Shown: in pieces, positions 1 through 64,000 of the stretch
Layout: the number at the start of each line of letters is the position of its first letter
Numbering within the stretch: position 1 is the stretch's first letter
Assembly: GCA_902622515.1 (NCBI GenBank)
Contig: CACNQE010000011.1
Coordinates: forward strand, 1-64,000
From: an uncultured SAR116 cluster alpha proteobacterium
Lineage (GTDB): Bacteria > Pseudomonadota > Alphaproteobacteria > Puniceispirillales > Puniceispirillaceae
DNA length: 64,000 nucleotides
Direction: 5' to 3'
Position numbers and translations under genes: made by a program
Notes under the pieces: generated by a model
Told to the model about the DNA's origin: nothing
Seen by the model: only the letters and a program-made list of their open reading frames with translations
Databases searched by the model: none

Positions 1-569
1 TCTGCCATCTCCCACATTGGGTCTAGACTTCTATCTGATAATTCAGAACCGTTGACTGAACCAAGTACCTGAAATCCTTTTAATCCTAATTCTTTGACTC
101 CTCGTTCCATCTCTTTAGCAGCAGCATCTCCGTCTTGCAGCGGCAAATGCCCAAGAGCTAAAAATCTATCGGGACGAGATTGAGCAATTGAGGATAATTT
201 ATTGTTAATTATTTGTATGGCTTTATGCCCAACAGAATTTCGAACTGAATAATATGCCTGAAAGGGAACGGGAATAAGCACCTGCATATCGATACCTTGT
301 CTATCCATATCGCGAAGACGTTGGTCTAAATCTGTTAGGTGGACGATTCTATCTTCTTGGTTTTGTTTTACATTTTGAGCGGTAGTGCGCGGATTTGAAT
401 ATCTAACAGCCGGTATAGCCATCGGATTTAAAATCCCGTCAACTAAATCATGTGCTTCCTGAACGTGTAGATGACAATGTGCATCAATTGTAAGACGTGA
501 AGGGCGTGTTTCAGCTCCTGACTTGCCATGCTCTCTGGCAGCGGTTGCGCCATAAGGTCTTAATTCCAT
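1..569 (-). CDS. Amidohydrolase family 2 protein, ACMSD-like (3' end outside window)
   Basis: The reverse strand is open from an ATG at 569 to the left edge, giving 189 codons with no stop, so the C-terminus lies outside the window. A strong ribosome site (GGAGGAT) lies 5-11 bases before the start. Near residue 30 the protein has DAHCHLH, the HxH metal-binding signature of the amidohydrolase-2 TIM barrel (aminocarboxymuconate-semialdehyde decarboxylase, o-pyrocatechuate decarboxylase and relatives). The region LGHLPLQDGDAAAKEMER is also typical of this group. It is divergent from the CoA-transferase pair, which suggests a catabolic decarboxylase or hydrolase for a ring-derived acid. The substrate is not determined. 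Confidence 0.85.
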   Translation of the reverse strand, partial: MELRPYGATAAREHGKSGAETRPSRLTIDAHCHLHVQEAHDLVDGILNPMAIPAVRYSNPRTTAQNVKQNQEDRIVHLTDLDQRLRDMDRQGIDMQVLIPVPFQAYYSVRNSVGHKAIQIINNKLSSIAQSRPDRFLALGHLPLQDGDAAAKEMERGVKELGLKGFQVLGSVNGSELSDRSLDPMWEMA

Positions 570-692
570 TTTTATCCTCCGAAAAAACCAAAAAGTATGC
601 TATTTCTATTCTTTGCTTGAATGACAAAAGAAAAAGCCTACTAATATTTACCTGCATTAAATGTGAAGCCTCAAGTATTCACATCTAGAAAA

Positions 693-702
693 ATATCGAT
701 AA
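693..702. promoter_or_regulatory. Palindrome ATATCGATAA between divergent operons (putative operator)
   Basis: This is a one-base variant of TTATCGATAA, which recurs at 2536, 8774, 13419 and (as a variant) 17219 in gene starts of this region. It sits between the divergent amidohydrolase and CoA-transferase genes. An operator role is inferred only from position and recurrence. Confidence 0.3.
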
Positions 703-817
703 TATGCTACAAACAACACACATAAAACAACAAATATTTTGCATAAAACAAAATAAAAATCATATTTTATAAAAATGTAATCTTGATTTAGCAATATGTT
801 TATGGCGTCATCTGAAA

Positions 818-1693
818 ATGGTAGATAAAATAATGACTGCTCAACAAGCAGTAAAAAAATACATAAATAATTCTGATATGGTTTTTGTCGGTGGTTTTGG
901 TCATGCAATTCCATTTTCAATAGCACAGGAAATCGTTCGTCAAAAAAAACATGGCCTGCACTTGATAAAAACTGGCGCTGATATTGTCTTCGATATGCTG
1001 GTTGCAGGTGGTTGTGCGCAAGGTTTAACATGTGGTTGGTATGGCAATCCAGGCATGGGCATGAGTAATGTTATTAGACAGGAGGTTGAGTCAGGCACAC
1101 TTGAATTGACCGAAAGCACTAATTTTTCAATGATGTTGCGATTACATGCAGGAAAACTTGGCGTACCGTTTATTCCCTCTCCAATTCTTTCCAATGGTGA
1201 TCTCGCACACACAGTTTCAGAAATAAAATCTATAACGTGTCCCTTTACGAATGCTGAAATCCAAGCTCACGGTTCATTAAATCCAGATGTTGCTATCGTT
1301 CATGCACAACGCTCTGATGTAAACGGCAACGTACAACTATGGGGCTCTATTGGCGATACTGTAGATGGATGCGAGGCGTCAAAAAAAATTATTTGTTCCG
1401 TTGAAGAAATTTGCCAAGATGATGAAATTTCTCTTACACCTCATCTTACAAAATTACCAGCACATAAAGTTGTTGCCGTTATAAAGCAGCCCTTTGGGGC
1501 CTATCCTTCCTATTTACATAGTTTTTATCAAAGAGATGAAAAATATTATGCAGACCATAGCAACAATACCAAAGATGCTTTAAAAACTGAGGAATGGCTT
1601 CAATCAACTATTTACAATCATAATGATTTTAACAGCTATCTTCACAGCCTACCAGAAGACTTATTGAAAAAGCTAGAATGGAATAATTCATGA
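818..1693 (+). CDS. CoA-transferase subunit A (family I; GctA/IpdA-like)
   Basis: This 291-aa protein resembles the alpha subunit of family I CoA-transferases such as glutaconate CoA-transferase and the steroid-ring hydrolase IpdA. Visible family features are the N-terminal VFVGGFGHAIPFSIAQEIVRQ segment, the glycine-rich GCAQGLTCGWYGNPGMG stretch and the LNPDVAIVHAQRSDVNGNVQLWG motif. The stop overlaps the start of subunit B by four bases (ATGA), so the two are translationally coupled and form one enzyme. An ATG at 830 is an alternative start; neither has a strong ribosome site. The acyl substrate is unknown. Confidence 0.85.
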   Translation: MVDKIMTAQQAVKKYINNSDMVFVGGFGHAIPFSIAQEIVRQKKHGLHLIKTGADIVFDMLVAGGCAQGLTCGWYGNPGMGMSNVIRQEVESGTLELTESTNFSMMLRLHAGKLGVPFIPSPILSNGDLAHTVSEIKSITCPFTNAEIQAHGSLNPDVAIVHAQRSDVNGNVQLWGSIGDTVDGCEASKKIICSVEEICQDDEISLTPHLTKLPAHKVVAVIKQPFGAYPSYLHSFYQRDEKYYADHSNNTKDALKTEEWLQSTIYNHNDFNSYLHSLPEDLLKKLEWNNS

Positions 1694-2448
1694 AACGTAA
1701 GGTAGTGAACGAAGGTGCTCAGAAACAAACTATATCAGATGACTCGATTTCACAAGCAAGAGCAGCTTTCATGGCATCCAGTGAAATCTCTGATTGTAAA
1801 ACGATTTTTGTTGGTATTGGATTGCCCTGTTTAGTTGCCCACATAACCCAGAATTATACCTCACCAAACTGTCACCTTGTGTTTGAGTCAGGACTAATGG
1901 AGGTAATATGCAAAACACAACCTTTATCTACCGCAAGCGCAAATATTGCAAAAGCTTCAAAAATGCATGGTTCTATGCTGGATGTATTCAGTATGCTCCA
2001 GCGAGGCGAGATTGATGTTGGATTATTATCTGCAGCTCAAATAGATGTTAACGGAAACCTTAACAGCAGCAAGCTCAACACAAAATCTGGAAAAACTATA
2101 TCACTACCAGGTTCAGGAGGGGCTCACGATATTTCAGTGTTGGCAAATAAAGTAGTTGTTGTTATGCCATCCGACCCAAGACGCTTTGTAAACAATGTCA
2201 ATTTCATCACTTCACCAAATATACCGTATGGTAACAGAAAGGGTGTAGTTGGCGTTGCTATGCCAGATGCTTATTTCAGCTTTAAAACAGGAAAGGCTGT
2301 CCTGCAAAAAATTTATTCTGACAGGACTACTGAGGAAATCAGATCTTCTTTAAATTGGGATATGGAAATTTCGTCTACACTAGAAAGGATTAATCCACCG
2401 TCAAATAGAATACTGGAGGGTGCTGATATATTTTTACAGAATAATTAA
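1690..2448 (+). CDS. CoA-transferase subunit B (family I; GctB/IpdB-like)
   Basis: This 252-aa protein is the beta subunit partner of the preceding gene, overlapping it by four bases. It carries FVGIGLPCLVAHITQ near the N-terminus and VFESGLME, where the glutamate of the E-S-G motif corresponds to the catalytic residue of family I CoA-transferases. The segments GLLSAAQIDVNGNLNSS and SLPGSGGAHDI are also typical. Such subunits move CoA to, or open rings of, acids in aromatic, steroid or glutaconate breakdown. The neighbouring lactonase-like and dehydratase genes fit a catabolic role, but the substrate is not shown. Confidence 0.85.
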   Translation: MKRKVVNEGAQKQTISDDSISQARAAFMASSEISDCKTIFVGIGLPCLVAHITQNYTSPNCHLVFESGLMEVICKTQPLSTASANIAKASKMHGSMLDVFSMLQRGEIDVGLLSAAQIDVNGNLNSSKLNTKSGKTISLPGSGGAHDISVLANKVVVVMPSDPRRFVNNVNFITSPNIPYGNRKGVVGVAMPDAYFSFKTGKAVLQKIYSDRTTEEIRSSLNWDMEISSTLERINPPSNRILEGADIFLQNN

Positions 2449-2535
2449 AATATTATTGAATTTTAAACTAACTTAAAAAGATAAATAGATTTCTATGGAC
2501 AAATTTTTCATTATAGTTACACCGTAACAAAGAAA

Positions 2536-2545
2536 TTATCGATAA
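2536..2545. promoter_or_regulatory. Perfect palindrome TTATCGATAA upstream of amidohydrolase (putative operator)
   Basis: A perfect 10-bp palindrome lies 40 bases before the amidohydrolase start, in the 136-base gap after the CoA-transferase genes. The same perfect sequence recurs at 8774 and 13419, also intergenic. A regulator-binding role is inferred. Confidence 0.35.
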
Positions 2546-2584
2546 ATTAATTAATGTTAAGCATAATAAATTTTGGAGAGAGTT

Positions 2585-3478
2585 ATGACTATCAAAGATT
2601 GTATAGCGCCAGATAGAAACCCAAGAAAACCCAACATAACCCTGCCGAAAGGTAGCATCGATACACATGTACATATTTTTGAGAGTCATTTCCCCTTGTT
2701 TGAAGGAAGAGGATACAATCCACCAGATTCTACATTAGAAGATTTAATACATCTCCACCAAACACTTGGGATAGATAGAGTTGTTTTTACACAGCCATCC
2801 GTTTATGGAGTGGATAACTCGGCCATTTTAAAAGGAATGAACGTATTGAACAAAAAGATTGCAAATAAAGCACGTGGTGTTTGTGCCATTAAAATGGATG
2901 CTTCTGAAAATTTCCTTCAGGAATTGCATGAACAGGGCATCAGAGGAGTTAGACTTAATCTAGATAACAAGGGCGGAATGCCGCTTGAACTAAAAGAGAT
3001 TTCAAAACTTGAAGATAAAATAAAAGGCCTTGGTTGGCATTTAGAGTATTTGTTTCCAGGCAAAGATATTGTGGAACTAGAGCCGGTGCTGTCAAATGCA
3101 TCCGTTCCCATATCGATAGGTCACTTTGCATATCAACCTGCTACAGCTGGTATCAATTCAGATGGTTTCAAAACATTGTTGAAACTTGTAAAAGATGGAA
3201 ATACATGGATTAAAATATCAGGAGCTAACCGCGTGAGTGAGACAGACCTTCCACCTTATGATGATGTTTTGCCAATGGCCAGAGCGCTCGTGGAAGCTAA
3301 CTCTGGTAATGTAATGTGGGGTACAGACTGGCCTCATCCAAATAAGTATGAAGTAAATCCAAATGATGGAGACCTTGTTAATTGGTTTGGTGAATGGATA
3401 ACTGATGATACCATGCGAAAACAAATTATGGTTACCAATTCAGAATTATTTTATGATTTTGGTGATTATCAGGGGTAG
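2585..3478 (+). CDS. Amidohydrolase family 2 protein, 2-pyrone-4,6-dicarboxylate lactonase-like
   Basis: A 297-aa TIM-barrel metal hydrolase. The N-terminal motif DTHVHIF gives the HxH metal ligands, and VMWGTDWPHPN near residue 245 supplies the conserved C-terminal aspartate of the PDC-hydrolase / galactarolactone-isomerase group. I chose the ATG at 2585 because GGAGAG at 2575-2580 is well spaced from it; an in-frame TTG at 2573 overlaps that site and is unlikely. The neighbours (CoA-transferase, SDR, dehydratase) point to a lactone hydrolysis step in ring-acid or sugar-acid catabolism. The family assignment is good; the exact lactone is unknown. Confidence 0.8.
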   Translation: MTIKDCIAPDRNPRKPNITLPKGSIDTHVHIFESHFPLFEGRGYNPPDSTLEDLIHLHQTLGIDRVVFTQPSVYGVDNSAILKGMNVLNKKIANKARGVCAIKMDASENFLQELHEQGIRGVRLNLDNKGGMPLELKEISKLEDKIKGLGWHLEYLFPGKDIVELEPVLSNASVPISIGHFAYQPATAGINSDGFKTLLKLVKDGNTWIKISGANRVSETDLPPYDDVLPMARALVEANSGNVMWGTDWPHPNKYEVNPNDGDLVNWFGEWITDDTMRKQIMVTNSELFYDFGDYQG

Positions 3479-3554
3479 ATAAATTAATAAATTTCATTGT
3501 AACATAACTTTTTTAAATAAGCCGGTGTGTTCTTCATAAAATTGGAGCAAATTA

Positions 3555-4316
3555 ATGAACCAAACTCAAATAAAGGTCGCGCTTATTACTGGAGGTGGGA
3601 CAGGCATTGGTAGATCAGCAGCAATAGCTCTGCAAAATGATAATTTTAATGTTATCGTTTGTGGGAGAAGAAAGGAACAGCTTGAAGAAACCGCATCCAT
3701 TGGCGCGACTGATAAGCCAAAAATTCGTGCCATTGTTGCAGATGTTACCGATAGTAGCTCAGTTAATTCAGTATTTGCAGAAATAGAAAAAAACTATGGT
3801 AGATTAGATGTGCTATTTAATAATGCAGGTATGGGTGCCCCTCGCGTTGAACTAGACGAATTAGGTGAAGAGGCTTGGCGTCAATGTGTTGATGTAAATC
3901 TCACTGGTAGTTTTTTGTGCGCAAAGGCGGCTTTTAAGTTAATGAAATTTCAATCTCCGCAAGGAGGAAGAATAATAAATAATGGTTCAATAAGTGCCCA
4001 CTCACCAAGGCCTAATACAATTGCATATACAGCAACTAAACATGCCATTACAGGAATGACGAAAACAATAGCCCTAGACGGACGGCGTTACTCTATCGCA
4101 TGCTCACAACTCGACATAGGTAATGCTGACACAGCGATTGGGAATAGATTTACCAAAGGAGTTCCTCAAGCTAATGGTGACATTATGGTTGAGCCAGTAA
4201 TAGAATCAGATGAGTGTGGCCGCGCGGTAGCTTATATGGCAAACCTTCCACTTGATACAAATATTCTTAATATGACTATTATGGCAACTAACATGCCTTT
4301 TGTTGGCAGAGGATGA
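3555..4316 (+). CDS. SDR-family NAD(P)-dependent oxidoreductase
   Basis: A classical short-chain dehydrogenase of 253 aa. It has the cofactor motif TGGGTGIG at residues 12-19, NNAG near residue 90 and the catalytic YTATK (Tyr and Lys), preceded by the serine in NNGSISAHS. A ribosome site (GGAG) lies 9-12 bases before the ATG. It sits between the lactonase-like gene and the dehydratase, so it probably oxidises a hydroxyl group in the same pathway. The substrate cannot be read from the sequence. Confidence 0.85.
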   Translation: MNQTQIKVALITGGGTGIGRSAAIALQNDNFNVIVCGRRKEQLEETASIGATDKPKIRAIVADVTDSSSVNSVFAEIEKNYGRLDVLFNNAGMGAPRVELDELGEEAWRQCVDVNLTGSFLCAKAAFKLMKFQSPQGGRIINNGSISAHSPRPNTIAYTATKHAITGMTKTIALDGRRYSIACSQLDIGNADTAIGNRFTKGVPQANGDIMVEPVIESDECGRAVAYMANLPLDTNILNMTIMATNMPFVGRG

Positions 4317-4382
4317 AAATACAGAAAAACTTAAAGTTGTGTTTGCAAAAAGTTCAACTCATTAGAACAGAGAAATTTTAAT

Positions 4383-6074
4383 ATGGATGATAAAAAAACT
4401 GGGATAAGACAAAATTTAACAAATTACGGGGATCTCGGTTTTTCCACATTTTTGCGTAAATCATTTATTAAGGGTCTTGGTTATTCTGATGAAATGCTTG
4501 ATAAGCCCATTGTCGGAATAATAAATACTTTTAGCAATTACAATTCATGCCATGGAAATGTCCCTGACCTTATTCAAAGTTTAAGAGCTGGTGTTTTAGC
4601 TAAGGGCGCTATACCTTTAGAATTCCCAACAATCTCAGTCCATGAAGCCTTTACATATCCAACTTCCATGTATCTTCGCAATCTTATGGCAATGGATACC
4701 GAGGAAATGATTAGAGCACAACCAATGGATTCATGTGTTCTCATTGGTGGCTGTGACAAAACAGTTCCTGCCCAATTGATGGGTGCATTGAGTGTAGATA
4801 TGCCGATAGTGCAATTGGTAACTGGCCCCATGCTCACTGGCTCTCATAGGGGAGAACGTGTCGGTGCCTGTACAGATTGCAGGAGACTATGGGCTAAATT
4901 TCGAGCGGAGGAAATTGACCAAGCAGAGATAGCGGAAGCAAATAATCAGCTGGTGCCAACTGTCGGGACATGTGGTGTAATGGGTACAGCAAGCACAATG
5001 GCGATGATCGCTGAAACACTTGGGTTGATGCCATCGGATTCTTCCTGTGCGCCTGCTGTCTCTTCTGAAAGGCGCAGAATTGCAGAGCATACCGGGGAAA
5101 TAGCAGTTGAAATCGCAACTCTGAAACGAAGGCCAAGTGGTATTCTAAGTGCAAAATCATTCGAAAATGCCTTAATTGTTCTTCTTGCGATTGGCGGTTC
5201 TACAAATGGATTAGTTCATCTAACAGCGATTGCGGGACGAATGGGTATCCAACTGGATATGGATTCGTTTGACGCCCTATCAAGGGATATCCCGGTAATA
5301 GTAGACTTAAAACCCTCTGGTGAGGGTTATATGGAGGACTTGCACAAAGCTGGCGGACTTCCAAGAATACTCATGGAATTAAAAGATAAGTTGCATCTAG
5401 ACACACACACTATTACGGGAAAAACTTTGGGAGAAATTATTGAGGAAACTAATTTTTCTTGGGAACAAAAAATTGTAAAATCTGCAGGGAGCCCCGTATA
5501 CCGAGAGGGTGGGATAGCTGTTCTTAAAGGAAATCTTGCACCCAATACCGCTATTATAAAGCAATCAGCGGCAAGCGAGTCATTGCTCACCCACACAGGA
5601 AGGGCGGTTGTATTTGATGGACTTGAAGATTTAGCAAACAGAATAGATAGTGAAGACTTGGATGTAAATGAAGATGATATTCTTGTTTTAAGATACATTG
5701 GACCAAAAGGAGCACCTGGGATGCCGGAGGCAGGATTAATTCCAATTCCTAAAAAGCTTGCTAAAAGAGGTATAAAAGATATGGTACGAATTTCAGATGG
5801 TCGAATGAGCGGTACCGCGTCTGGAACCATAATTCTGCATGTTTGTCCTGAAGCAGCAGATGGTGGACCACTTGCACTCGTAAAAAGTGGAGATATCATT
5901 AGCCTTGATGTGGCTGCCAGAAATTTGCACCTTCACGTAGATGAGCAAGAACTTGAAAAACGAAATAGGTCTCTTGACCTTAGCAAATTTATAGCAAAAC
6001 GGGGCTATCATAAATTATATATGGACCATGTTTTGCAAGCGGACAAAGGAGTCGATTTTGATTTTCTTATTTAA
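4383..6074 (+). CDS. IlvD/Edd-family dehydratase (sugar-acid dehydratase-like)
   Basis: This 563-aa protein belongs to the dihydroxy-acid / sugar-acid dehydratases, which remove water from 2,3-dihydroxy acids with an Fe-S cluster. Three cysteines that would hold the cluster are visible at Cys56 (NSCHGN), Cys124 (GGCDKT) and Cys197 (GTCGVMG), the spacing known for arabonate/xylonate dehydratases. Also present are GGSTNGLVHL and the C-terminal RISDGRMSGTASG active-site loop. The context of catabolic genes, with no ilvB, ilvC or leu genes nearby, argues for a catabolic dehydratase rather than biosynthetic IlvD. Which acid it uses is unknown. Confidence 0.85.
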   Translation: MDDKKTGIRQNLTNYGDLGFSTFLRKSFIKGLGYSDEMLDKPIVGIINTFSNYNSCHGNVPDLIQSLRAGVLAKGAIPLEFPTISVHEAFTYPTSMYLRNLMAMDTEEMIRAQPMDSCVLIGGCDKTVPAQLMGALSVDMPIVQLVTGPMLTGSHRGERVGACTDCRRLWAKFRAEEIDQAEIAEANNQLVPTVGTCGVMGTASTMAMIAETLGLMPSDSSCAPAVSSERRRIAEHTGEIAVEIATLKRRPSGILSAKSFENALIVLLAIGGSTNGLVHLTAIAGRMGIQLDMDSFDALSRDIPVIVDLKPSGEGYMEDLHKAGGLPRILMELKDKLHLDTHTITGKTLGEIIEETNFSWEQKIVKSAGSPVYREGGIAVLKGNLAPNTAIIKQSAASESLLTHTGRAVVFDGLEDLANRIDSEDLDVNEDDILVLRYIGPKGAPGMPEAGLIPIPKKLAKRGIKDMVRISDGRMSGTASGTIILHVCPEAADGGPLALVKSGDIISLDVAARNLHLHVDEQELEKRNRSLDLSKFIAKRGYHKLYMDHVLQADKGVDFDFLI

Positions 6075-6112
6075 GTACTCCTCCTGGGGTTGAAACTATA
6101 TCAAAAATCGGC

Positions 6113-7018
6113 ATGAAATCGGATAAAATTATAGGTGCTTTATGGATGGTGGTCACGACCATTTGTTTTTCACTTACGCTGACGTTTGTAAGATATATTG
6201 GTACTGATATGCCAGCCACCCAAGCTGCTTTCATCAGGTATTTATCAGGCGCAATAATGCTAGCACCTTTTTGGGTGCCTGTAGTGCGCCGATTATTAAT
6301 CACCGGAAAAAACCAAACAGAAGAGGCTCAGAAGATAAAAAGAAAAAGTCTAGGGTTCTTTATTTTAAGGGGCGCTATTCATAGTATAGCTGTAATTTTA
6401 TGGTTTTATGCCACAATGCATATCCCAATAGCTGAAGTCACTGCAATCGGATATTCAATTCCGCTATATGTAACCATTGGAGCTGCTTTATTTTTTGGAG
6501 AGCATATAAAGCCTTATCATTTTATGGCACTTGCCATGGGGTTTATTGGAGCTCTAATTATAATCAGACCAGGATTTCAAGAAGTCTCGCTTGGACAATT
6601 AGCTCAAATAGTTGCATCTCCTATTTTCGCTGCATCTTATCTAATGGCAAAGAAACTTTCTTTTAAGGAAAGCTCAATAGTGATTATTGGCATGCTAAGT
6701 CTATTTGTTTCTATGATTCAAATACCAATGGTTCTATTAGTGTGGGTACCACCTAATTTTTTTGATGTAATGTGTCTTGGGTTTGTTGCTATTCTTGCTA
6801 CAATAGGTCATTACGCTATGACACAATCCTTTCGTCTTACACCTATGACAATCAGCCAACCAGTGACTTATTTACAGCTAGTCTGGGCTACTATTATGGG
6901 AATATATCTATTTGGCGATATGTTTGATATTTATGTAATTATAGGTGGAGCTATGATAACACTGTCAGCAACGGTAATTGCGTATTTGGATACCAGAAAT
7001 GTCAGCGAATCAATCTAA
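6113..7018 (+). CDS. DMT-superfamily EamA-type membrane transporter
   Basis: A 301-aa polytopic membrane protein with about ten hydrophobic segments in two tandem EamA halves, the usual length and layout of drug/metabolite transporters (RhaT/YdcZ-like). Residues 7-20 start the first helix; FFGEHIKPYHF closes the first EamA half, and the second ends near FGDMFDIYVIIGGAMI. It lies 38 bases after the dehydratase and probably belongs to the same operon. Its last four bases overlap the convergent ligase gene. Direction of transport and substrate are unknown. Confidence 0.8.
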   Translation: MKSDKIIGALWMVVTTICFSLTLTFVRYIGTDMPATQAAFIRYLSGAIMLAPFWVPVVRRLLITGKNQTEEAQKIKRKSLGFFILRGAIHSIAVILWFYATMHIPIAEVTAIGYSIPLYVTIGAALFFGEHIKPYHFMALAMGFIGALIIIRPGFQEVSLGQLAQIVASPIFAASYLMAKKLSFKESSIVIIGMLSLFVSMIQIPMVLLVWVPPNFFDVMCLGFVAILATIGHYAMTQSFRLTPMTISQPVTYLQLVWATIMGIYLFGDMFDIYVIIGGAMITLSATVIAYLDTRNVSESI

Positions 7019-8562
7019 TTCACTGCAAAAAGGCTTTTAAACTGTTCCCTTAAGACATTTTTCTGCACTTTTCCCATACTATTTCTAGGGAGATTAGATG
7101 TGAATGCGACATGTTTTGGGCGTTTATAATTTACAAGTTGGCTCGAAACATATCCAATTATATCTTCCTCTGTTAATGATGCTTGTTCTTCTTTCACCAC
7201 AACAGCTACCACTGCCTCTCCAAAATCTGCATGATAAACCCCTATAATAGCACTCTCTATCACATCGGGTAACTCATCTAAAACGGCTTCAATCTCCTTA
7301 GGATAAATATTAAATCCACCAGAAATAATAAGGTCTTTTTCCCTTCCTACGATAGAGATATAACCATCGTTATCACGGCAAGCTAAATCACCAGAGATAA
7401 AATACCCATCCTTACGAAATTCTGAGGCCGTCTTCTCTGGATTTTGCCAATAACCGGTGAATAAATTTGAACCTTTGATTTCAAGACTGCCTACTTGCCC
7501 TTCACTAACCTCTTCCATTGTTTCCTGGGAGGTAATACGAACTTTAATATCCTCAAGTGGTATGCCGACAGTTCCTGCCTTTCTAATACCTTTATAAGGG
7601 TTTGAAGTAACCATATTCGCCTCTGTCATACCATAACGTTCTAAAATTGCATGACCTGTCTTTTCCTTCCATTCTTCGTGAGTTTGCGCCAATAAAGGTG
7701 CTGACCCAGAAATAAACAGTCGCATATGTTCGGCGGCGATAGATAAATCAGCATGCTGCAGAAGCCGTGTGTAGAAAGTAGGAACACCCATTAGTGATGT
7801 GGCAAATGGCATTGCTTTAATAATTTTATCTGAGTCAAATTTATCTAAGAATAAAAGCTTCGCACCACTTACAAGAGCGACATTTGTTGCAACAAATAAT
7901 CCATGGGTATGAAAAACCGGCAGTGCATGAATAAGCACATCTTGACTAGTAAAACGCCATTCTTTGCGTAGTATTAATGCATTCGAACTTAATGCCCTAT
8001 GAGAGATCATTGCACCTTTAGGTTTTCCTGTGGTGCCAGAAGTGTACAAAATTGCCGCTATATCCTCCTCATCTCTTGGAACGGCTTCCGTGAATTTGGC
8101 ATCGCCTAAATGAACTTCTTTATGAAATGTGCCTATATCTTTTGTGCCAATCGTATAAGTAAAGGGTACATCTGATTCGCTTGCAATTTTCATCAATGAC
8201 TTTGCTCGTTCCGGCATACAAATAAATATGGTCGGTTTAGAGTCATTTAAATAATAGGATACCTCTGCGTCTGTAAAATCCGGATTCAACGGTATGTATA
8301 TACCACCAGCCATTATCGCAGAGATATATAAGCATAAACTATCTGTAGTTTTTGGTGATTGGACTACTATCCTATCGCCAGGTTTGATTCCGATTTCCAA
8401 AAAAAATGCACAAAAACACTCGCATCTAGAGAAAAAAGCCTTCCTCGTTATCTGTGTGTCACTATCTAAAAATCTAATAAAGGACTCATCTGGCGAACTA
8501 TCTAAACCAATGGATAGGATATTTAGAAGTGCATTAGAAGAATAAAAAGAAGATGATGACAT
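7015..8562 (-). CDS. AMP-dependent acyl-CoA synthetase, malonyl-CoA synthetase (MatB)-like
   Basis: A 515-aa ANL-superfamily ligase. The AMP-binding loop is visible as YTSGTTGKPKGAMISHRAL, followed by ERYGMTE, SGDLACRDNDGYISIVGREKDLI and the C-terminal hinge and lysine motif NSMGKVQKN. GGFNIYPKEIEAVLDELPDV and NSMGKVQKNVLR closely resemble malonyl/methylmalonyl-CoA synthetases (MatB). It would activate a dicarboxylic acid to its CoA thioester with ATP in the cytoplasm. It is on the opposite strand to the upstream catabolic genes and is convergent with the EamA transporter. MatB is the likeliest assignment, but another acid is possible. Confidence 0.78.
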   Translation of the reverse strand: MSSSSFYSSNALLNILSIGLDSSPDESFIRFLDSDTQITRKAFFSRCECFCAFFLEIGIKPGDRIVVQSPKTTDSLCLYISAIMAGGIYIPLNPDFTDAEVSYYLNDSKPTIFICMPERAKSLMKIASESDVPFTYTIGTKDIGTFHKEVHLGDAKFTEAVPRDEEDIAAILYTSGTTGKPKGAMISHRALSSNALILRKEWRFTSQDVLIHALPVFHTHGLFVATNVALVSGAKLLFLDKFDSDKIIKAMPFATSLMGVPTFYTRLLQHADLSIAAEHMRLFISGSAPLLAQTHEEWKEKTGHAILERYGMTEANMVTSNPYKGIRKAGTVGIPLEDIKVRITSQETMEEVSEGQVGSLEIKGSNLFTGYWQNPEKTASEFRKDGYFISGDLACRDNDGYISIVGREKDLIISGGFNIYPKEIEAVLDELPDVIESAIIGVYHADFGEAVVAVVVKEEQASLTEEDIIGYVSSQLVNYKRPKHVAFTSNLPRNSMGKVQKNVLREQFKSLFAVN

Positions 8563-8773
8563 GGGAACGTTTTTTGAAAACTTTTATTTAAGAAATTTAT
8601 ACCGATACTATTTATAAGTTTAAATGTTCATTTTTTACAATATAACGATATATAATTACGATACCTAAATAAAATACTTTTTCTTTATTTCCTGTAAAAA
8701 TAAAAACCTAGTTACTTTTTTCAAAAATATTCCATTTTATAGTTGATCTACTGGAATGCAGTGCTAAACTTTT

Positions 8774-8783
8774 TTATCGATAA
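8774..8783. promoter_or_regulatory. Perfect palindrome TTATCGATAA upstream of the ABC importer (putative operator)
   Basis: A perfect 10-bp palindrome 43 bases before the ATPase start, in the 263-base gap that is divergent between the MatB-like gene and the ABC operon. It is identical to the sites at 2536 and 13419. The function is inferred. Confidence 0.35.
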
Positions 8784-8825
8784 TCTTGGTTTTTCAGACC
8801 TAGATAATTCTTTAAGGGGGAAAAT

Positions 8826-9617
8826 ATGGCTGCTACAGCTAAGAAAAAAGCGAAGAACTCATCATTTGGCCAGACTGTTATAGACGGAAAAAACGTAACA
8901 AAGATTTTTGGTGAAACAGTTACCGCACTTGAAGGAGCTGACTTCAACATTAGAGCAGGCGAATTCATCTCTCTCGTAGGCCCCAGCGGATGCGGAAAAT
9001 CCACCCTTCTTCGTTTAGTGGCAGGATTAATCGAAAAAACTAGTGGTGACTTAACCGTTAATAACGAGGTTGTAACAAAACCACGAACAGATATTGGAAT
9101 GATGTTTCAGAAAGCTGTCCTGCTTGATTGGAGAACCGCTATTGAAAACGTTCTTCTTCCGTCAGAAATTCAGCACCGAATCACACAAGATGACAAGAAT
9201 AAAGCAATGGCATCGCTAGATTTAGTGGGCCTAAAAGGTTTTGAATTTCACTTTCCCAAACAATTGTCCGGTGGAATGCAGCAACGTGTTGCACTTGCAC
9301 GACTTATCCAAACTGGCGCAAATATTATGTTGATGGACGAGCCCTTTGGAGCACTAGACGAATTCACTAGGGAGCGTCTGAATATTGAGTTAGAGCGTAT
9401 TGTTGGCGAATTAAAAGCAACAACCCTATTTGTTACACACAATATTCAAGAAGCAATTTTTCTAGCTGATAGGGTATTAGTCATGACACCCCGGCCAGGA
9501 AGAATTGCAAAGATTATTGATGTAGAATTTGACCGACCAAGAGATATCTCCATACAGACTAGCCGTGATTTTAATATCATTGTTGAAGAAGTCAGAGATA
9601 CACTCGGAGGACATTAA
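8826..9617 (+). CDS. ABC transporter ATP-binding protein (SsuB/TauB/ThiZ type)
   Basis: A 263-aa ATPase. It shows Walker A GPSGCGKST near residue 57, the Q-loop MMFQKAVLLDWR, the signature LSGGMQQR and Walker B LMDEPFGALDE, with the switch histidine in TLFVTHN. This arrangement is typical of the nitrate/sulfonate/taurine and NMT1-type importers. The stretch AATAKKKAKN at the N-terminus is a short basic leader without family function. AAGGGGG lies just before the ATG. It opens a four-gene importer operon (ATPase, two permeases, binding protein). Confidence 0.9.
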   Translation: MAATAKKKAKNSSFGQTVIDGKNVTKIFGETVTALEGADFNIRAGEFISLVGPSGCGKSTLLRLVAGLIEKTSGDLTVNNEVVTKPRTDIGMMFQKAVLLDWRTAIENVLLPSEIQHRITQDDKNKAMASLDLVGLKGFEFHFPKQLSGGMQQRVALARLIQTGANIMLMDEPFGALDEFTRERLNIELERIVGELKATTLFVTHNIQEAIFLADRVLVMTPRPGRIAKIIDVEFDRPRDISIQTSRDFNIIVEEVRDTLGGH

Positions 9618-9620
9618 AAC

Positions 9621-10478
9621 ATGTCATATTCAACTACAGACCAGACTAAACATATTAGTATTTTTAAAACACTCCCATTCCATTTGCTAATTTTCGCTGG
9701 TCTTATCTTTTTATGGGAAATGGTTAATCTTTATGGGTTTGAAGACCAAATTCAAGCGGACATGATAGCTCCTAGGCCAACTAATATCGTACTAGCCATG
9801 ATTGATATTTTTATCATTGACCAAACAGTTTGGAAACACCTCATATCTACATTTCAAAAAGCTCTGCTTGGAGCTAGTATTGGAACAGCAATCGGGATGG
9901 GGCTGGCAATATCAGCCACCTTAAGTTTAACATTTAGGAAATACATCAAGCCATGGATTATCCTTATGGAAGCCACACCTAGAATCGCTGTTGGTCCGAT
10001 TTTTGTAGCTCTGTTGGGTTTCGGTTTATGGGCTGCTGTAGCTTTGGCTGCCCTGGTCGCCTTTTTCGGTCCCTTTGTAAATACCTTCCAGGGCCTTATG
10101 GAGATAGATGAAGAAGCCGAAGAAATGTTTCGTTCTATGGGCGCTTCACGATTTCAAACATTCTGGAAACTTAGATTCGCATCTGCCATGGAATTGATTT
10201 CAGCTGGTTGGAAGCTTGCAACTGCCTCTGCTTTCGGGGGGGCATTAGTTGCAGAATTTATTCAAGCCAGTGAAGGCATGGGAGTTTTAATTTCTCAATA
10301 TGTCATAATGATAACTATGGATTATGCATTCGCCGCACTACTTTCAGTAACGATCTTTGGTTTCATTTTATTTAAGATAATGGATTTTTTAGATTATCGT
10401 CTGATTTTTTGGAAAAATGATCTTCTTCTGCTTAAAGAAAGTGAAAAGAGAAGAAAGAAAGCGGGTGTTGTATCATGA
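9621..10478 (+). CDS. ABC transporter permease (NMT1/SsuC type), first of two
   Basis: A 285-aa inner-membrane permease with about six hydrophobic segments. The coupling-helix (EAA) region is visible as EEMFRSMGASRFQTFWKLRFASAMELISAGWKLA, here given in parts: EEMFRSMGAS, then FWKLRFASAM. It begins three bases after the ATPase stop and overlaps the next permease by four bases (ATGA), so the two permeases are coupled and likely form a heterodimer. Substrate unknown; see the binding protein. Confidence 0.88.
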   Translation: MSYSTTDQTKHISIFKTLPFHLLIFAGLIFLWEMVNLYGFEDQIQADMIAPRPTNIVLAMIDIFIIDQTVWKHLISTFQKALLGASIGTAIGMGLAISATLSLTFRKYIKPWIILMEATPRIAVGPIFVALLGFGLWAAVALAALVAFFGPFVNTFQGLMEIDEEAEEMFRSMGASRFQTFWKLRFASAMELISAGWKLATASAFGGALVAEFIQASEGMGVLISQYVIMITMDYAFAALLSVTIFGFILFKIMDFLDYRLIFWKNDLLLLKESEKRRKKAGVVS

Positions 10479-11311
10479 AAACAATGAACTTTGTAATATC
10501 GTTTTTAAAATACTCCCTTAGCTTTGTCATTGTATTAGGATTATGGGAAGCATACGCACGTTATGGGGGACTTAATGAATTATTCTTGCCACGACCATCC
10601 AAAATTGGTGATAAACTTTATAATTTATTTTTCAAATTTGAAATTATAGAACAGGGTACTATCTATTGGCACTTCTTTGCAACATTAGCACAGATGTCAA
10701 TTGGCTTTTGTTATGGAATAATTATAGGAAATACTCTCGCCATTATAGCGGCTTTTAATGAGACTTTTAGAAGATATATAGCGCCATATGCAGTTGTATT
10801 TAATGTTACCCCAGGCATTGCTGTTCTGCCTTTGATAATTGCGTGGTTCGGATTTGGATGGGAGTCAAAAATTGCTTTAGCAACATTAGTTTGTTTTTTT
10901 CCACCTTTTATTAATACATTGACTGGTTTATTGAAAAAAAATGATGAGGCTATTGAATTATTTCAAACAATTGGCGCAACTCATTCACAATATTTTTGGA
11001 AGCAACAGCTTCCAAACGCCCTTCCAGAAATTTTTGCTGGGCTTAAACTTGCGATTACCACAGCATTACTTGGAACTATTGTAGCCCAATTTGGGTCAGC
11101 TACAGAGGGTGTTGGAATTCTAATGCAGCGATTTGCGTTCCGGCTAGATATGGCTGGTTCATTTGCTTCATTAGTTACAATGGCAATCATGGGACTTTTA
11201 GTTTTCACTATTGCAGAGGTCTTGGATAGACGTATTGTTTTTTGGAGAGATACCAAGGGATTAGAGCGTGTTTCCAGAAAGAAGCAAAGAAAGCTATCGT
11301 CCAATGATTAG
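10475..11311 (+). CDS. ABC transporter permease (NMT1/SsuC type), second of two
   Basis: A 278-aa permease paralogous to the one before it, with an N-terminal hydrophobic segment (residues 7-24) and an EAA-type loop AIELFQTIGATHSQYFWKQQ. FLPRPSKIGDKL near residue 37 matches the conserved PSP motif that starts this permease family. Overlap with the upstream gene and the same strand place it in the importer operon. Systems with two distinct permeases are less common than homodimers in this family. Confidence 0.88.
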   Translation: MKTMNFVISFLKYSLSFVIVLGLWEAYARYGGLNELFLPRPSKIGDKLYNLFFKFEIIEQGTIYWHFFATLAQMSIGFCYGIIIGNTLAIIAAFNETFRRYIAPYAVVFNVTPGIAVLPLIIAWFGFGWESKIALATLVCFFPPFINTLTGLLKKNDEAIELFQTIGATHSQYFWKQQLPNALPEIFAGLKLAITTALLGTIVAQFGSATEGVGILMQRFAFRLDMAGSFASLVTMAIMGLLVFTIAEVLDRRIVFWRDTKGLERVSRKKQRKLSSND

Positions 11312-11324
11312 TCATTATAAGGGG

Positions 11325-11343
11325 AAGCCTTATTGTAAGGCTT
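11325..11343 (+). other. Intercistronic hairpin between permease and binding-protein gene
   Basis: An 8-bp perfect stem (AAGCCTTA and TAAGGCTT) with a 3-base loop lies in the 59-base gap before the binding-protein gene. It has no strong T run after it. It may be an mRNA processing or stability element that helps the binding protein be made in excess of the permeases; this is inference. Confidence 0.35.
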
Positions 11344-11370
11344 TGTAATTGAGCGTAAAGGGAGAGAAAT

Positions 11371-12420
11371 ATGCTTAAAAAACTATTGGCGACAGCATTA
11401 GCTGTTGCTGTTATCTCGCCTATGTCAGCTATGGCTGGTGGGCATTTAGATAAAATCACTATTATCCAACCATCTTATCCTTCAATGATTTTCTGGCCGT
11501 CACATATTAGTGCACAGCTTGGTTTTTATGAAGAAATGGGTGTGGATCCAACCTATCTTGATGGTGACACAACAGTACCGTATCAGGCTTTTCTTTTAAA
11601 CGGACAAGCTGACTTTGCAATGCTCGACGGACCTCAAGTGTTCCAAGGTGCTTCCGCTGAGATGGGTCTAAAGACTGTTTATTCTGTTCACAGTTCAGCA
11701 CCAGAAGGTGTTTATGTTAGTGCCGATAGCCCACTTCAGAGTGTAACAGAACTTAAGGGTAAGACTGTTGGTCTTGCATCTGACCGTGACCTTGCATCTC
11801 TTAAAGTTGCAATGGCCCACGCTGATTCAAACATTGATGGTGTAAGCACTGTTGTTGTTGGTGATGCCGGCCCAACATTGGCAAACGTGTTCCTAAAAGG
11901 AACAGCTGCTGCATTTGCTGGCTCCATCTCAGACCTTGCTGCACTTGCAACTAAAGGCGTTGTGGTTAGAGATATCACACCTCCATCTGCAAAAGTCGCT
12001 CCTGCAAACACATATGCGGTAAATGGTGCAACAATGATGGATAATTATGATAAGTATTGTCGTTTCTTAAAGGCATACTCAATGGGTGTTCACGTTGGTA
12101 AGTACAACTTGGATATTATTGCAGCTATGTCAAAAGCAAAAGATGGCGCACCTCATCAGTGGGAAGTTGAAGAAGTGGGTAATTCATACCTACAGGCAGT
12201 TGCTAAGCTTCAATTGCCACCAGAAGGCGATACTTCATATGGTCTAGTTGCTGAGTCAGCATGGCTAACAGTTAACAATGACATGAAGATGATCGGTGCT
12301 GTGGATGCAGACTATGACACCAATGACTATCTTTCACACGTTTTCGAAGGCTGTGCAAACAACTTTGACCGTGCAGCAGTTGAAGCAGCTGCTGATGCAT
12401 GGATGGCTAAAAACGGCTAA
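11371..12420 (+). CDS. ABC transporter substrate-binding protein, NMT1/THI5-like
   Basis: A 349-aa periplasmic binding protein with a clear signal peptide (basic start, hydrophobic core, cleavage after SAMA near residue 22). The mature part begins LDKITIIQPSYPSMIFWPSHIS and includes LGFYEEMGVDPTYLDGD and VTELKGKTVGLASDRDLAS, features of NMT1/THI5-like and TauA/SsuA binding proteins. GGGAGAG lies upstream of the ATG. A terminator follows the gene. Ligands in this family include pyrimidines, sulfonates and aromatic acids; none can be assigned here. Confidence 0.88.
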   Translation: MLKKLLATALAVAVISPMSAMAGGHLDKITIIQPSYPSMIFWPSHISAQLGFYEEMGVDPTYLDGDTTVPYQAFLLNGQADFAMLDGPQVFQGASAEMGLKTVYSVHSSAPEGVYVSADSPLQSVTELKGKTVGLASDRDLASLKVAMAHADSNIDGVSTVVVGDAGPTLANVFLKGTAAAFAGSISDLAALATKGVVVRDITPPSAKVAPANTYAVNGATMMDNYDKYCRFLKAYSMGVHVGKYNLDIIAAMSKAKDGAPHQWEVEEVGNSYLQAVAKLQLPPEGDTSYGLVAESAWLTVNNDMKMIGAVDADYDTNDYLSHVFEGCANNFDRAAVEAAADAWMAKNG

Positions 12421-12440
12421 TTCATATAATTAAAATATTA

Positions 12441-12475
12441 GGGCGTCTTAGTTTATACTAAGGCGCCCTTTTTTA
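12441..12475 (+). terminator. Rho-independent terminator of the ABC importer operon
   Basis: An 11-bp stem (GGGCGTCTTAG with CTAAGGCGCCC, one G-U pair) and a 6-base loop are followed by a run of six T. It lies 20 bases after the binding-protein stop. It could also stop transcription of the convergent FAH gene. Confidence 0.85.
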
Positions 12476-12504
12476 TGAGAGTAATTTAATCTTTTTATTA
12501 CTTA

Positions 12505-13374
12505 TCAAATAACTGGATTTGTCAAAGAACCTAATCCGGTAACATTGATGGTAACTTTATCCCCTGATTTTAAAAACTTTGGTGGTGAAAAACCTATGCC
12601 CACACCAACTGGCGTTCCAGTTGCAATTATATCACCTGCGAGCAACGTGCCTGTTAGAGTTAGTGTTTCAATTAATGTTGGTATATCAAAAATTAGGTCC
12701 CGGACTTCTGCCTGCTGCCGGACCTCATCATTTACAAGCGTCTGGATCTGCATAGATGGTAGGTCGTCAATTTCATCTTTAGTAACTATATAAGGTCCCA
12801 TCGGCCCAAAGGTGTCCAGACCTTTACCTATTGTCCATTGATTGTGTTTTTTTTGTAATTCTCGCGAAGTTACATCATTAATTATAACATATCCAAAAAC
12901 ATAATCCTGCCAATCGTTTTTAGCGACACGACGCGCGGTCTTACTAATTACCACACCAAGCTCTCCCTCATAATCAACTGAACCAGTTGGATCTATTGAT
13001 GTGTCAATAGCATCATCTGGACCAATTAGGGATGTCATAGCCTTAGTAAAAATTATGGGCTCTGATGGAATAGTCTCTTTCTGGGTTGCATCAAAACCTG
13101 AATCAAAAAACTCCTTGGCATGAGCATAATAATTTTTACCTACGCAAATCATATCTCGCAACAAGTAAGGTATTGGCGACAGTAATTTTATTTCACTTAG
13201 TTTCTTCCTAGGAGCTTTATCTAACATTGCTTGCCATTCAGAGATATTACCAGAACTTATCATAGCTAAAACAGCTGTATTTGCATTTTTGCCCTCATCA
13301 CAGCAGATAAACTCTTCTCCCACTATCATTCCTGCTTTAATTTTACCATTATCAGATATAGTTGCGAGTTTCAT
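12505..13374 (-). CDS. Fumarylacetoacetate hydrolase (FAH) family protein
   Basis: A 289-aa FAH-fold enzyme. The metal-binding glutamates appear in DYEGELGVVI, and the core motifs GKNYYAHAKEF, PSEPIIFTKAMTSLIGPDD, NDVTSRELQ and TGTPVGVGIG are all present in the usual order. Members hydrolyse C-C bonds or decarboxylate / tautomerise 2-oxo acids such as 2-hydroxyhepta-diene-dioate or ureidoglycolate-type substrates, and dehydrated sugar acids in some pathways. It is convergent with the ABC importer and divergent from the 3-hydroxyisobutyrate-dehydrogenase-like gene. Exact reaction unknown. Confidence 0.87.
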   Translation of the reverse strand: MKLATISDNGKIKAGMIVGEEFICCDEGKNANTAVLAMISSGNISEWQAMLDKAPRKKLSEIKLLSPIPYLLRDMICVGKNYYAHAKEFFDSGFDATQKETIPSEPIIFTKAMTSLIGPDDAIDTSIDPTGSVDYEGELGVVISKTARRVAKNDWQDYVFGYVIINDVTSRELQKKHNQWTIGKGLDTFGPMGPYIVTKDEIDDLPSMQIQTLVNDEVRQQAEVRDLIFDIPTLIETLTLTGTLLAGDIIATGTPVGVGIGFSPPKFLKSGDKVTINVTGLGSLTNPVI

Positions 13375-13418
13375 GATGCTCCTTCCCTTAATTATTTTAC
13401 TATAAACACTCTAGCCAA

Positions 13419-13428
13419 TTATCGATAA
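13419..13428. promoter_or_regulatory. Perfect palindrome TTATCGATAA between divergent genes (putative operator)
   Basis: The third perfect copy of this 10-bp palindrome, 45 bases from the FAH start and about 80 from the dehydrogenase start, in a divergent intergenic region. A role in controlling both genes is inferred. Confidence 0.35.
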
Positions 13429-13508
13429 ATGTGAAAATAATAATGTTCTCGATCAGGGTTTTAATAGATAAATTAAACATCAACCTCAAATTAAACAACG
13501 GAGTAATC

Positions 13509-14372
13509 ATGAGTGTAGGAATAATAGGGCTTGGTGCAATGGGTGGAGCTTATGCGCGTAACTTATTGGCTGGCGGAATCGCTGTTCATGGATTTGATCC
13601 AGATCCATCAGCACAAAAAATGCTAACAGAGGCTGGTGGAACTCCTCAATCCGATTATGGAGACTGGTTGCGTGACTGTGAGATGATTATATTATCAATA
13701 GCAAGCACTCAGATTCTTACTGATTCAATTAATAAACTTTGTAAAATACTGAAACCAGGTCAGGTTGTTCTTGAAACGGGTACTTTTACTCTTGATACAA
13801 AGCAAGCAGCAAAAAATGACTTAGATAACTGTGGCGCAGTCTTACTTGATTGTCCAGTAAGCGGAACTGGTGCTCAAGCCGCAGTCGCTGACCTTGTTAT
13901 GATGGCAAGCGGTCCTGAAAATAGCTATTTAAAAATAGCTCCCTTACTAGAGCATTTTACGAAAAAAGTAATTTATGCTGGTCCATTTGGAAATGGATCA
14001 AAGTTAAAATTTGTAGCAAACCATGCTGTCTATGTTCATAATTGTGCTGCTGCAGAGAGTTTAAATTACGGGGTTTCACTCGGCCTAGATCCCAAAATGA
14101 TATTTAATTTACTATCAAACGGAGCTGGGCAGTCAAAAATGTCCGATTTGCGTATGCCACTAATGATAGATCATGCTTACGAACCAGCCACAGCTAATAT
14201 GCCGATTGCGTATAAAGATATATCTGTAATAAGTGAAGATATTAAGAGTAATAATTGCTCTACACCACTTTTTGATGCTACCCAAAAACTATATGACATA
14301 GCTAAGGAAAATGTTCCAGCTACATATGATACTGGTGCAGTTTACGAAGTTTATAGGCAAAAATTAGTTTAA
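13509..14372 (+). CDS. NAD(P)-dependent beta-hydroxyacid dehydrogenase (3-hydroxyisobutyrate dehydrogenase-like)
   Basis: A 287-aa protein with the N-terminal nucleotide fold GIIGLGAMGGAYARNL, the substrate-binding motif DCPVSGTGAQAA and the catalytic lysine region GNGSKLKFVANH. I chose the ATG at 13509, which follows ACGGAG and starts directly at the Rossmann fold; an in-frame ATG 26 codons earlier would add a non-conserved leader. Its stop overlaps the start of the TSUP transporter by one base. Family members oxidise 3-hydroxyisobutyrate, tartronate semialdehyde or other beta-hydroxyacids. Confidence 0.85.
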   Translation: MSVGIIGLGAMGGAYARNLLAGGIAVHGFDPDPSAQKMLTEAGGTPQSDYGDWLRDCEMIILSIASTQILTDSINKLCKILKPGQVVLETGTFTLDTKQAAKNDLDNCGAVLLDCPVSGTGAQAAVADLVMMASGPENSYLKIAPLLEHFTKKVIYAGPFGNGSKLKFVANHAVYVHNCAAAESLNYGVSLGLDPKMIFNLLSNGAGQSKMSDLRMPLMIDHAYEPATANMPIAYKDISVISEDIKSNNCSTPLFDATQKLYDIAKENVPATYDTGAVYEVYRQKLV

Positions 14373-15118
14373 TGGTTTTTGAACCATATGGTCACTTGAC
14401 TATAGCCTCAATAATGTTTGCCTTAGTGCTTTCTGGAAGTGTGAAGGGAATATTCGGAATTGGTTTTCCTGTTGTTGCCATGGCAACACTACCTTTATTC
14501 ATTACTCCCATTACAGCCATAACAGTGATTGCATTGCCAATTGTTGTAACTAATATCCAGCAGCTTTTTTCCGAAAAAAAATGGAAACACATCATTTATA
14601 AATATAGGTATATGGCAATTTTTATGATGTTAGCTAGTTTCTTATCTAGTCAAATACTAACCCATATATCGGTGGATCTCATCACTGCTATAATTGGTTT
14701 TGCTCTTGCATTATTTGCAATTTACAGTTTGTTCAATTTCACACTTCCAATCAACACCCAACCCATTTGGCAGATCTTCGCTGGAGCTAGTTCTGGACTT
14801 CTAAGCGGAATGACTGGCATTCAGTCTACTGCTATCATTTATTTTGCCTCATTAGATATAGGCAGGGATGAATTTGTTGGTGCCGTTGGGTATATTTTTT
14901 TGGTAGGTGGATTGGGCCTTAGCATCGGTCTTATCAACAATAATATGCTCAATTCAAATTCAGCTGTTCTTAGTATAGGAGCTATTTTGTTTAGCGTAGT
15001 AGGATTCAAATTAGGCTCCCTACTACGCCCTTATATTGGGTCAGAATTATTTAAAAAAATGCTTTTTGTTATGATGCTTTTAATCGGCATCAAACAAATA
15101 TATCAGTTTTTTGTTTAA
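14372..15118 (+). CDS. TSUP-family (TauE/SafE) membrane transporter
   Basis: A 248-aa membrane protein with about eight hydrophobic segments. The early motif SGSVKGIFGIGFPVVAMATLP and the mid-protein repeat GASSGLLSGMTGIQSTAIIYF are the two halves typical of TauE/SafE proteins, which export sulfite or organosulfur and organic anions. It is coupled to the dehydrogenase by a one-base TAATG overlap, so the pair may handle one substrate. Direction and ligand are unknown. Confidence 0.82.
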   Translation: MVFEPYGHLTIASIMFALVLSGSVKGIFGIGFPVVAMATLPLFITPITAITVIALPIVVTNIQQLFSEKKWKHIIYKYRYMAIFMMLASFLSSQILTHISVDLITAIIGFALALFAIYSLFNFTLPINTQPIWQIFAGASSGLLSGMTGIQSTAIIYFASLDIGRDEFVGAVGYIFLVGGLGLSIGLINNNMLNSNSAVLSIGAILFSVVGFKLGSLLRPYIGSELFKKMLFVMMLLIGIKQIYQFFV

Positions 15119-15133
15119 TTCCTTTTTTACTTA

Positions 15134-16126
15134 TTATAACTCAACAACCTCCCCTTTTTCGGCGGATTTGATAATCGCATTTAGAACTTCTATATTATGC
15201 ATCATTTCAAAATTTTTATTTAAATATTCTGTGCCATTAGTAATTGCTGAAGCCCAATTCTCAAGATTAGCTGATACAGAATCCGACCAATCATAACGTG
15301 TTGTATTTGTATCTTCCAGAGAATGATAAACCTGCAAATCTGCTACACCTGAGGTTTCATCAGGATGGGTACTATTTCTAACTTCTGCCCACATCTTTGA
15401 CCCAAAAATATGTGTTCTTAGGAAATGAGGAGTATGAAGAATAGCCTGTATATTTGCTGTCATGCCAGCTTCAAATAATATCTGAACAACCACAACATCG
15501 CCGGTCTCCCATCCAAGAGAGCGACTTGAGGTATTGGCATAAACTGATTTCACTTTTCCAAAATACCAAATTAAAATATCCGTAAGATGAATGCCCATCT
15601 GCGTCATGCCAGCAGCTGGGGCAAATTCTTTTGTTGTTCTCCAGCTTCCAGGTGGAAGATGGATTAATTTATCATGGCTAAATGCTAATTCAGCATGCAT
15701 TATGTTTCCAAATGCATTTTCATCTAGAAGACGTTTAATTTCCATAACAGCTGGTTCAAATCTGCGCTCATGACCAATTCCCAAGACGAGCCCTGCCTCT
15801 TCACACGCTTTTACACTCTTTTGAGCACCCTCAAACGTAAGTGAAAGCGGCTTTTCGCAAAAAACATGTTTTCCTTCCGCGACGCATTGCGCAATTTGTG
15901 TGTCATGAAAATCATTTGGTGATGTAAGAATAAGGGCGCTCACGTTTTTCATTTTTACAGTTTCGTCAAAATCTAAAATAGGTTTTAACCCCATCTCTTT
16001 AATGTCGCTATGTACATCTGAATTTGGTTCAACAACACACACTAATTCAAACAAACTATTTTCTTTTAGTCGAGAGGCTATGGTTCGACCCCACCAACCA
16101 AACCCAACAAGTGCTACTGATAACAT
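15134..16126 (-). CDS. Gfo/Idh/MocA family oxidoreductase
   Basis: A 330-aa NAD(P)-binding enzyme: VALVGFGWWGRTIASRL opens the Rossmann fold, and VFCEKPLSLT holds the EKP motif with the catalytic lysine. GIGHERRFEPA and the histidine in MGIHLTDILIWYFG follow as in the C-terminal Gfo/Idh/MocA domain. It follows the neighbouring beta-hydroxyacid dehydrogenase at 13 bases on the same strand, so the two are probably co-transcribed. Substrates in this family are mostly sugars, inositols and their derivatives. Confidence 0.87.
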   Translation of the reverse strand: MLSVALVGFGWWGRTIASRLKENSLFELVCVVEPNSDVHSDIKEMGLKPILDFDETVKMKNVSALILTSPNDFHDTQIAQCVAEGKHVFCEKPLSLTFEGAQKSVKACEEAGLVLGIGHERRFEPAVMEIKRLLDENAFGNIMHAELAFSHDKLIHLPPGSWRTTKEFAPAAGMTQMGIHLTDILIWYFGKVKSVYANTSSRSLGWETGDVVVVQILFEAGMTANIQAILHTPHFLRTHIFGSKMWAEVRNSTHPDETSGVADLQVYHSLEDTNTTRYDWSDSVSANLENWASAITNGTEYLNKNFEMMHNIEVLNAIIKSAEKGEVVEL

Positions 16127-16139
16127 TTAAAATCCTTTC

Positions 16140-17015
16140 TTAAAATTTACTGCTACGCCAAGCGGCTAGCAAAGAGGCGTCATGGACTGCCCAACCATCC
16201 TCTGCTGCATCTTCAGCAGTTTTGCGTGCCGCATCAATAATAGGGCTTTCAAAACCCATCGATTGAGCAGTTCCAACCATTAGTTTCATGTCTTTAATCG
16301 CGTTTAACATCGTAAAGTTTGAGGCTGCTGACTGGCCTTCTTGAATCATTTCTAAGATTGGCTGGCATCTTATTTTTGCTGCTCCAATAGCCCCTGAACT
16401 ATCTACCAATATGCTCATAGCCTGTTCTGTGGGAATATCTTTTTTTGTTGCCATCGCTACAGCTTCTCCTAAAGCCCCCCAGTAGACCATCAAGGGTAAA
16501 TTAATTGCTAGTTTCATAGCAGCAGCAGCACCAGTATCACCGAGATACTCTATTCTTCTGGTGAGTTGCTTTAAAATAGGTTCAGCACGGTTAAATGCAT
16601 CCTTGTCCCCTGCCACCAGCCCTAATAGCGTTCCTTCTCTTGCAGGCTTGACAGTTCCTCCCACAGGGGCTTCAACAAATTGCCCACCTTTTTCTTTAAC
16701 CGAATTTTCAAGCTCAACAGCACGTTCTGGCGAGGTTGTACATATTTCAATTATCAATTTTCCGTGAAGTGATATGCTAGTTAAACCACCCTCATCAAAA
16801 TAAGCTGCCTGAGTCGCATTATCATTTGCTAAAATGGAAATAATTATATCTGCAGATGATGCGACTTCTGCAGGATTGGAGGCAACTGTAACACCTTTTA
16901 GGTCAGATATTTTTTCTAAAGAACGGTTCCAAACTATAAGCTTGTTACCTGTTTCCATAAGACGCTCACAAATTGCACGCCCCATCTTACCAACGCCTAT
17001 TAATCCGAGTAACAT
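16140..17015 (-). CDS. NAD(P)-dependent beta-hydroxyacid dehydrogenase (GarR/MmsB-like)
   Basis: A 291-aa protein beginning LLGLIGVGKMGRAICERL (Rossmann motif), with VEAPVGGTVKPAREGTL as substrate-binding segment and the catalytic lysine in AAAMKLAINLPLM. It is a second, distinct member of the family seen at 13509 and is on the opposite strand, in an apparent operon with the Gfo/Idh/MocA gene. Its substrate may be tartronate semialdehyde, a hydroxyisobutyrate-like acid or a succinic semialdehyde; none is proven. Confidence 0.85.
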   Translation of the reverse strand: MLLGLIGVGKMGRAICERLMETGNKLIVWNRSLEKISDLKGVTVASNPAEVASSADIIISILANDNATQAAYFDEGGLTSISLHGKLIIEICTTSPERAVELENSVKEKGGQFVEAPVGGTVKPAREGTLLGLVAGDKDAFNRAEPILKQLTRRIEYLGDTGAAAAMKLAINLPLMVYWGALGEAVAMATKKDIPTEQAMSILVDSSGAIGAAKIRCQPILEMIQEGQSAASNFTMLNAIKDMKLMVGTAQSMGFESPIIDAARKTAEDAAEDGWAVHDASLLAAWRSSKF

Positions 17016-17214
17016 AGTTTAAACTCCTTGTTTAATAACAAATAAAAATATACTAATTTGTAAAGCTAATTGGAAACATAAAGATAAAAAAATTTTATAT
17101 AGTTTTTTTATTTTTAGGGGAATTTATTACACTGCCATCAAAGATGAAGCTGACTTTTGCTTCGCAACTTGATTGCTATGCTATTCAAAAGCGTTTAATA
17201 CAACATAACAGATA

Positions 17215-17232
17215 TAAATTATTGATAATTTA
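17215..17232. promoter_or_regulatory. 18-bp palindrome containing TTATTGATAA (putative operator)
   Basis: An 8-bp inverted repeat with a 2-base centre (TAAATTAT-TG-ATAATTTA) lies in the 295-base divergent gap between the beta-hydroxyacid dehydrogenase and the flavin reductase. Its core at 17219-17228 differs by one base from the TTATCGATAA sites. Nothing else was seen in this gap. Confidence 0.35.
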
Positions 17233-17310
17233 TGAATTCATGAAACTATAGCCTTAAATTATGCAGACCAGCAAAGATAACATAATTAAGGTTACACAAA
17301 AGAGAACTGA

Positions 17311-17802
17311 ATGACACAATTTGATACTAGAAAATTACGAAATGCTTTTGGTTGTTTCCCTTCAGGAGTAACAATCGTTTCTCTTAAAGATGAGGAACAA
17401 AACCCAACAGGTATTACCGTGAGCTCGTTTTCATCCCTTAGCCTTTACCCACCTTTATGCCTTTTTTCAATTGGAAAGGAGCAGGCAAGCAGGCCTTTAT
17501 TTGAGAGAAGCAACCACTTTGTAATTAATGTGCTATGTGCAGAACAAGAAAATATAGCTTGGCAATTTGCAAAGCCTATTGAAAACAAATTTGAAAATGT
17601 ATCCTATACTGAAAACGCAAACGGCATGCCTGTTATTGATGGTAATTTGGCCTATTTTTCTTGCAAGAAATGGGCTCTTTATGAAGGTGGTGATCATATT
17701 ATAATCGTAGGTGAAGTATTAGATTTTAAGCAAACAGATTTGGATGCACTCATTTTCTTTAAAGGGAAAATTGATACCATTTCTAACCCACATTCAAATT
17801 AA
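17311..17802 (+). CDS. Flavin reductase-like FMN-binding protein
   Basis: A 163-aa protein of the flavin reductase-like domain family, which passes NAD(P)H electrons to free FMN/FAD for two-component monooxygenases. The segments RNAFGCFPSGVTIVS, GITVSSFSSLSLYPPLCLFSIG and SNHFVINVLCAEQENIAWQFA follow the family pattern. No partner monooxygenase is encoded in this window. It is followed after 17 bases by the CMD-like gene on the same strand. Confidence 0.85.
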   Translation: MTQFDTRKLRNAFGCFPSGVTIVSLKDEEQNPTGITVSSFSSLSLYPPLCLFSIGKEQASRPLFERSNHFVINVLCAEQENIAWQFAKPIENKFENVSYTENANGMPVIDGNLAYFSCKKWALYEGGDHIIIVGEVLDFKQTDLDALIFFKGKIDTISNPHSN

Positions 17803-17819
17803 AGAAAGTTCAGATTATT

Positions 17820-18410
17820 ATGACACAGGCAAGATTACCTGACCTTGATTTAAGCACCTTTTCGGAAAAGCAGGCAGAGGTTTATAAAACTATTGAAAAC
17901 GGTCCAAGGGGTCGTGTCGCTGGCCCATTGCGCATTTGGATGCGAAATCCAGAATTAGCCGAACACGCACAAGCGCTTGGTCGATATGCACGTTTTGATA
18001 GCTGTCTTCCACCACGATTATCAGAATTAGCTATCTTAGTGACAGCCCGATATTGGTCTGCGCAATTTGAATGGGTACATCATGTGCCTTCTGCAAGGAA
18101 GGCAGAAATAGCAGATGATATAATAAACGCTATTTCATATGCAAAAAGGCCACATTTTAGTGACTCTTCTATGCAGGCTGTTTTTGACTACTGTGCCGAA
18201 TTACATCGAGATAAACTTATTTCAGACAATAATTATGAAAATGCAATTTCATGCCTTGGAACCGCAGGTGTTATTGATTTAACAGCTATATGTGGGTATT
18301 ACACACTCATATCAATGACCATCAAAGCATTTAATATTGAAGATATTTCAGATATAATATTACCAGATATCACGCTTGATCAAAGCGACTACTTTTTATC
18401 AGACTACTGA
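17820..18410 (+). CDS. Carboxymuconolactone decarboxylase family protein
   Basis: A 196-aa protein of the CMD/AhpD fold. GRVAGPLRIWMRNPELAEHAQALG, then LPPRLSELAILVTARYWSAQFEWVHHVPSA, match the conserved core. The AhpD CxxC is absent, and the motif EWVHH stands where CMD-like enzymes have their catalytic residues. It probably acts in ring-acid or peroxide-type metabolism with the flavin reductase upstream. The exact reaction cannot be read from sequence. Confidence 0.82.
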   Translation: MTQARLPDLDLSTFSEKQAEVYKTIENGPRGRVAGPLRIWMRNPELAEHAQALGRYARFDSCLPPRLSELAILVTARYWSAQFEWVHHVPSARKAEIADDIINAISYAKRPHFSDSSMQAVFDYCAELHRDKLISDNNYENAISCLGTAGVIDLTAICGYYTLISMTIKAFNIEDISDIILPDITLDQSDYFLSDY

Positions 18411-18415
18411 ATTAT

Positions 18416-19297
18416 TTAATCTTTTAATTTAGCCATTTCACCTGTATACCAATCACCGATTTCAGATGCTGTCATGAAAACTGCTTCGTCATGTTCCATT
18501 ACATAATCCAATAAGGCTTCAAGATATTTAATCCTATGTGGTACACCTGTAATATAAGGGTGTACAGATATCACCATAATTCTTGCATTATGTTCAGCTT
18601 CTTCATAAAGCCTATCAAATTGTCCCTTCCCTCTATTTAAAAATTCATCTGATTTATGCTGTTGCAGTGCGTATATGGTAATATCATTTGTCTCAACCGA
18701 ATAAGGAACTGTAGTGATGGTGCCAAAAGGAGTTGCTATTTCCTGTGGAAGGTCATCAATTACCCAATCAGCGACATACTCAATTCCAGCGGCTCGCAAG
18801 AAGTCAAGTGTTTCTTCTGTTTCCGTTAAACCAGGGCTTTCCCAAGAGCGTGGCTGCTCACCAACAAAATTTGCTATTGAATCCACAGCACGCTGGATAG
18901 TCTCTTTCTGGTAGGTAAGTCTGTGCGTGGGGCCTTGCAAAAAACCATGGCCCATAAATTCCCACCCTGCTTCTTTTGCAAAGCTTGCCACTCGAGGATA
19001 TGAATTACAAACATTTCCATTAATTGCAACCGTAGCTCTAATATTTCTGTCCGTAAGGGCTTTAAATTGTCGCCAAACGCCTGCACGCATTCCATATTCG
19101 TGCCAAGACCAATTTGGTACATCAGGGAGCAATGGCTGACCCATCGGAGGAGATAGCACCATGCGAGGCATAGGTCCTTCTATTCTCCACTCTTCTATGT
19201 TTACACATACCCAAACTGCCATTCTTTTTCCATTTGGCAATTTTAATTTTGGTCTGTCCACAATGGCTTGGTAGGGAATTCTATCAGAGAGTGCCAT
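18416..19297 (-). CDS. Polysaccharide deacetylase family protein (PuuE allantoinase-like)
   Basis: A 293-aa NodB-fold protein. Visible are VWVCVNIEEW at the first strand, the substrate-facing segment SWHEYGMRAGVWR, GHGFLQGPTHR and MVISVHPYITGVPHR near the C-terminus. This layout and length fit PuuE-type deacetylase / allantoinase proteins that act on small cyclic amides rather than polysaccharides. It is convergent with the CMD-like gene, 5 bases apart. The substrate is unknown. Confidence 0.8.
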   Translation of the reverse strand: MALSDRIPYQAIVDRPKLKLPNGKRMAVWVCVNIEEWRIEGPMPRMVLSPPMGQPLLPDVPNWSWHEYGMRAGVWRQFKALTDRNIRATVAINGNVCNSYPRVASFAKEAGWEFMGHGFLQGPTHRLTYQKETIQRAVDSIANFVGEQPRSWESPGLTETEETLDFLRAAGIEYVADWVIDDLPQEIATPFGTITTVPYSVETNDITIYALQQHKSDEFLNRGKGQFDRLYEEAEHNARIMVISVHPYITGVPHRIKYLEALLDYVMEHDEAVFMTASEIGDWYTGEMAKLKD

Positions 19298-19428
19298 AAT
19301 ATATCCTCACTATTTTAAACTCTAAGCACACATATTATGTTACGCATTTCTAGCACCAAATAAATAGATTTCTGACTTATTTTTAGAAAAAGGATAGATT
19401 TCAATGCTAACATAATTGTTAAAAATTA

Positions 19429-20364
19429 CTAATATTGACGAACAGGGTCTACAATATTTTTTGGCACGCGACCAGACTTAATAGCATGAATTGCCTCTAT
19501 AACTTGTTCCACTGCAGTTTCTGGATTCGTTTGTGCTCCTACATGCGGCCATATTGATATTTTTTTCTCCTCCCAAAATGGATGGGATACTGGCAAAGGC
19601 TCTTCACAAAAAACATCGAGCGCAGCTCCAGATAAATGTTCGATGCGCACAGCGTCCAGCAGAGCTATCTCATCCACCTGCTCACCTCTCCCAGCATTTA
19701 TAAAATATGCACCCTTAGGCATTTTCATAAATGCCTCTTTATTAAATAATTTCTTTGTGCTTAAAGTTAGAGGCAACAAACAAATATGAATGAGATTATT
19801 CGAAAGTAAATTTTGAAAACCTTCAGTTCCAATTTCCTGTTTGAACAAAATTTGTGGTTTTCTCGTCTGTGCCCAACCAGTCACTTCAAAATCAAAATTT
19901 CTTAATTTATTGGCAACAACTGAACCAATGGCTCCAATGCCGTAGACAGCCGTTTTCATTGCATAAGTACTGCGTTGGGGTAATTTATTAAATTCGCGTT
20001 TTTCTCTATTCTGGCGATAAAACGACCCATCCCTTAAAAAATCAAGAAGAACTGCCACCACCCACTGGCTCAGAGCATGAGACATATTAGTATCTACTAA
20101 TCTAATAATTGGAATAGATAAGGGTATGAACCTATCTTTCCACAAGTGATCTACACCCTGACCGAGTGAGCAGATTAATTTTAAGTTTTTTAATTCTGCT
20201 AATCTTCCCTCTGGGGGATTCCAAACAAGAGCTATTTCTGCTTTATCTGATTGCTTTTCAATCAGTGATACAAAGGAAAGCTTTTTGTTGAGCTTTCTAG
20301 CCCAATATTTCCATTCAACTAGACTGGAGTTATTCACGCCGTCATGGAAAGCAATTAATGTCAT
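19429..20364 (-). CDS. Glyoxylate/hydroxypyruvate reductase A-like D-2-hydroxyacid dehydrogenase
   Basis: A 311-aa NAD(P)-binding 2-hydroxyacid dehydrogenase of the GhrA branch. VYGIGAIGSVVANKL holds the dinucleotide motif, FINAGRGEQVDE the catalytic arginine region, and WPHVGAQTNPE the active-site histidine. Members reduce glyoxylate and hydroxypyruvate. It ends the catabolic block and is followed on the same strand, upstream, by a HisN-like phosphatase. Confidence 0.85.
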   Translation of the reverse strand: MTLIAFHDGVNNSSLVEWKYWARKLNKKLSFVSLIEKQSDKAEIALVWNPPEGRLAELKNLKLICSLGQGVDHLWKDRFIPLSIPIIRLVDTNMSHALSQWVVAVLLDFLRDGSFYRQNREKREFNKLPQRSTYAMKTAVYGIGAIGSVVANKLRNFDFEVTGWAQTRKPQILFKQEIGTEGFQNLLSNNLIHICLLPLTLSTKKLFNKEAFMKMPKGAYFINAGRGEQVDEIALLDAVRIEHLSGAALDVFCEEPLPVSHPFWEEKKISIWPHVGAQTNPETAVEQVIEAIHAIKSGRVPKNIVDPVRQY

Positions 20365-20389
20365 TACCCAACATTCCTATACTTTTTAA

Positions 20390-21070
20390 CTACAGTAATG
20401 AAAGCGCGCTCGCATGAAGTTTAGGGGTAGAAGCCGCTAGTATCTCACCTGCATTTTGAGTTTTTATCGGCTGACCAGACCAGTCGGTTACTATAGCGCC
20501 TGAAGCAAGGAGGATTGGTACTAAGGCCATCATATCATACGGAGATAATTTATGCTCCATAACTATGTCTAAATGGCCAGAAGCAAGTAACGCATAGTTA
20601 TGACAATCACCTCCATAATAAGTGTCTTTACATTTTTCTGAAATTTTTTGAAATTTTTGGAAGCCTTCTTTAGAAAAGGCATTTGGAGAGGATGTGGCAA
20701 TAAACGCATCTGATAAATCAATTTTTTTTGATGCGGAAATAAATTTTCCGTTCATCTTCACAGAAGATAAATTTTGAACCTCATCAAAAAAACCAATGTA
20801 AAGCTCATCCAAACAAGGCATATCAATTGAACCTATTATAGGTTTTTCATTGCTGCATAAAGCAATAAGCGTTCCAAATATAGGTTTTCCCGCTATGAAG
20901 GCTCTAGTGCCGTCGATTGGGTCAATACACCAACCTATTTTTTTATCTAGACTTCCACCATACTCCTCCCCAAAGATAGGATGAGATGGGAACTCGAAAT
21001 TTAATTGTTCTCTTATTTTTTCTTCAATTAGCTTATCAGCAATTGTAACTGGCGAGTTATCAATTTTCAT
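20390..21070 (-). CDS. hisN: Inositol-phosphatase-like protein, probable histidinol-phosphatase (HisN type); real N-terminus lies upstream
   Basis: From the ATG at 21070 the protein has 226 aa, with SPVTIAD, the metal site WCIDPIDGTRAF and the C-terminal YGGDCHNYALLASGHLD and PYDMMALVPIL of HisN/IMPase enzymes. These proteins are normally about 260 aa. The same frame stays open upstream to 21193 and reads LACFLEGVSALTRPIAIKYF, a clear match to the missing HisN N-terminus, but has no ATG, GTG or TTG there. Immediately before, ATG-AAG-TGG-AAA-AAA is followed by an in-frame TAA (21194-21196). So the gene either starts at ATT (21193) or is broken by that stop. Enzyme assignment good; start uncertain. 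Confidence 0.8.
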   Translation of the reverse strand: MKIDNSPVTIADKLIEEKIREQLNFEFPSHPIFGEEYGGSLDKKIGWCIDPIDGTRAFIAGKPIFGTLIALCSNEKPIIGSIDMPCLDELYIGFFDEVQNLSSVKMNGKFISASKKIDLSDAFIATSSPNAFSKEGFQKFQKISEKCKDTYYGGDCHNYALLASGHLDIVMEHKLSPYDMMALVPILLASGAIVTDWSGQPIKTQNAGEILAASTPKLHASALSLL

Positions 21071-21247
21071 ATCAACGTTATTGATATTACGAAAGTATTT
21101 GATAGCTATTGGTCTTGTTAAAGCAGATACTCCTTCTAGGAAGCAAGCTAACTTTTCTATGTTTAAATCTAACTGTTCAAGTGGGTCTTTAATTTATTTT
21201 TTCCACTTCATATTTTCAATATTCAACTAAACTTGGAGTTTCTGCAA

Positions 21248-21814
21248 TTATTTTTCTGCATCTATTTGCTCTTGAGACGGCAATGCGACGGGTGAAGCAG
21301 AGAGACTTCTTAAATATGCGATCATATTAGCCCTATCAGATGGTTTCTTCAAACCAGCAAAATTCATTTTTGTTCCTTTTATGTAAGCCTTTGGCTTGTA
21401 CAAAAAAGCGTTTAATGATTCATAATCCCATTGGCCTCCCATACCAACCAAAGCGTCAGAGTACTGAAAACCGTCCTTTTTACCTTTACCTGCATCTACA
21501 ATATTCCATAACATCGGCCCTGTTTTATTCTTTCCATCCTCGCTAAATTCGTGACAAGCTGTACATTTTTTTGCTAACTTCATGCCTGCTTGAATATCTG
21601 CTGAGGAAAGTAGAGCTAAAATCGGCTCTGGACCCTGGTCAGTAGGTGCTGCACTGTTACCTTCGGTCGACACTTGTTTTACCTCTATAGGATAAGCATT
21701 TTCAGCTAGCTCTTCATGTGGAACTAATATTTCCGCAATTTTTCCGCCACCCATTGCCAAAAGACCTGCTAGCAAAAATGCCGCCAGAATTTTATTTGTC
21801 TTTAGATTATCCAT
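21248..21814 (-). CDS. Membrane-anchored c-type cytochrome (CycM/c552-like)
   Basis: A 188-aa protein with one N-terminal hydrophobic segment (about residues 9-25) and one haem site CTACH near residue 85. The methionine ligand is probably in KGTKMNF. The layout of anchor, linker and a single class I cytochrome domain is that of CycM/c552. It faces the periplasm and would pass electrons to a terminal oxidase. It is divergent from kdsB, a pairing common in alphaproteobacteria. Confidence 0.87.
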   Translation of the reverse strand: MDNLKTNKILAAFLLAGLLAMGGGKIAEILVPHEELAENAYPIEVKQVSTEGNSAAPTDQGPEPILALLSSADIQAGMKLAKKCTACHEFSEDGKNKTGPMLWNIVDAGKGKKDGFQYSDALVGMGGQWDYESLNAFLYKPKAYIKGTKMNFAGLKKPSDRANMIAYLRSLSASPVALPSQEQIDAEK

Positions 21815-21896
21815 GCGAAACCCCCAATATCACAGTTATATCTATTAAACACACTAGAGCCTACTTGAAAATAAACACCAATTTTGTTTTATATTT

Positions 21897-21909
21897 CACA
21901 CTTTGTGAT
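21897..21909. promoter_or_regulatory. Palindrome TCACA-CTT-TGTGA between cytochrome c and kdsB
   Basis: A perfect 5-bp inverted repeat with a 3-base spacer in the divergent intergenic region, extended by T/A at both ends. It may bind a regulator of the cytochrome gene. It does not match the FNR consensus, so only the symmetry supports it. Confidence 0.25.
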
Positions 21910-21983
21910 ACCCTAAACTATCATCTCTCTCAAGCCCTAGAGAGTTGACAATTGCTGAATTCTTTTGCTGGATACACCGAATT

Positions 21984-22778
21984 ATGAAAAAAAACGATAT
22001 GCCTAATAAAAATAACTTCATTACTGTTATTCCTGCTCGAATGAAATCTATCCGTTTGCCTAATAAGCCTATGCAAATTATTGCAGGCGAGCCAATGGTT
22101 ATTCATGTCTGGAAACGAGCTGTGGCCGCCAATTTAGGACCCGTTTTGGTTGCATGTGATGATGATAGTATCCTTAAAGCTATCCAAAAAGAAGGAGGAA
22201 CCGCCTTATTAACTGATAGTAATCTGCCGTCTGGCTCAGATAGAATTTTTGAAGCTTTATGCGAATTTGACCCAGATGAGACATATCGACGCATAATAAA
22301 TTTACAGGGTGACCTCCCAGATATTCCAATAAACTATCTAACGCTGTTAGCAAATATGCTGTATCAAGATAAGTTTGATTTATGCACATTGGTAGCGCCA
22401 TGCAAAAGAGACGAAATTAATGCACCACAGGTGGTGAAAGCTATAATGAGTTGGAAGTCAGAATATTCTAATTCAGACTTTACAATAGGTAGGGCACATT
22501 ATTTTAGTAGGGCGCCAATTCCATTTGGTAGTGATATATTTTGGCATCACATCGGGGTATATGGATGGAAACGAGATGCGCTAAAAAGATTTGTTGAAAG
22601 TTCTCCATCGGACCTAGAACAGACTGAAAAGTTAGAACAGCTCAGGGCTCTTGAGCTAGGTTTGACCATTGGAGCAGGGAGAGTCGATAAACCTGCTGTT
22701 GGAATTGATACTCCACAGGATTTGATAGACATTCGAAAAAGAATTAGTGGCCATTTAAAAAGAGGTAATAATGAGTAA
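21984..22778 (+). CDS. kdsB: 3-deoxy-manno-octulosonate cytidylyltransferase (CMP-KDO synthetase)
   Basis: This 264-aa enzyme makes CMP-KDO from CTP and KDO for lipopolysaccharide. VIPARMKSIRLPNKPMQIIAGEPMVIHVW is the nucleotide-binding N-terminus (seen here as VIPARMKSIRLPNKP, then MVIHVWKRA), followed by NLQGDLPDI with the metal aspartate and GVYGWKRDALKRF. The ATG at 21984 is preferred; an in-frame ATG at 21999 and a TTG at 21945 are alternatives, and none has a strong ribosome site. It overlaps pheA by eight bases. Confidence 0.92.
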   Translation: MKKNDMPNKNNFITVIPARMKSIRLPNKPMQIIAGEPMVIHVWKRAVAANLGPVLVACDDDSILKAIQKEGGTALLTDSNLPSGSDRIFEALCEFDPDETYRRIINLQGDLPDIPINYLTLLANMLYQDKFDLCTLVAPCKRDEINAPQVVKAIMSWKSEYSNSDFTIGRAHYFSRAPIPFGSDIFWHHIGVYGWKRDALKRFVESSPSDLEQTEKLEQLRALELGLTIGAGRVDKPAVGIDTPQDLIDIRKRISGHLKRGNNE

Positions 22779-23625
22779 TTTACAGAAGATAGCATTTCAA
22801 GGTGTTCCAGGTGCATACTCTCATCTTTCCTGCCAGGCATTTTGCCCCGACTGGGAGCCTGTAGCTTATGATAGTTTTTCTGGAATGTTAAGAGCTGTAC
22901 AAAACGGTGAATGCTCTTACGCTATGGTGCCAGTTGAAAACTCAACGGCTGGCCGTGTTGCTGATATTCATCATATGTTACCTGAATCTGGATTACATAT
23001 CATTGCAGAACATTTTCAACCTGTAAAACACCATTTACTTGGTATTAAAGGAACTAAAATATCTTATATTAAAGAGGTGCATAGCCACGAGCAGGGTTTA
23101 GCACAATGCAGAAAAACGCTTGAAAGACTTGGTATAGAGCCTGTTATTCATTCAGACACAGCAGGTGCGGCGCGTGATGTTTCAAGTTGGAATGACCCAT
23201 CTAAAGCTGCGATAGCTTCAAAATTAGCAGCTGATATTTACGGCCTAGAGATATTAATGGATGAAATTACAGATATGACACTTAACACGACTAGGTTCCT
23301 AATTATGCAAAAACAAATTAAGATTCCTGATACTAAGTTTGATAACACACATTGTACATTCGTCTTTTCTCTTCGATCCGTGCCAGCGGCGCTGTATAAA
23401 GCACTCGGTGGATTTGCAACTAACGGAATAAATTTAACTAAAATCGAATCTTATATGTATGGTAATCAAATGCAAGCTGTACAGTTTTATGTGGATTGCG
23501 AAGGACATATAGAACAAGAGAATATGCAACTTGCCTTAGAGGAATTAAAATTTTACTGCCTCCCTAATGCAGTTCGTGTTCTTGGCTGTTATCCTTCAAG
23601 CCCATATCGGCAAAATATCAAATAA
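22771..23625 (+). CDS. pheA: Prephenate dehydratase
   Basis: A 284-aa enzyme converting prephenate to phenylpyruvate in phenylalanine synthesis. IAFQGVPGAYSHLSCQAF begins the catalytic domain, VPVENSTAGRVADIHHML follows, and TTRFLIM holds the catalytic threonine-arginine-phenylalanine motif. A C-terminal ACT domain (about residue 195 onward; ALGGFATNGINLTKIESY) gives feedback control. There is no chorismate mutase domain, as usual in alphaproteobacteria. It is coupled to kdsB by an eight-base overlap. Confidence 0.93.
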   Translation: MSNLQKIAFQGVPGAYSHLSCQAFCPDWEPVAYDSFSGMLRAVQNGECSYAMVPVENSTAGRVADIHHMLPESGLHIIAEHFQPVKHHLLGIKGTKISYIKEVHSHEQGLAQCRKTLERLGIEPVIHSDTAGAARDVSSWNDPSKAAIASKLAADIYGLEILMDEITDMTLNTTRFLIMQKQIKIPDTKFDNTHCTFVFSLRSVPAALYKALGGFATNGINLTKIESYMYGNQMQAVQFYVDCEGHIEQENMQLALEELKFYCLPNAVRVLGCYPSSPYRQNIK

Positions 23626-23692
23626 GAAATAATTATCTTTCTGACTCTAAAAAAGCTTGTTTGTTGTGATGCTATGTTCCATATTCTGCTAT

Positions 23693-23783
23693 GAAAGGTT
23701 GAATGGACGGTTTGTTCTGCACAACAGGTCAGGTCCGAAAGGAAGCAGCCACCGTAGTTTATAATTGGGTTGTTCAACCTTTC
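23693..23783 (+). ncRNA. ffs: Bacterial small SRP RNA (4.5S RNA)
   Basis: The universally conserved apical loop is present around 23728-23750 (GGTCAGGTCCGAAAGG, then AAGCAGCC). The ends pair perfectly over 11 bases: GAAAGGTTGAA at 23693-23703 with TTCAACCTTTC at 23773-23783. It forms the RNA core of the signal recognition particle with Ffh. A position just before dnaX is usual for alphaproteobacteria. Confidence 0.93.
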
Positions 23784-23931
23784 GCTTTACCTATAGCTAT
23801 ATACGTTGAAATACTCTTTACTAAGTTAGTTTCAACATTAAATAATTGAAGATTTCCGAGAGGATAGCATTTAAGTAAGGAAAATTATTTTCAATAAATT
23901 ATAGAGTTAGCATTGTTGAGAGTAAACATTC

Positions 23932-25761
23932 ATGGAACAAAGAAACTCTTCCATATATAGAGTTTTAGCACGAAAATATCGTCCAGATAATTTCGATTCG
24001 TTAATAGGTCAAGAAGCGTTAGTTCAAACACTTACTAACGCTATAGAATTAAATAGGCTAGCACATGCCTTTATTTTAACCGGTGTTCGTGGAGTTGGGA
24101 AAACAACTACAGCAAGAATATTAGCTAAAGGTCTAAACTGTATCGGGCCTGACAGCACTGCAAAGCCCAACATAAACCCTTGTAATCAATGCGAACCATG
24201 CAAAGCGATTCAAATGGGCAACCATATAGACGTCCTAGAAATGGATGCTGCCTCAAATACCGGGGTAGATGATATTCGTGAAATCATTGATGGTAGCGTC
24301 TACCGTCCTGTTTCTGCAAGATATAAAATCTATATAATAGACGAAGTGCATATGCTGTCAAAAAATGCATTTAATGCCTTGTTGAAAACATTAGAAGAAC
24401 CGCCGGACACAGTAAAATTTATCTTTGCTACTACTGAAATTCGTAAGGTTCCTATAACAATTTTATCGCGTTGTCAGAGATTTGACCTAAGACGCGTACC
24501 TATGGATTTACTAATTACACACCTATCAAATATCGCTACTGTTGAAAATATACAAACAGAGCCAGAAGCCATCCGCCTTATAGCATATGCTGCCGAAGGA
24601 TCTGTTCGTGACTGTTTATCCCTACTCGACCAGGCCTGTTCGCTTGGAGCAAATAATATCACTACATCTGTAATTGAAAATATGCTTGGCCACGCCAATT
24701 CAAATGCTTTGTTGGATTTACTTCAAAGTTGCCTTGAAGGAGATATTCAAATAGCACTATCATCCTTAAAAAAGGCTGTTGATATAGGTGCTGAACCGGA
24801 GCAAATTATATCTGACTTGATGGATTTTACCCATCAGGCATCACTTATTGCAAGCAACTCTGATTTACCGGATATCAGTGACTCTGCACGTGAAAAAATT
24901 TCAATTCTTGCAAAATTAGGCATCCCACAACTAGCAAGATGTTGGCAAATATTACTTAAGGGTTATCAGGAAATAAAATTTGCTCCTAGACCAGAAGCAG
25001 CTGCAGAAATGTTGATTATCAGACTAGCTCATACATCTCCAATGCCTACCCCTTCTGAAATTTTAGAAAAACTTCCAAAAGCGCCCACACAAACAGCGCG
25101 AGAGCCAGACAAAAATAGTGAACTTCTTTCTTCTTTGAAGGATGATGACAAAACAGTTAACCAATCAAATAATTCTGATACATCAACTCATGAGGAATCC
25201 AATATTAAAAAGATTGTTAGCGAACGAAGCCTATCTGGAAAAACAGGCGCCGAACACGACCAGTTTGTTAAATCTCTGAATAAACGAAACAATTCACCAT
25301 TAGGAAATCTGCGCGATATTGCAGAATATTGCGAAAAAAAAGGGGCTCTTATTCTTGCCGCTGATATCCGTAATTACGTTGAATTGGTTAATTTCAATAA
25401 TACAAGCTTAGAAATTCAATTAGTAGAGGGAGCATCAGAAGACCTTCCTGTAAAAATTATGCAATTTTTGAACGCTAATACGGATAAAAATTGGCAGATT
25501 TCTATCAGCGATAAACCTGCCAACCCCACCCTTCAAGAGGAAGATAAACAAGTAAGGAAAAAACAATTGTATCGAGCATCTAAACATCCTGTCGCACAAG
25601 AGGTGTTAAAAGCATTTCCAGGCGCAAGGGTTATAGATGTTGTTGAACCCACTCAATCAGAACGTTCTTCCTCATCATCATCTATGGAAACGTCAAAGTT
25701 TATTACTAATTTAAATCAGTCTGGTTTACAAAAACCTGGAAACAGACAGGAGGAAATGTAA
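23932..25761 (+). CDS. dnaX: DNA polymerase III subunit gamma/tau
   Basis: A 609-aa clamp-loader ATPase. Residues 1-240 form the AAA+ part: KYRPDNFDSLIGQE, Walker A GVRGVGKTTTAR, four zinc cysteines (NCIGP, then CNQCEPC), Walker B and sensor in IIDEVHMLSK and SRCQRFDLRR. The C-terminal third is a charged linker and the tau domain. A heptamer A-AAA-AAG at 24768-24774 is in the frame used for -1 slippage, and the -1 frame stops four codons later. It begins the conserved dnaX-ybaB-recR operon. Confidence 0.95.
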   Translation: MEQRNSSIYRVLARKYRPDNFDSLIGQEALVQTLTNAIELNRLAHAFILTGVRGVGKTTTARILAKGLNCIGPDSTAKPNINPCNQCEPCKAIQMGNHIDVLEMDAASNTGVDDIREIIDGSVYRPVSARYKIYIIDEVHMLSKNAFNALLKTLEEPPDTVKFIFATTEIRKVPITILSRCQRFDLRRVPMDLLITHLSNIATVENIQTEPEAIRLIAYAAEGSVRDCLSLLDQACSLGANNITTSVIENMLGHANSNALLDLLQSCLEGDIQIALSSLKKAVDIGAEPEQIISDLMDFTHQASLIASNSDLPDISDSAREKISILAKLGIPQLARCWQILLKGYQEIKFAPRPEAAAEMLIIRLAHTSPMPTPSEILEKLPKAPTQTAREPDKNSELLSSLKDDDKTVNQSNNSDTSTHEESNIKKIVSERSLSGKTGAEHDQFVKSLNKRNNSPLGNLRDIAEYCEKKGALILAADIRNYVELVNFNNTSLEIQLVEGASEDLPVKIMQFLNANTDKNWQISISDKPANPTLQEEDKQVRKKQLYRASKHPVAQEVLKAFPGARVIDVVEPTQSERSSSSSSMETSKFITNLNQSGLQKPGNRQEEM

Positions 25762-25762
25762 A

Positions 25763-26086
25763 ATGCGAAATCTGGGTGGAATGATGAAAAAAGTGCAAGA
25801 AATGCAATCTCAGATAGAAAAAATGCAGAATGAAATAGCAAGCCGTCATTTCTCAGCTACGTCTGGCGGAGGTGCGGTTTCAGTAACAATTACAGGAAAA
25901 GGAAAAGTTATTTCAGTCTCCATCACGGAAGATGTTGTAAATCCAAAAGATATAGAGACGTTAGAGGATTTAATACAGCTAGCAGTAAATAATGCTAAAG
26001 ATGAAGCAGACAAGGTTTTAACCTCAGAAATGAGTAAGCTGACTGGGGGGCTCCCCTTACCACCTGGTATGAAATTCCCATTTTAA
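25763..26086 (+). CDS. ybaB: YbaB/EbfC family nucleoid-associated protein
   Basis: A 107-aa DNA-binding protein. It shows the family's opening amphipathic helix (NLGGMMKKVQEMQSQIEKMQ), the VSVTITGKGKVISVSI beta segment and the C-terminal proline-rich GGLPLPPGMKFPF. It starts one base after dnaX and is followed after one base by recR, so all three are one operon. Confidence 0.93.
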   Translation: MRNLGGMMKKVQEMQSQIEKMQNEIASRHFSATSGGGAVSVTITGKGKVISVSITEDVVNPKDIETLEDLIQLAVNNAKDEADKVLTSEMSKLTGGLPLPPGMKFPF

Positions 26087-26087
26087 T

Positions 26088-26696
26088 ATGGAAGAAGATA
26101 ACTTAAAGAATCTAATTAAAAGGCTTAGTAAGTTGCCGGGACTCGGGCCTCGCTCTGCCCAGAGAGCTGCCCTTTTTCTTATTAAAAATAAAGAAAAGGA
26201 CATGCTCCCACTTTCGAAGGCCCTATATGACGTCGCTCATTATTATAAGCCCTGCGTACAGTGTAACAATCTAACTGAATCCGATAAATGTTCAATTTGT
26301 GACGACCCACGAAGACACCAAAACCGTTTATGCGTTGTTGAGGATATATCTGATTTATGGGCAATAGAAAGGTCAGGTGTTTTTCAAGGAAAATATTTTG
26401 TTTTGGGAGGCAATTTGAATATTATGGATGGACGAGGTCCAAGTGAGCTAGGAATCGACAAATTGGTTAAATACGTAAGTTTGATGTGTGACACACATAC
26501 TAGTAATGAAATAATTCTTGCAACTTCCGCAACTGTGGAGGGCCAGACAACCGCCCACTATATTGCTGAAAGACTTCAGGAATTTTCTATTATTATTTCA
26601 AGACTTGCCCATGGTGTGCCAGTAGGCGGTGAGCTAAATTACCTAGATGATGGTACTCTTGCACTGGCAATGAAAGCTAGAACGCCTGTTGGTTAA
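26088..26696 (+). CDS. recR: Recombination mediator protein RecR
   Basis: A 202-aa protein of the RecFOR pathway that helps load RecA at gaps. KLPGLGPRSAQRAALFLI is the helix-hairpin-helix part, CVQCNNLTESDKCSIC is the four-cysteine zinc finger, and the Toprim domain runs from LCVVEDISDLWAIE through LATSATVEGQTTAHYIAERL. Length and order are standard. The last gene of the dnaX operon; the convergent rmuC gene follows. Confidence 0.95.
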   Translation: MEEDNLKNLIKRLSKLPGLGPRSAQRAALFLIKNKEKDMLPLSKALYDVAHYYKPCVQCNNLTESDKCSICDDPRRHQNRLCVVEDISDLWAIERSGVFQGKYFVLGGNLNIMDGRGPSELGIDKLVKYVSLMCDTHTSNEIILATSATVEGQTTAHYIAERLQEFSIIISRLAHGVPVGGELNYLDDGTLALAMKARTPVG

Positions 26697-26713
26697 TTAA
26701 CAAGCTTGAAAAA

Positions 26714-27844
26714 TTAGACTTCATCATCTGTTTCTTTTGACGATCCAGCCACGGTTTGAATTTCTGAGCTTATAACAGAAATATTTTCGTCTTCGGGTAC
26801 TTCTAATTCTGTAATCCTATAGCTTCTTTTTGAAATACGTGAAGTAGAGGTTTGAATTTCTGATATGTCTTTTTGTACTTGTGAAAAATGCCTATTTAAA
26901 TTTTCTACTCTCGCATCCAATCTTGATACATCCTCAATTAATTTAAGCATTTCAGACTGAATTATTGCCGTTTGCTCTCTTAGCCTTGCATCACGCAAAA
27001 CCGCCCTCACTGTATTGAGCGTTGCCATCATTGTAGTAGGTGACACTATCCACACCCTAGCTTTATAGGAGGCATCGATAACGTCTGGCAAATTGGCATG
27101 TAATTCTGCGTATACTGCCTCTGAAGGCAAAAATAAACAGGCTGATTCCGCCGTACTGCCCGCAATAATGTATTTATCTTGAATATCTTTTACATGACCC
27201 CTAACAGAAATAGCAAGCTGTCTCCTGGCAGCTACTTGTTGTTCCTTTGTTTCTGAATTCTGCAAATTATACCACGCATCGAGTGGAAATTTAGAATCTA
27301 TAACAATATCACCTGGTGGGTTTGGCAGCTTTAAAATACAATCAGCCCTTTTTTGATTCGGAAGCGTAACTTGAAAAGCATAGGAATTTGGTGGTAATAC
27401 TGTTTTTACTAAATTTTCTAGCTGCACTTCACCAAAAGCTCCACGCTCAGTTTTATTCGCTAAAATATTATGAAGTTGTGTAACTTGTCCTGTTAATTCA
27501 GTAATCTGGCTGTTCGCCCTATCAATGATAGCTAATCTTTCAGATAATTTTGTGAGATTATCATGAGTGGATTGTGTTTGTTGCTGGAGTGAATTACCTA
27601 GTTGCTGTCGAAAATTTGAGAGCGTTTGTTCCATTCTAGCAGATTGCTCAGAAAGTTGACTTGTAATATTTTGTTGTTGCTGACTTGAAGCCTGCACCAT
27701 GTGTGACAATTGACCTTTCAATTCTGCCATTGAATCAGATTGTATATTAGATGATTTTTTTCTGCTGATTATAAATAACAATGCAATGATAAGGCAGATT
27801 GCTACAATCAATAAAATACCAAAATATAGGTTTGTAGGAAGCAT
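26714..27844 (-). CDS. rmuC: DNA recombination protein RmuC
   Basis: A 376-aa protein with one N-terminal membrane helix (about residues 5-26), a glutamine-rich coiled coil to about residue 130, and the RmuC nuclease-like domain (GAFGEVQLENLVKTVLPPN, IVIDSKFPLDAWYN, VWIVSPTTMMATLNTVRAVL). RmuC limits inversions and is thought to cut DNA near replication forks. It is convergent with recR. The C-terminal tail is acidic and not conserved. Confidence 0.9.
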   Translation of the reverse strand: MLPTNLYFGILLIVAICLIIALLFIISRKKSSNIQSDSMAELKGQLSHMVQASSQQQQNITSQLSEQSARMEQTLSNFRQQLGNSLQQQTQSTHDNLTKLSERLAIIDRANSQITELTGQVTQLHNILANKTERGAFGEVQLENLVKTVLPPNSYAFQVTLPNQKRADCILKLPNPPGDIVIDSKFPLDAWYNLQNSETKEQQVAARRQLAISVRGHVKDIQDKYIIAGSTAESACLFLPSEAVYAELHANLPDVIDASYKARVWIVSPTTMMATLNTVRAVLRDARLREQTAIIQSEMLKLIEDVSRLDARVENLNRHFSQVQKDISEIQTSTSRISKRSYRITELEVPEDENISVISSEIQTVAGSSKETDDEV

Positions 27845-28011
27845 AATTTTTTCTTTTTATTTTGCTCGTAATTTCAGCTCGCTTGACCTTTATTCTGCCA
27901 GTAGCTATTTAATTTTAACAACTCCGTGAAATAATAAAAACAATTTATGTATAAAATTCCAAAAACCTTAACACAAGCATGATTACGAGCTAACTAAAAT
28001 TAGAAAATATA

Positions 28012-28521
28012 ATGGCTATTAAACCAATTCAGTTTGTTCCAGACCCTGTGCTCCGCAAAAGTGCGTTGCCTGTTGAAAACATCACAGCTAAAACTCTTCA
28101 ACTGCTAGATGATATGGCGGAAACAATGTATGACGCGCCTGGAATTGGGCTTGCAGGGCCTCAAATTGGTGAGTTGAAGCGATTGATTGTAATGGATTGT
28201 AGCCGGGATGATGAAAAAAGAGAACTATGGCAAATGATAAACCCAGAGGTTATTGAATTATCAGAAGATAATTCAACTCTTGAAGAAGGCTGTTTGTCTA
28301 TTCCAGGTCATACAGCAGACGTTTCAAGACCAGATTGGATTAAGTTACGTTTCACTAATATAAAAGGTAAAGAACAGCAAATTAAAGCTGAGGGTTTACT
28401 TGCTGCTTGTATACAACATGAAATTGACCATCTTAATGGTATATTGTTTATTGATCATATATCAAAATTAAAAAGAGATATGATTTGGCGAAAAGTGCTA
28501 AAGGAGGCACGCCAGACTTAG
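28012..28521 (+). CDS. def: Peptide deformylase
   Basis: A 169-aa metalloenzyme that removes the formyl group from new proteins. All three motifs are present: GIGLAGPQIG, EGCLSIPG (metal cysteine) and QHEIDHLNG (two metal histidines and the catalytic glutamate). It is followed by fmt, the enzyme that adds the formyl group, and truA on the same strand. Confidence 0.95.
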   Translation: MAIKPIQFVPDPVLRKSALPVENITAKTLQLLDDMAETMYDAPGIGLAGPQIGELKRLIVMDCSRDDEKRELWQMINPEVIELSEDNSTLEEGCLSIPGHTADVSRPDWIKLRFTNIKGKEQQIKAEGLLAACIQHEIDHLNGILFIDHISKLKRDMIWRKVLKEARQT

Positions 28522-28547
28522 TTTTTTGATTTTATTTGGTGAACCTC

Positions 28548-29498
28548 ATGCGTATAATATTTATGGGAAGTCCTATATTTGCAGTCAAAAGCCTTGACGC
28601 CCTTCATCGACATCATGAAGTCCTCTCTGTTTATACTCAGCCACCACGCCCTTCAGGTCGTGGAATGCAGGTAAGACCAACGGCAGTTGCTGAATATGCC
28701 AAAATCAATAACATTACCTGTTATGTGCCCGCGTCACTTAAATTAGAGAATGAGATAAGCAGGCTAAATCAAGCTAAACCTGATTTAATAATCGTAGTCG
28801 CTTATGGACTAATTCTATCAAAAGCCGTTTTGGATATTCCTCGTTTTGGATGTATTAACGGGCACGCTTCACTACTACCACGATGGAGAGGTGCAGCACC
28901 AATTCAACGTGCCCTTGAAGCTGGAGATAAACAATCTGGAGTAACTAGTATGCAAATGCAGACAGGTCTTGATACAGGCCCTATGCTACATCAAATTTCA
29001 ACAAAGATAAACCACTTTGATACTTTTCAAACATTACATGACAGGCTGGCAATCTTGACTGCGGAGAGCTTAATTCACACAATTCAACTAATCGAAAAAA
29101 ATAATGTAAATCCGATTATCCAGCATGAATCTGGAGTTCGCTATGCAAATAAGATTTCTAAATCAGAAGCTGAGCTAGACCTTACACAACCTGCACAGTT
29201 AATAAGTAATAAAATTAGAGCTTTTAGTCCAATTCCTGGATGTTGGTTACGTCTAAGAAATGGAAATAGGGTAAAAATTCTTAAAGCAAACATTAAAGAA
29301 GGTGGATCAGAGCTTCCTCTCGGAACTGCCGTTATATTAGATGGGCGAAAGAAATTTGGAATTGCTATGTCAGATAAAAAAGTTCTATTTCTTGATGAAT
29401 TGCAACCTGCTGGTAAAAAGCCAATGAATTGCGCCGATTTTTTAAATGGGTATACGATTGAGAGTGGAGAAATTATTTGGGAATATGGTAACAGTTAA
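28548..29498 (+). CDS. fmt: Methionyl-tRNA formyltransferase
   Basis: A 316-aa enzyme that formylates Met-tRNA for initiation. The formyl-transferase motif is HASLLPRWRGAAPIQRA, with the upstream GSPIFAVKSLDAL and SGVTSMQMQTGLDTGP segments and a C-terminal domain (FSPIPGCWLRLRNG). I chose ATG 28548 (MRIIFMGSP), where family members begin; the same frame opens earlier at TTG 28536 and GTG 28539. It follows def and overlaps none of its neighbours. Confidence 0.93.
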   Translation: MRIIFMGSPIFAVKSLDALHRHHEVLSVYTQPPRPSGRGMQVRPTAVAEYAKINNITCYVPASLKLENEISRLNQAKPDLIIVVAYGLILSKAVLDIPRFGCINGHASLLPRWRGAAPIQRALEAGDKQSGVTSMQMQTGLDTGPMLHQISTKINHFDTFQTLHDRLAILTAESLIHTIQLIEKNNVNPIIQHESGVRYANKISKSEAELDLTQPAQLISNKIRAFSPIPGCWLRLRNGNRVKILKANIKEGGSELPLGTAVILDGRKKFGIAMSDKKVLFLDELQPAGKKPMNCADFLNGYTIESGEIIWEYGNS

Positions 29499-29499
29499 A

Positions 29500-30264
29500 A
29501 TGAACCGTATGCTATTAAGAATTGAATATGATGGAACCCCTTTTGTTGGCTGGCAAACTCAGGAAAATGGTATTTCTATCCAGAAAGAACTAGAGGTTGC
29601 TGCTCAAAAACTTATTGGAGAACCAATTCATATTCAAGGGGCTGGAAGAACCGACTCTGGTGTACACGCAGTAGGACAAGCTGCCCATTTAGATGTTCCA
29701 TTAAACTATTCAACTCACTCTGTTATGATGGGACTAAACAGCTATCTTAAAGGGCTACCTATTTCCGTTTTATCTGCAACTAAAGTGGGTGGTGAATTCA
29801 GCGCACGTTTTGATGCCATCGAAAGACATTATCTTTATAGGATCTTAATTAGAAGAGCCCCTCCTAGTCTTAACGCATTTCGCGTTTGGCACTTAAAAAA
29901 TGAGTTAGATTATGAAGCAATGAATATTGCGGCACAATACCTTGTTGGCAAACATGATTTTACTAGTTTCAGAGCATCTCAATGTCAGGCACTCTCACCC
30001 ATTAGAACAATGAAGACTCTTAAAATAAATAAGGTTGATGATGAAATACACGTTATAGCGATTGCAAAGTCCTTCCTTCATAATCAAATTCGAAATATCA
30101 CCGGAACTCTAGTTGAGATTGGAAAGAGGAAATGGATGCCAGAGAAACTAAAAGATATACTTCAAGCAAAAAATAGGCAGGCAGCAGGCCCCAGCGCGCC
30201 TCCTCACGGCTTATATTTAAAAGATGTTATTTATCCAGAGAGTTCTTTTATTAAGGAAAATTAA
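29500..30264 (+). CDS. truA: tRNA pseudouridine synthase A
   Basis: A 254-aa enzyme that makes pseudouridine at tRNA positions 38-40. LRIEYDGTPFVGWQTQ, the catalytic aspartate in GAGRTDSGVHAVGQ and SFLHNQIRNITGTL are clear. The ATG at 29500 follows the fmt stop by one base; an earlier in-frame ATG (29485) inside fmt would add five residues. Its end overlaps the convergent membrane-protein gene by four bases. Confidence 0.93.
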   Translation: MNRMLLRIEYDGTPFVGWQTQENGISIQKELEVAAQKLIGEPIHIQGAGRTDSGVHAVGQAAHLDVPLNYSTHSVMMGLNSYLKGLPISVLSATKVGGEFSARFDAIERHYLYRILIRRAPPSLNAFRVWHLKNELDYEAMNIAAQYLVGKHDFTSFRASQCQALSPIRTMKTLKINKVDDEIHVIAIAKSFLHNQIRNITGTLVEIGKRKWMPEKLKDILQAKNRQAAGPSAPPHGLYLKDVIYPESSFIKEN

Positions 30265-30809
30265 CCTATTGAAAAACTTATTCCAGCTGTTATTCCTAAA
30301 ATAGTCTCTATAAGAAATTTACCTGCAAGAAACCCAAATGCAACCAAGCGGCTTACATTTAATTGTTGCCGAGCAATTCTAATTAACCAATATAAAACCC
30401 AGATTAAGGCAGGGATTGAAAAAATACTGAATGCGCTTACACCTGTAACAACTGAAAAAAGTGTTATAACTGCAAAAAATATCATTTGCATTGTGCTGAG
30501 CCACAAATAAGGGACCATGAACTTTAGGTACAAATTGCTCTTACTTATGCGTAATAAAAAATAATAAACCAGAATTACAAATAAAAGCAACGATACTAGG
30601 GCCGTCGATAGGAATAAAGGGAAAAAATTCCAACCAATTGTCTGCATAGGAATAATCGATACGAGTCCAGAAATGATCCAGCTCACAAATATAGCCTGCC
30701 ATAGTCCATTTTCTGATATATCAAAAGAAGCTTCTGGAGATTGTTTGCCAAGCATCATTTTAAAAGTAGCTTGAAGATACTTAACAACTGTAAAAGGACT
30801 AATATTCAT
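30261..30809 (-). CDS. Multi-pass membrane protein of unknown function
   Basis: From the ATG at 30809 this is 182 aa with about five hydrophobic segments, starting MNISPFTVVKYLQATFKM. Its start overlaps the end of dapE by 11 bases, so it is probably translated with dapE. Two more in-frame start codons lie further upstream inside dapE (30842, 30818). Neighbouring positions next to dapE and truA are common for such genes in alphaproteobacteria. A Yip1-like fold is possible, but I cannot confirm any family. Confidence 0.7.
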   Translation of the reverse strand: MNISPFTVVKYLQATFKMMLGKQSPEASFDISENGLWQAIFVSWIISGLVSIIPMQTIGWNFFPLFLSTALVSLLLFVILVYYFLLRISKSNLYLKFMVPYLWLSTMQMIFFAVITLFSVVTGVSAFSIFSIPALIWVLYWLIRIARQQLNVSRLVAFGFLAGKFLIETILGITAGISFSIG

Positions 30810-31965
30810 TATGTGCATCAAACCTATGTAGTATATCTTCATATATGTTGGTTAAGACATCAATATCTTTTATAGATACATTTTCGTCAATTTGATGCAT
30901 TGTTTTTCCAACCAAACCAAATTCTGCGACAGGACAAAGTTTGGTTATAAATCGTGCATCAGAAGTGCCTCCAATCGTAGAAAGTTCCGGCACTCGTCTC
31001 GTTAGCTTTTTTATTGACTGACTCAAAAGTTCTGTTAGCTCACCTTCTTGGGTAACAAAGGGGTCTGCATTTGATTTCCACTCTATCTCCAATTGAACAC
31101 TATATTCACTTGCTGCTTTAATGAAATGCTGTTCCAACTGGGCTATAAGAGTTTCCTTTGAATGTTCCGTATTAAACCTGATATTGAACATCGCTGCCGC
31201 GCTTAATGGAATTACATTCGTAACATTTGATGAAGTAGATAAGCCTGTAACCTCTGCGGTTGTAGGTCCAAAATAACTGTTTCCTGTATCCAATTTTTTA
31301 CTTGAAACGACCGATAACATTTTTATTAAGGCTGATGTTGGGTTTCGAGCTAAATGGGGATAAGCAACATGCCCCTGTTTACCTTTAACAATCAAACTGC
31401 CGGATAAGGAGCCACGCCTACCATTTCTAATATTATCGCCTATTTCCAGTTGGCTAGTTGGTTCAGCAACAATACACATATCTGGAAGAATATTTTTTTT
31501 CTTCATCCATTCTACAATTTTAGCGGTCCCATTAATAGCGTCTGCTTCTTCATCACCTGTAATAATAAGGCTAATTTTTGTATTTGATCTTGAAGTTTGC
31601 TGCCACTTTTTTATGGCTGAAACGAACGCAGCAATACCAGTTTTCATATCTGATGCGCCACGACCGTATAGTGTTCCATCCTTAATTTCTGCATCAAAAG
31701 GAGAAAACTTCCAATCTGTAACACTTCCGATTGGTACAACATCAACATGCCCAGCGAATGCAAAATGGGATGGCCCATTTCCAAATTCTGCATACAAGTT
31801 TTCAATTCTCTCTAATCCCTCACCAAATGAAAGTCTTGTGCATTGAAAATCCATCTGCTTTAGCTCTTTTTCTAATAAATCCAGGGCCCCCGCCTGCTTA
31901 GGAGTAACAGAGGGACACCGTATTAGTTTTTGAGCTAATTGCACCGCATAAGAAAATTCACTCAT
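30799..31965 (-). CDS. dapE: Succinyl-diaminopimelate desuccinylase
   Basis: A 388-aa M20-family metallohydrolase of lysine and peptidoglycan synthesis. GHVDVVPIG with the first metal histidine, YGRGASDMKTGIAAF, ITGDEEADA with the catalytic glutamate, and the end motif GKTMHQIDENVSI all follow the DapE pattern. It lies seven bases after dapD on the same strand, the usual dapD-dapE operon of alphaproteobacteria. Confidence 0.94.
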   Translation of the reverse strand: MSEFSYAVQLAQKLIRCPSVTPKQAGALDLLEKELKQMDFQCTRLSFGEGLERIENLYAEFGNGPSHFAFAGHVDVVPIGSVTDWKFSPFDAEIKDGTLYGRGASDMKTGIAAFVSAIKKWQQTSRSNTKISLIITGDEEADAINGTAKIVEWMKKKNILPDMCIVAEPTSQLEIGDNIRNGRRGSLSGSLIVKGKQGHVAYPHLARNPTSALIKMLSVVSSKKLDTGNSYFGPTTAEVTGLSTSSNVTNVIPLSAAAMFNIRFNTEHSKETLIAQLEQHFIKAASEYSVQLEIEWKSNADPFVTQEGELTELLSQSIKKLTRRVPELSTIGGTSDARFITKLCPVAEFGLVGKTMHQIDENVSIKDIDVLTNIYEDILHRFDAHNEY

Positions 31966-31972
31966 TTAATTC

Positions 31973-32833
31973 TTAATCCCTAAGCAAATCATTAAGTGAT
32001 GTTTTAGACCTGGTTTTCTCGTCGACCCGTTTAATTATAACAGCGCATGATAAAGAAGGCCCAGGACTCCCGTCTGGTAAATTTGGACCAGGAAGGCTCC
32101 CAGGTACAACTACCGAATAGGAGGGCACTCGGCCAATAAAAATCTCACCTGTTGCCCTATCAATTATTTTTGTAGATTGACCAATAAAAACACCCATAGA
32201 AATCACAGAGCCTTGTTCTATCACCACACCCTCAACAATCTCAGAGCGTGCGCCAATAAAACAATCATCTTCAATTATTACGGGGCCTGCTTGTAAAGGC
32301 TCTAATACACCTCCGATACCTGCTCCACCGGATAAATGCACATTTTTCCCTATTTGAGCACAAGAACCGACTGTAGCCCATGTGTCAACCATCACACCGC
32401 TGTCAACATATGCTCCAAGATTTACAAAGCTTGGCATCAATATCACAGAAGGTGCGATGTAGGCTGAATGCCTAACATAGCATCCAGGCACTGCTCTAAA
32501 TCCAGCCTTTGAAAATGTTTCAGCATCCCAACCTGCAAATTTAGAGGGAACTTTATCCCACCAAGCTGAAACCCCCTGCTCATTATGGTCAGCACCACTG
32601 ATAATAACTTGCATTGGATTTAATCGAAAAGATAATAATACGGCTTTTTTTAACCATTGATTTACCTTCCATTCATGGTTACCTGTTGTCTCTGCAACCC
32701 TCACTTGTCCTTTATCAAGCAATCTTAGAGCCTCCTCTACAGCATCTCTTACCTCGCCAATAGTGTCCTGCGTAATTGAATCCCGTACATCAAAAGCGTC
32801 ATTAATAGTATTAGTTAGTGTTGAGTATGTCAT
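31973..32833 (-). CDS. dapD: 2,3,4,5-tetrahydropyridine-2,6-dicarboxylate N-succinyltransferase
   Basis: A 286-aa trimeric left-handed beta-helix acyltransferase that succinylates tetrahydrodipicolinate. The hexapeptide-repeat region runs from [20 protein letters not shown] to [16 protein letters not shown], and [13 protein letters not shown] precedes it. Length agrees with the family. It is the first of the two dap genes and follows the HAD nucleotidase after 36 bases. Confidence 0.94.
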
Positions 32834-32869
32834 ATAAGTTCTCCGTCAAATCTTCATTGGTAACTTAGA

Positions 32870-33598
32870 CTAGTTGGTAAGCCCTTGTTTTACGCCTGAT
32901 AAAAATTGCTTAAGGTCCTTAGCTATGAAGTGCACATAAGGTTCTGTTGCACCTTTTTTTGCCCAGCTATGGTCAGCCATCAACCACACTGTTTTCATGC
33001 CAAGTTCAGCTGCTGGTTGAAGGTTACGAGCCATATCCTCTATCATCACTGCCTTTTTTGGATCTACTTTGCTTTTTATCAAGAAATCTTGATATGGCCG
33101 CATAGCCGGTTTTGGTAAATGGTTTGATGCAAATATATCAAAAATCAGTTCAAAATGATGTTCAATTCCAAAAGCCTCTAATATCCGCCTTGCGTGCAAT
33201 ACAGTTCCATTAGTATAAATATATTTTTTACCTGGCAAAGCACGTATTCCTAAATCAAGCTCTTCATCATAAGAAAGATCAGACAAGTCAATATCATGGA
33301 CGTAAGATAGAAAATCTTCTGGATCGACTGCATATTCAGAAGAGAGCCCGTTAATAGTTGTGCCGTATTCTAAGAAAAGACGATTCTTTAGTTCCTCAGC
33401 TTTTTTTCTGTCTAGATTAAAGTTCTTCTCAATCCATTCAATCATGCGACTAGCTACTCTTGGGAACAAACTCTGATGTGCTGGATAAATTGTATTATCT
33501 AAATCAAAAACCCATGCAGAAATCTTAGATACATCAAGTTTCCCAGGGTCTTTTTCTTTTAACATCAAGTCAGTGATTTCAGTCATGACATTTTCCAT
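32870..33598 (-). CDS. HAD-superfamily pyrimidine 5'-nucleotidase
   Basis: A 242-aa HAD hydrolase. Motif I is WVFDLDNTIYPAH, motif II YIYTNGTV, and the lysine and acid motifs follow in KVDPKKAVMIEDMARN. The IDLSDLSYDEELD and MKTVWL segments match the pyrimidine 5'-nucleotidase group that sits beside dapD in many alphaproteobacteria. Two close starts are possible (33598 and 33586). Confidence 0.88.
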   Translation of the reverse strand: MENVMTEITDLMLKEKDPGKLDVSKISAWVFDLDNTIYPAHQSLFPRVASRMIEWIEKNFNLDRKKAEELKNRLFLEYGTTINGLSSEYAVDPEDFLSYVHDIDLSDLSYDEELDLGIRALPGKKYIYTNGTVLHARRILEAFGIEHHFELIFDIFASNHLPKPAMRPYQDFLIKSKVDPKKAVMIEDMARNLQPAAELGMKTVWLMADHSWAKKGATEPYVHFIAKDLKQFLSGVKQGLTN

Positions 33599-33653
33599 TT
33601 TTAACTTGGTTCAATTAGGGCTAATCGGATATTCAATATAAATTTAACTAGAA

Positions 33654-34562
33654 TTACTCGTCTGCATGAATTAATGTACCAATTCCGTGTTCAGTGAATA
33701 ATTCTACCAAAACCGCGTGTTTTTTTCTTCCATCTAGAATAACAGCAGCGCCTGCTCCAGCCTGTACAGCTTGAATACATGTCTCAACTTTTGGAATCAT
33801 GCCTCCCTTTATCACTCCATTCAGAATTAGCTTTCTTGCCTGTCCAATAGACAGCCGAGGAATTAGTTTACCAGTATCATCCAGAACACCGTCCACATCT
33901 GTCAGCATTAAAAGCCTTGAAGCATTTAATGCACTCGCAATAGACCCGGCGGCAGTATCTGCATTAATATTATATGTCTTGCCATCTGCTCCAAGACCGA
34001 GCGGTGCAACGACAGGGATCATATTTACCCCCAATAGGGCATCGAGTACTTGTTTATCTACTTTATCGGGTATACCCACATATCCAAGGTCTACGAGATT
34101 TTCGATAGCGCTATCTGTATCTTTAGTTCTATGGTTAAGTTTTTTAGCAATAATTAGATTCCCATCTTTACCTGAAATGCCCACTGACATGCCGCCAGCT
34201 GCAGAAATAGAGGCAACAAGAGATTTATTTATAGCACCAGCTAACACCATTTCCACTATCGAGATAGTTTGCTGATCTGTTACACGCAGACCATCAATAA
34301 AATTAGATTCCATTTCCAATCTTGCAAGCATTGAGCCTATTTGTGGTCCACCCCCATGTACCACAACAGGCTTAGCACCTACTTGTTGAAGTAATACAAT
34401 ATCGCTTGCAAAGGCCTCAATGGAAGCCTGTTCGCCCATTGCGTGCCCCCCAAATTTTATAACTACAGAAAGACCAGAATATTGCTTCATATATGGTAGT
34501 GACTCAATTAGAGTTGCTACCTTTTCAAGCCACATATCCGATTTAGAGCTATTCGACTGCAT
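33654..34562 (-). CDS. argB: Acetylglutamate kinase
   Basis: A 302-aa amino acid kinase for arginine synthesis. VVIKFGGHAMG binds the phosphate, VVVHGGGPQIGSML follows, and IPVVAPLGLGADGKTYNINADT and RLLMLTDVDGVLD are standard. The C-terminal AGAGAAVILDGRKKHAVLVELFTEHGIGTLI fits regulated ArgB proteins (given here as GAGAAVILDGRKKHAVL and ELFTEHGIG). It lies upstream of the dap genes and after engB on the same strand. Confidence 0.94.
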   Translation of the reverse strand: MQSNSSKSDMWLEKVATLIESLPYMKQYSGLSVVIKFGGHAMGEQASIEAFASDIVLLQQVGAKPVVVHGGGPQIGSMLARLEMESNFIDGLRVTDQQTISIVEMVLAGAINKSLVASISAAGGMSVGISGKDGNLIIAKKLNHRTKDTDSAIENLVDLGYVGIPDKVDKQVLDALLGVNMIPVVAPLGLGADGKTYNINADTAAGSIASALNASRLLMLTDVDGVLDDTGKLIPRLSIGQARKLILNGVIKGGMIPKVETCIQAVQAGAGAAVILDGRKKHAVLVELFTEHGIGTLIHADE

Positions 34563-34675
34563 TAATTTATTTTCCGTTTTATTTGATTTCTGACTTCTTA
34601 AACTATGTGCCCTATTTTGTTTTTCTAATCTAGCATTGTTTTTCGGTATTTATTTAAACAGTAGCATGTTTTTTT

Positions 34676-35338
34676 TTAATGAGTTAAGGCGAGCCCCGCA
34701 ATATGCGCTCTAAGCTCTGTTATGCCAATATCTTTTTCAGAAGAAGTTACCCAAATTTTTGGGAAGGCAGCAACCTGTTTAGCAGTTTTTTGCTCCGTAT
34801 TCTTAAGTAACTTATTCATCTCTGGCATTTTGAGTTTATCTGCCTTAGTTATTACAACTGCAAAACTAACTGCCGTCTTATTTAAAAGAGCCATGACATC
34901 CTCATCTGCTGTACCTATTCCACGCCGTGAATCTATGAGAAGGAAAACACGTTGCAAAGATTGCCTGCCAGAGAGAAACTGACGCGTAAGTTTTGTCCAT
35001 GCTTTTATATCAGCTTTCGGAGCAGATGCGTACCCATATCCTGGAAGATCAACTAGATCTATTCTATCAGCGAGGTTAAAAAAAATGAGTTGTCTTGTTC
35101 TACCGGGTGTCTGACTAGTTCTTGCTAGCATTCTACGGCCCGTTAGCGCATTCACAAGTGATGATTTACCAACGTTTGATCGTCCCGCAAACGCGATCTC
35201 AGGTCGTGTCATTTCAGGTAATGCCCGCAAATTGTTCGCTGCAGCAACAAATTGACACGGCCTTGCAAAAAGCAGTCTGCCCGCCTCTAAATCATCCTGT
35301 TCCACCGTCTCCTCCGATAGTTTAAGCTTTCTTTTCAC
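34676..35338 (-). CDS. engB: Ribosome biogenesis GTP-binding protein YsxC/EngB
   Basis: A GTPase needed for 50S assembly. From a GTG at 35338 it is 220 aa, with the P-loop FAGRSNVGKSSLVN, switch TPGRTRQ, DLPGYGYA and the specificity motif ITKADKL. No ATG lies before the conserved part; a TTG at 35371 would extend 11 codons into the yidC coding region. The GTG start overlaps yidC by 17 bases, which is usual for this pair. Confidence 0.9.
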   Translation of the reverse strand: MKRKLKLSEETVEQDDLEAGRLLFARPCQFVAAANNLRALPEMTRPEIAFAGRSNVGKSSLVNALTGRRMLARTSQTPGRTRQLIFFNLADRIDLVDLPGYGYASAPKADIKAWTKLTRQFLSGRQSLQRVFLLIDSRRGIGTADEDVMALLNKTAVSFAVVITKADKLKMPEMNKLLKNTEQKTAKQVAAFPKIWVTSSEKDIGITELRAHIAGLALTH

Positions 35339-37046
35339 CCATACTGCGCATAATCCACCACTGTTGCACAATTGACAGTAGGTTATTCCAAGTCCAATAA
35401 ATCACTAAACCAGCTGGAAACGTTGCTAATAGAAAAGTAAAAAATATTGGCATGTATTGGAAAATCTTTGCTTGAATAGGGTCTGGAGGGGGTGGGTTCA
35501 ATCGCATTTGTAGATGCATTGTAATTCCCATCATAACTGGCCAAAGCCCAATTGACAAAAAGGCCGGAAGAAAATCAACAGAGTAAGGTAATAATCCAAA
35601 TAAATTAAATATTGATGTCGGATCAATAGCCGATAAATCTAAAATCCAACCATAGAATGGTGCATGTCTCATTTCTATGGAAACGTAAAGTACTTTATAA
35701 AGTGCAAAAAAAACAGGTATCTGTAATAAAATTGGAAGGCAACCCGCAGCAGGATTCACTTTTTCCTTTTTATATAATGCCATCATCTCTTGATTCATTT
35801 TAGCTCTATCATCGCCTGCATTCTCACGAAGCACTTGAATTTTTGGAGCTAATTCCCGCATCTTCCCCATAGACCGGTACGATTTGTTCGCAAGTGGAAA
35901 CAGCACTAACCTGACAATAATTGTAAATGCAATAATAGCTAAACCAAAATTTCCTAGTAAACTATTTAAATAGGTTATGGCATAAAAGAATGGTTTCGTC
36001 AGAAAATAGAACCACCCAAAATCAATAGCTAAATCAAAATGAGTAACACCAAGTTCCTCCTCATATTTATCAAGCAAGTCAACGTTTTTTGCTCCTGCAA
36101 ATAAATATCCAGACCATTGTACCTCACCTCCTGGTGGAACAGTTACAGCACTCCCTAAAAAATCAGCTTGATATCTATCCTCACCTCCAGATAAAGCACG
36201 CATACTAAAATTAACTTTTTCAGATTGCTCAGGCATTATGGCTGCAAGCCAATATTTGTCTGTAATGCCCGCCCAACCACCTGGTTCTTCAGAGTTGTGA
36301 TTGAATCCTTCTTGATTGTCATCTTGTAAATCAGAATAAGTCCACTCTTTAAGGGTTTTATCAAATACACCCAATAGACCTTCATGTAAGATCCACATTC
36401 CTTGCGTTGAAGGAGTGCCGATGCGCCTTACTAACCCATAGGGATTTAAGGAAATAGATTTGTTCAAACTTGATCTAATTGTATCTTTAATTTTAATAAG
36501 GTAATCATCATTTATAGAAATGGTGCGTAAAAAAATAAGACCGTTCCTATTATCCCAGCTCAACTGAACAGGTGTTTGCGGTGTTAAATCAGAACTCAAC
36601 ACCTTCCATATTGTTTTCCCAGAAGGCATAGGTTGACCATCGGCTTGACTGACCCACCCAAATTCCGAAAAATATGGATTAGCTGATGATACTGGTTCGA
36701 AAAGCTTTACGCTTTCTGAATCTTCAGAAAGTGAAATACGATAATTCTTAAGTATCAAATCATCAATTCTAGCCCCTCTGCTTGTAATAGAACCTTCTAA
36801 CAATGGTGCTGAAATTGTTATCCTAGGGACATCTTCAAGAGGCCGCTCAGGCTTTTCTATCTGAAGTTGTCCTCCATTATTTTCTTGGGCTAAACGCGGA
36901 GTTCCATCAGAGTCTAAATCTTTCGAGAGAGTTTGCGATTGCTGCTCTGCTTGCCTTTGAGGCTCAACAAAAAAACTTTGCCATAAGACAAGTATCGCCA
37001 TTGAGACGGCCATAGCTAATATTAAATTTCGATTTTCTGGGCTCAT
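35322..37046 (-). CDS. yidC: Membrane protein insertase YidC
   Basis: A 574-aa insertase with the alphaproteobacterial layout: an N-terminal helix (residues 7-23), a large periplasmic domain (about 75-355) and five C-terminal helices, including LLGNFGLAIIAFTIIVRLVLFP and the conserved arginine. MMALYKKEKVNPAAGCLPILLQIPVF is the cytoplasmic loop motif (PAAGCLPILLQIPVF). It helps insert and fold inner-membrane proteins with SecYEG. It is followed by engB and preceded by yidD, rnpA and rpmH. Confidence 0.95.
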   Translation of the reverse strand: MSPENRNLILAMAVSMAILVLWQSFFVEPQRQAEQQSQTLSKDLDSDGTPRLAQENNGGQLQIEKPERPLEDVPRITISAPLLEGSITSRGARIDDLILKNYRISLSEDSESVKLFEPVSSANPYFSEFGWVSQADGQPMPSGKTIWKVLSSDLTPQTPVQLSWDNRNGLIFLRTISINDDYLIKIKDTIRSSLNKSISLNPYGLVRRIGTPSTQGMWILHEGLLGVFDKTLKEWTYSDLQDDNQEGFNHNSEEPGGWAGITDKYWLAAIMPEQSEKVNFSMRALSGGEDRYQADFLGSAVTVPPGGEVQWSGYLFAGAKNVDLLDKYEEELGVTHFDLAIDFGWFYFLTKPFFYAITYLNSLLGNFGLAIIAFTIIVRLVLFPLANKSYRSMGKMRELAPKIQVLRENAGDDRAKMNQEMMALYKKEKVNPAAGCLPILLQIPVFFALYKVLYVSIEMRHAPFYGWILDLSAIDPTSIFNLFGLLPYSVDFLPAFLSIGLWPVMMGITMHLQMRLNPPPPDPIQAKIFQYMPIFFTFLLATFPAGLVIYWTWNNLLSIVQQWWIMRSMGEKKA

Positions 37047-37098
37047 TATTTATTCCTGTCAAAACCAATCAAACGGACTTAAACTATTTTTCATTTTT

Positions 37099-37380
37099 CT
37101 AGGTTTTCTTATTCACACTTTTTTTTAATTTTTTTTCACGAGTTAAGTTTTCAGGGACGGGTCGATATCCAATTCCGCCCCATGGATGACATGATGCTAT
37201 ACGTTTAACGGCTAATAAGGTTCCTTGCAATGGTCCATGTGACTTAATTGCATCGATTGCATAAGCTGAGCATGTTGGCTGGTAACGGCATGCCGCAGGT
37301 AAAAAAGGAGAAATAAACCATTTGTAAAAAAAAATTAGAGCTAATAGAAAATACGAAATTAATGCTAATACTATTTTCAT
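37099..37380 (-). CDS. yidD: Membrane protein insertion efficiency factor YidD
   Basis: A 93-aa protein with an amphipathic or short membrane N-terminus and the family signature [22 protein letters not shown], with two cysteines in CRYQPTCS, and [13 protein letters not shown]. It supports YidC-dependent membrane insertion. It is placed between rnpA and yidC, the usual order. Confidence 0.93.
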
Positions 37381-37429
37381 TTACTATGTCTCCGTGACAT
37401 GCAATCAACTGTACAAGTAAGAAGTGCCG

Positions 37430-37786
37430 TCATTTTTGTTCAAAAATACTCTTGTTAAAATGTTTTAGGGCTCTCATAATTTCACTCTCAATTAAATAAA
37501 ACTTTTTATTTAAAATAGCCTGTCTCGCTATAAATACATAATCAAAAGAGCTGGCAAGCTCATTGCTTTGCCTATACACAAGGGAACGCATTAGTCGTTT
37601 GGCATAGTTTCGTTTAACAGCGTTTCCAATCTTTTTTGAGGCTGTAAATCCCACCCGAGTGCTAAATTTTCCTCGAATATCATTCGGTATTAACTGAATT
37701 ACCACACTTGAAGTAATATATTTTAGACTTCCTTGCTGAGCTCGAAGGAAATCCCCGCGCTTTGTCATCCTTTTAAAGTGCTGCAA
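37430..37786 (-). CDS. rnpA: Ribonuclease P protein component
   Basis: A 118-aa basic protein, partner of the RNase P RNA. The family motif appears as FTASKKIGNAVKRNYAKRLMRSLV (split as KIGNAVKRNYAKR). The start MQHFKRMTKRGDFLRA lines up with the N-terminus of other RnpA proteins, where a K-R-x-D-F-L motif occurs; the internal ATG at 37768 is less likely. It begins 15 bases after rpmH ends. Confidence 0.93.
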   Translation of the reverse strand: MQHFKRMTKRGDFLRAQQGSLKYITSSVVIQLIPNDIRGKFSTRVGFTASKKIGNAVKRNYAKRLMRSLVYRQSNELASSFDYVFIARQAILNKKFYLIESEIMRALKHFNKSIFEQK

Positions 37787-37801
37787 GCAGGAACACCAAA
37801 C

Positions 37802-37936
37802 TTACGCTGAAAGTCGCGTTCTACCCTTAGCACGTCTTGCGCGGATAATTCTGCGTCCTCCTACAGTTGCCATACGAGACCGGAATCCATGTCGACGCTT
37901 TCGAACAAGTACACTAGGTTGATACGTGCGCTTCAT
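37802..37936 (-). CDS. rpmH: 50S ribosomal protein L34
   Basis: A 44-aa basic protein that is too short for a standard ORF search: [20 protein letters not shown], then [20 protein letters not shown], a near-perfect L34. It begins the rpmH-rnpA-yidD-yidC-engB operon and lies 15 bases before rnpA. A promoter with TTGACA lies upstream. No dnaA gene is beside it, as is normal in alphaproteobacteria. Confidence 0.96.
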
Positions 37937-37979
37937 AATCCAAACTTCCCTTTTCTAGCTTCTGCTTTAAAAACGCGTT

Positions 37980-38008
37980 TTTAGGAATTTTTCATAATAA
38001 TGTCAATT
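37980..38008 (-). promoter_or_regulatory. Putative sigma-70 promoter of rpmH
   Basis: On the minus strand a perfect TTGACA (38008-38003) is followed after 17 bases by TAAAAA (37985-37980), four of six matches to the -10 box. It lies 44-72 bases before the rpmH start. A palindrome TAAAAACGCGTTTTTA (37970-37985) overlaps the -10 region. Confidence 0.5.
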
Positions 38009-38132
38009 AATTTTTAGATTGATAAAGCCTATAAATCAAATCGTTAATTTATCTCCATCAATATCAGAAAAAATTAAAAACTAATCAATTCGACCAACAA
38101 GAGGCGCGTACAAGCAATTTTCTGTTTTGAGC

Positions 38133-38612
38133 TTATTTGTGTAAACCAACAATCGGCTGTGAAGGTTGTGGTTCTAAATCCCATGGAAAATATATCCAGG
38201 TATCTTGTGAAACTTCAGTTACATATGTATCTACAATAGGTCTTCCTAGAGGTTTTGCATAAACGGTAGCAAAATGAGCTTTTGGCATTATTTGGCGAAG
38301 TACTTTTCCAGTTTCGCCAGTATCCACCAGATCGTCTACGATAAGCCAACCGGTTCCATCACCCACGCTCTGTGGAGCTTTTAAAACTTCCACTTCACTT
38401 TGCGATTTGCCGTGATAGGACGCCAAGCAAGCTGTATCAATCAATCTCACCTCTAATTCGCGAGCAATGATGGCTGCTGGAACTAACCCTCCTCTCGTAA
38501 CCGCAACAATACCTTCGAACGGACCTATTTCTAGCACTCGCCATGCAAGTGCCTTCGATGTTCTGTGTAATTCTTCCCACGAAACAGGGAAAGATTTTTT
38601 TGCTAGATTCAT
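38133..38612 (-). CDS. gpt: Xanthine-guanine phosphoribosyltransferase
   Basis: A 159-aa purine salvage enzyme. The PRPP-binding loop is WLIVDDLVDTGETGKVL, and the early VAVTRGGLVPAAIIARELEV and late YFPWDLEPQPSQPIVGLHK segments are typical of Gpt/XGPRT. It is not part of the rpmH operon, being upstream on the same strand. Confidence 0.9.
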   Translation of the reverse strand: MNLAKKSFPVSWEELHRTSKALAWRVLEIGPFEGIVAVTRGGLVPAAIIARELEVRLIDTACLASYHGKSQSEVEVLKAPQSVGDGTGWLIVDDLVDTGETGKVLRQIMPKAHFATVYAKPLGRPIVDTYVTEVSQDTWIYFPWDLEPQPSQPIVGLHK

Positions 38613-38816
38613 TATTTACGCTTGCTAAAAAAATAAATTTGCTAATTTTTAGAAGACTACCTATTTAACAAATAATTTGGAAGCGATAATTGCATTTGTT
38701 AAATATCATATCTTTACAGCCATTTGGAAATGTAAAATGTTCAGCAAGATATAAAAAACTTTTTTAAACTAAAAATCTTGTTTTTAGACAAAAACTTAGA
38801 TATCAAATGCTTTTAA

Positions 38817-38893
38817 GCGCTCGTAGCTCAGCTGGATAGAGCACTAGACTACGAATCTAGGGGTCAGGAGTTCGAATCTTCTCGAGCGCGCCA
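38817..38893 (+). tRNA. tRNA-Arg (ACG)
   Basis: A full 77-nt cloverleaf with encoded CCA: acceptor GCGCTCG pairs with CGAGCGC, and the anticodon stem CTAGA/TCTAG holds the loop CTACGAA, anticodon ACG. A 57-nt copy of its 3' part lies at 43912 and an integrase lies 103 bases downstream, so the 3' end of this tRNA is the integration site of the element that follows. Confidence 0.96.
38833..38889 (+). repeat. attL: 3' part of tRNA-Arg(ACG) in the island's left copy
   Basis: These 57 bases of the intact tRNA recur at 43912-43968 with two mismatches, at an offset of 5079 bases. The identity covers the anticodon arm and T arm, the usual core of tRNA attachment sites, and stops after the acceptor strand. 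Confidence 0.75.
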
Positions 38894-38961
38894 TTTTTCC
38901 TTCATTAATTCAGTCTGTTATCGTTTAAGGTAATAGATTGGTTTGTGTAAAATGCAGTTTT

Positions 38962-38980
38962 TGACACAGATTTGACACAG
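38962..38980 (+). repeat. Tandem TGACACAG pair (probable integrase arm site), tRNA end
   Basis: Two TGACACAG units spaced by ATT lie 16 bases before the integrase start. The same arrangement, with two base differences in the spacer (TAT instead of ATT), lies at 43826-43844 near the other att copy. Paired arm sites on both sides are what a lambda-type integrase needs. A promoter role for the TTGACA within it is also possible. Confidence 0.5.
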
Positions 38981-38995
38981 TAAAAGGTCAAGTCA

Positions 38996-39976
38996 ATGGG
39001 AAGTGTGCGTAAAAGGGGTAAAACTTGGAATGCTCAAGTAAGGATCTCAGGTTGGAGAAGTTTTACTAAATCATTTAAGTCTAAATCAGACGCATTATGC
39101 TGGATTAAAGCATTAGAAAGTAATCTAAAAAGCACCGATATGCCCAAAGTAAATATTGGAAATATTACACTCAAAGATCTGCTGCAAAGATACGCTACAG
39201 AGATGTCATTACATCTAAAAGGGTCTGAGGTACAAATATATGTTCTAAAATTTTATGCAAGGCACCCTATCTCTCAAATGAAACTTTCAGACCTAACTGA
39301 ACGCCATTTTGAGTATCTACGTGATGAAAGATTAAAACAGGTTAAACACGGAACCGTACATGCTCAATTAATGCTTCTCAAAAGGGTATTTAGGACTGCT
39401 ATTTACAAGTGGGGTTATGGAATTCCTAAAAACCCCATTGAGCACTTACAACTCCCCCCTACTCATAAATCACGCAAACGAAGGTTGGCAAGCAATGAAA
39501 AAAAACGCCTACTCTCTGCCGCTTGCTCTCAGAAAAATATCTATATTGCCTTTATTATTGAATTCGCTGTCGAGACGGGAATGCGTCGTTCTGAAATACT
39601 AAAACTTAGATGGCGTGATATTGATTTTAAAAATGGGTTTGCTTTTCTTTTTGACACTAAAAATGGTGAAGATAGAAAAGTACCTCTCACTACAAGGTGC
39701 ATGAGACTCCTTCAAAAGGTGCCTAAGAGTCATTAAAAAATATTTCCTATTACTGCGAACTGTTTACGCCTTGCATGGGGCAGAGCACGTGCAAAAGCAG
39801 AAATAAAGGATTTGCGATTTCATGATTTAAGGCATGAGGCGATCTCCAGATTCTTCGAGATGGGAATGTCGGTTCCAGAAGTTGCACTCATATCTGGGCA
39901 TAAAGATGTGCGGCAGTTGCTACGATACACTCACTTGAACCCAACTAATATATTTAAGAAGTATGAAGATTTTTAG
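38996..39976 (+). pseudogene. int: Tyrosine-family integrase with an in-frame TAA before the catalytic C-terminus
   Basis: The reading frame encodes a 246-aa N-terminal part (basic DNA-binding residues 1-70, core-binding domain, first catalytic arginine in TGMRRSEILKLRW), then TAA at 39734-39736. The same frame continues without another stop to TAG 39974-39976 and contains the rest of the active site: HDLRHEA (His and Arg), GHKDVRQLL and the tyrosine in RYTH. Removing the one stop gives 326 aa, a normal phage integrase. It lies next to tRNA-Arg, its likely target. A single nonsense mutation, or a sequencing error, explains it. Confidence 0.85.
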
Positions 39977-40027
39977 TCATGTGCCAAATCTACTATCAAA
40001 TTGACCCGCCTCTCCAAGTTCATGCTA

Positions 40028-40390
40028 TCAATAGCAGAGAACGCTATCCGATTTAATTGACTCTTCAACTAGTTTATCAGGCATTGCAAACTCTGCTTTA
40101 TATCCATTTAGAAGTGACTCATCGTAACCTCTTGCCTTAGCAGACATTCCTGAGACAAATATAGTTACATTTGTATTTTTTAAATTTTCAAGATGTTCGT
40201 ATAAGTCCCCAGTACCTTGACCGACTATCTCACCAGCACTTTTGCAATTAAGTATGTGTACTCCGTCTGCAGCGAGAAAAATAGTTACTTCATGCCCACT
40301 TTTTTCTGCAGCAAGAGCAACCATTAAACCTAAAGTCACTTTGTTTTTAAATTCCAAATCACTGTGAATATGAACGAGTACTTTAGACAT
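40028..40390 (-). CDS. DsrE-like (sulfur-relay family) protein
   Basis: A 120-aa protein starting KVLVHIHSDLEFKNKVTLGLMVALAAEKSGHEVTIFLAADGVHIL, here cut as KVLVHIHSDLEFKNKVTLG and HEVTIFLAADGVHIL, with the fold of DsrE/TusD-like domains. It has one cysteine at residue 49 and one near the end; the sulfur-carrying cysteine of DsrE is not certain. Such proteins act in thiol/sulfur transfer or are of unknown function. It lies just downstream of the integrase, on the other strand. Confidence 0.75.
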   Translation of the reverse strand: MSKVLVHIHSDLEFKNKVTLGLMVALAAEKSGHEVTIFLAADGVHILNCKSAGEIVGQGTGDLYEHLENLKNTNVTIFVSGMSAKARGYDESLLNGYKAEFAMPDKLVEESIKSDSVLCY

Positions 40391-40515
40391 TTTCTCTCCT
40401 CAAAATTTTAAAATGCTTGTTTATAGTATGGTATCATATTTTACGTTGACGGAAAACAAAGAGCATAATCTTGCCATTTTATTAGCAAATAATTTAAAAA
40501 AATTTAGAGGGTAAA

Positions 40516-40728
40516 ATGGCAAATTCTGGAATTTATTGGATAGATATAACTTTTGATTACTGCGTTAGACTTCTTTATCAAGTTGCAGGTATGATGGGCA
40601 TTACTTACGAAGAAATAAATGTTTGGTTGTTTGTGATAATTTTACCCGCTATTTTGCTATTTTCTTTGACCTTGAATTTGTATTTTATTTTACGACTTAA
40701 TCAAAAAAATAAGTTAAATGATGCTTAA
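40516..40728 (+). CDS. Small membrane protein, conserved-hypothetical type
   Basis: A 70-aa protein with GAGGG before the ATG. The N-terminus IYWIDITFDYCVRLLYQVAG is amphipathic, GITYEEINVWLFVIILPAIL leads into a single hydrophobic segment (about residues 37-60), and the tail is basic. Small membrane proteins with a YEEINVWLF-like motif are found in marine bacteria as far as I recall; no function is known. Confidence 0.6.
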   Translation: MANSGIYWIDITFDYCVRLLYQVAGMMGITYEEINVWLFVIILPAILLFSLTLNLYFILRLNQKNKLNDA

Positions 40729-40789
40729 ACCAATAGGTGATTTTAAAATTGGTTGGGAAAAGTCCTACTTTAAACTAGATAGTTTTCAT

Positions 40790-40879
40790 GGAGAGGTGAC
40801 AGAGTGGTTGAATGTGGCGGTCTCGAAAACCGTTGTACGTGAAAGCGTACCGAGGGTTCGAATCCCTCTCTCTCCGCCA
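40790..40879 (+). tRNA. tRNA-Ser (CGA)
   Basis: A 90-nt type II tRNA with encoded CCA. The acceptor GGAGAGG pairs with TCTCTCC, the anticodon stem GCGGT/ACCGT holds the loop CTCGAAA (anticodon CGA), and the long variable arm TTGTACGTGAAAGCGTACC is clear. It lies inside the tRNA-Arg island, which is unusual, and has no integrase beside it. Confidence 0.94.
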
Positions 40880-40973
40880 GTTAAAAACATGATAAAATAT
40901 TATTTTTATTTTTTAACATTCGATCCAATTTGATATTCTTCAGACTGAAAACTATAAATACAGAGACTTATCC

Positions 40974-41342
40974 ATGCCTAGAAATATTGTTAAGATTCTT
41001 GAAAAAAACTTTAGTGATATGAAAGCAGGGGAAAAAATGCTTATTTCATCTCCTGAAGTTATTTCTAGTTACATTTCTAGAATTCCGGTGGGAACAACTA
41101 TAACACCCAAAGAGATGAGACATGCGCTTGCAAAAGAAAAAGGTGCAGACAATACCTGCCCAGTGACTACAGGTATATTTCTCAGAATAGCAATAGAAGA
41201 AGTTTTAGATGTTTTTAAGGTAGATGACGCCCCAATTCCGTTTTGGAGGGTCATAGATGAAAAGCACCCCATTCTCAAAAAACTTGGTATCGCCCCATCT
41301 GAAATCACTCGCATGAGACAGAAAGAAGCATCACAAAACTAG
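40974..41342 (+). CDS. MGMT/Atl-like winged-helix protein lacking the active cysteine
   Basis: A 122-aa protein related to the DNA-binding half of O6-alkylguanine alkyltransferases. A helix-turn-helix precedes TPKEMRHALAKEKGADNTCP, and the end of the fold reads PIPFWRVID, where real alkyltransferases have PCHRV and Atl proteins PWHRV. Cysteine and histidine are both missing, so no alkyl transfer is expected. Related proteins with GADxTCPxTTGIFxRIA and YWRVI occur in bacteria from memory; their function is unknown. It starts 94 bases after the tRNA-Ser. Confidence 0.65.
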   Translation: MPRNIVKILEKNFSDMKAGEKMLISSPEVISSYISRIPVGTTITPKEMRHALAKEKGADNTCPVTTGIFLRIAIEEVLDVFKVDDAPIPFWRVIDEKHPILKKLGIAPSEITRMRQKEASQN

Positions 41343-41493
41343 CACACCCATCATTTGTATCTGCTTACATAATGCAAAAGATATTAAACTGTCTTGAGTT
41401 TCTTCATTCGCGTATAAAGTATGAAACAGATGAGTGAATATCATGGGGAGTATTTTTTTAAATGAGTTCTAAATTTCTTTGACGTGGTTTTTT

Positions 41494-41775
41494 ATGAGTG
41501 TTTCAATCAAAAAACGAACAGACGATGTTTTTCAGGTCACTGTTGCAGACAGCATAACCACTACTCATGAGGTGACTGTCAATGACCAAAGTCTCACTGA
41601 CCTTACCGACGACAAAGTGACGAAGGAACAATTGTTAGAGTTTTCCTTCAATTTCCTTCTCGATAGAGAACCAAACACATCCATCCTGTCAAAATTTGAT
41701 ATCAACGTAATTTCAAAATACTTCTCAGACTACAGAGATGAAGTCAAACGATGGTGCAATGAGAGTCAGAATTAA
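41494..41775 (+). CDS. Conserved-hypothetical acidic protein
   Basis: A 93-aa protein from ATG 41494 (15 bases later than the first possible ATG). It starts MSVSIKKRTDDVFQVTVADS and contains KEQLLEFSFNFLLDREPNTSILSKFDINVISKYF, split here as LEFSFNFLLDREPNTSIL and DINVISKYF. The sequence looks like a conserved small protein of alphaproteobacteria, but I cannot name it. It overlaps the next gene by 17 bases. Confidence 0.55.
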   Translation: MSVSIKKRTDDVFQVTVADSITTTHEVTVNDQSLTDLTDDKVTKEQLLEFSFNFLLDREPNTSILSKFDINVISKYFSDYRDEVKRWCNESQN

Positions 41776-41938
41776 GGAATGTTATGTCTGTAATGATGCA
41801 AAGCAAGTCCTGTATCGGTGTCGATACGACGATTTAAAGGATTGGGTGTTTCTGTGCGGAAAGTGTCTAATTGGGGTTAAATCACGATTTGAAGAGACCT
41901 ACCAATACGGTGGCACTTGGAAGAGTAGGAAGAAATAG
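41759..41938 (+). CDS. Small zinc-ribbon-like protein (two CxxC pairs)
   Basis: A 59-aa protein from ATG 41759 (an earlier in-frame ATG is at 41738). It has CYVC near the N-terminus and CGKC later, with YRCRYDDLKDWVFL between, and ends YQYGGTWKSRKK. Two CxxC pairs suggest a single zinc site. It is coupled by overlap to the preceding gene. No function is known. Confidence 0.55.
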   Translation: MRVRIKECYVCNDAKQVLYRCRYDDLKDWVFLCGKCLIGVKSRFEETYQYGGTWKSRKK

Positions 41939-42311
41939 GCGATTATTGCAGTCGCCAATTATGCAATAGAGACGTCCTCAAAAACAAAACCAACTCATCT
42001 CTCAACAAAATACCTTATTATCATATATTAGTGGTTTAGGGATTGGAGTAAGTTCCACCAATAATGTCTTATTGAAGAGATTAAAAGGTAGTATGGTATC
42101 AAAAAGGAAATAAGATACTGTAATATCATACAAAATATACAAAAGTGGTATGATTTTGAAACTGATTATAGAAGATATAAACTATAACGACTTTTCCTAA
42201 ATTATTCAAATTATTCAATAAATTACAACCATTAAAATATATCCATTTATAACTGATTATATTTTAATAAATTCGTATTTAATTATAATTAGATTTTGAT
42301 ACAGTTAAGGT
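41939..42311. other. 373-bp AT-rich intergenic stretch
   Basis: No convincing gene, terminator or repeat was seen here on either strand. It is very AT-rich and ends at a small ORF on the plus strand. Confidence 0.5.
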
Positions 42312-42404
42312 ATGAGAAAAGAATTAAAATTATTTTATAAAGTGATTAGTTTTGAAACTTTAATTTGGATTATCCTATTCGTAGGGTTTTTCTATTTTTT
42401 TTGA
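42312..42404 (+). CDS. Possible 30-aa membrane peptide
   Basis: A short ORF, MRKELKLFYKVISFETLIWI, then ILFVGFFYFF, preceded by AAGG close to the ATG. One hydrophobic segment follows a basic start. It may be a real small membrane peptide or chance; the spacing of 8 bases to the next small ORF suggests a pair. Confidence 0.3.
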   Translation: MRKELKLFYKVISFETLIWIILFVGFFYFF

Positions 42405-42414
42405 GTACGTTTAA

Positions 42415-42591
42415 GTGAGTGATGAAAAAGAAGAGAAAGAACCTTTACATAAGAAGTTTTTTGTAAAGGTAATTTTCTTAAATTGTATTGGTGGTTTTTA
42501 CTTTTTGATGTCTCCATATCAAAACTGTTTGAGAAATTATAAAGAGGGTTCTTCAAAAATCAGAAAATGTACTGAGAAAACTAATTGGTAA
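42415..42591 (+). CDS. Possible small protein with YQNC...CTEKTNW motif
   Basis: A 58-aa ORF from a GTG: a charged start, a hydrophobic helix (FFVKVIFLNCIGGFYFLMS), then SPYQNCLRNYKEGSSKIRKC and CTEKTNW. From memory, small proteins of marine bacteria share a helix followed by SPYQNC and a C-terminal C-x-T-x-W end, which makes this more than chance. Not in most automatic gene lists because of its size and GTG start. Confidence 0.4.
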   Translation: MSDEKEEKEPLHKKFFVKVIFLNCIGGFYFLMSPYQNCLRNYKEGSSKIRKCTEKTNW

Positions 42592-42634
42592 TCAAACTTA
42601 ATAATAAATTAGATTTAATTATCCTTCATTTTCT

Positions 42635-43066
42635 TTAAAAAATCATAGTCGGATTTTTGTTGTACCTTTTCTGTTTTAATTTTTTGATATTATAAATTTT
42701 TTCCATAAAGTCATTTGCGTTATGTTGTTCACATAGGTGGGTAAATTTGTATTGTCTATAAGTATCTTTGTACCCATGAACAAATAAACTTTTTCTATCT
42801 AACATATGATCCTTCCAATGAATAGAATTTTCATCTGTTTTGTAATCATAATTGTGTTTATCTATGAAAACATCATTTTTTGATTGTATAAATTGGTAAT
42901 GAACCAACATATTATCTTCAAAAAGAAAACCTTCGAAAGGTAATTCAAAATGGGAACGTTCATACTCTTTACAAATGAATCCTTTACCATCTAATGAACC
43001 ACCAAAAGAGGGAAAGGATTGAAGAATAAATATTAGGGTAACGAGAAGTATTTTTTCATTTTTCAT
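42635..43066 (-). CDS. Secreted protein of unknown function
   Basis: A 143-aa protein with a signal peptide (KILLVTLIFILQSFPSFGG) and the mature start SLDGKGFICKEYERSHFELP. Two cysteines in the mature part may form a disulfide. It resembles, in plan, the small secreted protein at 62598. No domain is recognised. Confidence 0.5.
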   Translation of the reverse strand: MKNEKILLVTLIFILQSFPSFGGSLDGKGFICKEYERSHFELPFEGFLFEDNMLVHYQFIQSKNDVFIDKHNYDYKTDENSIHWKDHMLDRKSLFVHGYKDTYRQYKFTHLCEQHNANDFMEKIYNIKKLKQKRYNKNPTMIF

Positions 43067-43089
43067 ATTAAATCATAAATTCAAATAAA

Positions 43090-43275
43090 TCAGATTAAAT
43101 TTACCACTTTCCTCTGACTTTCACTATCACTTTCAATATACCTTTGAGTGGTTTGAAGAGATGAGTGACCCACCATCATCTGAATATCTCTGAGAGAACC
43201 ACCTACTAAATGGATAGTTTTCACTATATGTTTGATCAGGGTGAAATTAACGAACTCAGCACCTTTTTGATCTCA
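43090..43275 (-). pseudogene. Remnant of a second tyrosine recombinase (C-terminus only)
   Basis: On the minus strand one frame reads GGSLRDIQMMVGHSSLQTTQ then RYIESDSESQRKVVNLI before a TGA at 43090-43092. This is the C-terminal catalytic part of a tyrosine recombinase: GHSS precedes the nucleophile tyrosine in RYI. No start, and no HxxR motif, can be found upstream; the frame is stopped at about 43275. It is a different family member from the integrase at 38996. Confidence 0.72.
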
Positions 43276-43284
43276 TGAGTATAT

Positions 43285-43311
43285 ATACAAAAAGCATTGA
43301 GTTTTTGATGA
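43285..43311 (+). repeat. 27-bp direct repeat, left copy
   Basis: The perfect 27-bp sequence starting ATACAAAAAGCATTGAG and ending TTTTTGATGA occurs here and at 43737-43763, with similar bases for about 15 more. The repeats flank the hypothetical ORF at 43393. Confidence 0.75.
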
Positions 43312-43392
43312 AATATAGGAAAAATATTTTGAAATTAATTGATTTTTGCCATTAGATATAATCTGCTTTTATATCAAAAAGGAATAAATGTT

Positions 43393-43734
43393 TTGTATTG
43401 TAACGTAATAAAAGCAAACCTTAAGGATGAAAGTGCTTTAAAATCCCTTTTAAATTATACGGATAAGGGCGCTGATCATGATAGATTCGAAAAATTTGGG
43501 GCATTGCTGAAATTTTGGGTAAAAATATCTCCTAGTACTGGCATATTCATAATAATTTATCCTTCAGAAAAACTTTTCATGAACGCAAAGAATGAGTTTA
43601 GTTCTATAATAAAATCTCTAGAATTAACTGGAAGTAAACTAGAAACATTTTCTGGCGCAATCGAGAATTTGAGTTACAATAAAATTTTTTATGATGCCCT
43701 GAGAAAGATTGGGACCGAATTTTCCTTGGACTAA
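43393..43734 (+). CDS. Hypothetical protein between direct repeats
   Basis: The frame is open from 43339, but no ATG starts it. A TTG at 43393 has an AAAAAGGAA site 9 bases upstream, giving 113 aa; a TTG at 43339 would give 131 aa. The protein is mixed charged and not recognised, with SPSTGIFIIIYPSEKLFMNA as its most hydrophobic part. It sits inside a 27-bp direct repeat pair, so it may be cargo of a small insertion or a gene fragment. Confidence 0.35.
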   Translation: MYCNVIKANLKDESALKSLLNYTDKGADHDRFEKFGALLKFWVKISPSTGIFIIIYPSEKLFMNAKNEFSSIIKSLELTGSKLETFSGAIENLSYNKIFYDALRKIGTEFSLD

Positions 43735-43736
43735 TT

Positions 43737-43763
43737 ATACAAAAAGCATTGAGTTTTTGATGA
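43737..43763 (+). repeat. 27-bp direct repeat, right copy
   Basis: Perfect second copy of the repeat at 43285-43311, beginning two bases after the stop of the hypothetical ORF at 43732-43734. The distance between copies is 452 bases. Confidence 0.75.
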
Positions 43764-43825
43764 CATGTAGGAAAAAACTTTAATTATTTTTACCCTTTTT
43801 ATACACATAAAGTGCATCCGATGTA

Positions 43826-43844
43826 TGACACAGTATTGACACAG
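43826..43844 (+). repeat. Tandem TGACACAG pair (probable integrase arm site), far end
   Basis: Two TGACACAG units separated by TAT, matching the pair at 38962-38980 with two differences, both in the 3-base spacer. It lies 68 bases before the displaced tRNA fragment. Confidence 0.5.
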
Positions 43845-43911
43845 TGCATCAGTCGAGTATGCTATATTCATAAATAGGATCTGTTTAAAAACAAGTACTT
43901 AAATGGAAAAA

Positions 43912-43968
43912 TGGATAGAGCACTAGACTACGAATCTGGGGGTCAGAAGTTCGAATCTTCTCGAGCGC
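43912..43968 (+). repeat. attR: displaced 3' fragment of tRNA-Arg(ACG)
   Basis: These 57 bases copy positions 38833-38889 of tRNA-Arg(ACG) with two mismatches. The anticodon loop and T arm are present but the 5' part of the tRNA is missing, so it is not a functional tRNA. The acceptor end then diverges (ATTACC instead of GCCA). Confidence 0.75.
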
Positions 43969-44048
43969 ATTACCATCGTCAAATTTTAGCCTTAATTCAA
44001 TCATCAAATTAGGCTACTGAGGTTTTCAAACGATTGATGTTAATTTTT

Positions 44049-44930
44049 ATGAAAACATTTAAAACAACTATTATTGGAATTGCAATATTGCTAGCGACAG
44101 TTTTACAAGCGCATGAAATTACACTGCCATACAAGAGTTCTGATTGGACCTCAGCAAAAAATTTAAGTAATCAAGTAAAGTTTACAGAGCTTGAAAACAT
44201 AGTAAACATAAAATCAAACGGTATTCCCAATCATAAAACTGGAATTTTTCCAACACGGGGAAATCCGCACAAAATACAGGAACAAACACATTCCTTATAT
44301 TTTACTAAATACCCTCAGAAAAGCGATTACATAACACCTAGCAAATTTTTTGGTGTCGCTTTGAATGGTGTAATGTTTGTACCTCAGACAGCGGAATGCT
44401 GGAGTCCTGAGAAACAACAAGCTTACTTAAAAACGAATAAACGACCTTCTTTAATAATTAGAATCGAACCACAGATAAGGACCAAGGGACATTGTGATTG
44501 GCGTGAAGAAGCAATTGTTTTGGACAAAAAAAGACTAGGCTTAGACATGAATAATGCTCATGTGCAGCCAAATGGAATGTATCATTACCATGGATTACCT
44601 ACCGGTCTAATTGAAACACAAATTACACCTAATGACTTAATTCATGTAGGTTTCGCTGGTGATGGGTTTAAAATTTTTGTATCTTTAAACGACGATTTTA
44701 AATCAAGTTATCGACTTAAAAATGGTGCTAGAAATAGCGGGCCAGATGGCTTGCATGACGGAACCTATACACAAGACTTTGAGTTTTTAAATGGTAAAGG
44801 TGACTTAGATGAGTGTAACGGAATAGATACCAATGCACATGGCTACATTTACTTAATTACAAAAGAGTTTCCTTTTATACCAAGATGCTGGAAAGGCTAT
44901 CCCCACCCCTCGTTTAAGTCTCGCCCGTGA
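44049..44930 (+). CDS. YHYH domain-containing secreted protein
   Basis: A 293-aa protein from ATG 44049 (two upstream in-frame starts exist at 44034 and 44037). It has a signal peptide (KTFKTTIIGIAILLATVLQA) and the YHYH motif in QPNGMYHYHGLPTG near residue 180. YHYH proteins are secreted and of unknown function, often found in marine bacteria and planctomycetes. It lies just outside attR of the tRNA-Arg island. Confidence 0.82.
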   Translation: MKTFKTTIIGIAILLATVLQAHEITLPYKSSDWTSAKNLSNQVKFTELENIVNIKSNGIPNHKTGIFPTRGNPHKIQEQTHSLYFTKYPQKSDYITPSKFFGVALNGVMFVPQTAECWSPEKQQAYLKTNKRPSLIIRIEPQIRTKGHCDWREEAIVLDKKRLGLDMNNAHVQPNGMYHYHGLPTGLIETQITPNDLIHVGFAGDGFKIFVSLNDDFKSSYRLKNGARNSGPDGLHDGTYTQDFEFLNGKGDLDECNGIDTNAHGYIYLITKEFPFIPRCWKGYPHPSFKSRP

Positions 44931-45127
44931 CGAAGCGTTTTTATAATTCATATTTACTTGATAACATAAATTTAGCTGGGTAGAGTGGCGGACCACAAGC
45001 TTAGTTATCAAGAGTTCAAATGTTCTCCAGCGGATCTATTTTTAAATTATTTCGATATCATTTAATAAGGTATTAACATAATAATTGCTTAAATGGTTTG
45101 AAAGAGAACACAAAGGAGAAAACTATA

Positions 45128-45586
45128 ATGTCAAATTTAAAGAAGTTTTTGTTTATGATACCTCTATTTGTTTTACCTTTTTCTACAACCGCTGAAACTG
45201 CTGAAATTGATAGCATTGCGGCATGCGCAGGTGTGGTTATTGGAAATGGCGCTGTTGACTTTTACATGGGAGACGAGGAGGCCTTCGATGTTGCAGCAGA
45301 CATTGCTTATACTGCTTACTTGTCAATTGTTTTTGAGGGGCAGTACTCACAGGAAGATTTACAAATCGCTGACCAAATACTTGCCGTTAACTTAGATAAA
45401 ATTATTGCTGCTTACAATAGCGAAACCTTTGATGATGTTATGTATGAAGAAGTAGTCAGATGTTATAGGGTTTTGTCTTCACAATTAATAGTGAGCAGTC
45501 AGACTATCATTGATAATTATCAAAATTGGGAACAGGTAAAACAATCATCTTTAACCACTATAAAAAGAGTTTTAAATGCTAGCTAG
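45128..45586 (+). CDS. Secreted protein of unknown function
   Basis: A 152-aa protein with an AAGGAGAA ribosome site before ATG 45128 and a signal peptide (KKFLFMIPLFVLPFSTTAET). The mature part is acidic, with SIAACAGVVIGNGAVDFYMG and a second cysteine in EEVVRCYRVLSSQL, so the pair may form a disulfide. No domain is recognised. Confidence 0.6.
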   Translation: MSNLKKFLFMIPLFVLPFSTTAETAEIDSIAACAGVVIGNGAVDFYMGDEEAFDVAADIAYTAYLSIVFEGQYSQEDLQIADQILAVNLDKIIAAYNSETFDDVMYEEVVRCYRVLSSQLIVSSQTIIDNYQNWEQVKQSSLTTIKRVLNAS

Positions 45587-45798
45587 CAAATAGCAGCAGA
45601 TTTTCAATCTTTTCATTTCCGTTTGAATAAATAAATTGGTAAAAGCGCAAAGTTACAAATAATAAAGTATAGGAATTTAAATTTAAAGGTTATGAGTTTT
45701 AATTTTCAGTAACAAACTTTTTTTAGTCTTGTTAATTATTTTTCGTTTATTACAATTTGATGATATAAGTTAACAAAATTTTTGAAAGAGATTCTCAA

Positions 45799-46041
45799 AT
45801 GATATCAGATCAGGATGTGGCAAGCTATATTTCAAGTCTTAAAGGTAGAAAAGCTTACGAACAAAAAAAATCTAAAAAACTAGGCTTTCATTCTTTCGAA
45901 GATTATATTGAAAACAAACTTCTGCAAAGGCTACAAACTCATGTTAACATAGATGAGGAATTCGCAAAAAGTGACCAAAATAAAATGATAAAGAAAGAAA
46001 AAACAGCTTCTAAAAGTAGCTGTGGCTGCTGCAACCATTAG
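45799..46041 (+). CDS. Small hypothetical protein with a cysteine-rich tail
   Basis: An 80-aa charged, mostly helical protein beginning MISDQDVASYISSLKGRKAY and ending SSCGCCNH. GAAAGAGA lies upstream of the ATG. The terminal CGCC may bind a metal. It lies next to tRNA-Arg(TCG) on the same strand. No family recognised. Confidence 0.5.
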   Translation: MISDQDVASYISSLKGRKAYEQKKSKKLGFHSFEDYIENKLLQRLQTHVNIDEEFAKSDQNKMIKKEKTASKSSCGCCNH

Positions 46042-46059
46042 AAATTGATATAAATTTAA

Positions 46060-46136
46060 GCGCCTGTAGCTCAGCTGGATAGAGCACTAGACTTCGAATC
46101 TAGGGGTCAGGGGTTCGAATCCTCTCGGGCGCGCCA
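46060..46136 (+). tRNA. tRNA-Arg (TCG)
   Basis: A 77-nt tRNA with encoded CCA. Acceptor GCGCCTG pairs with CGGGCGC (one G-U), and the anticodon stem CTAGA/TCTAG holds CTTCGAA with anticodon TCG. It is very similar to the tRNA-Arg(ACG) at 38817, differing mainly in the anticodon and the acceptor stem. Confidence 0.95.
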
Positions 46137-46414
46137 TTTCTCAATAAAAACAATGAGTTAAAAAACCTATTAATACCCAAAACGAAGTAAACATTTTCGG
46201 GGGATCAAATAGGGGGTAACTTTCGTATTGTCAAAGGAGTATTTGAGCGCTAAAATTTTGGTTAGATCAACCTTATAAAAGTCAAACAAAGCCTCGATTT
46301 CTTGTGTCTTTGTTTTTTTAATTTAATAATATGGTCAATTACTAGAAGCAAGTCTCTCTTTTTGTGCTAAAATTACGACGAACACCATTAATTTTTCGAT
46401 TGGTATGTTTTTAT

Positions 46415-46834
46415 CTAATCATAATAATTAGAATAAGATTTTTCTTCAACTAAATCAGATTTAAGAGTGTTATTTATTTCTCGTTTTATTCGTGAACGTT
46501 CATCATTAAAAATATATACACTTCTGGCGAGCTCAATAAATTCAGAGTCAAATAATCTAATTTTTTCTTTATCTCTAATCTTATCCTCAATTTTCCAAAG
46601 TTTCTGATTGATAAGTTTTAACTTTATCATAAGCTGATTTGCTCCATTATTGCCTGAAAAATCTTTTTTATAAATTGCTAATAGAAGATTGTATTCCCGG
46701 TTTACGTTCTTTAAAGCTCTTTTATTAGTAATCTGTTCTAGTTTTATCTCCAGGATTGTAATTTTATCAAACAATTCTCCCAAAGAGATTGGTATCATTG
46801 GAGTTTCTACTAATTTCTTTTCATCTCTAAACAT
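46415..46834 (-). CDS. DUF6165 family protein
   Basis: A 139-aa helical protein. The features SLGELFDKITILEIKLEQIT, LWKIEDKIRDKEK and the C-terminal LVEEKSYSNYYD match the DUF6165 family, which occurs beside TPR-glycosyltransferases. It overlaps the end of the upstream TPR gene by 25 bases; a later ATG at 46798 would remove the overlap. Its function is not known, but partnership with the TPR-glycosyltransferase is likely. Confidence 0.75.
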   Translation of the reverse strand: MFRDEKKLVETPMIPISLGELFDKITILEIKLEQITNKRALKNVNREYNLLLAIYKKDFSGNNGANQLMIKLKLINQKLWKIEDKIRDKEKIRLFDSEFIELARSVYIFNDERSRIKREINNTLKSDLVEEKSYSNYYD

Positions 46835-48555
46835 AACTTCAGATCTCTTCGCATACTGTCAAAAACATGTTGCCAATCACCTTGTTTTCTTTGTCGGTAC
46901 AATTTGACTGTAGGATACCATGGATTGCTATCTCCCTCTAACATCCAGCGCCAGTCAGGAATATATTTTAGTGCAACCCAAGTAGGTTTTCCTAGGGCAC
47001 CAGCTAAATGTGCAATTGCTGTATCGGATGAGATGATCAGGTCACAACTTACCATAACGGCTGTTGTATCAATAAATGAATCTTCTCCAATGTCAAAATC
47101 ATCACCTAAGGTAGTTAAATTGAACTTAATATCACTTATCTGTTTTTCTCCTTCTCCTTTGTGAAGGCTAACAAGTTCTACGTTCTCTAGTCTTGAGATA
47201 CCCTCAAATAACGAAAGGGGAAAAGATCTTCCAACATCAATTTTGTTTTTACTGCCTTGCCAACAGACACCCACTTTAAAGTTTTCTTCATTAAAACTTT
47301 TACTCCATAACTCAGCTTTTTTCGGATTAGCAAATAAGTAAGGTATTTTGTTAGGAATTGTTTTTATAGTGGTATTAAGTAAATAAGGTAGGCTCATCAA
47401 AGGCGCTTCGAAATCTAATTCTTTTTCATCAGGTAAGCTACTAGTTAGCTTAAGATCACCATCCATAGTTTGAATTAGGGAGTGTAGTTTTTTTGTTACT
47501 TGAAACGATAAATCAGCCCCCATTTTTCTTAGCAAAGGTAAATATCTACAGAATTGTATAATATCTCCTAGCCCTTGCTCCTCATAAACTAGAAATCTTT
47601 TGCCTTTAATAGGTTCCAACCCGTTCCAACAAAGCTTTTCTCTTGGTGCTCTAGTACGAATCTCTCTTTTCTTCCGATATCTCCATTCGTACAGCTTAAG
47701 TCCTTTTTCTAATTTGCCGTTTAAAAGATAAACTAGAGATAAATTATAATTTGCCTCAACATAATCTGGTCTGAGTGATATTGCTTTTTTATAAGTTTGG
47801 ATTGCTTCGTTTAATTTTCTTTGTTCTTTAAGTGTGTTTGCAACGTTATAGTATGCATCCGCAAAATTGGGTTTAATAGAAAACGCTTTTTTGTAGCATT
47901 CAATTGCCTCGGTCAAAGCGCCCTCCTCTTGGAAAGCAACACCTAAATTATTATGTGCTTCTGCATAATTTAGTCTGAGTGATATTGCTTTTTTATAGGC
48001 TTTAATAGCTTCTTTCAAATTACCTTCATCTTTGAGAGCATTCCCCAAATTATTATGCGCATCCGCAAAATCGGGTTTAATAGAAAGAGCTTTTTTGTAG
48101 CAGTTGATTGCCTCTCCAAATCTTCTGATGCTTTGGAGAGTAAGTCCAAGATTGTTGAAACCATCAGCATAATCAGGATTTAATTCTGTAACTTTTTTAA
48201 AGGCTACAAGTGCATTTGAAGTTTGATTTAAACTTATGTTTGCAGCCCCAAGCAAATTCCATAATATAAATTGATCAGGATAGTTTTTTATAAGTTCCTG
48301 TGCAAGGCTAACTGTTTTTGGCATTTGTCCTCGTTTATAAAAGCTCATTAGCTGTTCAATTTTGTCTTGAGGAACATTCTTGGGTCCAAAATTTTGATTA
48401 ATTCTGTTCAAATTAGCTAAACCCTCTTGAGCTCTTCTATTGCTGGGAAATGCTTTTAAAATTTGCTGATATATATTTTTTGCCTCTTCAATTCTTCCTT
48501 TTTTTACACAAGATTTGGCTTTTATGATTGACTGACTAACAGATAGTTTTGACAT
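46810..48555 (-). CDS. TPR-repeat protein with C-terminal glycosyltransferase (GT9-like) domain
   Basis: A 581-aa protein from ATG 48555. The N-terminal half holds about seven TPR units (for example PDYADGFNNLGLTLQSIRRF, PDFADAHNNLGNALKDEGNL), the second half a glycosyltransferase region with YEEQGLGDIIQFCRYLPLL, CWQGSKNKIDVGRSFPL and SSDTAIAHLAGALGKPTWVAL. This architecture is that of TPR-glycosyltransferases that modify flagellin or surface proteins. A 204-bp imperfect tandem repeat inside the TPR part shows recent duplication. Its acceptor is unknown. Confidence 0.85.
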   Translation of the reverse strand: MSKLSVSQSIIKAKSCVKKGRIEEAKNIYQQILKAFPSNRRAQEGLANLNRINQNFGPKNVPQDKIEQLMSFYKRGQMPKTVSLAQELIKNYPDQFILWNLLGAANISLNQTSNALVAFKKVTELNPDYADGFNNLGLTLQSIRRFGEAINCYKKALSIKPDFADAHNNLGNALKDEGNLKEAIKAYKKAISLRLNYAEAHNNLGVAFQEEGALTEAIECYKKAFSIKPNFADAYYNVANTLKEQRKLNEAIQTYKKAISLRPDYVEANYNLSLVYLLNGKLEKGLKLYEWRYRKKREIRTRAPREKLCWNGLEPIKGKRFLVYEEQGLGDIIQFCRYLPLLRKMGADLSFQVTKKLHSLIQTMDGDLKLTSSLPDEKELDFEAPLMSLPYLLNTTIKTIPNKIPYLFANPKKAELWSKSFNEENFKVGVCWQGSKNKIDVGRSFPLSLFEGISRLENVELVSLHKGEGEKQISDIKFNLTTLGDDFDIGEDSFIDTTAVMVSCDLIISSDTAIAHLAGALGKPTWVALKYIPDWRWMLEGDSNPWYPTVKLYRQRKQGDWQHVFDSMRRDLKLCLEMKRN

Positions 48556-48739
48556 GATAAAACCCAATTGTTTTCCAATAATATTCCTCAAAAAAAATAT
48601 GATATTCTCTACCCTATTGCAAACCCCAAAACTCGACCCGGTGTTCCAAAACCCTCGATTAACGTTTTCTAAATTTAAAAATACTATTTTTATTTAAAAG
48701 GTCTGCGTTTAAGGTCAGTTTATTTAAATTTTATTGCGC

Positions 48740-49807
48740 CTAATCTTTTATTTTTGGGAATATATGTAGAGAATTACTAGCTAAAGAAATACTAATATTA
48801 GTCCCTAGCTCGTATTTGCCTATATCATCATGATCTACTACAGAAGTAAGTACCTGACCACTCTCATGCTCCGTTTTCACTATGGCGCGAGGCCCGAGCA
48901 GTTCAATATTTGTCACCATTACTCTTACTATGTTTTCATTCGGTTTTCTTTTTAGGTCAGCAAGCTTGATTTTTTCCGGTCGAATTCCGACATCTACGTG
49001 CTCACCTAAGTTTAAGGTAGTATTCACCTTAATGTTTCCAATAGGTAGTTTGAGTTCTGAATTATTAGAAATTTCACCTTTAATAAAATTCATGCTCGGA
49101 TTACCAATGAAACCCGCTACCATGCGTGTCTTTGGCTGAAAATAAATTTCCGTTGGCGTTCCAACCTGCTCAATTAGTCCTTTATCCATAATCACGATCC
49201 TATCGGCCATTGCCATAGCCTCTTCCTGATCATGAGTTACAAAAATAGTGGTTGCACCTAATTCTCTATGCAATTTCATTATTTCAGCCCTCATTTCTAA
49301 ACGCAAGTTTGCATCGAGATTGGATAATGGTTCATCAAACAAAAAAACTTTTGGCTTTCGGACTATTGCTCTGCCGATAGCTACCCTTTGCTGTTGTCCT
49401 CCTGAAAGAGCATTAGGTTTTCTATTTAGAAGATGTGTTAGCCCCAATAAATCAGCTACTTCGTTGACTTTTTCTTTAATTAATTTAGGAGACATTTTTT
49501 TAGCTTTGAGGCCGAATCCCATATTTTGTTCCACTGTCATTGTTGGATAAAGTGCATAATTCTGAAAAACCATCGCTATATCGCGATCACGAGGCTCAAG
49601 CTCGGTAACGTCGCAACCATCAATAGAGATTGTTCCACTCGAAACTGTTTCTAAACCTGCAAGTAGGCGCAAGGTTGTAGATTTACCGCATCCGGAAGGT
49701 CCAAGCAAAACTAGGAATTCAGAATTATATATTTCTAAGTTAAGCCCATCAATAATGTTTGTAGAACCAAAGGACTTTCTGAGATTTTTAAAATCAACTC
49801 GACCCAT
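48740..49807 (-). CDS. Sugar ABC transporter ATP-binding protein (MalK/UgpC type)
   Basis: A 355-aa ATPase of the carbohydrate family 1 importers. Walker A is GPSGCGKST, signature LSGGQQQR, Walker B LFDEPLSNLDANLR, with the C-terminal OB-fold regulatory domain (GIRPEKIKLADL). GAGAGA lies before ATG 49807; an upstream ATG three codons earlier is less favoured. It is the last gene of the operon SDR, binding protein, two permeases, ATPase. Confidence 0.92.
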   Translation of the reverse strand: MGRVDFKNLRKSFGSTNIIDGLNLEIYNSEFLVLLGPSGCGKSTTLRLLAGLETVSSGTISIDGCDVTELEPRDRDIAMVFQNYALYPTMTVEQNMGFGLKAKKMSPKLIKEKVNEVADLLGLTHLLNRKPNALSGGQQQRVAIGRAIVRKPKVFLFDEPLSNLDANLRLEMRAEIMKLHRELGATTIFVTHDQEEAMAMADRIVIMDKGLIEQVGTPTEIYFQPKTRMVAGFIGNPSMNFIKGEISNNSELKLPIGNIKVNTTLNLGEHVDVGIRPEKIKLADLKRKPNENIVRVMVTNIELLGPRAIVKTEHESGQVLTSVVDHDDIGKYELGTNISISLASNSLHIFPKIKD

Positions 49808-49822
49808 TACAAACAAATCTCT

Positions 49823-50647
49823 CTAATATTTGACACCACTACCCCCGATTCCTCTTATAAGATGCTTTTGAATCGAATAGGATAAAATTAAGACTGGAAT
49901 TACTGCAATAAGAATAGCAACTGCCATTTTGCCTAGCTCGATTCCCCGAAACGTCCAAAAACCAGCAATTGCAACTGGCAATGTGCGGCTCTCAGCACCA
50001 GTGAGCAGTAACGAATAAAACAAATCATTCCAGGAAAGAACAAAGCCGAAGATGCCAGCCGCTGCAAGACCAGGCCTTACTACTGGAAGTATTACTTTGT
50101 AAAATGCTTGAAACCTTGTGTAACCATCAATCATAGCCTGGTCTTCTAAGTCTTTTGGCACTTCATCAAAAAACCCAATTAGAAACCAAGTAACTACCGG
50201 AACCACAAAAGTGAGGTGTGCAGTTATTACTCCGACACGACTATCTATTAACTCTAATTTATAAAGAAGCAGGAAAAGCGGAAGAATTAAAATTGCAGGA
50301 GGCATCATCTCCGCCGCGAGAATTGAGTATCTTGCCCCCTGAAAGCCACGAAAACGAGAGAATGCATACGCCGCAGGTGCTCCACATATCAATGAAATAA
50401 CCACCGTAATTAATGCGATAAAAAACGAATTCAAGATATTGAGTGGAACGTTACTATTAAACACAATCTCGCCCCAATTTTCCCATGATGGTTCAAAACG
50501 CCAAATATCTGGTCTCCCACCTAGTGAAGGTGGTTTTATAGACTCTAAAAATATCCAAAAAAAGGGAAATAGTACCAATATAATCGCAATAAAAATTGCT
50601 GTTGTGCCAAGAAAACGCGACAATCGATTTTCAAATGATACAATCAC
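49823..50647 (-). CDS. Sugar ABC transporter permease (MalG type)
   Basis: A 274-aa permease with six hydrophobic segments. The EAA loop reads DLEDQAMIDGYTRFQAFYKV, then ILPVVRPGL, the pattern of the MalG/UgpE family. It overlaps the other permease by four bases and lies 15 bases before the ATPase start. Substrate: a sugar, polyol or glycerol derivative, undetermined. Confidence 0.9.
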   Translation of the reverse strand: MIVSFENRLSRFLGTTAIFIAIILVLFPFFWIFLESIKPPSLGGRPDIWRFEPSWENWGEIVFNSNVPLNILNSFFIALITVVISLICGAPAAYAFSRFRGFQGARYSILAAEMMPPAILILPLFLLLYKLELIDSRVGVITAHLTFVVPVVTWFLIGFFDEVPKDLEDQAMIDGYTRFQAFYKVILPVVRPGLAAAGIFGFVLSWNDLFYSLLLTGAESRTLPVAIAGFWTFRGIELGKMAVAILIAVIPVLILSYSIQKHLIRGIGGSGVKY

Positions 50648-51495
50648 TTTATCACCTTTGGTCGAGACAAGTTCACGATTAAAATTACGAAAACTAAAAT
50701 AAATATAATCAGCAAAATAGACGCGGCAGCAGCTTCACCCATGCGGAAAAAACGAAAACCTGTTTGATAAATATAATACATAATGGTCTCTGTAGAATTA
50801 CCTGGTCCACCTCGGGTAATGGCAAATACATATTCAAAAACTTTAAATGCATCCAATGCTCTTATGATTAGTGCAACTACTATAACAGGCCGTAACATAG
50901 GTAACGTAATTGAAAAGAAGGTTAACCATCGTCCTGCACCATCGACACGAGCAGCCTCAAATGGTGTTTTGGGTAAGGCCTCCAAACCAGCAAGAAACAT
51001 TAAAAGCATGAATGGTGTCCACTGCCATACGTCGATAAGAACTATCGAAAATAATGCTAACTCTGGACCAAACCAATCTAATGAAACTCCGACCCTTAAT
51101 AGGTAAAAAGGTATTATACCGATTTCTGAGTTTAGTAAAAAACGAAACATTAAGCCTACTGCGATAGGAGTTATAAACATGGGGGCAAGCAATATTGATC
51201 GAACTAATCCTTTGAAAATGACTAACTTTTGAATGAGAAGGGCAAGTGAGAGTCCTAAAATTAACTCAAATATTACAGCACTAGCTACAAAGCTTATGGT
51301 ATTCCCCATTGCGTTTAGAAAACTTTGGTCAGTTGCGATAAAGCCAAAGTTTTCGAAACCCACAAACTGAACGTCATTTATTCTTGTAAGCCGATAATCT
51401 TGAAGCGATAGCCATAAAGAAAATATGAACGGGTATAGCATTATGCCAGACAGGAGAAAAACCAATGGTAAAATTAGCTTATATTTAATATGCAT
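50644..51495 (-). CDS. Sugar ABC transporter permease (MalF/UgpA type)
   Basis: A 283-aa permease with six hydrophobic segments and an EAA loop LEALPKTPFEAARVDGAGRW followed by TFFSITLPMLRPV. I chose ATG 51495: an in-frame ATG at 51531 lies within the loop of a 10-bp hairpin and would add 12 non-conserved residues. Its end overlaps the MalG-type gene by four bases. Confidence 0.88.
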   Translation of the reverse strand: MHIKYKLILPLVFLLSGIMLYPFIFSLWLSLQDYRLTRINDVQFVGFENFGFIATDQSFLNAMGNTISFVASAVIFELILGLSLALLIQKLVIFKGLVRSILLAPMFITPIAVGLMFRFLLNSEIGIIPFYLLRVGVSLDWFGPELALFSIVLIDVWQWTPFMLLMFLAGLEALPKTPFEAARVDGAGRWLTFFSITLPMLRPVIVVALIIRALDAFKVFEYVFAITRGGPGNSTETIMYYIYQTGFRFFRMGEAAAASILLIIFILVFVILIVNLSRPKVIK

Positions 51496-51518
51496 TTGGG
51501 CTGCATTCGTTATTATTA

Positions 51519-51545
51519 AGGGGTAGCGCATAAAACGCTACCCCT
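51519..51545 (-). other. Strong intercistronic hairpin between binding protein and permease
   Basis: A perfect 10-bp stem (AGGGGTAGCG with CGCTACCCCT) and a 7-base loop lie between the binding-protein stop and the permease start. No T run follows. Such hairpins protect the binding-protein message and lower permease expression, as in malE-malF; that role is inferred. Confidence 0.7.
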
Positions 51546-51555
51546 CCATGTAACA

Positions 51556-52797
51556 TTATTTAATTGCTCTTTCCACACCATTTGCTGCTGCATCTAATGC
51601 TTCTTTTACACTCTTTTGGCCAGTAACAGCAGCACTCAATTCGGTACCAACTATTTCTATCAATTCCTCGGCGTTGTTTCCAGAGGACAACGGTGCCGAG
51701 CCATCCAGAATATCAGCTAGCGCGGTGTAGTAGGCCTTCCCATAACCCTTTTCCCAAACTTCTGAACTATTCATTACGCTGTTGCGGACTGGTGCGCCAC
51801 CCATAATAGCTCTTTGTTTTGCAACCTCTGGACTAGAAATCCATGAAATGAACGTCCAAGCATCATCTTTATTGTCTGAGTTTGCAGTAATTCCCCATGA
51901 CCAAAGCCCTAAAACAGACTTACCACCAGGGACTTCATGAAGAGTAAAATTACCTGCAAGGTCACCAGACATTCCACCTTTCGCGTTCAACGCTGGAAGC
52001 ATCCAGTTGTAAGAAAGCATTGTGGCAGCTTTACCTGAGGACACGGAGCGCAAAGCTTCATCAAAGCCCCAGTTTGCAGAGTTAGGTGGAGCAGCCTGAC
52101 TATGGGTCTCGATATACTGATTTAGCGCATCAATAGCAGCTTGGTTGTTAATAATCACATTGCCTGCATCATCGAACAATTCGCCACCGTTAGCATATAA
52201 CCAGTTTTTCCATTCCTCCATAATTTTATAACCTTTTTGAGGTTGCATAGCAGCGCCGTACATACCATCAGTCGTTAATGATTTTACAACGCTCATGTAA
52301 TCTTCAATTGATTTCGGAATTGCTAAACCTTTCGAGTCGAAAATATCCTGACGAACTATTAAACCAAGAGCATAGTTATAATATGGAACACCATAAATAG
52401 AACCGTCGACCTTGCTTATGTCAGCAAGAGCTGGAACGAAATCATCATATGCATAGCCATCTTGGCTAGAAATTAGTGAGTCTAATGGCTCTAAGAAGCC
52501 AGCTCTTGCAAACTCGTCAGTCCAAGGGTTATCAATTATAATGACGTCATAAGTCGCTGAAGGTGCTAATGATGATGTCATAATCTTATCGCGCATAGCA
52601 TCAAACGGCATGGCGTCAAAATTTACTGTAATCCCTGGGTTCTGCTCAGTGAATTGATCAGTGAGCTTTGCTACAATATCATAATCTGGAACTTCTTCCA
52701 TAATAATATTAATTTCACCAGCGTGAACAACTTGGGATGTACTAATTGTAGCCCAAGCAATTGCTGCGATAGCAGTACTTAATTTAAGTTTTTTCAT
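51556..52797 (-). CDS. Sugar ABC transporter substrate-binding protein (family 1)
   Basis: A 413-aa binding protein from ATG 52797, which follows a GGGAGA site. It has a signal peptide (KKLKLSTAIAAIAWATISTS, cleaved after VVHA), and the mature protein starts GEINIIMEEVPDYDIVAKLTDQF. Sugar-binding family features include DVIIIDNPWTDEFARAGFLEPLD and SWISSPEVAKQRAIMGGAPVR. An in-frame start 19 codons upstream is not supported. The ligand is unknown. Confidence 0.9.
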   Translation of the reverse strand: MKKLKLSTAIAAIAWATISTSQVVHAGEINIIMEEVPDYDIVAKLTDQFTEQNPGITVNFDAMPFDAMRDKIMTSSLAPSATYDVIIIDNPWTDEFARAGFLEPLDSLISSQDGYAYDDFVPALADISKVDGSIYGVPYYNYALGLIVRQDIFDSKGLAIPKSIEDYMSVVKSLTTDGMYGAAMQPQKGYKIMEEWKNWLYANGGELFDDAGNVIINNQAAIDALNQYIETHSQAAPPNSANWGFDEALRSVSSGKAATMLSYNWMLPALNAKGGMSGDLAGNFTLHEVPGGKSVLGLWSWGITANSDNKDDAWTFISWISSPEVAKQRAIMGGAPVRNSVMNSSEVWEKGYGKAYYTALADILDGSAPLSSGNNAEELIEIVGTELSAAVTGQKSVKEALDAAANGVERAIK

Positions 52798-52834
52798 ATT
52801 TATCTCCCATTTGTTAAATTTATAATGTGACATG

Positions 52835-53605
52835 TTATCCCATATACACGCCACCAGTTACGTTGATGCCTTGTCCAGTCATGAACCGAGCTTTATCGGA
52901 AGCAAGAAAAACGACAACATCAGCAACATCTTCTGCAGTTTCGATCCGGCCAAGTGGAGTTTGATCAATGTAAGATTGAAACACGTCAGTGGGAGTGGAG
53001 CCGAGCAAATCGGCCTCCCATTTAACTTCACGATCTTGCATTCCTGTCTTAACGAAGCCCGGACAAACAGCGTTAACCCGTATTCCATCCCCAGCATGCT
53101 CTCGAGCGAGCGACTGTGTCCATCCTAACACAGCAAATTTTGATGCTGAATAATGCGCCAAAAAAGGAGCACCTACTTTGGCAGCTAAAGACGCAGTATT
53201 CACAATGACTCCTTTATTTTGGTGTTTCAAAAAATGCCGTATCGCAGCCTGATTGGAAAGAAAAACACCCTTAGCATTAACATTGAAGTTAAAGTCCCAA
53301 TCCTCTTCGGTCAGATCCAAAGCTCGTTTCATGCTTGATACACCTGCATTAGCATGCAAAACATCAATTTGACCGAAAACTCGCTCTCCTTCTTTAAACG
53401 CAACATAAATAGAAGTTTGATCGCAAACGTCGAGTTTTATAGCTAAGGTTGGGCCCTTTATGGTATTGGCAGCATCCTGCACAACCTTTTGTTCTAAGTC
53501 TGTGAGGACAACATTATATCCAGCTTTTGAAAACGCTTTTGCGCTTGCAAGCCCAATACCTGTTGCTCCTCCAGTTATAAGAGCTGTTCTTTGAAAAGTA
53601 CCCAT
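52835..53605 (-). CDS. SDR-family oxidoreductase (sugar/polyol dehydrogenase-like)
   Basis: A 256-aa classical SDR. The cofactor motif is TGGATGIG, then HANAG, the catalytic serine in NTASLAA and the YSASK motif. GFVKTG and SDKARFMTGQGINVTGGVYMG close the fold. It is the first gene of the operon that continues with the sugar importer, and is divergent from the DeoR regulator. It probably oxidises the imported sugar or polyol. Confidence 0.9.
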   Translation of the reverse strand: MGTFQRTALITGGATGIGLASAKAFSKAGYNVVLTDLEQKVVQDAANTIKGPTLAIKLDVCDQTSIYVAFKEGERVFGQIDVLHANAGVSSMKRALDLTEEDWDFNFNVNAKGVFLSNQAAIRHFLKHQNKGVIVNTASLAAKVGAPFLAHYSASKFAVLGWTQSLAREHAGDGIRVNAVCPGFVKTGMQDREVKWEADLLGSTPTDVFQSYIDQTPLGRIETAEDVADVVVFLASDKARFMTGQGINVTGGVYMG

Positions 53606-53748
53606 TATTTTTTAGGCTCCAATATCCCACAATTAATTCACATAATATAACAATATTCAACAAAAAAATGGTACTTTTTCATAAAAAGGTTGAGAATTTT
53701 GTTTGTTTATGATTTTTATTGTTAAAAATAATGATCAGGGAACAATAT

Positions 53749-54579
53749 ATGACCTCAAAAAAATTTCATGCCTCTCAGCGTCGTGATATGATTCTTTCCT
53801 CCCTTGAAGAAGAAGGGCTAGTAACAGTTCCTATGATCGCTAAGCTCTGCGACACTTCAGAGATGACTATTCGTCGAGATTTTGATTTTTTAGAAGGGCT
53901 AGGACTACTAGCTCGCACACACGGTGGTGCAATTCTACCTAATAGTCCATCGGCAAAAAAGTTTGATACAATAGAACCTAGCCTTGACCGCCGAAACGTT
54001 TTAAACCAACGGGCAAAATTTGCTATTGCTGCTTTAGCAGCACAACAAATTGGACCAAATCAAACAATTGCATTAGACGTAGGCTCTACTGTGTTTGCTC
54101 TAGCGGATCGTATCAAAGAAATGCCTATTCGAGTTTTTTCCACCTCACTACCAATTGCCCGTCACCTCGGACAATCCGGTGCTAAGGTGTATGTGCCCGG
54201 CGGCGAAGTTCAGGGCTCAGAACCATCAATAGTGGGTGTAAAAGCAGTTGAGGATTTAAGGCGCTTCCACTTTGACATCTCTTTCCTTGGTGTTTCGGGA
54301 TTGGCGGAAGACGGATTCTACGATTATTCAATAGAAGAAACAGAAATAAAAGCTGCAATGGTCTCGCAATCTAAACGCAATATTGTTTTAATGGATAGTT
54401 CTAAATTTGGTAGAGTATCGGTTGCAAGAGTTTCTGAACTTACTAATATCAGCATGCTTATAACAGAGAAAATACCGCCTGAACCTCTGCTAGAATCTTT
54501 AGAAGCAGCTGGTGTCGAAATTCTAATTGCATCGAGTGTCGTTACTAAAATGAGAAAGGAGATTTATAATGGTTTTTGA
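53749..54579 (+). CDS. DeoR/GlpR-family transcriptional regulator
   Basis: A 276-aa repressor from ATG 53749 (AGGGAAC upstream; earlier in-frame starts exist). The N-terminal helix-turn-helix is VTVPMIAKLCDTSEMTIRRDFDFLE, with the family signature RTHGGAIL, and the sugar-phosphate binding domain follows (ALDVGSTVFALADRI, FLGVSGL). It is divergent from the SDR/ABC operon and likely controls both sides. The effector would be a sugar phosphate. It overlaps the BtpA gene by 11 bases. Confidence 0.88.
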   Translation: MTSKKFHASQRRDMILSSLEEEGLVTVPMIAKLCDTSEMTIRRDFDFLEGLGLLARTHGGAILPNSPSAKKFDTIEPSLDRRNVLNQRAKFAIAALAAQQIGPNQTIALDVGSTVFALADRIKEMPIRVFSTSLPIARHLGQSGAKVYVPGGEVQGSEPSIVGVKAVEDLRRFHFDISFLGVSGLAEDGFYDYSIEETEIKAAMVSQSKRNIVLMDSSKFGRVSVARVSELTNISMLITEKIPPEPLLESLEAAGVEILIASSVVTKMRKEIYNGF

Positions 54580-55375
54580 CTTCTTTGGAGAGAAGAAAAA
54601 GGTGGTGATTTCCATGGCACACATTGGTGCTCTGCCAGGCTCGCCACTTTTTGACGCTGACGGCGGAATAGATAAGCTAATTGAAGACGTTTCAATAGAC
54701 ATTGAACAGCTACAATCTGGGGGGGTCGATTCAATAATGTTTGGCAATGAAAATGATCGGCCATATGTTCTTAAAGCGACACCCGAAAGCATTGCAGCTA
54801 TGACAATGATTGTATCGACACTTAAGCCAATGTTGAAAGTACCATTCGGTGTAAACTATTTATGGGATCCGACTGCTACTGTTGCTATTGGTTCTGTGAC
54901 GGGTGCATCATTTGTTCGCGAAATCTTTACAGGAGTATTTGCTTCTGACATGGGTGTTTGGGCTCCAGACTGTGCACAAGCAAGCCGACTTCGTTCCAGT
55001 CTAAACAAAAATGATATGAAAATGTTTTTTAATATAAATGCCGAATTTGCCCATTCTTTAGACCAGCGAAATATTGAATTAAGGGCAAAATCTGCCATAT
55101 TTTCGTCTTTAGCTGACGCCATCCTAGTATCAGGTCCGATCACAGGCCAACCTGCGGATAGCTCTGACCTTCAAAAAGTTGCCGAGGCTGTCGGAGATTT
55201 AGTACCAGTTTTTGCAAATACGGGAGTGAATATAGACAATGTAAATAAAGTCATGTCAGTTGCATCCGGTTGCGTTATAGGAACACATTTTAAGGTTGAC
55301 GGCAATACATGGAATAAGGTCGACGGTGAACGTGTAAAACGATTTATGGATGTAGTAAATAGGCTACGCGGATGA
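54569..55375 (+). CDS. BtpA/SgcQ family protein (TIM barrel)
   Basis: A 268-aa protein. ISMAHIGALPGSPLFDADGG, GVDSIMFGNENDRPY and the C-terminal ILVSGPITGQPADSSDLQKV and GCVIGTHFKVDGNTWNKVDGERVKRFM match the BtpA/SgcQ family, which includes proteins of unknown or sugar-linked role. It overlaps the DeoR gene by 11 bases and the kinase by four. In this operon it is likely an isomerase or aldolase-like enzyme acting on the phosphorylated sugar; not proven. Confidence 0.82.
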   Translation: MVFDFFGEKKKVVISMAHIGALPGSPLFDADGGIDKLIEDVSIDIEQLQSGGVDSIMFGNENDRPYVLKATPESIAAMTMIVSTLKPMLKVPFGVNYLWDPTATVAIGSVTGASFVREIFTGVFASDMGVWAPDCAQASRLRSSLNKNDMKMFFNINAEFAHSLDQRNIELRAKSAIFSSLADAILVSGPITGQPADSSDLQKVAEAVGDLVPVFANTGVNIDNVNKVMSVASGCVIGTHFKVDGNTWNKVDGERVKRFMDVVNRLRG

Positions 55376-56865
55376 GTTACGTAATTGGGCTTGATATTGG
55401 AACTACATCTACAATAGGCATTTTGCTTAGTTTACCTGATAAAATTTTAGGTCACGCCACTCGACCTGTAAAACTGAGCTCCCCATTCCCAGGATGGGCA
55501 GAGGAAAATCCAGACGAATGGTGGAAGAATGTTGTTGAAATCATTCCTGAACTCATATCAAAAGCGAAAATTAATCCAGAGGAAATCCATGCTGTAGGTG
55601 TAACAGGGATGCTCCCAGCTGTGGTATTACTCGACTCTTTAGGTAGAGTACTTCGTCCTTCTATCCAACAAAGTGACGGTCGTTGTGGTGAGCAAGTTCA
55701 GGAGATAAAATTAGAGTTTGAAGAACAAGAATTCATCAAAAAAACGGGAAATGGTATTAATCAGCAATTAGTTGCTGCAAAATTGCGTTGGATAGAAAAA
55801 CATGAACCTGAGATATTTGTACAAATCAGTACAGTTTTTGGTTCTTACGACTTCATCAACTGGAAACTCACTGGTGAAAAAGCAGTTGAACAAAACTGGG
55901 CACTTGAAGCAGGGTTTGTCGATACTGCTACTGGTTTGATTTCTGATGACTTGGTCTCTTTAGGACACATCCCCCGTTCTGCTATACCTCGCAAAATTGC
56001 CTCTCATTCTGTTCTCGGAAAAATAAATGAGGACTCTGCAAAGGCAACTGGACTTTCGAAAAGTACATTGGTTGTTGGGGGTGCAGCTGATCATATAGCA
56101 TCAGCTTATGTTGCTGGAGTAAACCAACCTGGAGACGTTTTGCTTAAGTTTGGTGGAGCGACTGACATTATGATTGCTACTGACAAACTGAAACCTGACC
56201 CTCGTATGTTTCTTGACCTCCATTTAATACCTGGTCTGTATATGCCAAATGGTTGTATGGCATCTGGTGGCTCTGCTCTTAACTGGTTTGTTGATAAGTT
56301 AGCCAAAGGTGAGAGAGAAAATGCACAGTCATGCGGGATTACACTACATCAATACCTTGACAAAATCGCTACTGAAACACTTCCTGGGTCCGAGGGTGTC
56401 CAGATTATTCCTTATTTCTTAGGTGAAAAGACACCAATACATGACCCATATGCTCGTGGAATTATTCGCGGAATCAGTTTAAACCATGACATACGACATT
56501 TGTGGCGCGCACTGCTTGAGGGTTTTGGATATGCGTTCCGACACCATATAGAGGTTTTTAATGAGATGGGCCATCCAACTACACGTTTTCTGGCCTCAGA
56601 TGGTGGCTCTAATTCAAATCTTTGGATGCAAATTTGTGCTGACATATTGCAACAACCTATTCAATTGTTGAGAGGACACCCAGGTTCCTGTCTTGGGGCG
56701 GCTTGGATGGCAGTTATTGGGTCAAAAATGAGTGATGACTGGTTTGGCATTACAGCTTTTGTTTCTTACAGTAACCTTATTGAACCTAATACCCAAAATG
56801 CTGAACTTTATAACAAAGGATACCGCACCTTCCGTCAAACATATCAAGCCTTAGTTGAAGTATAA
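55372..56865 (+). CDS. FGGY-family carbohydrate kinase (xylulokinase-like)
   Basis: A 497-aa kinase. The phosphate loop is GLDIGTTSTIGIL, the catalytic aspartate lies in GAADHIASAYVAGVNQPGDVL, and SDGGSNSNLWMQICADILQQP is the C-terminal FGGY signature. It would phosphorylate the imported sugar or polyol. It overlaps the BtpA gene by four bases (ATGA) and precedes the HAD phosphatase by three. The sugar is unknown. Confidence 0.9.
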   Translation: MSYVIGLDIGTTSTIGILLSLPDKILGHATRPVKLSSPFPGWAEENPDEWWKNVVEIIPELISKAKINPEEIHAVGVTGMLPAVVLLDSLGRVLRPSIQQSDGRCGEQVQEIKLEFEEQEFIKKTGNGINQQLVAAKLRWIEKHEPEIFVQISTVFGSYDFINWKLTGEKAVEQNWALEAGFVDTATGLISDDLVSLGHIPRSAIPRKIASHSVLGKINEDSAKATGLSKSTLVVGGAADHIASAYVAGVNQPGDVLLKFGGATDIMIATDKLKPDPRMFLDLHLIPGLYMPNGCMASGGSALNWFVDKLAKGERENAQSCGITLHQYLDKIATETLPGSEGVQIIPYFLGEKTPIHDPYARGIIRGISLNHDIRHLWRALLEGFGYAFRHHIEVFNEMGHPTTRFLASDGGSNSNLWMQICADILQQPIQLLRGHPGSCLGAAWMAVIGSKMSDDWFGITAFVSYSNLIEPNTQNAELYNKGYRTFRQTYQALVEV

Positions 56866-56868
56866 ATT

Positions 56869-57504
56869 ATGATAAAGGCAGTAGCCTGGGATATAGATGG
56901 AACACTCGTAGATAGCGAACCTCTTCATTTAAAATCACTAATATTGGTTTGTGAGAAATACAACGTTGATATTTCTGACCTCCCAAATGAATATTTCATC
57001 GGTGTAAATCTCCACGGTGTTTGGGAGGCACTACAAAAGCGCTTCCCTGTTGGCCTTAAATTTGAAGAATGGGCACACCAAATCAATAATTTTTATTTAG
57101 CTAATAGTTCAACTTTAATTACGATGCCGCATGCTTCAGATATTATAAAAGAGCTGCACATTATGGATATTTCACAAGTAGCTGTTTCAAACTCTAACCG
57201 GCTGGTAGTAGACATTAATCTTGCAGCTCTAGGAGTATCAAAAATTTTTAATTTTTCTCTCTCTCTGGACGATGTAAAAATAGGTAAACCAGATCCAACT
57301 CCTTATAAAATAGCTGCAAAGAAACTGGGGCTCAAACCATATGAAATTTTAGCTGTTGAAGACAGCATCTCAGGCATCGTCTCAGCACAAAAAGCAGGAC
57401 TGGTGGTTGCTGCATTAAATGTTCGTGGAAACCACGAGAAAGCTGCAGATTTTTCAATAACCTCACTAAAGGAGATGATTAATTTAATAACAAAAAAAAT
57501 ATGA
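56869..57504 (+). CDS. HAD-family hydrolase (beta-phosphoglucomutase/phosphatase-like)
   Basis: A 211-aa HAD hydrolase with motif I DIDGTLVDSEP, motif II in AVSNSN, the lysine GKPDPTPY and motif IV VEDSISG. It would act on a sugar phosphate, by dephosphorylation or a mutase reaction. It is the last gene of the DeoR-BtpA-kinase operon, three bases after the kinase stop. Confidence 0.88.
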   Translation: MIKAVAWDIDGTLVDSEPLHLKSLILVCEKYNVDISDLPNEYFIGVNLHGVWEALQKRFPVGLKFEEWAHQINNFYLANSSTLITMPHASDIIKELHIMDISQVAVSNSNRLVVDINLAALGVSKIFNFSLSLDDVKIGKPDPTPYKIAAKKLGLKPYEILAVEDSISGIVSAQKAGLVVAALNVRGNHEKAADFSITSLKEMINLITKKI

Positions 57505-57727
57505 TTTTGCAGAATTAATTTAAGTCTAGATCTTATAAATCCTAATAGAAAATATTTAAAAATTACTATACGAAATTAAAATATAAATTGAGATTTTATT
57601 AGTGGCTTAAGCTCTACTTACTTTAATGTAATTGATTTAATTAAAGTTCGACCTAAACCAGTGAAAAAATAGTTTTTGTCTTGAAACATCAATGAAATTT
57701 TTCTCCTCAATAGAGCAGTTAAATTTA

Positions 57728-59458
57728 TCAAATGATAGGCAGCAATAAATATGGAATATTCTTTTCTGAAAAGTGAAGCGATATTCTTTTTCCAAAAACA
57801 TCCAGTGGTCTGTCATTAGGGTCGTTATGTAAAAACGGGCCACAACCCGAAAATTTATTCATATTAGGAAGTGTACTGCCTCCACCAGATTGATTTACAT
57901 AGTCTCTTCCTCTAATGGTAAGAGCTATTCTGTAATTCTTAGGTATTACTATTGAAGTTGGCCAAATCTCGATATCTAACTCATATATTTTTTGAGGCTC
58001 TAATGGCTGGATTTCGTCATGTGTATAATAGGGCCTATAAGGTTTGCTCATATTTGGATCTAGTTTTCTGTGAGACGCACGCAGCCATCCCTGTCCTACA
58101 GGGGTATTTGGGTCTAATGCACCGTTGAAAGTAATTTCTTTAAAATCTTCGGAGAACACTCGTACGACTAAAAATAAATCAGCATCCGTAGACTCAGATG
58201 AAATAAATAATTTTGATGCCATTGGGCCTGTTATTTCTGTTTCACCAGACAATGGCTTACTTACAAAAGTTATACCTTCTCCAAAACCATCATATTCAAT
58301 TTTGGTTTTTTCAAATATTTGTTCTTCTGAAGAAAGCGAGCCGGTTGGTGTTAGATATAACTTGGTCCAATTTGTTCGCTTTAATGGCCACTCATTCTCT
58401 TTTCTCTCAACAAATTTATTGCCAGGATACCTTACCTGTAAAGTAACTCTGGGCTCATTTCTCCAATTATTATCTTCCCCTTTGAGATAATGTCCAAAAA
58501 ACCTCTTCTGAATATTTACGCCATAATCAGTATAAAACTCTGTCCAATGCTCCAAGCCATGAACTTCAAGCCATTTCTCAGTAGAAGCAATTTTGTTAAA
58601 ACCCTCAAAATTACCTCGAGAATGAAGTGATTGCCCCCCCCAATTTGCTGCTGATAAAACAGGCACGGTAATTTTTGAGAAATCTGGTATTCTTTCCTGC
58701 CAGTATTGGTCCGTAACTAATTTATTGCTGAACATATCTCTATTCATATTAGTGCGATTATAACCAAGTTCTTCATTTGATAAAGTGAGCGGCCCTGACA
58801 CATAATCACCATTAATCCGAGCTTTATATCCGTTCACACCTAAACCATTTTGTCTTGGAATGCATCGCCCTTTATACCAATTACCGCCATATGTACAATA
58901 TATACCACCATGATAAGCCCATTCTCTGTATAGATCATGCGCACCCTCCCAAATACACATTGCCGCAAGGTTGGGCGGCTGCAATTCAGCAACTTGCCAC
59001 TGGTTAATTGCATAATAGGAAATTCCGTTCAAACCAATTTTTCCATTTGACCACTCTTGCTGGGCGGCCCATTCAATACAGTTATAAAAATCCTTAGTTT
59101 CACGTGGTGAAAATGGGTCTAAATAACCAGGTGAACGTCCTGCACCCCTCGAATCTATTCGCACACAAACGTAACCATCAGGAACCCATCTTTCAGGATC
59201 TACAACTTCCCAATTCTGATATTTGCAAGAAGAATTAGCCATAACTTCTGGAAACTTATCTACCATGATGTCCCATTGAGGCTTATAACCATCTCTAAAG
59301 TCGAGCCATTTACCATAAACCCCATAAGTCATAATTACTGGATACTTACCAACTTTTTCAGGAGAAAAAATATCTGCTCTTAATATGAGACCGTCATCCA
59401 TTTCAATTGGATGATCCCAGTAAATTTTCATACCATCATTAAAAGTAATTTTTGTCAT
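57728..59458 (-). CDS. CocE/NonD family hydrolase (X-Pro dipeptidyl-peptidase type)
   Basis: A 576-aa alpha/beta hydrolase with a C-terminal jelly-roll domain. The catalytic serine is in LNGISYYA near residue 155, and the histidine is probably in HGLEHWTEFY. RGAGRSPGYLDPFSPRETKDF and GSTLPNMNKFSGCG near the end fit the CocE/NonD family, which cleaves esters and amides (cocaine, glutaryl and other acyl groups). I chose ATG 59458; a TTG seven codons earlier is also open. The substrate is unknown. Confidence 0.85.
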   Translation of the reverse strand: MTKITFNDGMKIYWDHPIEMDDGLILRADIFSPEKVGKYPVIMTYGVYGKWLDFRDGYKPQWDIMVDKFPEVMANSSCKYQNWEVVDPERWVPDGYVCVRIDSRGAGRSPGYLDPFSPRETKDFYNCIEWAAQQEWSNGKIGLNGISYYAINQWQVAELQPPNLAAMCIWEGAHDLYREWAYHGGIYCTYGGNWYKGRCIPRQNGLGVNGYKARINGDYVSGPLTLSNEELGYNRTNMNRDMFSNKLVTDQYWQERIPDFSKITVPVLSAANWGGQSLHSRGNFEGFNKIASTEKWLEVHGLEHWTEFYTDYGVNIQKRFFGHYLKGEDNNWRNEPRVTLQVRYPGNKFVERKENEWPLKRTNWTKLYLTPTGSLSSEEQIFEKTKIEYDGFGEGITFVSKPLSGETEITGPMASKLFISSESTDADLFLVVRVFSEDFKEITFNGALDPNTPVGQGWLRASHRKLDPNMSKPYRPYYTHDEIQPLEPQKIYELDIEIWPTSIVIPKNYRIALTIRGRDYVNQSGGGSTLPNMNKFSGCGPFLHNDPNDRPLDVFGKRISLHFSEKNIPYLLLPII

Positions 59459-59498
59459 AAGATTAAATAACCCTGGCAATTATTGAATTCTTTAACTG

Positions 59499-59508
59499 TT
59501 GTATACAA
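59499..59508. promoter_or_regulatory. Perfect palindrome TTGTATACAA (GntR-type operator) between divergent genes
   Basis: A perfect 10-bp palindrome lies in the 174-base gap between the CocE-like gene and the AhpD-like gene. TTGTATACAA is the consensus of FCD-type GntR repressors such as VanR or FadR-like regulators. No regulator gene is adjacent, so the match is suggestive only. Confidence 0.5.
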
Positions 59509-59632
59509 AACAATAAAAGTCAAATTCAATAACGTGCTTGTCTGATAAGCTTAGTTTCTTTTTTTTAACTATTTGACACTATTTTTTAATTTTGCTCAGA
59601 TTAAACTATTGGAATTAATTAAGGGGAAAGCC

Positions 59633-60283
59633 ATGCAACGCGTTTCTAATTTAGAAAAAGAAGACTACACCACGTCAGAAAAAGAAATCTTTGACGCGGC
59701 AGAACAGTTTTTAGGCAGGACATCAAACCTTATGAAAATTCTAATTACACATACACCAGAGATTGCCCGGTGGTGGTTAGGATTTCTTGTATCTATTCGT
59801 CAAGATGGACTTGGCTCTAACTCTGATGTAAAGTTACGTGGACTAGCCTGCGTAAAAACTTCCATGACAAATGAATGTAACTATTGCACATCTCATACGA
59901 GAATTTACGCAAAAGGCATTGGTCTTAGTGATGAACAAATTATATCATTATCAACAGATGATTATAAGACATCTTCTTTATTTACAAATCGAGAAAAATT
60001 GGCTCTTGAATGGGCTGAAGCTGTTACTCTCAATCAATCTCGTGATAACCAAGAGCTTGCGGATAGAATGAAATCTGAGTTTTCAGATAGGGAAATTATA
60101 GAAATTACGCTCGCCTCTGGTTTGTTCAATCTTGGTAATAGATTAAATGATTCTTTTGTATCTGAACTAGAGAGTGAAACATATAACAAAAAACAATGGA
60201 ATGCAGTTGGAAAATTATCTATTGATGCATTAGAGGATTTTGCTTCTAAATTTCCCAATCAAAAATTTCGAGATGTTGAGTAA
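59633..60283 (+). CDS. Carboxymuconolactone decarboxylase family protein (AhpD-like)
   Basis: A 216-aa protein of the AhpD/CMD fold from ATG 59633, preceded by AAGGGGAAAG; an earlier in-frame start would add 20 residues. It has the redox motif CNYCTSH (CxxC with histidine), and LGRTSNLMKILITHTPEIARWWLGF, split as TSNLMKILITHTPEI and WWLGF. A peroxidase-like or CoA-linked redox role is known for the family. It is followed after 9 bases by the PQQ-type dehydrogenase. Confidence 0.85.
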   Translation: MQRVSNLEKEDYTTSEKEIFDAAEQFLGRTSNLMKILITHTPEIARWWLGFLVSIRQDGLGSNSDVKLRGLACVKTSMTNECNYCTSHTRIYAKGIGLSDEQIISLSTDDYKTSSLFTNREKLALEWAEAVTLNQSRDNQELADRMKSEFSDREIIEITLASGLFNLGNRLNDSFVSELESETYNKKQWNAVGKLSIDALEDFASKFPNQKFRDVE

Positions 60284-60292
60284 AACTTATAA

Positions 60293-61450
60293 GTGAGAAA
60301 TACCATAAAAAATATCTCTTTTATTTCTATTATTATATGTGTAACCAGCATCTTCTATCACCCTAGTCAAGCGAGAGAGATTTCTGGGACTACAGGCAGC
60401 AAGATTTTTGGAGAAATAATATCAACATTTAGCCAGCCTTGGGCCATATCTTTTATCAATAGCAATACCATGCTTGTTACAACAAAAGGTGGTACGTTAT
60501 GGCTTGTGGATTCTTCTGGGTTTAAGAAATCAATTGCAAATATTCCTAAAGTATCAGTTGGAGGTCAAGGTGGTTTAGGGGATGTGATTGTTCACCCAGA
60601 TTTTGCTTCTAATAATCTTATTTATCTATCTTATGTCTCATCGGATGATTTTGGGGTTTCAAAATTTGCCAAAGTTATTAGGGCAAAGTTAGAAATTACG
60701 GACGAACCTTACTTAACTGATGTAACTGATATATGGCTACAAACTCCAGCAACTATAGGAAATGGTCACTTCTCTTACAGAATGGTATTTGGACCCTCCG
60801 GTTCTGACTATGAGTTAGATTTATTTATAAGTTCTGGCGATAGGCAAAAAATGACCCCTGCCCAAAACTGGAATAGCGACTTGGGTAAAATTATAAGACT
60901 AAAAGAAGACGGAGCAATACCAAAGGATAACCCCTTTCAAGATAATGGTGACCGCGCAAAATCCTTTTGGACAATGGGGCATAGGAATGCTCTTGGTCTT
61001 GCTTTTGATAGTAACGACCAACTTTGGTCTACTGAAATGGGGCCAAAGAACGGTGATGAGCTTAATTTAATTCAAAAAGGTAAGAATTATGGTTGGCCAG
61101 TCGTATCTGAAGGAAGCCACTACAGTGGTATACCCATTCCCCCTCACGAAACACGGCCTGAATTTCAAGCTCCAATGGTATTTTGGAACCCGACAATTGC
61201 TCCTTCTGGCTTAGATTTTTATGAAGGAGATGAATTTCCATCTTGGCAGGGTAACGCGCTAATAGGTGGTTTGAGAAGTAGAGCGCTTATTAGAGTAGCG
61301 TTTGATGAAGATGGTCCAAAAGAAAAAGAGAGATTTCATTGGTCAAAAAGAGTTCGTGATGTAGAGGTGTGCCAGAAGGGTTTTATCTGGGTAATAGAAG
61401 ATGGCAATGATGCAAAATTAATAAAATTCACTAATTCTAAAAAGAGCTAA
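60293..61450 (+). CDS. PQQ-dependent sugar dehydrogenase (soluble aldose dehydrogenase-like)
   Basis: A 385-aa protein from a GTG start, with a signal peptide (residues 1-27, SFISIIICVTSIFYHPSQA). The six-bladed propeller motifs FSQPWAISFI, GQGGLGDVIVHPDF, GHFSYRMVFGPSG, MGPKNGDELNL and GLRSRALIRVAF match the soluble glucose dehydrogenase / YliI group. It acts in the periplasm and would pass electrons from an aldose to PQQ. Its neighbour suggests a common redox pathway; the substrate is unknown. Confidence 0.85.
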   Translation: MRNTIKNISFISIIICVTSIFYHPSQAREISGTTGSKIFGEIISTFSQPWAISFINSNTMLVTTKGGTLWLVDSSGFKKSIANIPKVSVGGQGGLGDVIVHPDFASNNLIYLSYVSSDDFGVSKFAKVIRAKLEITDEPYLTDVTDIWLQTPATIGNGHFSYRMVFGPSGSDYELDLFISSGDRQKMTPAQNWNSDLGKIIRLKEDGAIPKDNPFQDNGDRAKSFWTMGHRNALGLAFDSNDQLWSTEMGPKNGDELNLIQKGKNYGWPVVSEGSHYSGIPIPPHETRPEFQAPMVFWNPTIAPSGLDFYEGDEFPSWQGNALIGGLRSRALIRVAFDEDGPKEKERFHWSKRVRDVEVCQKGFIWVIEDGNDAKLIKFTNSKKS

Positions 61451-61469
61451 TCGATTTTTTCTTCAATAA

Positions 61470-61883
61470 CTAAAGTTTTGATCTTTTAATAAGGTATTTT
61501 CTTATCTCTAAATCATTTTGCGATAAGGCTGATGTAATCGGGTCCCCCCAAACAGGTTGAGGCCATTTTGCATCATCCTTATGGCGTGCAATAACGTGTA
61601 AATGAAATTGAGATACAATATTCCCGATAGAGGCAATGTTTATTTTATCCGCATTTTGTGTTTGACTCAAAAACTGACTAAGTTTCCTTGTATAAATAAG
61701 CAGATTTTTTTCTACCTTTATTGGTAAATCATGCCAGTCTTTTAAGTCAGAAATTGTTGGAACAAGAATATACCAGAAATAGCGAGAATCATTAAATGCT
61801 CTAATTTGAATATCCTCAAAAATGTCAATCAAAAAACTATTATCTTCTAGCCTCTGATCTAATTTGAAATTAGACAAAAACAC
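61470..61883 (-). CDS. HIT-domain protein
   Basis: A 137-aa nucleotide hydrolase-like protein. The histidine triad lies in SQFHLHVIARHKDD near residue 93 (H-x-H), and the N-terminus LSNFKLDQRLEDNSFLIDIF is usual for the HIT family. It is convergent with the PQQ dehydrogenase. Its nucleotide substrate is unknown. Confidence 0.82.
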   Translation of the reverse strand: MFLSNFKLDQRLEDNSFLIDIFEDIQIRAFNDSRYFWYILVPTISDLKDWHDLPIKVEKNLLIYTRKLSQFLSQTQNADKINIASIGNIVSQFHLHVIARHKDDAKWPQPVWGDPITSALSQNDLEIRKYLIKRSKL

Positions 61884-62027
61884 TCTCCTTTTTATTTTAT
61901 TCTGCCAAAATAGTCATTATAGCTCATGCAACTTCACTTAATTCTGCTATTCTCTCTTTTCAGTATCCTAGACAAATATTTGGACTAGATACAATATGGC
62001 GTTTATTTATTAAGTTAAGAGGCGGAT

Positions 62028-62264
62028 ATGCTCAAAAAATTAACAAAGAACATAATTTTAGAGTGGTTTGGGGTTCTAACAGCTATTTTGTATTCCATGT
62101 TGATTGCGCTTAATATCGGAGCGGAGTTTCTTGGTTTTTCGTTATTATTAATTTCTGCTATTTCAATTGCTATCTGGGCATATCGCAATAATTTTAAAGG
62201 GATATTAGTATTACAAATTTTTTACGCCTCTGCAGGGCTTGTCGGCATGTTAAGATGGTTTTAA
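62028..62264 (+). CDS. Small membrane protein of unknown function
   Basis: A 78-aa protein with about three hydrophobic segments (ILEWFGVLTAILYSMLIALN; FLGFSLLLISAISIAIWAY; ILVLQIFYASAGLVGML). RBS-like AAGAGG lies before the ATG. No family is recognised. Confidence 0.55.
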   Translation: MLKKLTKNIILEWFGVLTAILYSMLIALNIGAEFLGFSLLLISAISIAIWAYRNNFKGILVLQIFYASAGLVGMLRWF

Positions 62265-62361
62265 GCAAACAAAACTATTTTAAGTATTAAAATTCCAAAT
62301 AGGATTTTCTTTTTTATGGTATAATTTGAGTGCTGGTTAATTTTGTTTGATAGAGAATAAT

Positions 62362-62601
62362 ATGTCACTTAAATCTTTTTTTTACGACAGATTGTTACTA
62401 ATAGGTGTTTTGGTTACTGCTGCTTTAATTCTCTGGTGGTTGACTGATGATATAATTGTAGCGCTGGTATGTCTTTTTTCATTAATTATGATTTCTTTCA
62501 TTGCACGATTATATCAGCCGTGGAATGAAGAAAAAGTAATTGAAGAATTAAACATTCAAAATAAAAAAAAACCAAAAAAGCCTTTTTCACAGGACCGATG
62601 A
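62362..62601 (+). CDS. Small membrane protein of unknown function
   Basis: A 79-aa protein from ATG 62362 (an upstream TTG is also open). Two close hydrophobic segments (LLIGVLVTAALILWWL; IIVALVCLFSLIMISFI) are followed by a charged, lysine-rich tail. It overlaps the next gene by four bases (ATGA), so both are translated together. No family recognised. Confidence 0.55.
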   Translation: MSLKSFFYDRLLLIGVLVTAALILWWLTDDIIVALVCLFSLIMISFIARLYQPWNEEKVIEELNIQNKKKPKKPFSQDR

Positions 62602-63101
62602 TGCATCATTTTCTGGTTATGACAAAATTTTTTTTGGTAACAATGATATTTTTTTTCCCAGTCATAAAATACCTAGAAGCAGAGACTAAGACAGCCGAAA
62701 TTTGGAATGGTGTTTGGTTTACATGCGAATTTTCTCAGCGCACAAGAGCGCCTGATGACAAATGCAATATGTTTGATAATGAAGGTTTTAGAGTCAACAA
62801 TGGCATATTTACCTATCTTGAAATGATAAATTCTGCGGAAGAAAACTGTCGCGGCAACAAAAAAGGGCATTGCTTTAACAGCAATATGAATAGTATTTTC
62901 GTGAAAGAATCTCCCATTGGAAAGATTGATATTGGACCGGATTACTTATTTGTTAAATATCTTGGATGCAAACAACGCTTTTGGTTTAAGAAAGCAGAGA
63001 ACTACTATGCTGTTATTCCAGATAAAAAAAATTGCTTTTGGGCATCAAAGCGACATTTTTACGTTGCACGTTATTTAGGAGAATTGTCTGTTAAGGATTA
63101 A
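62598..63101 (+). CDS. Secreted protein of unknown function
   Basis: A 167-aa protein with a signal peptide (MTKFFLVTMIFFFPVIKYLE), then AEIWNGVWFTCEFSQRTRAP and several cysteines (Cys in VWFTC, DKCNMF, NCRGN, HCFN, GCKQRF, NCFW) that could form disulfides. Translation is coupled to the preceding membrane protein. Its plan resembles that of the secreted protein at 42635. No domain recognised. Confidence 0.5.
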   Translation: MMHHFLVMTKFFLVTMIFFFPVIKYLEAETKTAEIWNGVWFTCEFSQRTRAPDDKCNMFDNEGFRVNNGIFTYLEMINSAEENCRGNKKGHCFNSNMNSIFVKESPIGKIDIGPDYLFVKYLGCKQRFWFKKAENYYAVIPDKKNCFWASKRHFYVARYLGELSVKD

Positions 63102-63132
63102 GTTTATTTTCATCAAAATAACCGCCATATAC

Positions 63133-64000
63133 TCACACGTCCAAAAGAGAGTGCGTTTGAGGGTGAAATAAATCTTCAGCTTGCACAGACTTAACTGCAA
63201 TACCATCCATTACAGCATATCGTATCAGGGCAGTTATTTCTTCATGATTAGCAGATAGGCCGTATGGCCAAGGATTGCCTCCCATTAAATTAGCAAACTC
63301 TTTTTGAAGCTCATGTACCCATGGTAGCGAAACACGGAGCACGTTTCCTAGTGATAACTCATGTAAGCTAAATTCTTTTGCTTTCACAAATAATTGAAAC
63401 AGGTGTTCTGGTAAATCAGGGTAGTTTGATAGGAGCGTTTTCTTGACTGCTAGACAGTGCATTATTGGGAAAAAACCTGTTCTTCTGCAATAATCGCGCT
63501 CTGCTGCACCTATATTATCATACATTCGTATCACTGGTGTGTCTGGGTCTAGTAAGCTATTGGGCTCCCTTGGAGAGAAAATCGCATCAATTTCGCCTTC
63601 ACGGATCAGCTTATCAAGGTAATCATCTTTCTTAATTGATTGTACATTCATATGCTTTGGAAGCGTAATTTTCATTCGCTCACCAGGACCCGGGCTGTTT
63701 AATGCACCCACCTTCCATGATATCTCATCACTTTTTACTCCATACTCATCAGCCATCATCCCACGCAACCAAATACCTGCGGTCTGCTGAAATTCTGGCA
63801 CACCAACGCGCATTCCCTTTAAATCTGTAAGAGAATTTATGCCTCTGTCGGAACGAATAAAAATCCCAGAATGCCTAAACGACCGAGATGGAAAAACAGG
63901 AATACCAATATATTCGGTATCCCCTCTTGCAGTCTTTGTAATATGGCTTCCCATCGATAATTCTGTGATATCATATCTTGCTTCTTGTAACGCAATTCTA
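63133..64000 (-). CDS. 4,5-dihydroxyphthalate decarboxylase-like protein (start outside window)
   Basis: The frame runs from 63133 through the right edge without a stop, so the N-terminus is missing; the in-frame ATG at 63954 is internal. Signs of the family are YIGIPVFPSRSFRHSGIFIR, DLKGMRVGVPEFQQTAGIWL and GEIDAIFSPREPNSL. Proteins of this group share the fold of periplasmic binding proteins but act as cytoplasmic decarboxylases or binding components for phthalate-type acids. With the ACMSD-like gene at the other edge, this again suggests ring-acid catabolism. Confidence 0.8.
   Translation of the reverse strand, partial: RIALQEARYDITELSMGSHITKTARGDTEYIGIPVFPSRSFRHSGIFIRSDRGINSLTDLKGMRVGVPEFQQTAGIWLRGMMADEYGVKSDEISWKVGALNSPGPGERMKITLPKHMNVQSIKKDDYLDKLIREGEIDAIFSPREPNSLLDPDTPVIRMYDNIGAAERDYCRRTGFFPIMHCLAVKKTLLSNYPDLPEHLFQLFVKAKEFSLHELSLGNVLRVSLPWVHELQKEFANLMGGNPWPYGLSANHEEITALIRYAVMDGIAVKSVQAEDLFHPQTHSLLDV

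Follow-up and report, generated by a model that had tools for sequence, protein, structure and literature searches.

Positions 38817-43968 of the window (the whole 64,000-nt stretch of DNA that was analysed) form a tRNA-targeted integrative element of a known kind, belonging to an apparently undescribed family and carrying unusual cargo. The best explanation overall, to which we give a probability of roughly 0.87, is that this is a degenerate copy from a family of small integrative elements of the SAR116 order, inserted by an integrase at a tRNA-Arg gene and carrying a tRNA-Ser(CGA) gene as conserved cargo. Among the papers listed by searches of an open-access library, there is no account of tRNA-bearing SAR116 elements, which is weak evidence of absence. 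In Table 1, we report the features of the island.

Table 1. Features of the tRNA-Arg(ACG) island, in window coordinates.
Feature	Position	Strand	Basis or remark
tRNA-Arg(ACG), intact; left boundary (attL)	38817-38893	+	ARAGORN; Rfam tRNA model
Left arm-type repeat, TGACACAG-AT-TTGACACAG	38962-38980	+	starts 69 nt past tRNA-Arg(ACG)
Tyrosine integrase	38996-39976	+	one in-frame TAA stop at 39734-39736
DsrE/DsrF-like protein, 120 aa	40028-40390	-	PF02635, 4.8e-14
70-aa ORF	40516-40728	+	shared with G001, G004, G005
tRNA-Ser(CGA), complete, CCA encoded	40790-40879	+	ARAGORN; Rfam tRNA model
122-aa protein, possibly alkyltransferase-like (Atl/MGMT) fold	40974-41342	+	predicted structure, Foldseek
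93-aa cargo protein	41494-41775	+	also in L039, L080, L126, L130
66-aa protein, CxxC-type pairs (by eye)	41738-41938	+	below every family cut-off
143-aa ORF	42635-43066	-	98% relative in G004, 29% relative in L185
Second tyrosine recombinase, C-terminal 60-codon remnant	43093-43272	-	PHROG 216, 1.2e-8; below Pfam cut-off
131-aa ORF	43339-43734	+	87% relative adjoining tRNA-Arg fragment in G008 (L127)
Right arm-type repeat, TGACACAG-TA-TTGACACAG	43826-43844	+	repeat search
attR, displaced tRNA-Arg 3' fragment (nt 17-73, 55/57 identical)	43912-43968	+	repeat search

Element boundaries and arm-type repeats

From left to right, the island runs from a tRNA-Arg(ACG) gene through a tyrosine integrase and the cargo to a displaced tRNA fragment 5.08 kb away. 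The initial annotation reported a 57-nt fragment of tRNA-Arg(ACG) duplicated 5,079 bases downstream, and we find the same: the repeat pair (38833-38889 and 43912-43968) has 2 mismatches at a spacing of 5079, and covers tRNA nt 17-73. As in Islander-type islands, the intact tRNA and the displaced 3' fragment have the same orientation, and the tyrosine integrase gene lies in between. The near-identical double repeats that had been described just inside both ends are also there, as pairs of TGACACAG; the sequence TGACACAGNNTTGACACAG is present at 38962 and at 43826. A 32-nt pattern around the left repeat has 1 match in the window, where shuffles expect 0.00 (with up to 3 mismatches). The left repeat is found 69-71 nt after the tRNA end in 8 other elements of the same order, and the right repeat, as computed from coordinates, lies 80-82 nt ahead of the position of tRNA nt 12, on the inner side of the displaced fragment. 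The right fragment and both repeats occur in 9 elements, namely the window's and those of 8 of the 18 integrase-bearing regions examined. Such fixed distances of the TGACACAG pairs are those expected of arm-type sites.

The att copies, the arm-like repeats in 9 elements and an unoccupied tRNA-Arg(ACG) in genome G003 support the earlier proposal that the island is an integrated element. That proposal came with a comparison to related genomes having an empty tRNA-Arg, in which the deletion was predicted to have its limits precisely at the two 57-nt copies. G003, from the same genus, does provide an empty site, where tRNA-Arg(ACG) is followed by a YHYH gene and the island is absent, but its immediate flank differs from the window's, and the prediction is borne out in part only. 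The better-matching flank is not that of G003 but that of G039, from another genus of the same family, in which the sequence after the tRNA aligns at 74% with the window's sequence after attR.

In the mechanism that we propose, the tyrosine integrase would insert the element, as a circle, by recombination within the 3' part of the tRNA-Arg gene. The incoming element would itself bring tRNA nt ~12-77, thereby rebuilding the target and displacing its old 3' part to the far end, with the paired TGACACAG repeats at both ends acting as putative arm sites of the integrase. The element would presumably also excise and circularise; we see no excised circle. Because no conjugation or virion gene is recognised, transfer would need outside help, by phage, by vesicle or through DNA uptake.

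Integrases, decay and stacked elements

An integrase adjoins the tRNA as the initial annotation had it, but the gene is broken by an in-frame stop that went unreported there. Its relatives at this tRNA in G004, G007, G008 and G017, and on a 3-kb contig of G005, are intact at 326 aa. The remnant of a second integrase was likewise absent from that account; this second tyrosine recombinase is longer in relatives (200 aa in L039, 207 aa in L082). The window copy is degenerate, with a stop in one integrase and the other truncated, and to judge from these lesions it is probably immobile. Plasmid relatives of the integrase were rejected, as all 2697 plasmid records are below 60% identity (36.8-42.2% in the 15 matches listed).

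The remnant of the second integrase may also be a junction. Tentatively, the island could be a composite of two or more elements: a newer one, with the integrase, DsrE, tRNA-Ser and 122-aa gene, would have inserted at the tRNA already used by an older one, to which the 131-aa ORF and attR belong, and the two would have been joined by a deletion at this remnant. The island is 96% identical in AG-422-K21 up to 43210, beyond which the sequences diverge, and the match to L039 ends at 43210, inside the second integrase. In G008, the second integrase is on one contig, while the 131-aa ORF and the tRNA fragment start another. Stacking is plain in L171, with three tRNA fragments and two integrases, and in G015 (L174) the integrase is 13 kb from its tRNA and only a short tRNA fragment is found, in front of the integrase and preceding its repeat. 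Against a composite, the window has one left and one right set of repeat and att site, at the distances of the family, as one element would.

Where both ends are visible, elements of the family measure 2.8-7.3 kb and target tRNA-Arg ACG and UCG; a family integrase also lies next to tRNA-Arg CCG, where no right end was found. The right fragment is not found in 10 of the 18 integrase regions, even when the tRNA-Arg of each region and the CCG gene served as queries. Five of these 10 have less than 5 kb of sequence after the integrase, four others (L173, L179, L180 and L185) have about 10-13 kb each, and the tenth is L174, with its short fragment ahead of the integrase; in L173 and L179 an exact repeat is missing as well. 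The closest islands, in G004 and G007, have no right fragment within the 7.7 and 6.2 kb examined.

Cargo proteins and possible carriers

The initial annotation described three of the cargo proteins as DsrE-like, Atl-like and zinc-ribbon-like. The first is confirmed by its Pfam match (Table 1), and two elements of family f4, L167 and L168, contain relatives that are 38% identical. For the second, the 122-aa protein, the model (pLDDT 90) does have ATL/MGMT folds as its top Foldseek matches, but these are weak, the best being the alkyltransferase-like S. pombe ATL (3gx4) with E 0.2, TM 0.45-0.50 and 13% identity; there is no PDB sequence match at E<=1. The protein carries PFWRVI at the place of the MGMT motif, which is PCHRVI in MGMT, and has no cysteine in its PxxRVI motif. 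In the third, the 66-aa protein, CxxC-type pairs are seen by eye, and no family cut-off is reached. Relatives of this protein are found in L039, L079, L080, L090, L126, L130 and L184 and in one IMG/VR contig (L166), while L178 has a weak match only (34%, 5e-5). We rejected the 122-aa gene as a marker of elements elsewhere: the integrase profile finds none in the examined flanks of 38/38 other loci (L041-L078), with misses possible because that profile recovers 4 of the 6 other integrase loci of its own genome. A defence island was rejected, as the 7 cargo proteins have no PADLOC match. Relaxase or conjugation genes, the hallmark of ICEs and IMEs, are not found among the island ORFs scanned.

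The small size and the content of an integrase and small ORFs also bring to mind a phage satellite moved in virions, similar to VEIME or to PICMI, the latter inserting at fis. In favour of this, L171 and L172 encode a Rep-like protein (PF23343, below its cut-off). We consider this unlikely for the window, since among its ORFs scanned there is no match to a primase, AlpA, capsid or terminase, and the sole virion-type match is that of the 93-aa protein at E 0.092. Matches in IMG/VR are few: 2 distant integrases and 1 relative of the 66-aa protein, with none for the 122-aa and 93-aa proteins (single-sequence queries that reach close relatives only). Also against a phage origin, in the 20 matches listed a relative agreed with phage records in its tRNA part only.

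The tRNA-Ser(CGA) gene

A complete tRNA-Ser(CGA) had been pointed out as unusual cargo for so small an element. We recover it as such, and relatives have it downstream of further tRNA-Arg genes too; it is genuine cargo of the element. No second CGA serine isoacceptor was found in the assembly, and copies with 96-100% identity occur in 9 relatives. Within genus g1, the gene is downstream of tRNA-Arg ACG (G000, G004 and G007), UCG (G003 and G008) or CCG (G001). In L079, L080 and L127, 88-89 of its 90 nt are kept, where the flanks match at only 41-55/80 and 28-35/60. In the sister family, the CGA gene is upstream of rplU-rpmA-obg in 10/11 loci, and in the family of the window's genome that place is without a tRNA in 36/36 loci examined. 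The CGA gene is not found at E<=1e-18 in G002, G006 and G009. It may thus be dispensable, for which only G002 (92% complete) argues, because the contigs of G006 and G009 end inside the tRNA-Arg at which the island sits. Fragments of the gene (nt 1-70 in L132 and nt 72-90 in L082) raised the case of a second attachment site, which we rejected, partial deletion being simpler.

The gene could instead be a resident beside tRNA-Arg genes, trapped between att copies and not travelling with elements. In G003 and G001, tRNA-Ser is downstream of tRNA-Arg with no family integrase found in the sequence examined, and in G001 it is just past a tRNA fragment. It is inverted in G024; element context is not seen around it in the sequence examined of G028:C7 and G054, and a nearby integrase is not found for other CGA genes of the family (G010, G012, G031, G036 and G053). 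We nevertheless judge residence improbable, as within one genus tRNA-Ser is downstream of three tRNA-Arg genes (ACG, UCG and CCG), in G008 an integrase remnant bearing the left end of the family directly precedes it, and at the ACG site of G003 the stretch from tRNA-Arg(ACG) to the YHYH gene lacks a tRNA-Ser.

As cargo of the integrative element, the tRNA-Ser probably serves the host or hitchhikes, since UCG is not overused in the island (2/73 serine codons in island ORFs versus 81/1176 in the 54 ORFs of the remaining window). This conserved cargo would supply the host with the isoacceptor missing from its sister-family place. Phage tRNAs have been proposed to serve phage translation, and phage records with an annotated tRNA-Ser matched the tRNA part of our query, but by that analogy a role in the element's own translation is very improbable, the UCG share of the island being below that of the host, albeit in a small count. 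A broader idea, which we put forward with some reserve, is that tRNA-Ser(CGA) roams in this SAR116 family: missing from the sister-family place, it may be passed between genomes by small tRNA-Arg-resident elements, which would make the decoding set partly accessory and mobile. The island offers a concrete example of an anticodon for which the sole tRNA gene found sits on a mobile element, so that partly horizontal gain of tRNA sets becomes testable in small-genome plankton.

Comparison with known elements

The SAR116 elements share with Islander tRNA-gene islands, as summarised in PMC4383910, the tyrosine integrase, the intact tRNA at one end, the displaced 3' fragment at the other, and tandem arrays at one tRNA. 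They differ from the islands described there in size (2.8-7.3 kb, whereas Islander sizes peak at 13.6 and 39.9 kb), in having a pair of conserved repeats at a set distance from each end, and in a tRNA isoacceptor that is recurring cargo in one genus (PMC4383910). Tycheposons, compared by description, are 4-200 kb and use 7 tRNA genes in Prochlorococcus; they are similar in residing in aquatic plankton bacteria and in having a tyrosine recombinase, a border tRNA gene and cargo (PMC10872708). PICMI satellites, in the outline of PMC10803314, are similarly minimal marine integrative elements with an integrase, but unlike their core of integrase, AlpA and primase, neither of the latter two is recognised among the window ORFs scanned, and the site of the SAR116 element is tRNA-Arg.

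The element family is defined by its integrase, its fixed repeat geometry and several tRNA-Arg targets. Members with both ends visible occur in two or more families of a marine bacterial order, which makes their recombination directly testable. A strong gpt match is present in 77 genomes (any match in 81), and in at least 17 of the 77 the family integrase is no further than 4 kb from gpt. In the window, a tRNA-Arg(UCG) is also called at 46060-46136 (ARAGORN; Rfam tRNA model match).

Anatomy of the island and the element family

The initial annotation described the island as an integrated element on the basis of a displaced 57-nt tRNA-Arg(ACG) fragment and near-identical double repeats inside both ends. 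Both features are confirmed (Table). With this element anatomy, insertion by an integrase is well supported from sequence. As the main explanation, we propose that the island is a degenerate copy of a family of small tRNA-Arg integrative elements (probability about 0.87). The island has a GC content of 0.33, versus 0.38 for the window outside 38817-46200.

Table. Features of the tRNA-Arg(ACG) island in the window.
Feature	Position	Evidence or remark
tRNA-Arg(ACG)	38817-38893	tRNA call and tRNA model match
Paired TGACACAG repeats	38962 and 43826	both in the same orientation
Integrase frame	38996-39976	single in-frame TAA at 39734-39736
tRNA-Ser(CGA)	40790-40879	tRNA call and tRNA model match
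Second tyrosine recombinase	43093-43272	about the last 60 codons remain
Direct repeat, 53 nt	43277-43329 and 43729-43781	87%; brackets a 131-aa ORF
Displaced tRNA-Arg(ACG) copy, 57 nt	43912-43968	tRNA nt 17-73, two mismatches
tRNA-Arg(UCG)	46060-46136	tRNA call and tRNA model match

Using the intact G005 integrase as query, we find matches in 51/151 genomes (E≤1e-50). At least 17 of the 77 genomes having a strong gpt match carry the integrase no more than 4 kb from gpt, a neighbour of the tRNA-Arg(ACG) site. We fetched 18 integrase-bearing regions (two further regions had no integrase), and eight of them (L167, L168, L171, L172, L178, L182, L183, L184) have the pair of repeats as well as a displaced tRNA-Arg fragment. 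No right fragment is found in the other ten (L169, L170, L173-L177, L179, L180, L185), also when each region's own tRNA-Arg and the CCG gene are the queries; the sequence available after the integrase is under 5 kb in L169, L170 and L175-L177 and about 10-13 kb in L173, L179, L180 and L185. L174 and L179 have only short tRNA-Arg fragments, not at any recognisable right end, and the exact repeat is missing from L173 and L179. In the window and eight other elements, coordinates put the start of the left repeat 69-71 nt past the tRNA and that of the right repeat 80-82 nt ahead of the position of tRNA nt 12, and the distance from tRNA end to fragment end is 2.8-7.3 kb. Elements with both ends target tRNA-Arg ACG (beside gpt) and UCG. 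For tRNA-Arg CCG, an integrase and left repeat occur without a right fragment (L175, L176, L180). Locus L130 has a tRNA fragment and a fragmentary integrase, without a repeat match.

The initial annotation's expectation for relatives with an unoccupied tRNA-Arg, a missing segment that ends exactly at the two 57-nt copies, holds in part. In G003, of the same genus, the island is absent and after tRNA-Arg(ACG) comes the YHYH gene, which in the window is beyond the right att copy, but the initial bases 3' of the tRNA are unlike the window's. The right att copy of the window and what follows it align at 74% with the G039 sequence that starts at the tRNA.

Decay of the window copy

Intact 326-aa integrases occur at the same tRNA in G004, G007 and G008 (92-96% identity to that of G005, which sits on a 3-kb contig) and in G017 (73%). 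The second tyrosine recombinase has 200 aa in L039, the island of SAR116 isolate AG-422-K21, and 207 aa in L082. The AG-422-K21 island matches the window at 96% over 6.2 kb including the upstream flank, and the similarity ends at 43210, inside the second recombinase gene. Given this end point, the integrase stop and the recombinase remnant, the window copy appears truncated or rearranged, and it probably cannot move on its own. In-frame stops also occur in the family integrases of G001:C12, G033:C21, G044:C28, G054:C38 and G095:C21, so decay after insertion seems frequent.

The tRNA-Ser(CGA) gene

No other CGA serine tRNA is found in the 95% complete assembly; the remaining serine tRNAs found are UGA, GCU and GGA. 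The gene is present at 96-100% identity in 10/101 genomes, own included. It follows tRNA-Arg(ACG) with an integrase present in our assembly, G004 and G007, and in G005 it is on the 3-kb contig with the integrase. In G003, where no integrase is found, and in G008, which has an integrase remnant, it follows tRNA-Arg(UCG); in G001 it follows tRNA-Arg(CCG), just past a tRNA fragment (no integrase found). In G024 it is inverted near a tRNA-Arg, and in G028:C7 and G054 the sequence examined has no recognisable element context. That the gene was instead a resident beside tRNA-Arg genes, trapped between att copies and not travelling with the elements, we consider unlikely.

In a sister family (f2), a CGA gene is upstream of rplU-rpmA-obg in 10/11 loci. 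In the host's family, no tRNA is there in 36/36 loci with at least 1.5 kb of upstream sequence, a count that omits L211, L227 and L248 (shorter upstream) and 10 of the 49 genomes with an rplU match. The direction in which the CGA gene may have been lost and gained is an inference. Other CGA genes of the host's family (G010, G012, G031, G036, G053) have 88-89% identity, and the integrase profile detects nothing near them; therefore not every CGA gene in this family is on an element.

In L079, L080 and L127 the tRNA-Ser(CGA) is unchanged at 88-89 of 90 positions, while the flanks match at 41-55/80 positions upstream and 28-35/60 downstream, which suggests selection on the tRNA. The flanks in L039 and L126 are themselves conserved and uninformative for this comparison. 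Service to the island's own translation is unlikely, since UCG makes up 2/73 serine codons in island ORFs versus 81/1176 in the rest of the window (54 mechanically called ORFs). A search at E≤1e-18 detects no CGA gene in G002, G006 and G009; the contigs of G006 and G009 end inside the tRNA-Arg of the island site, so it is G002 that bears on dispensability.

Other cargo and relation to known elements

In 19 element stretches picked for containing the integrase, every other protein family occurs in at most six. Two elements from another bacterial family contain 38% relatives of the DsrE-like protein (PF02635). Relatives of the 122-aa protein are found at 40 loci, in records that bear the names SAR116, SAR86, Rhodobacteraceae, Flammeovirgaceae and others; the predicted model of this protein (pLDDT 90) weakly resembles ATL/MGMT, and the protein lacks the acceptor cysteine of the MGMT motif. 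Relatives of the 66-aa protein occur in several loci. One, at 80%, is on a 10-kb "viral" contig (L166, IMGVR_UViG_3300017758_005835) where by eye we see resolvase-like and GIY-YIG-like proteins and no virion genes, so this contig may be a chromosomal element rather than a virus.

Scanning the island ORFs, we recognise no conjugation or virion genes, and viral-contig matches to island proteins are few. A Rep-like protein (PF23343, below the Pfam cut-off) in elements L171 (2621-3172, 7.8e-6) and L172 (2649-3170, 6.3e-5) hints at replication after excision.

The window element belongs to a known kind, the Islander-type tRNA islands (PMC4383910). The nearest marine analogues are tycheposons (PMC10872708) and PICMIs (PMC10803314); the PICMI set of integrase, AlpA and primase is not recognised among the ORFs scanned. 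Among the open-access papers searched, we find no description of this element family or its tRNA cargo.

Repeated use of tRNA sites

L171 is a stack at one tRNA, with three tRNA fragments and two integrases. Stacking is likely also in G015 (L174), where the integrase is 13 kb from the tRNA and is preceded, at the family's distance, by a tRNA-Arg 3' fragment (14822-14845, 69 nt before the repeat), as if this outer integrase had been displaced outwards by newer insertions. In G039 and G045, the YHYH and 162-aa genes have tRNA-Arg fragments around them, so the site has been used repeatedly. There, single genes are flanked by the fragments (L085 2136-3870 in G045, L086 2137-3306 in G039) in an order that differs between the two genomes, resembling small cassettes piled up at a single tRNA. 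At this tRNA-Arg(ACG), the tyrosine recombinase of G002 is a different one, with 392 aa (L083 337-1515, minus strand), so unrelated elements may compete for this site. Other integrases of our assembly (L254, G000:C1:58170-58589; L253, G000:C6:20546-21025) are near tRNA-Ser(UGA) and tRNA-Gly(GCC), which points to additional tRNA islands in this genome.
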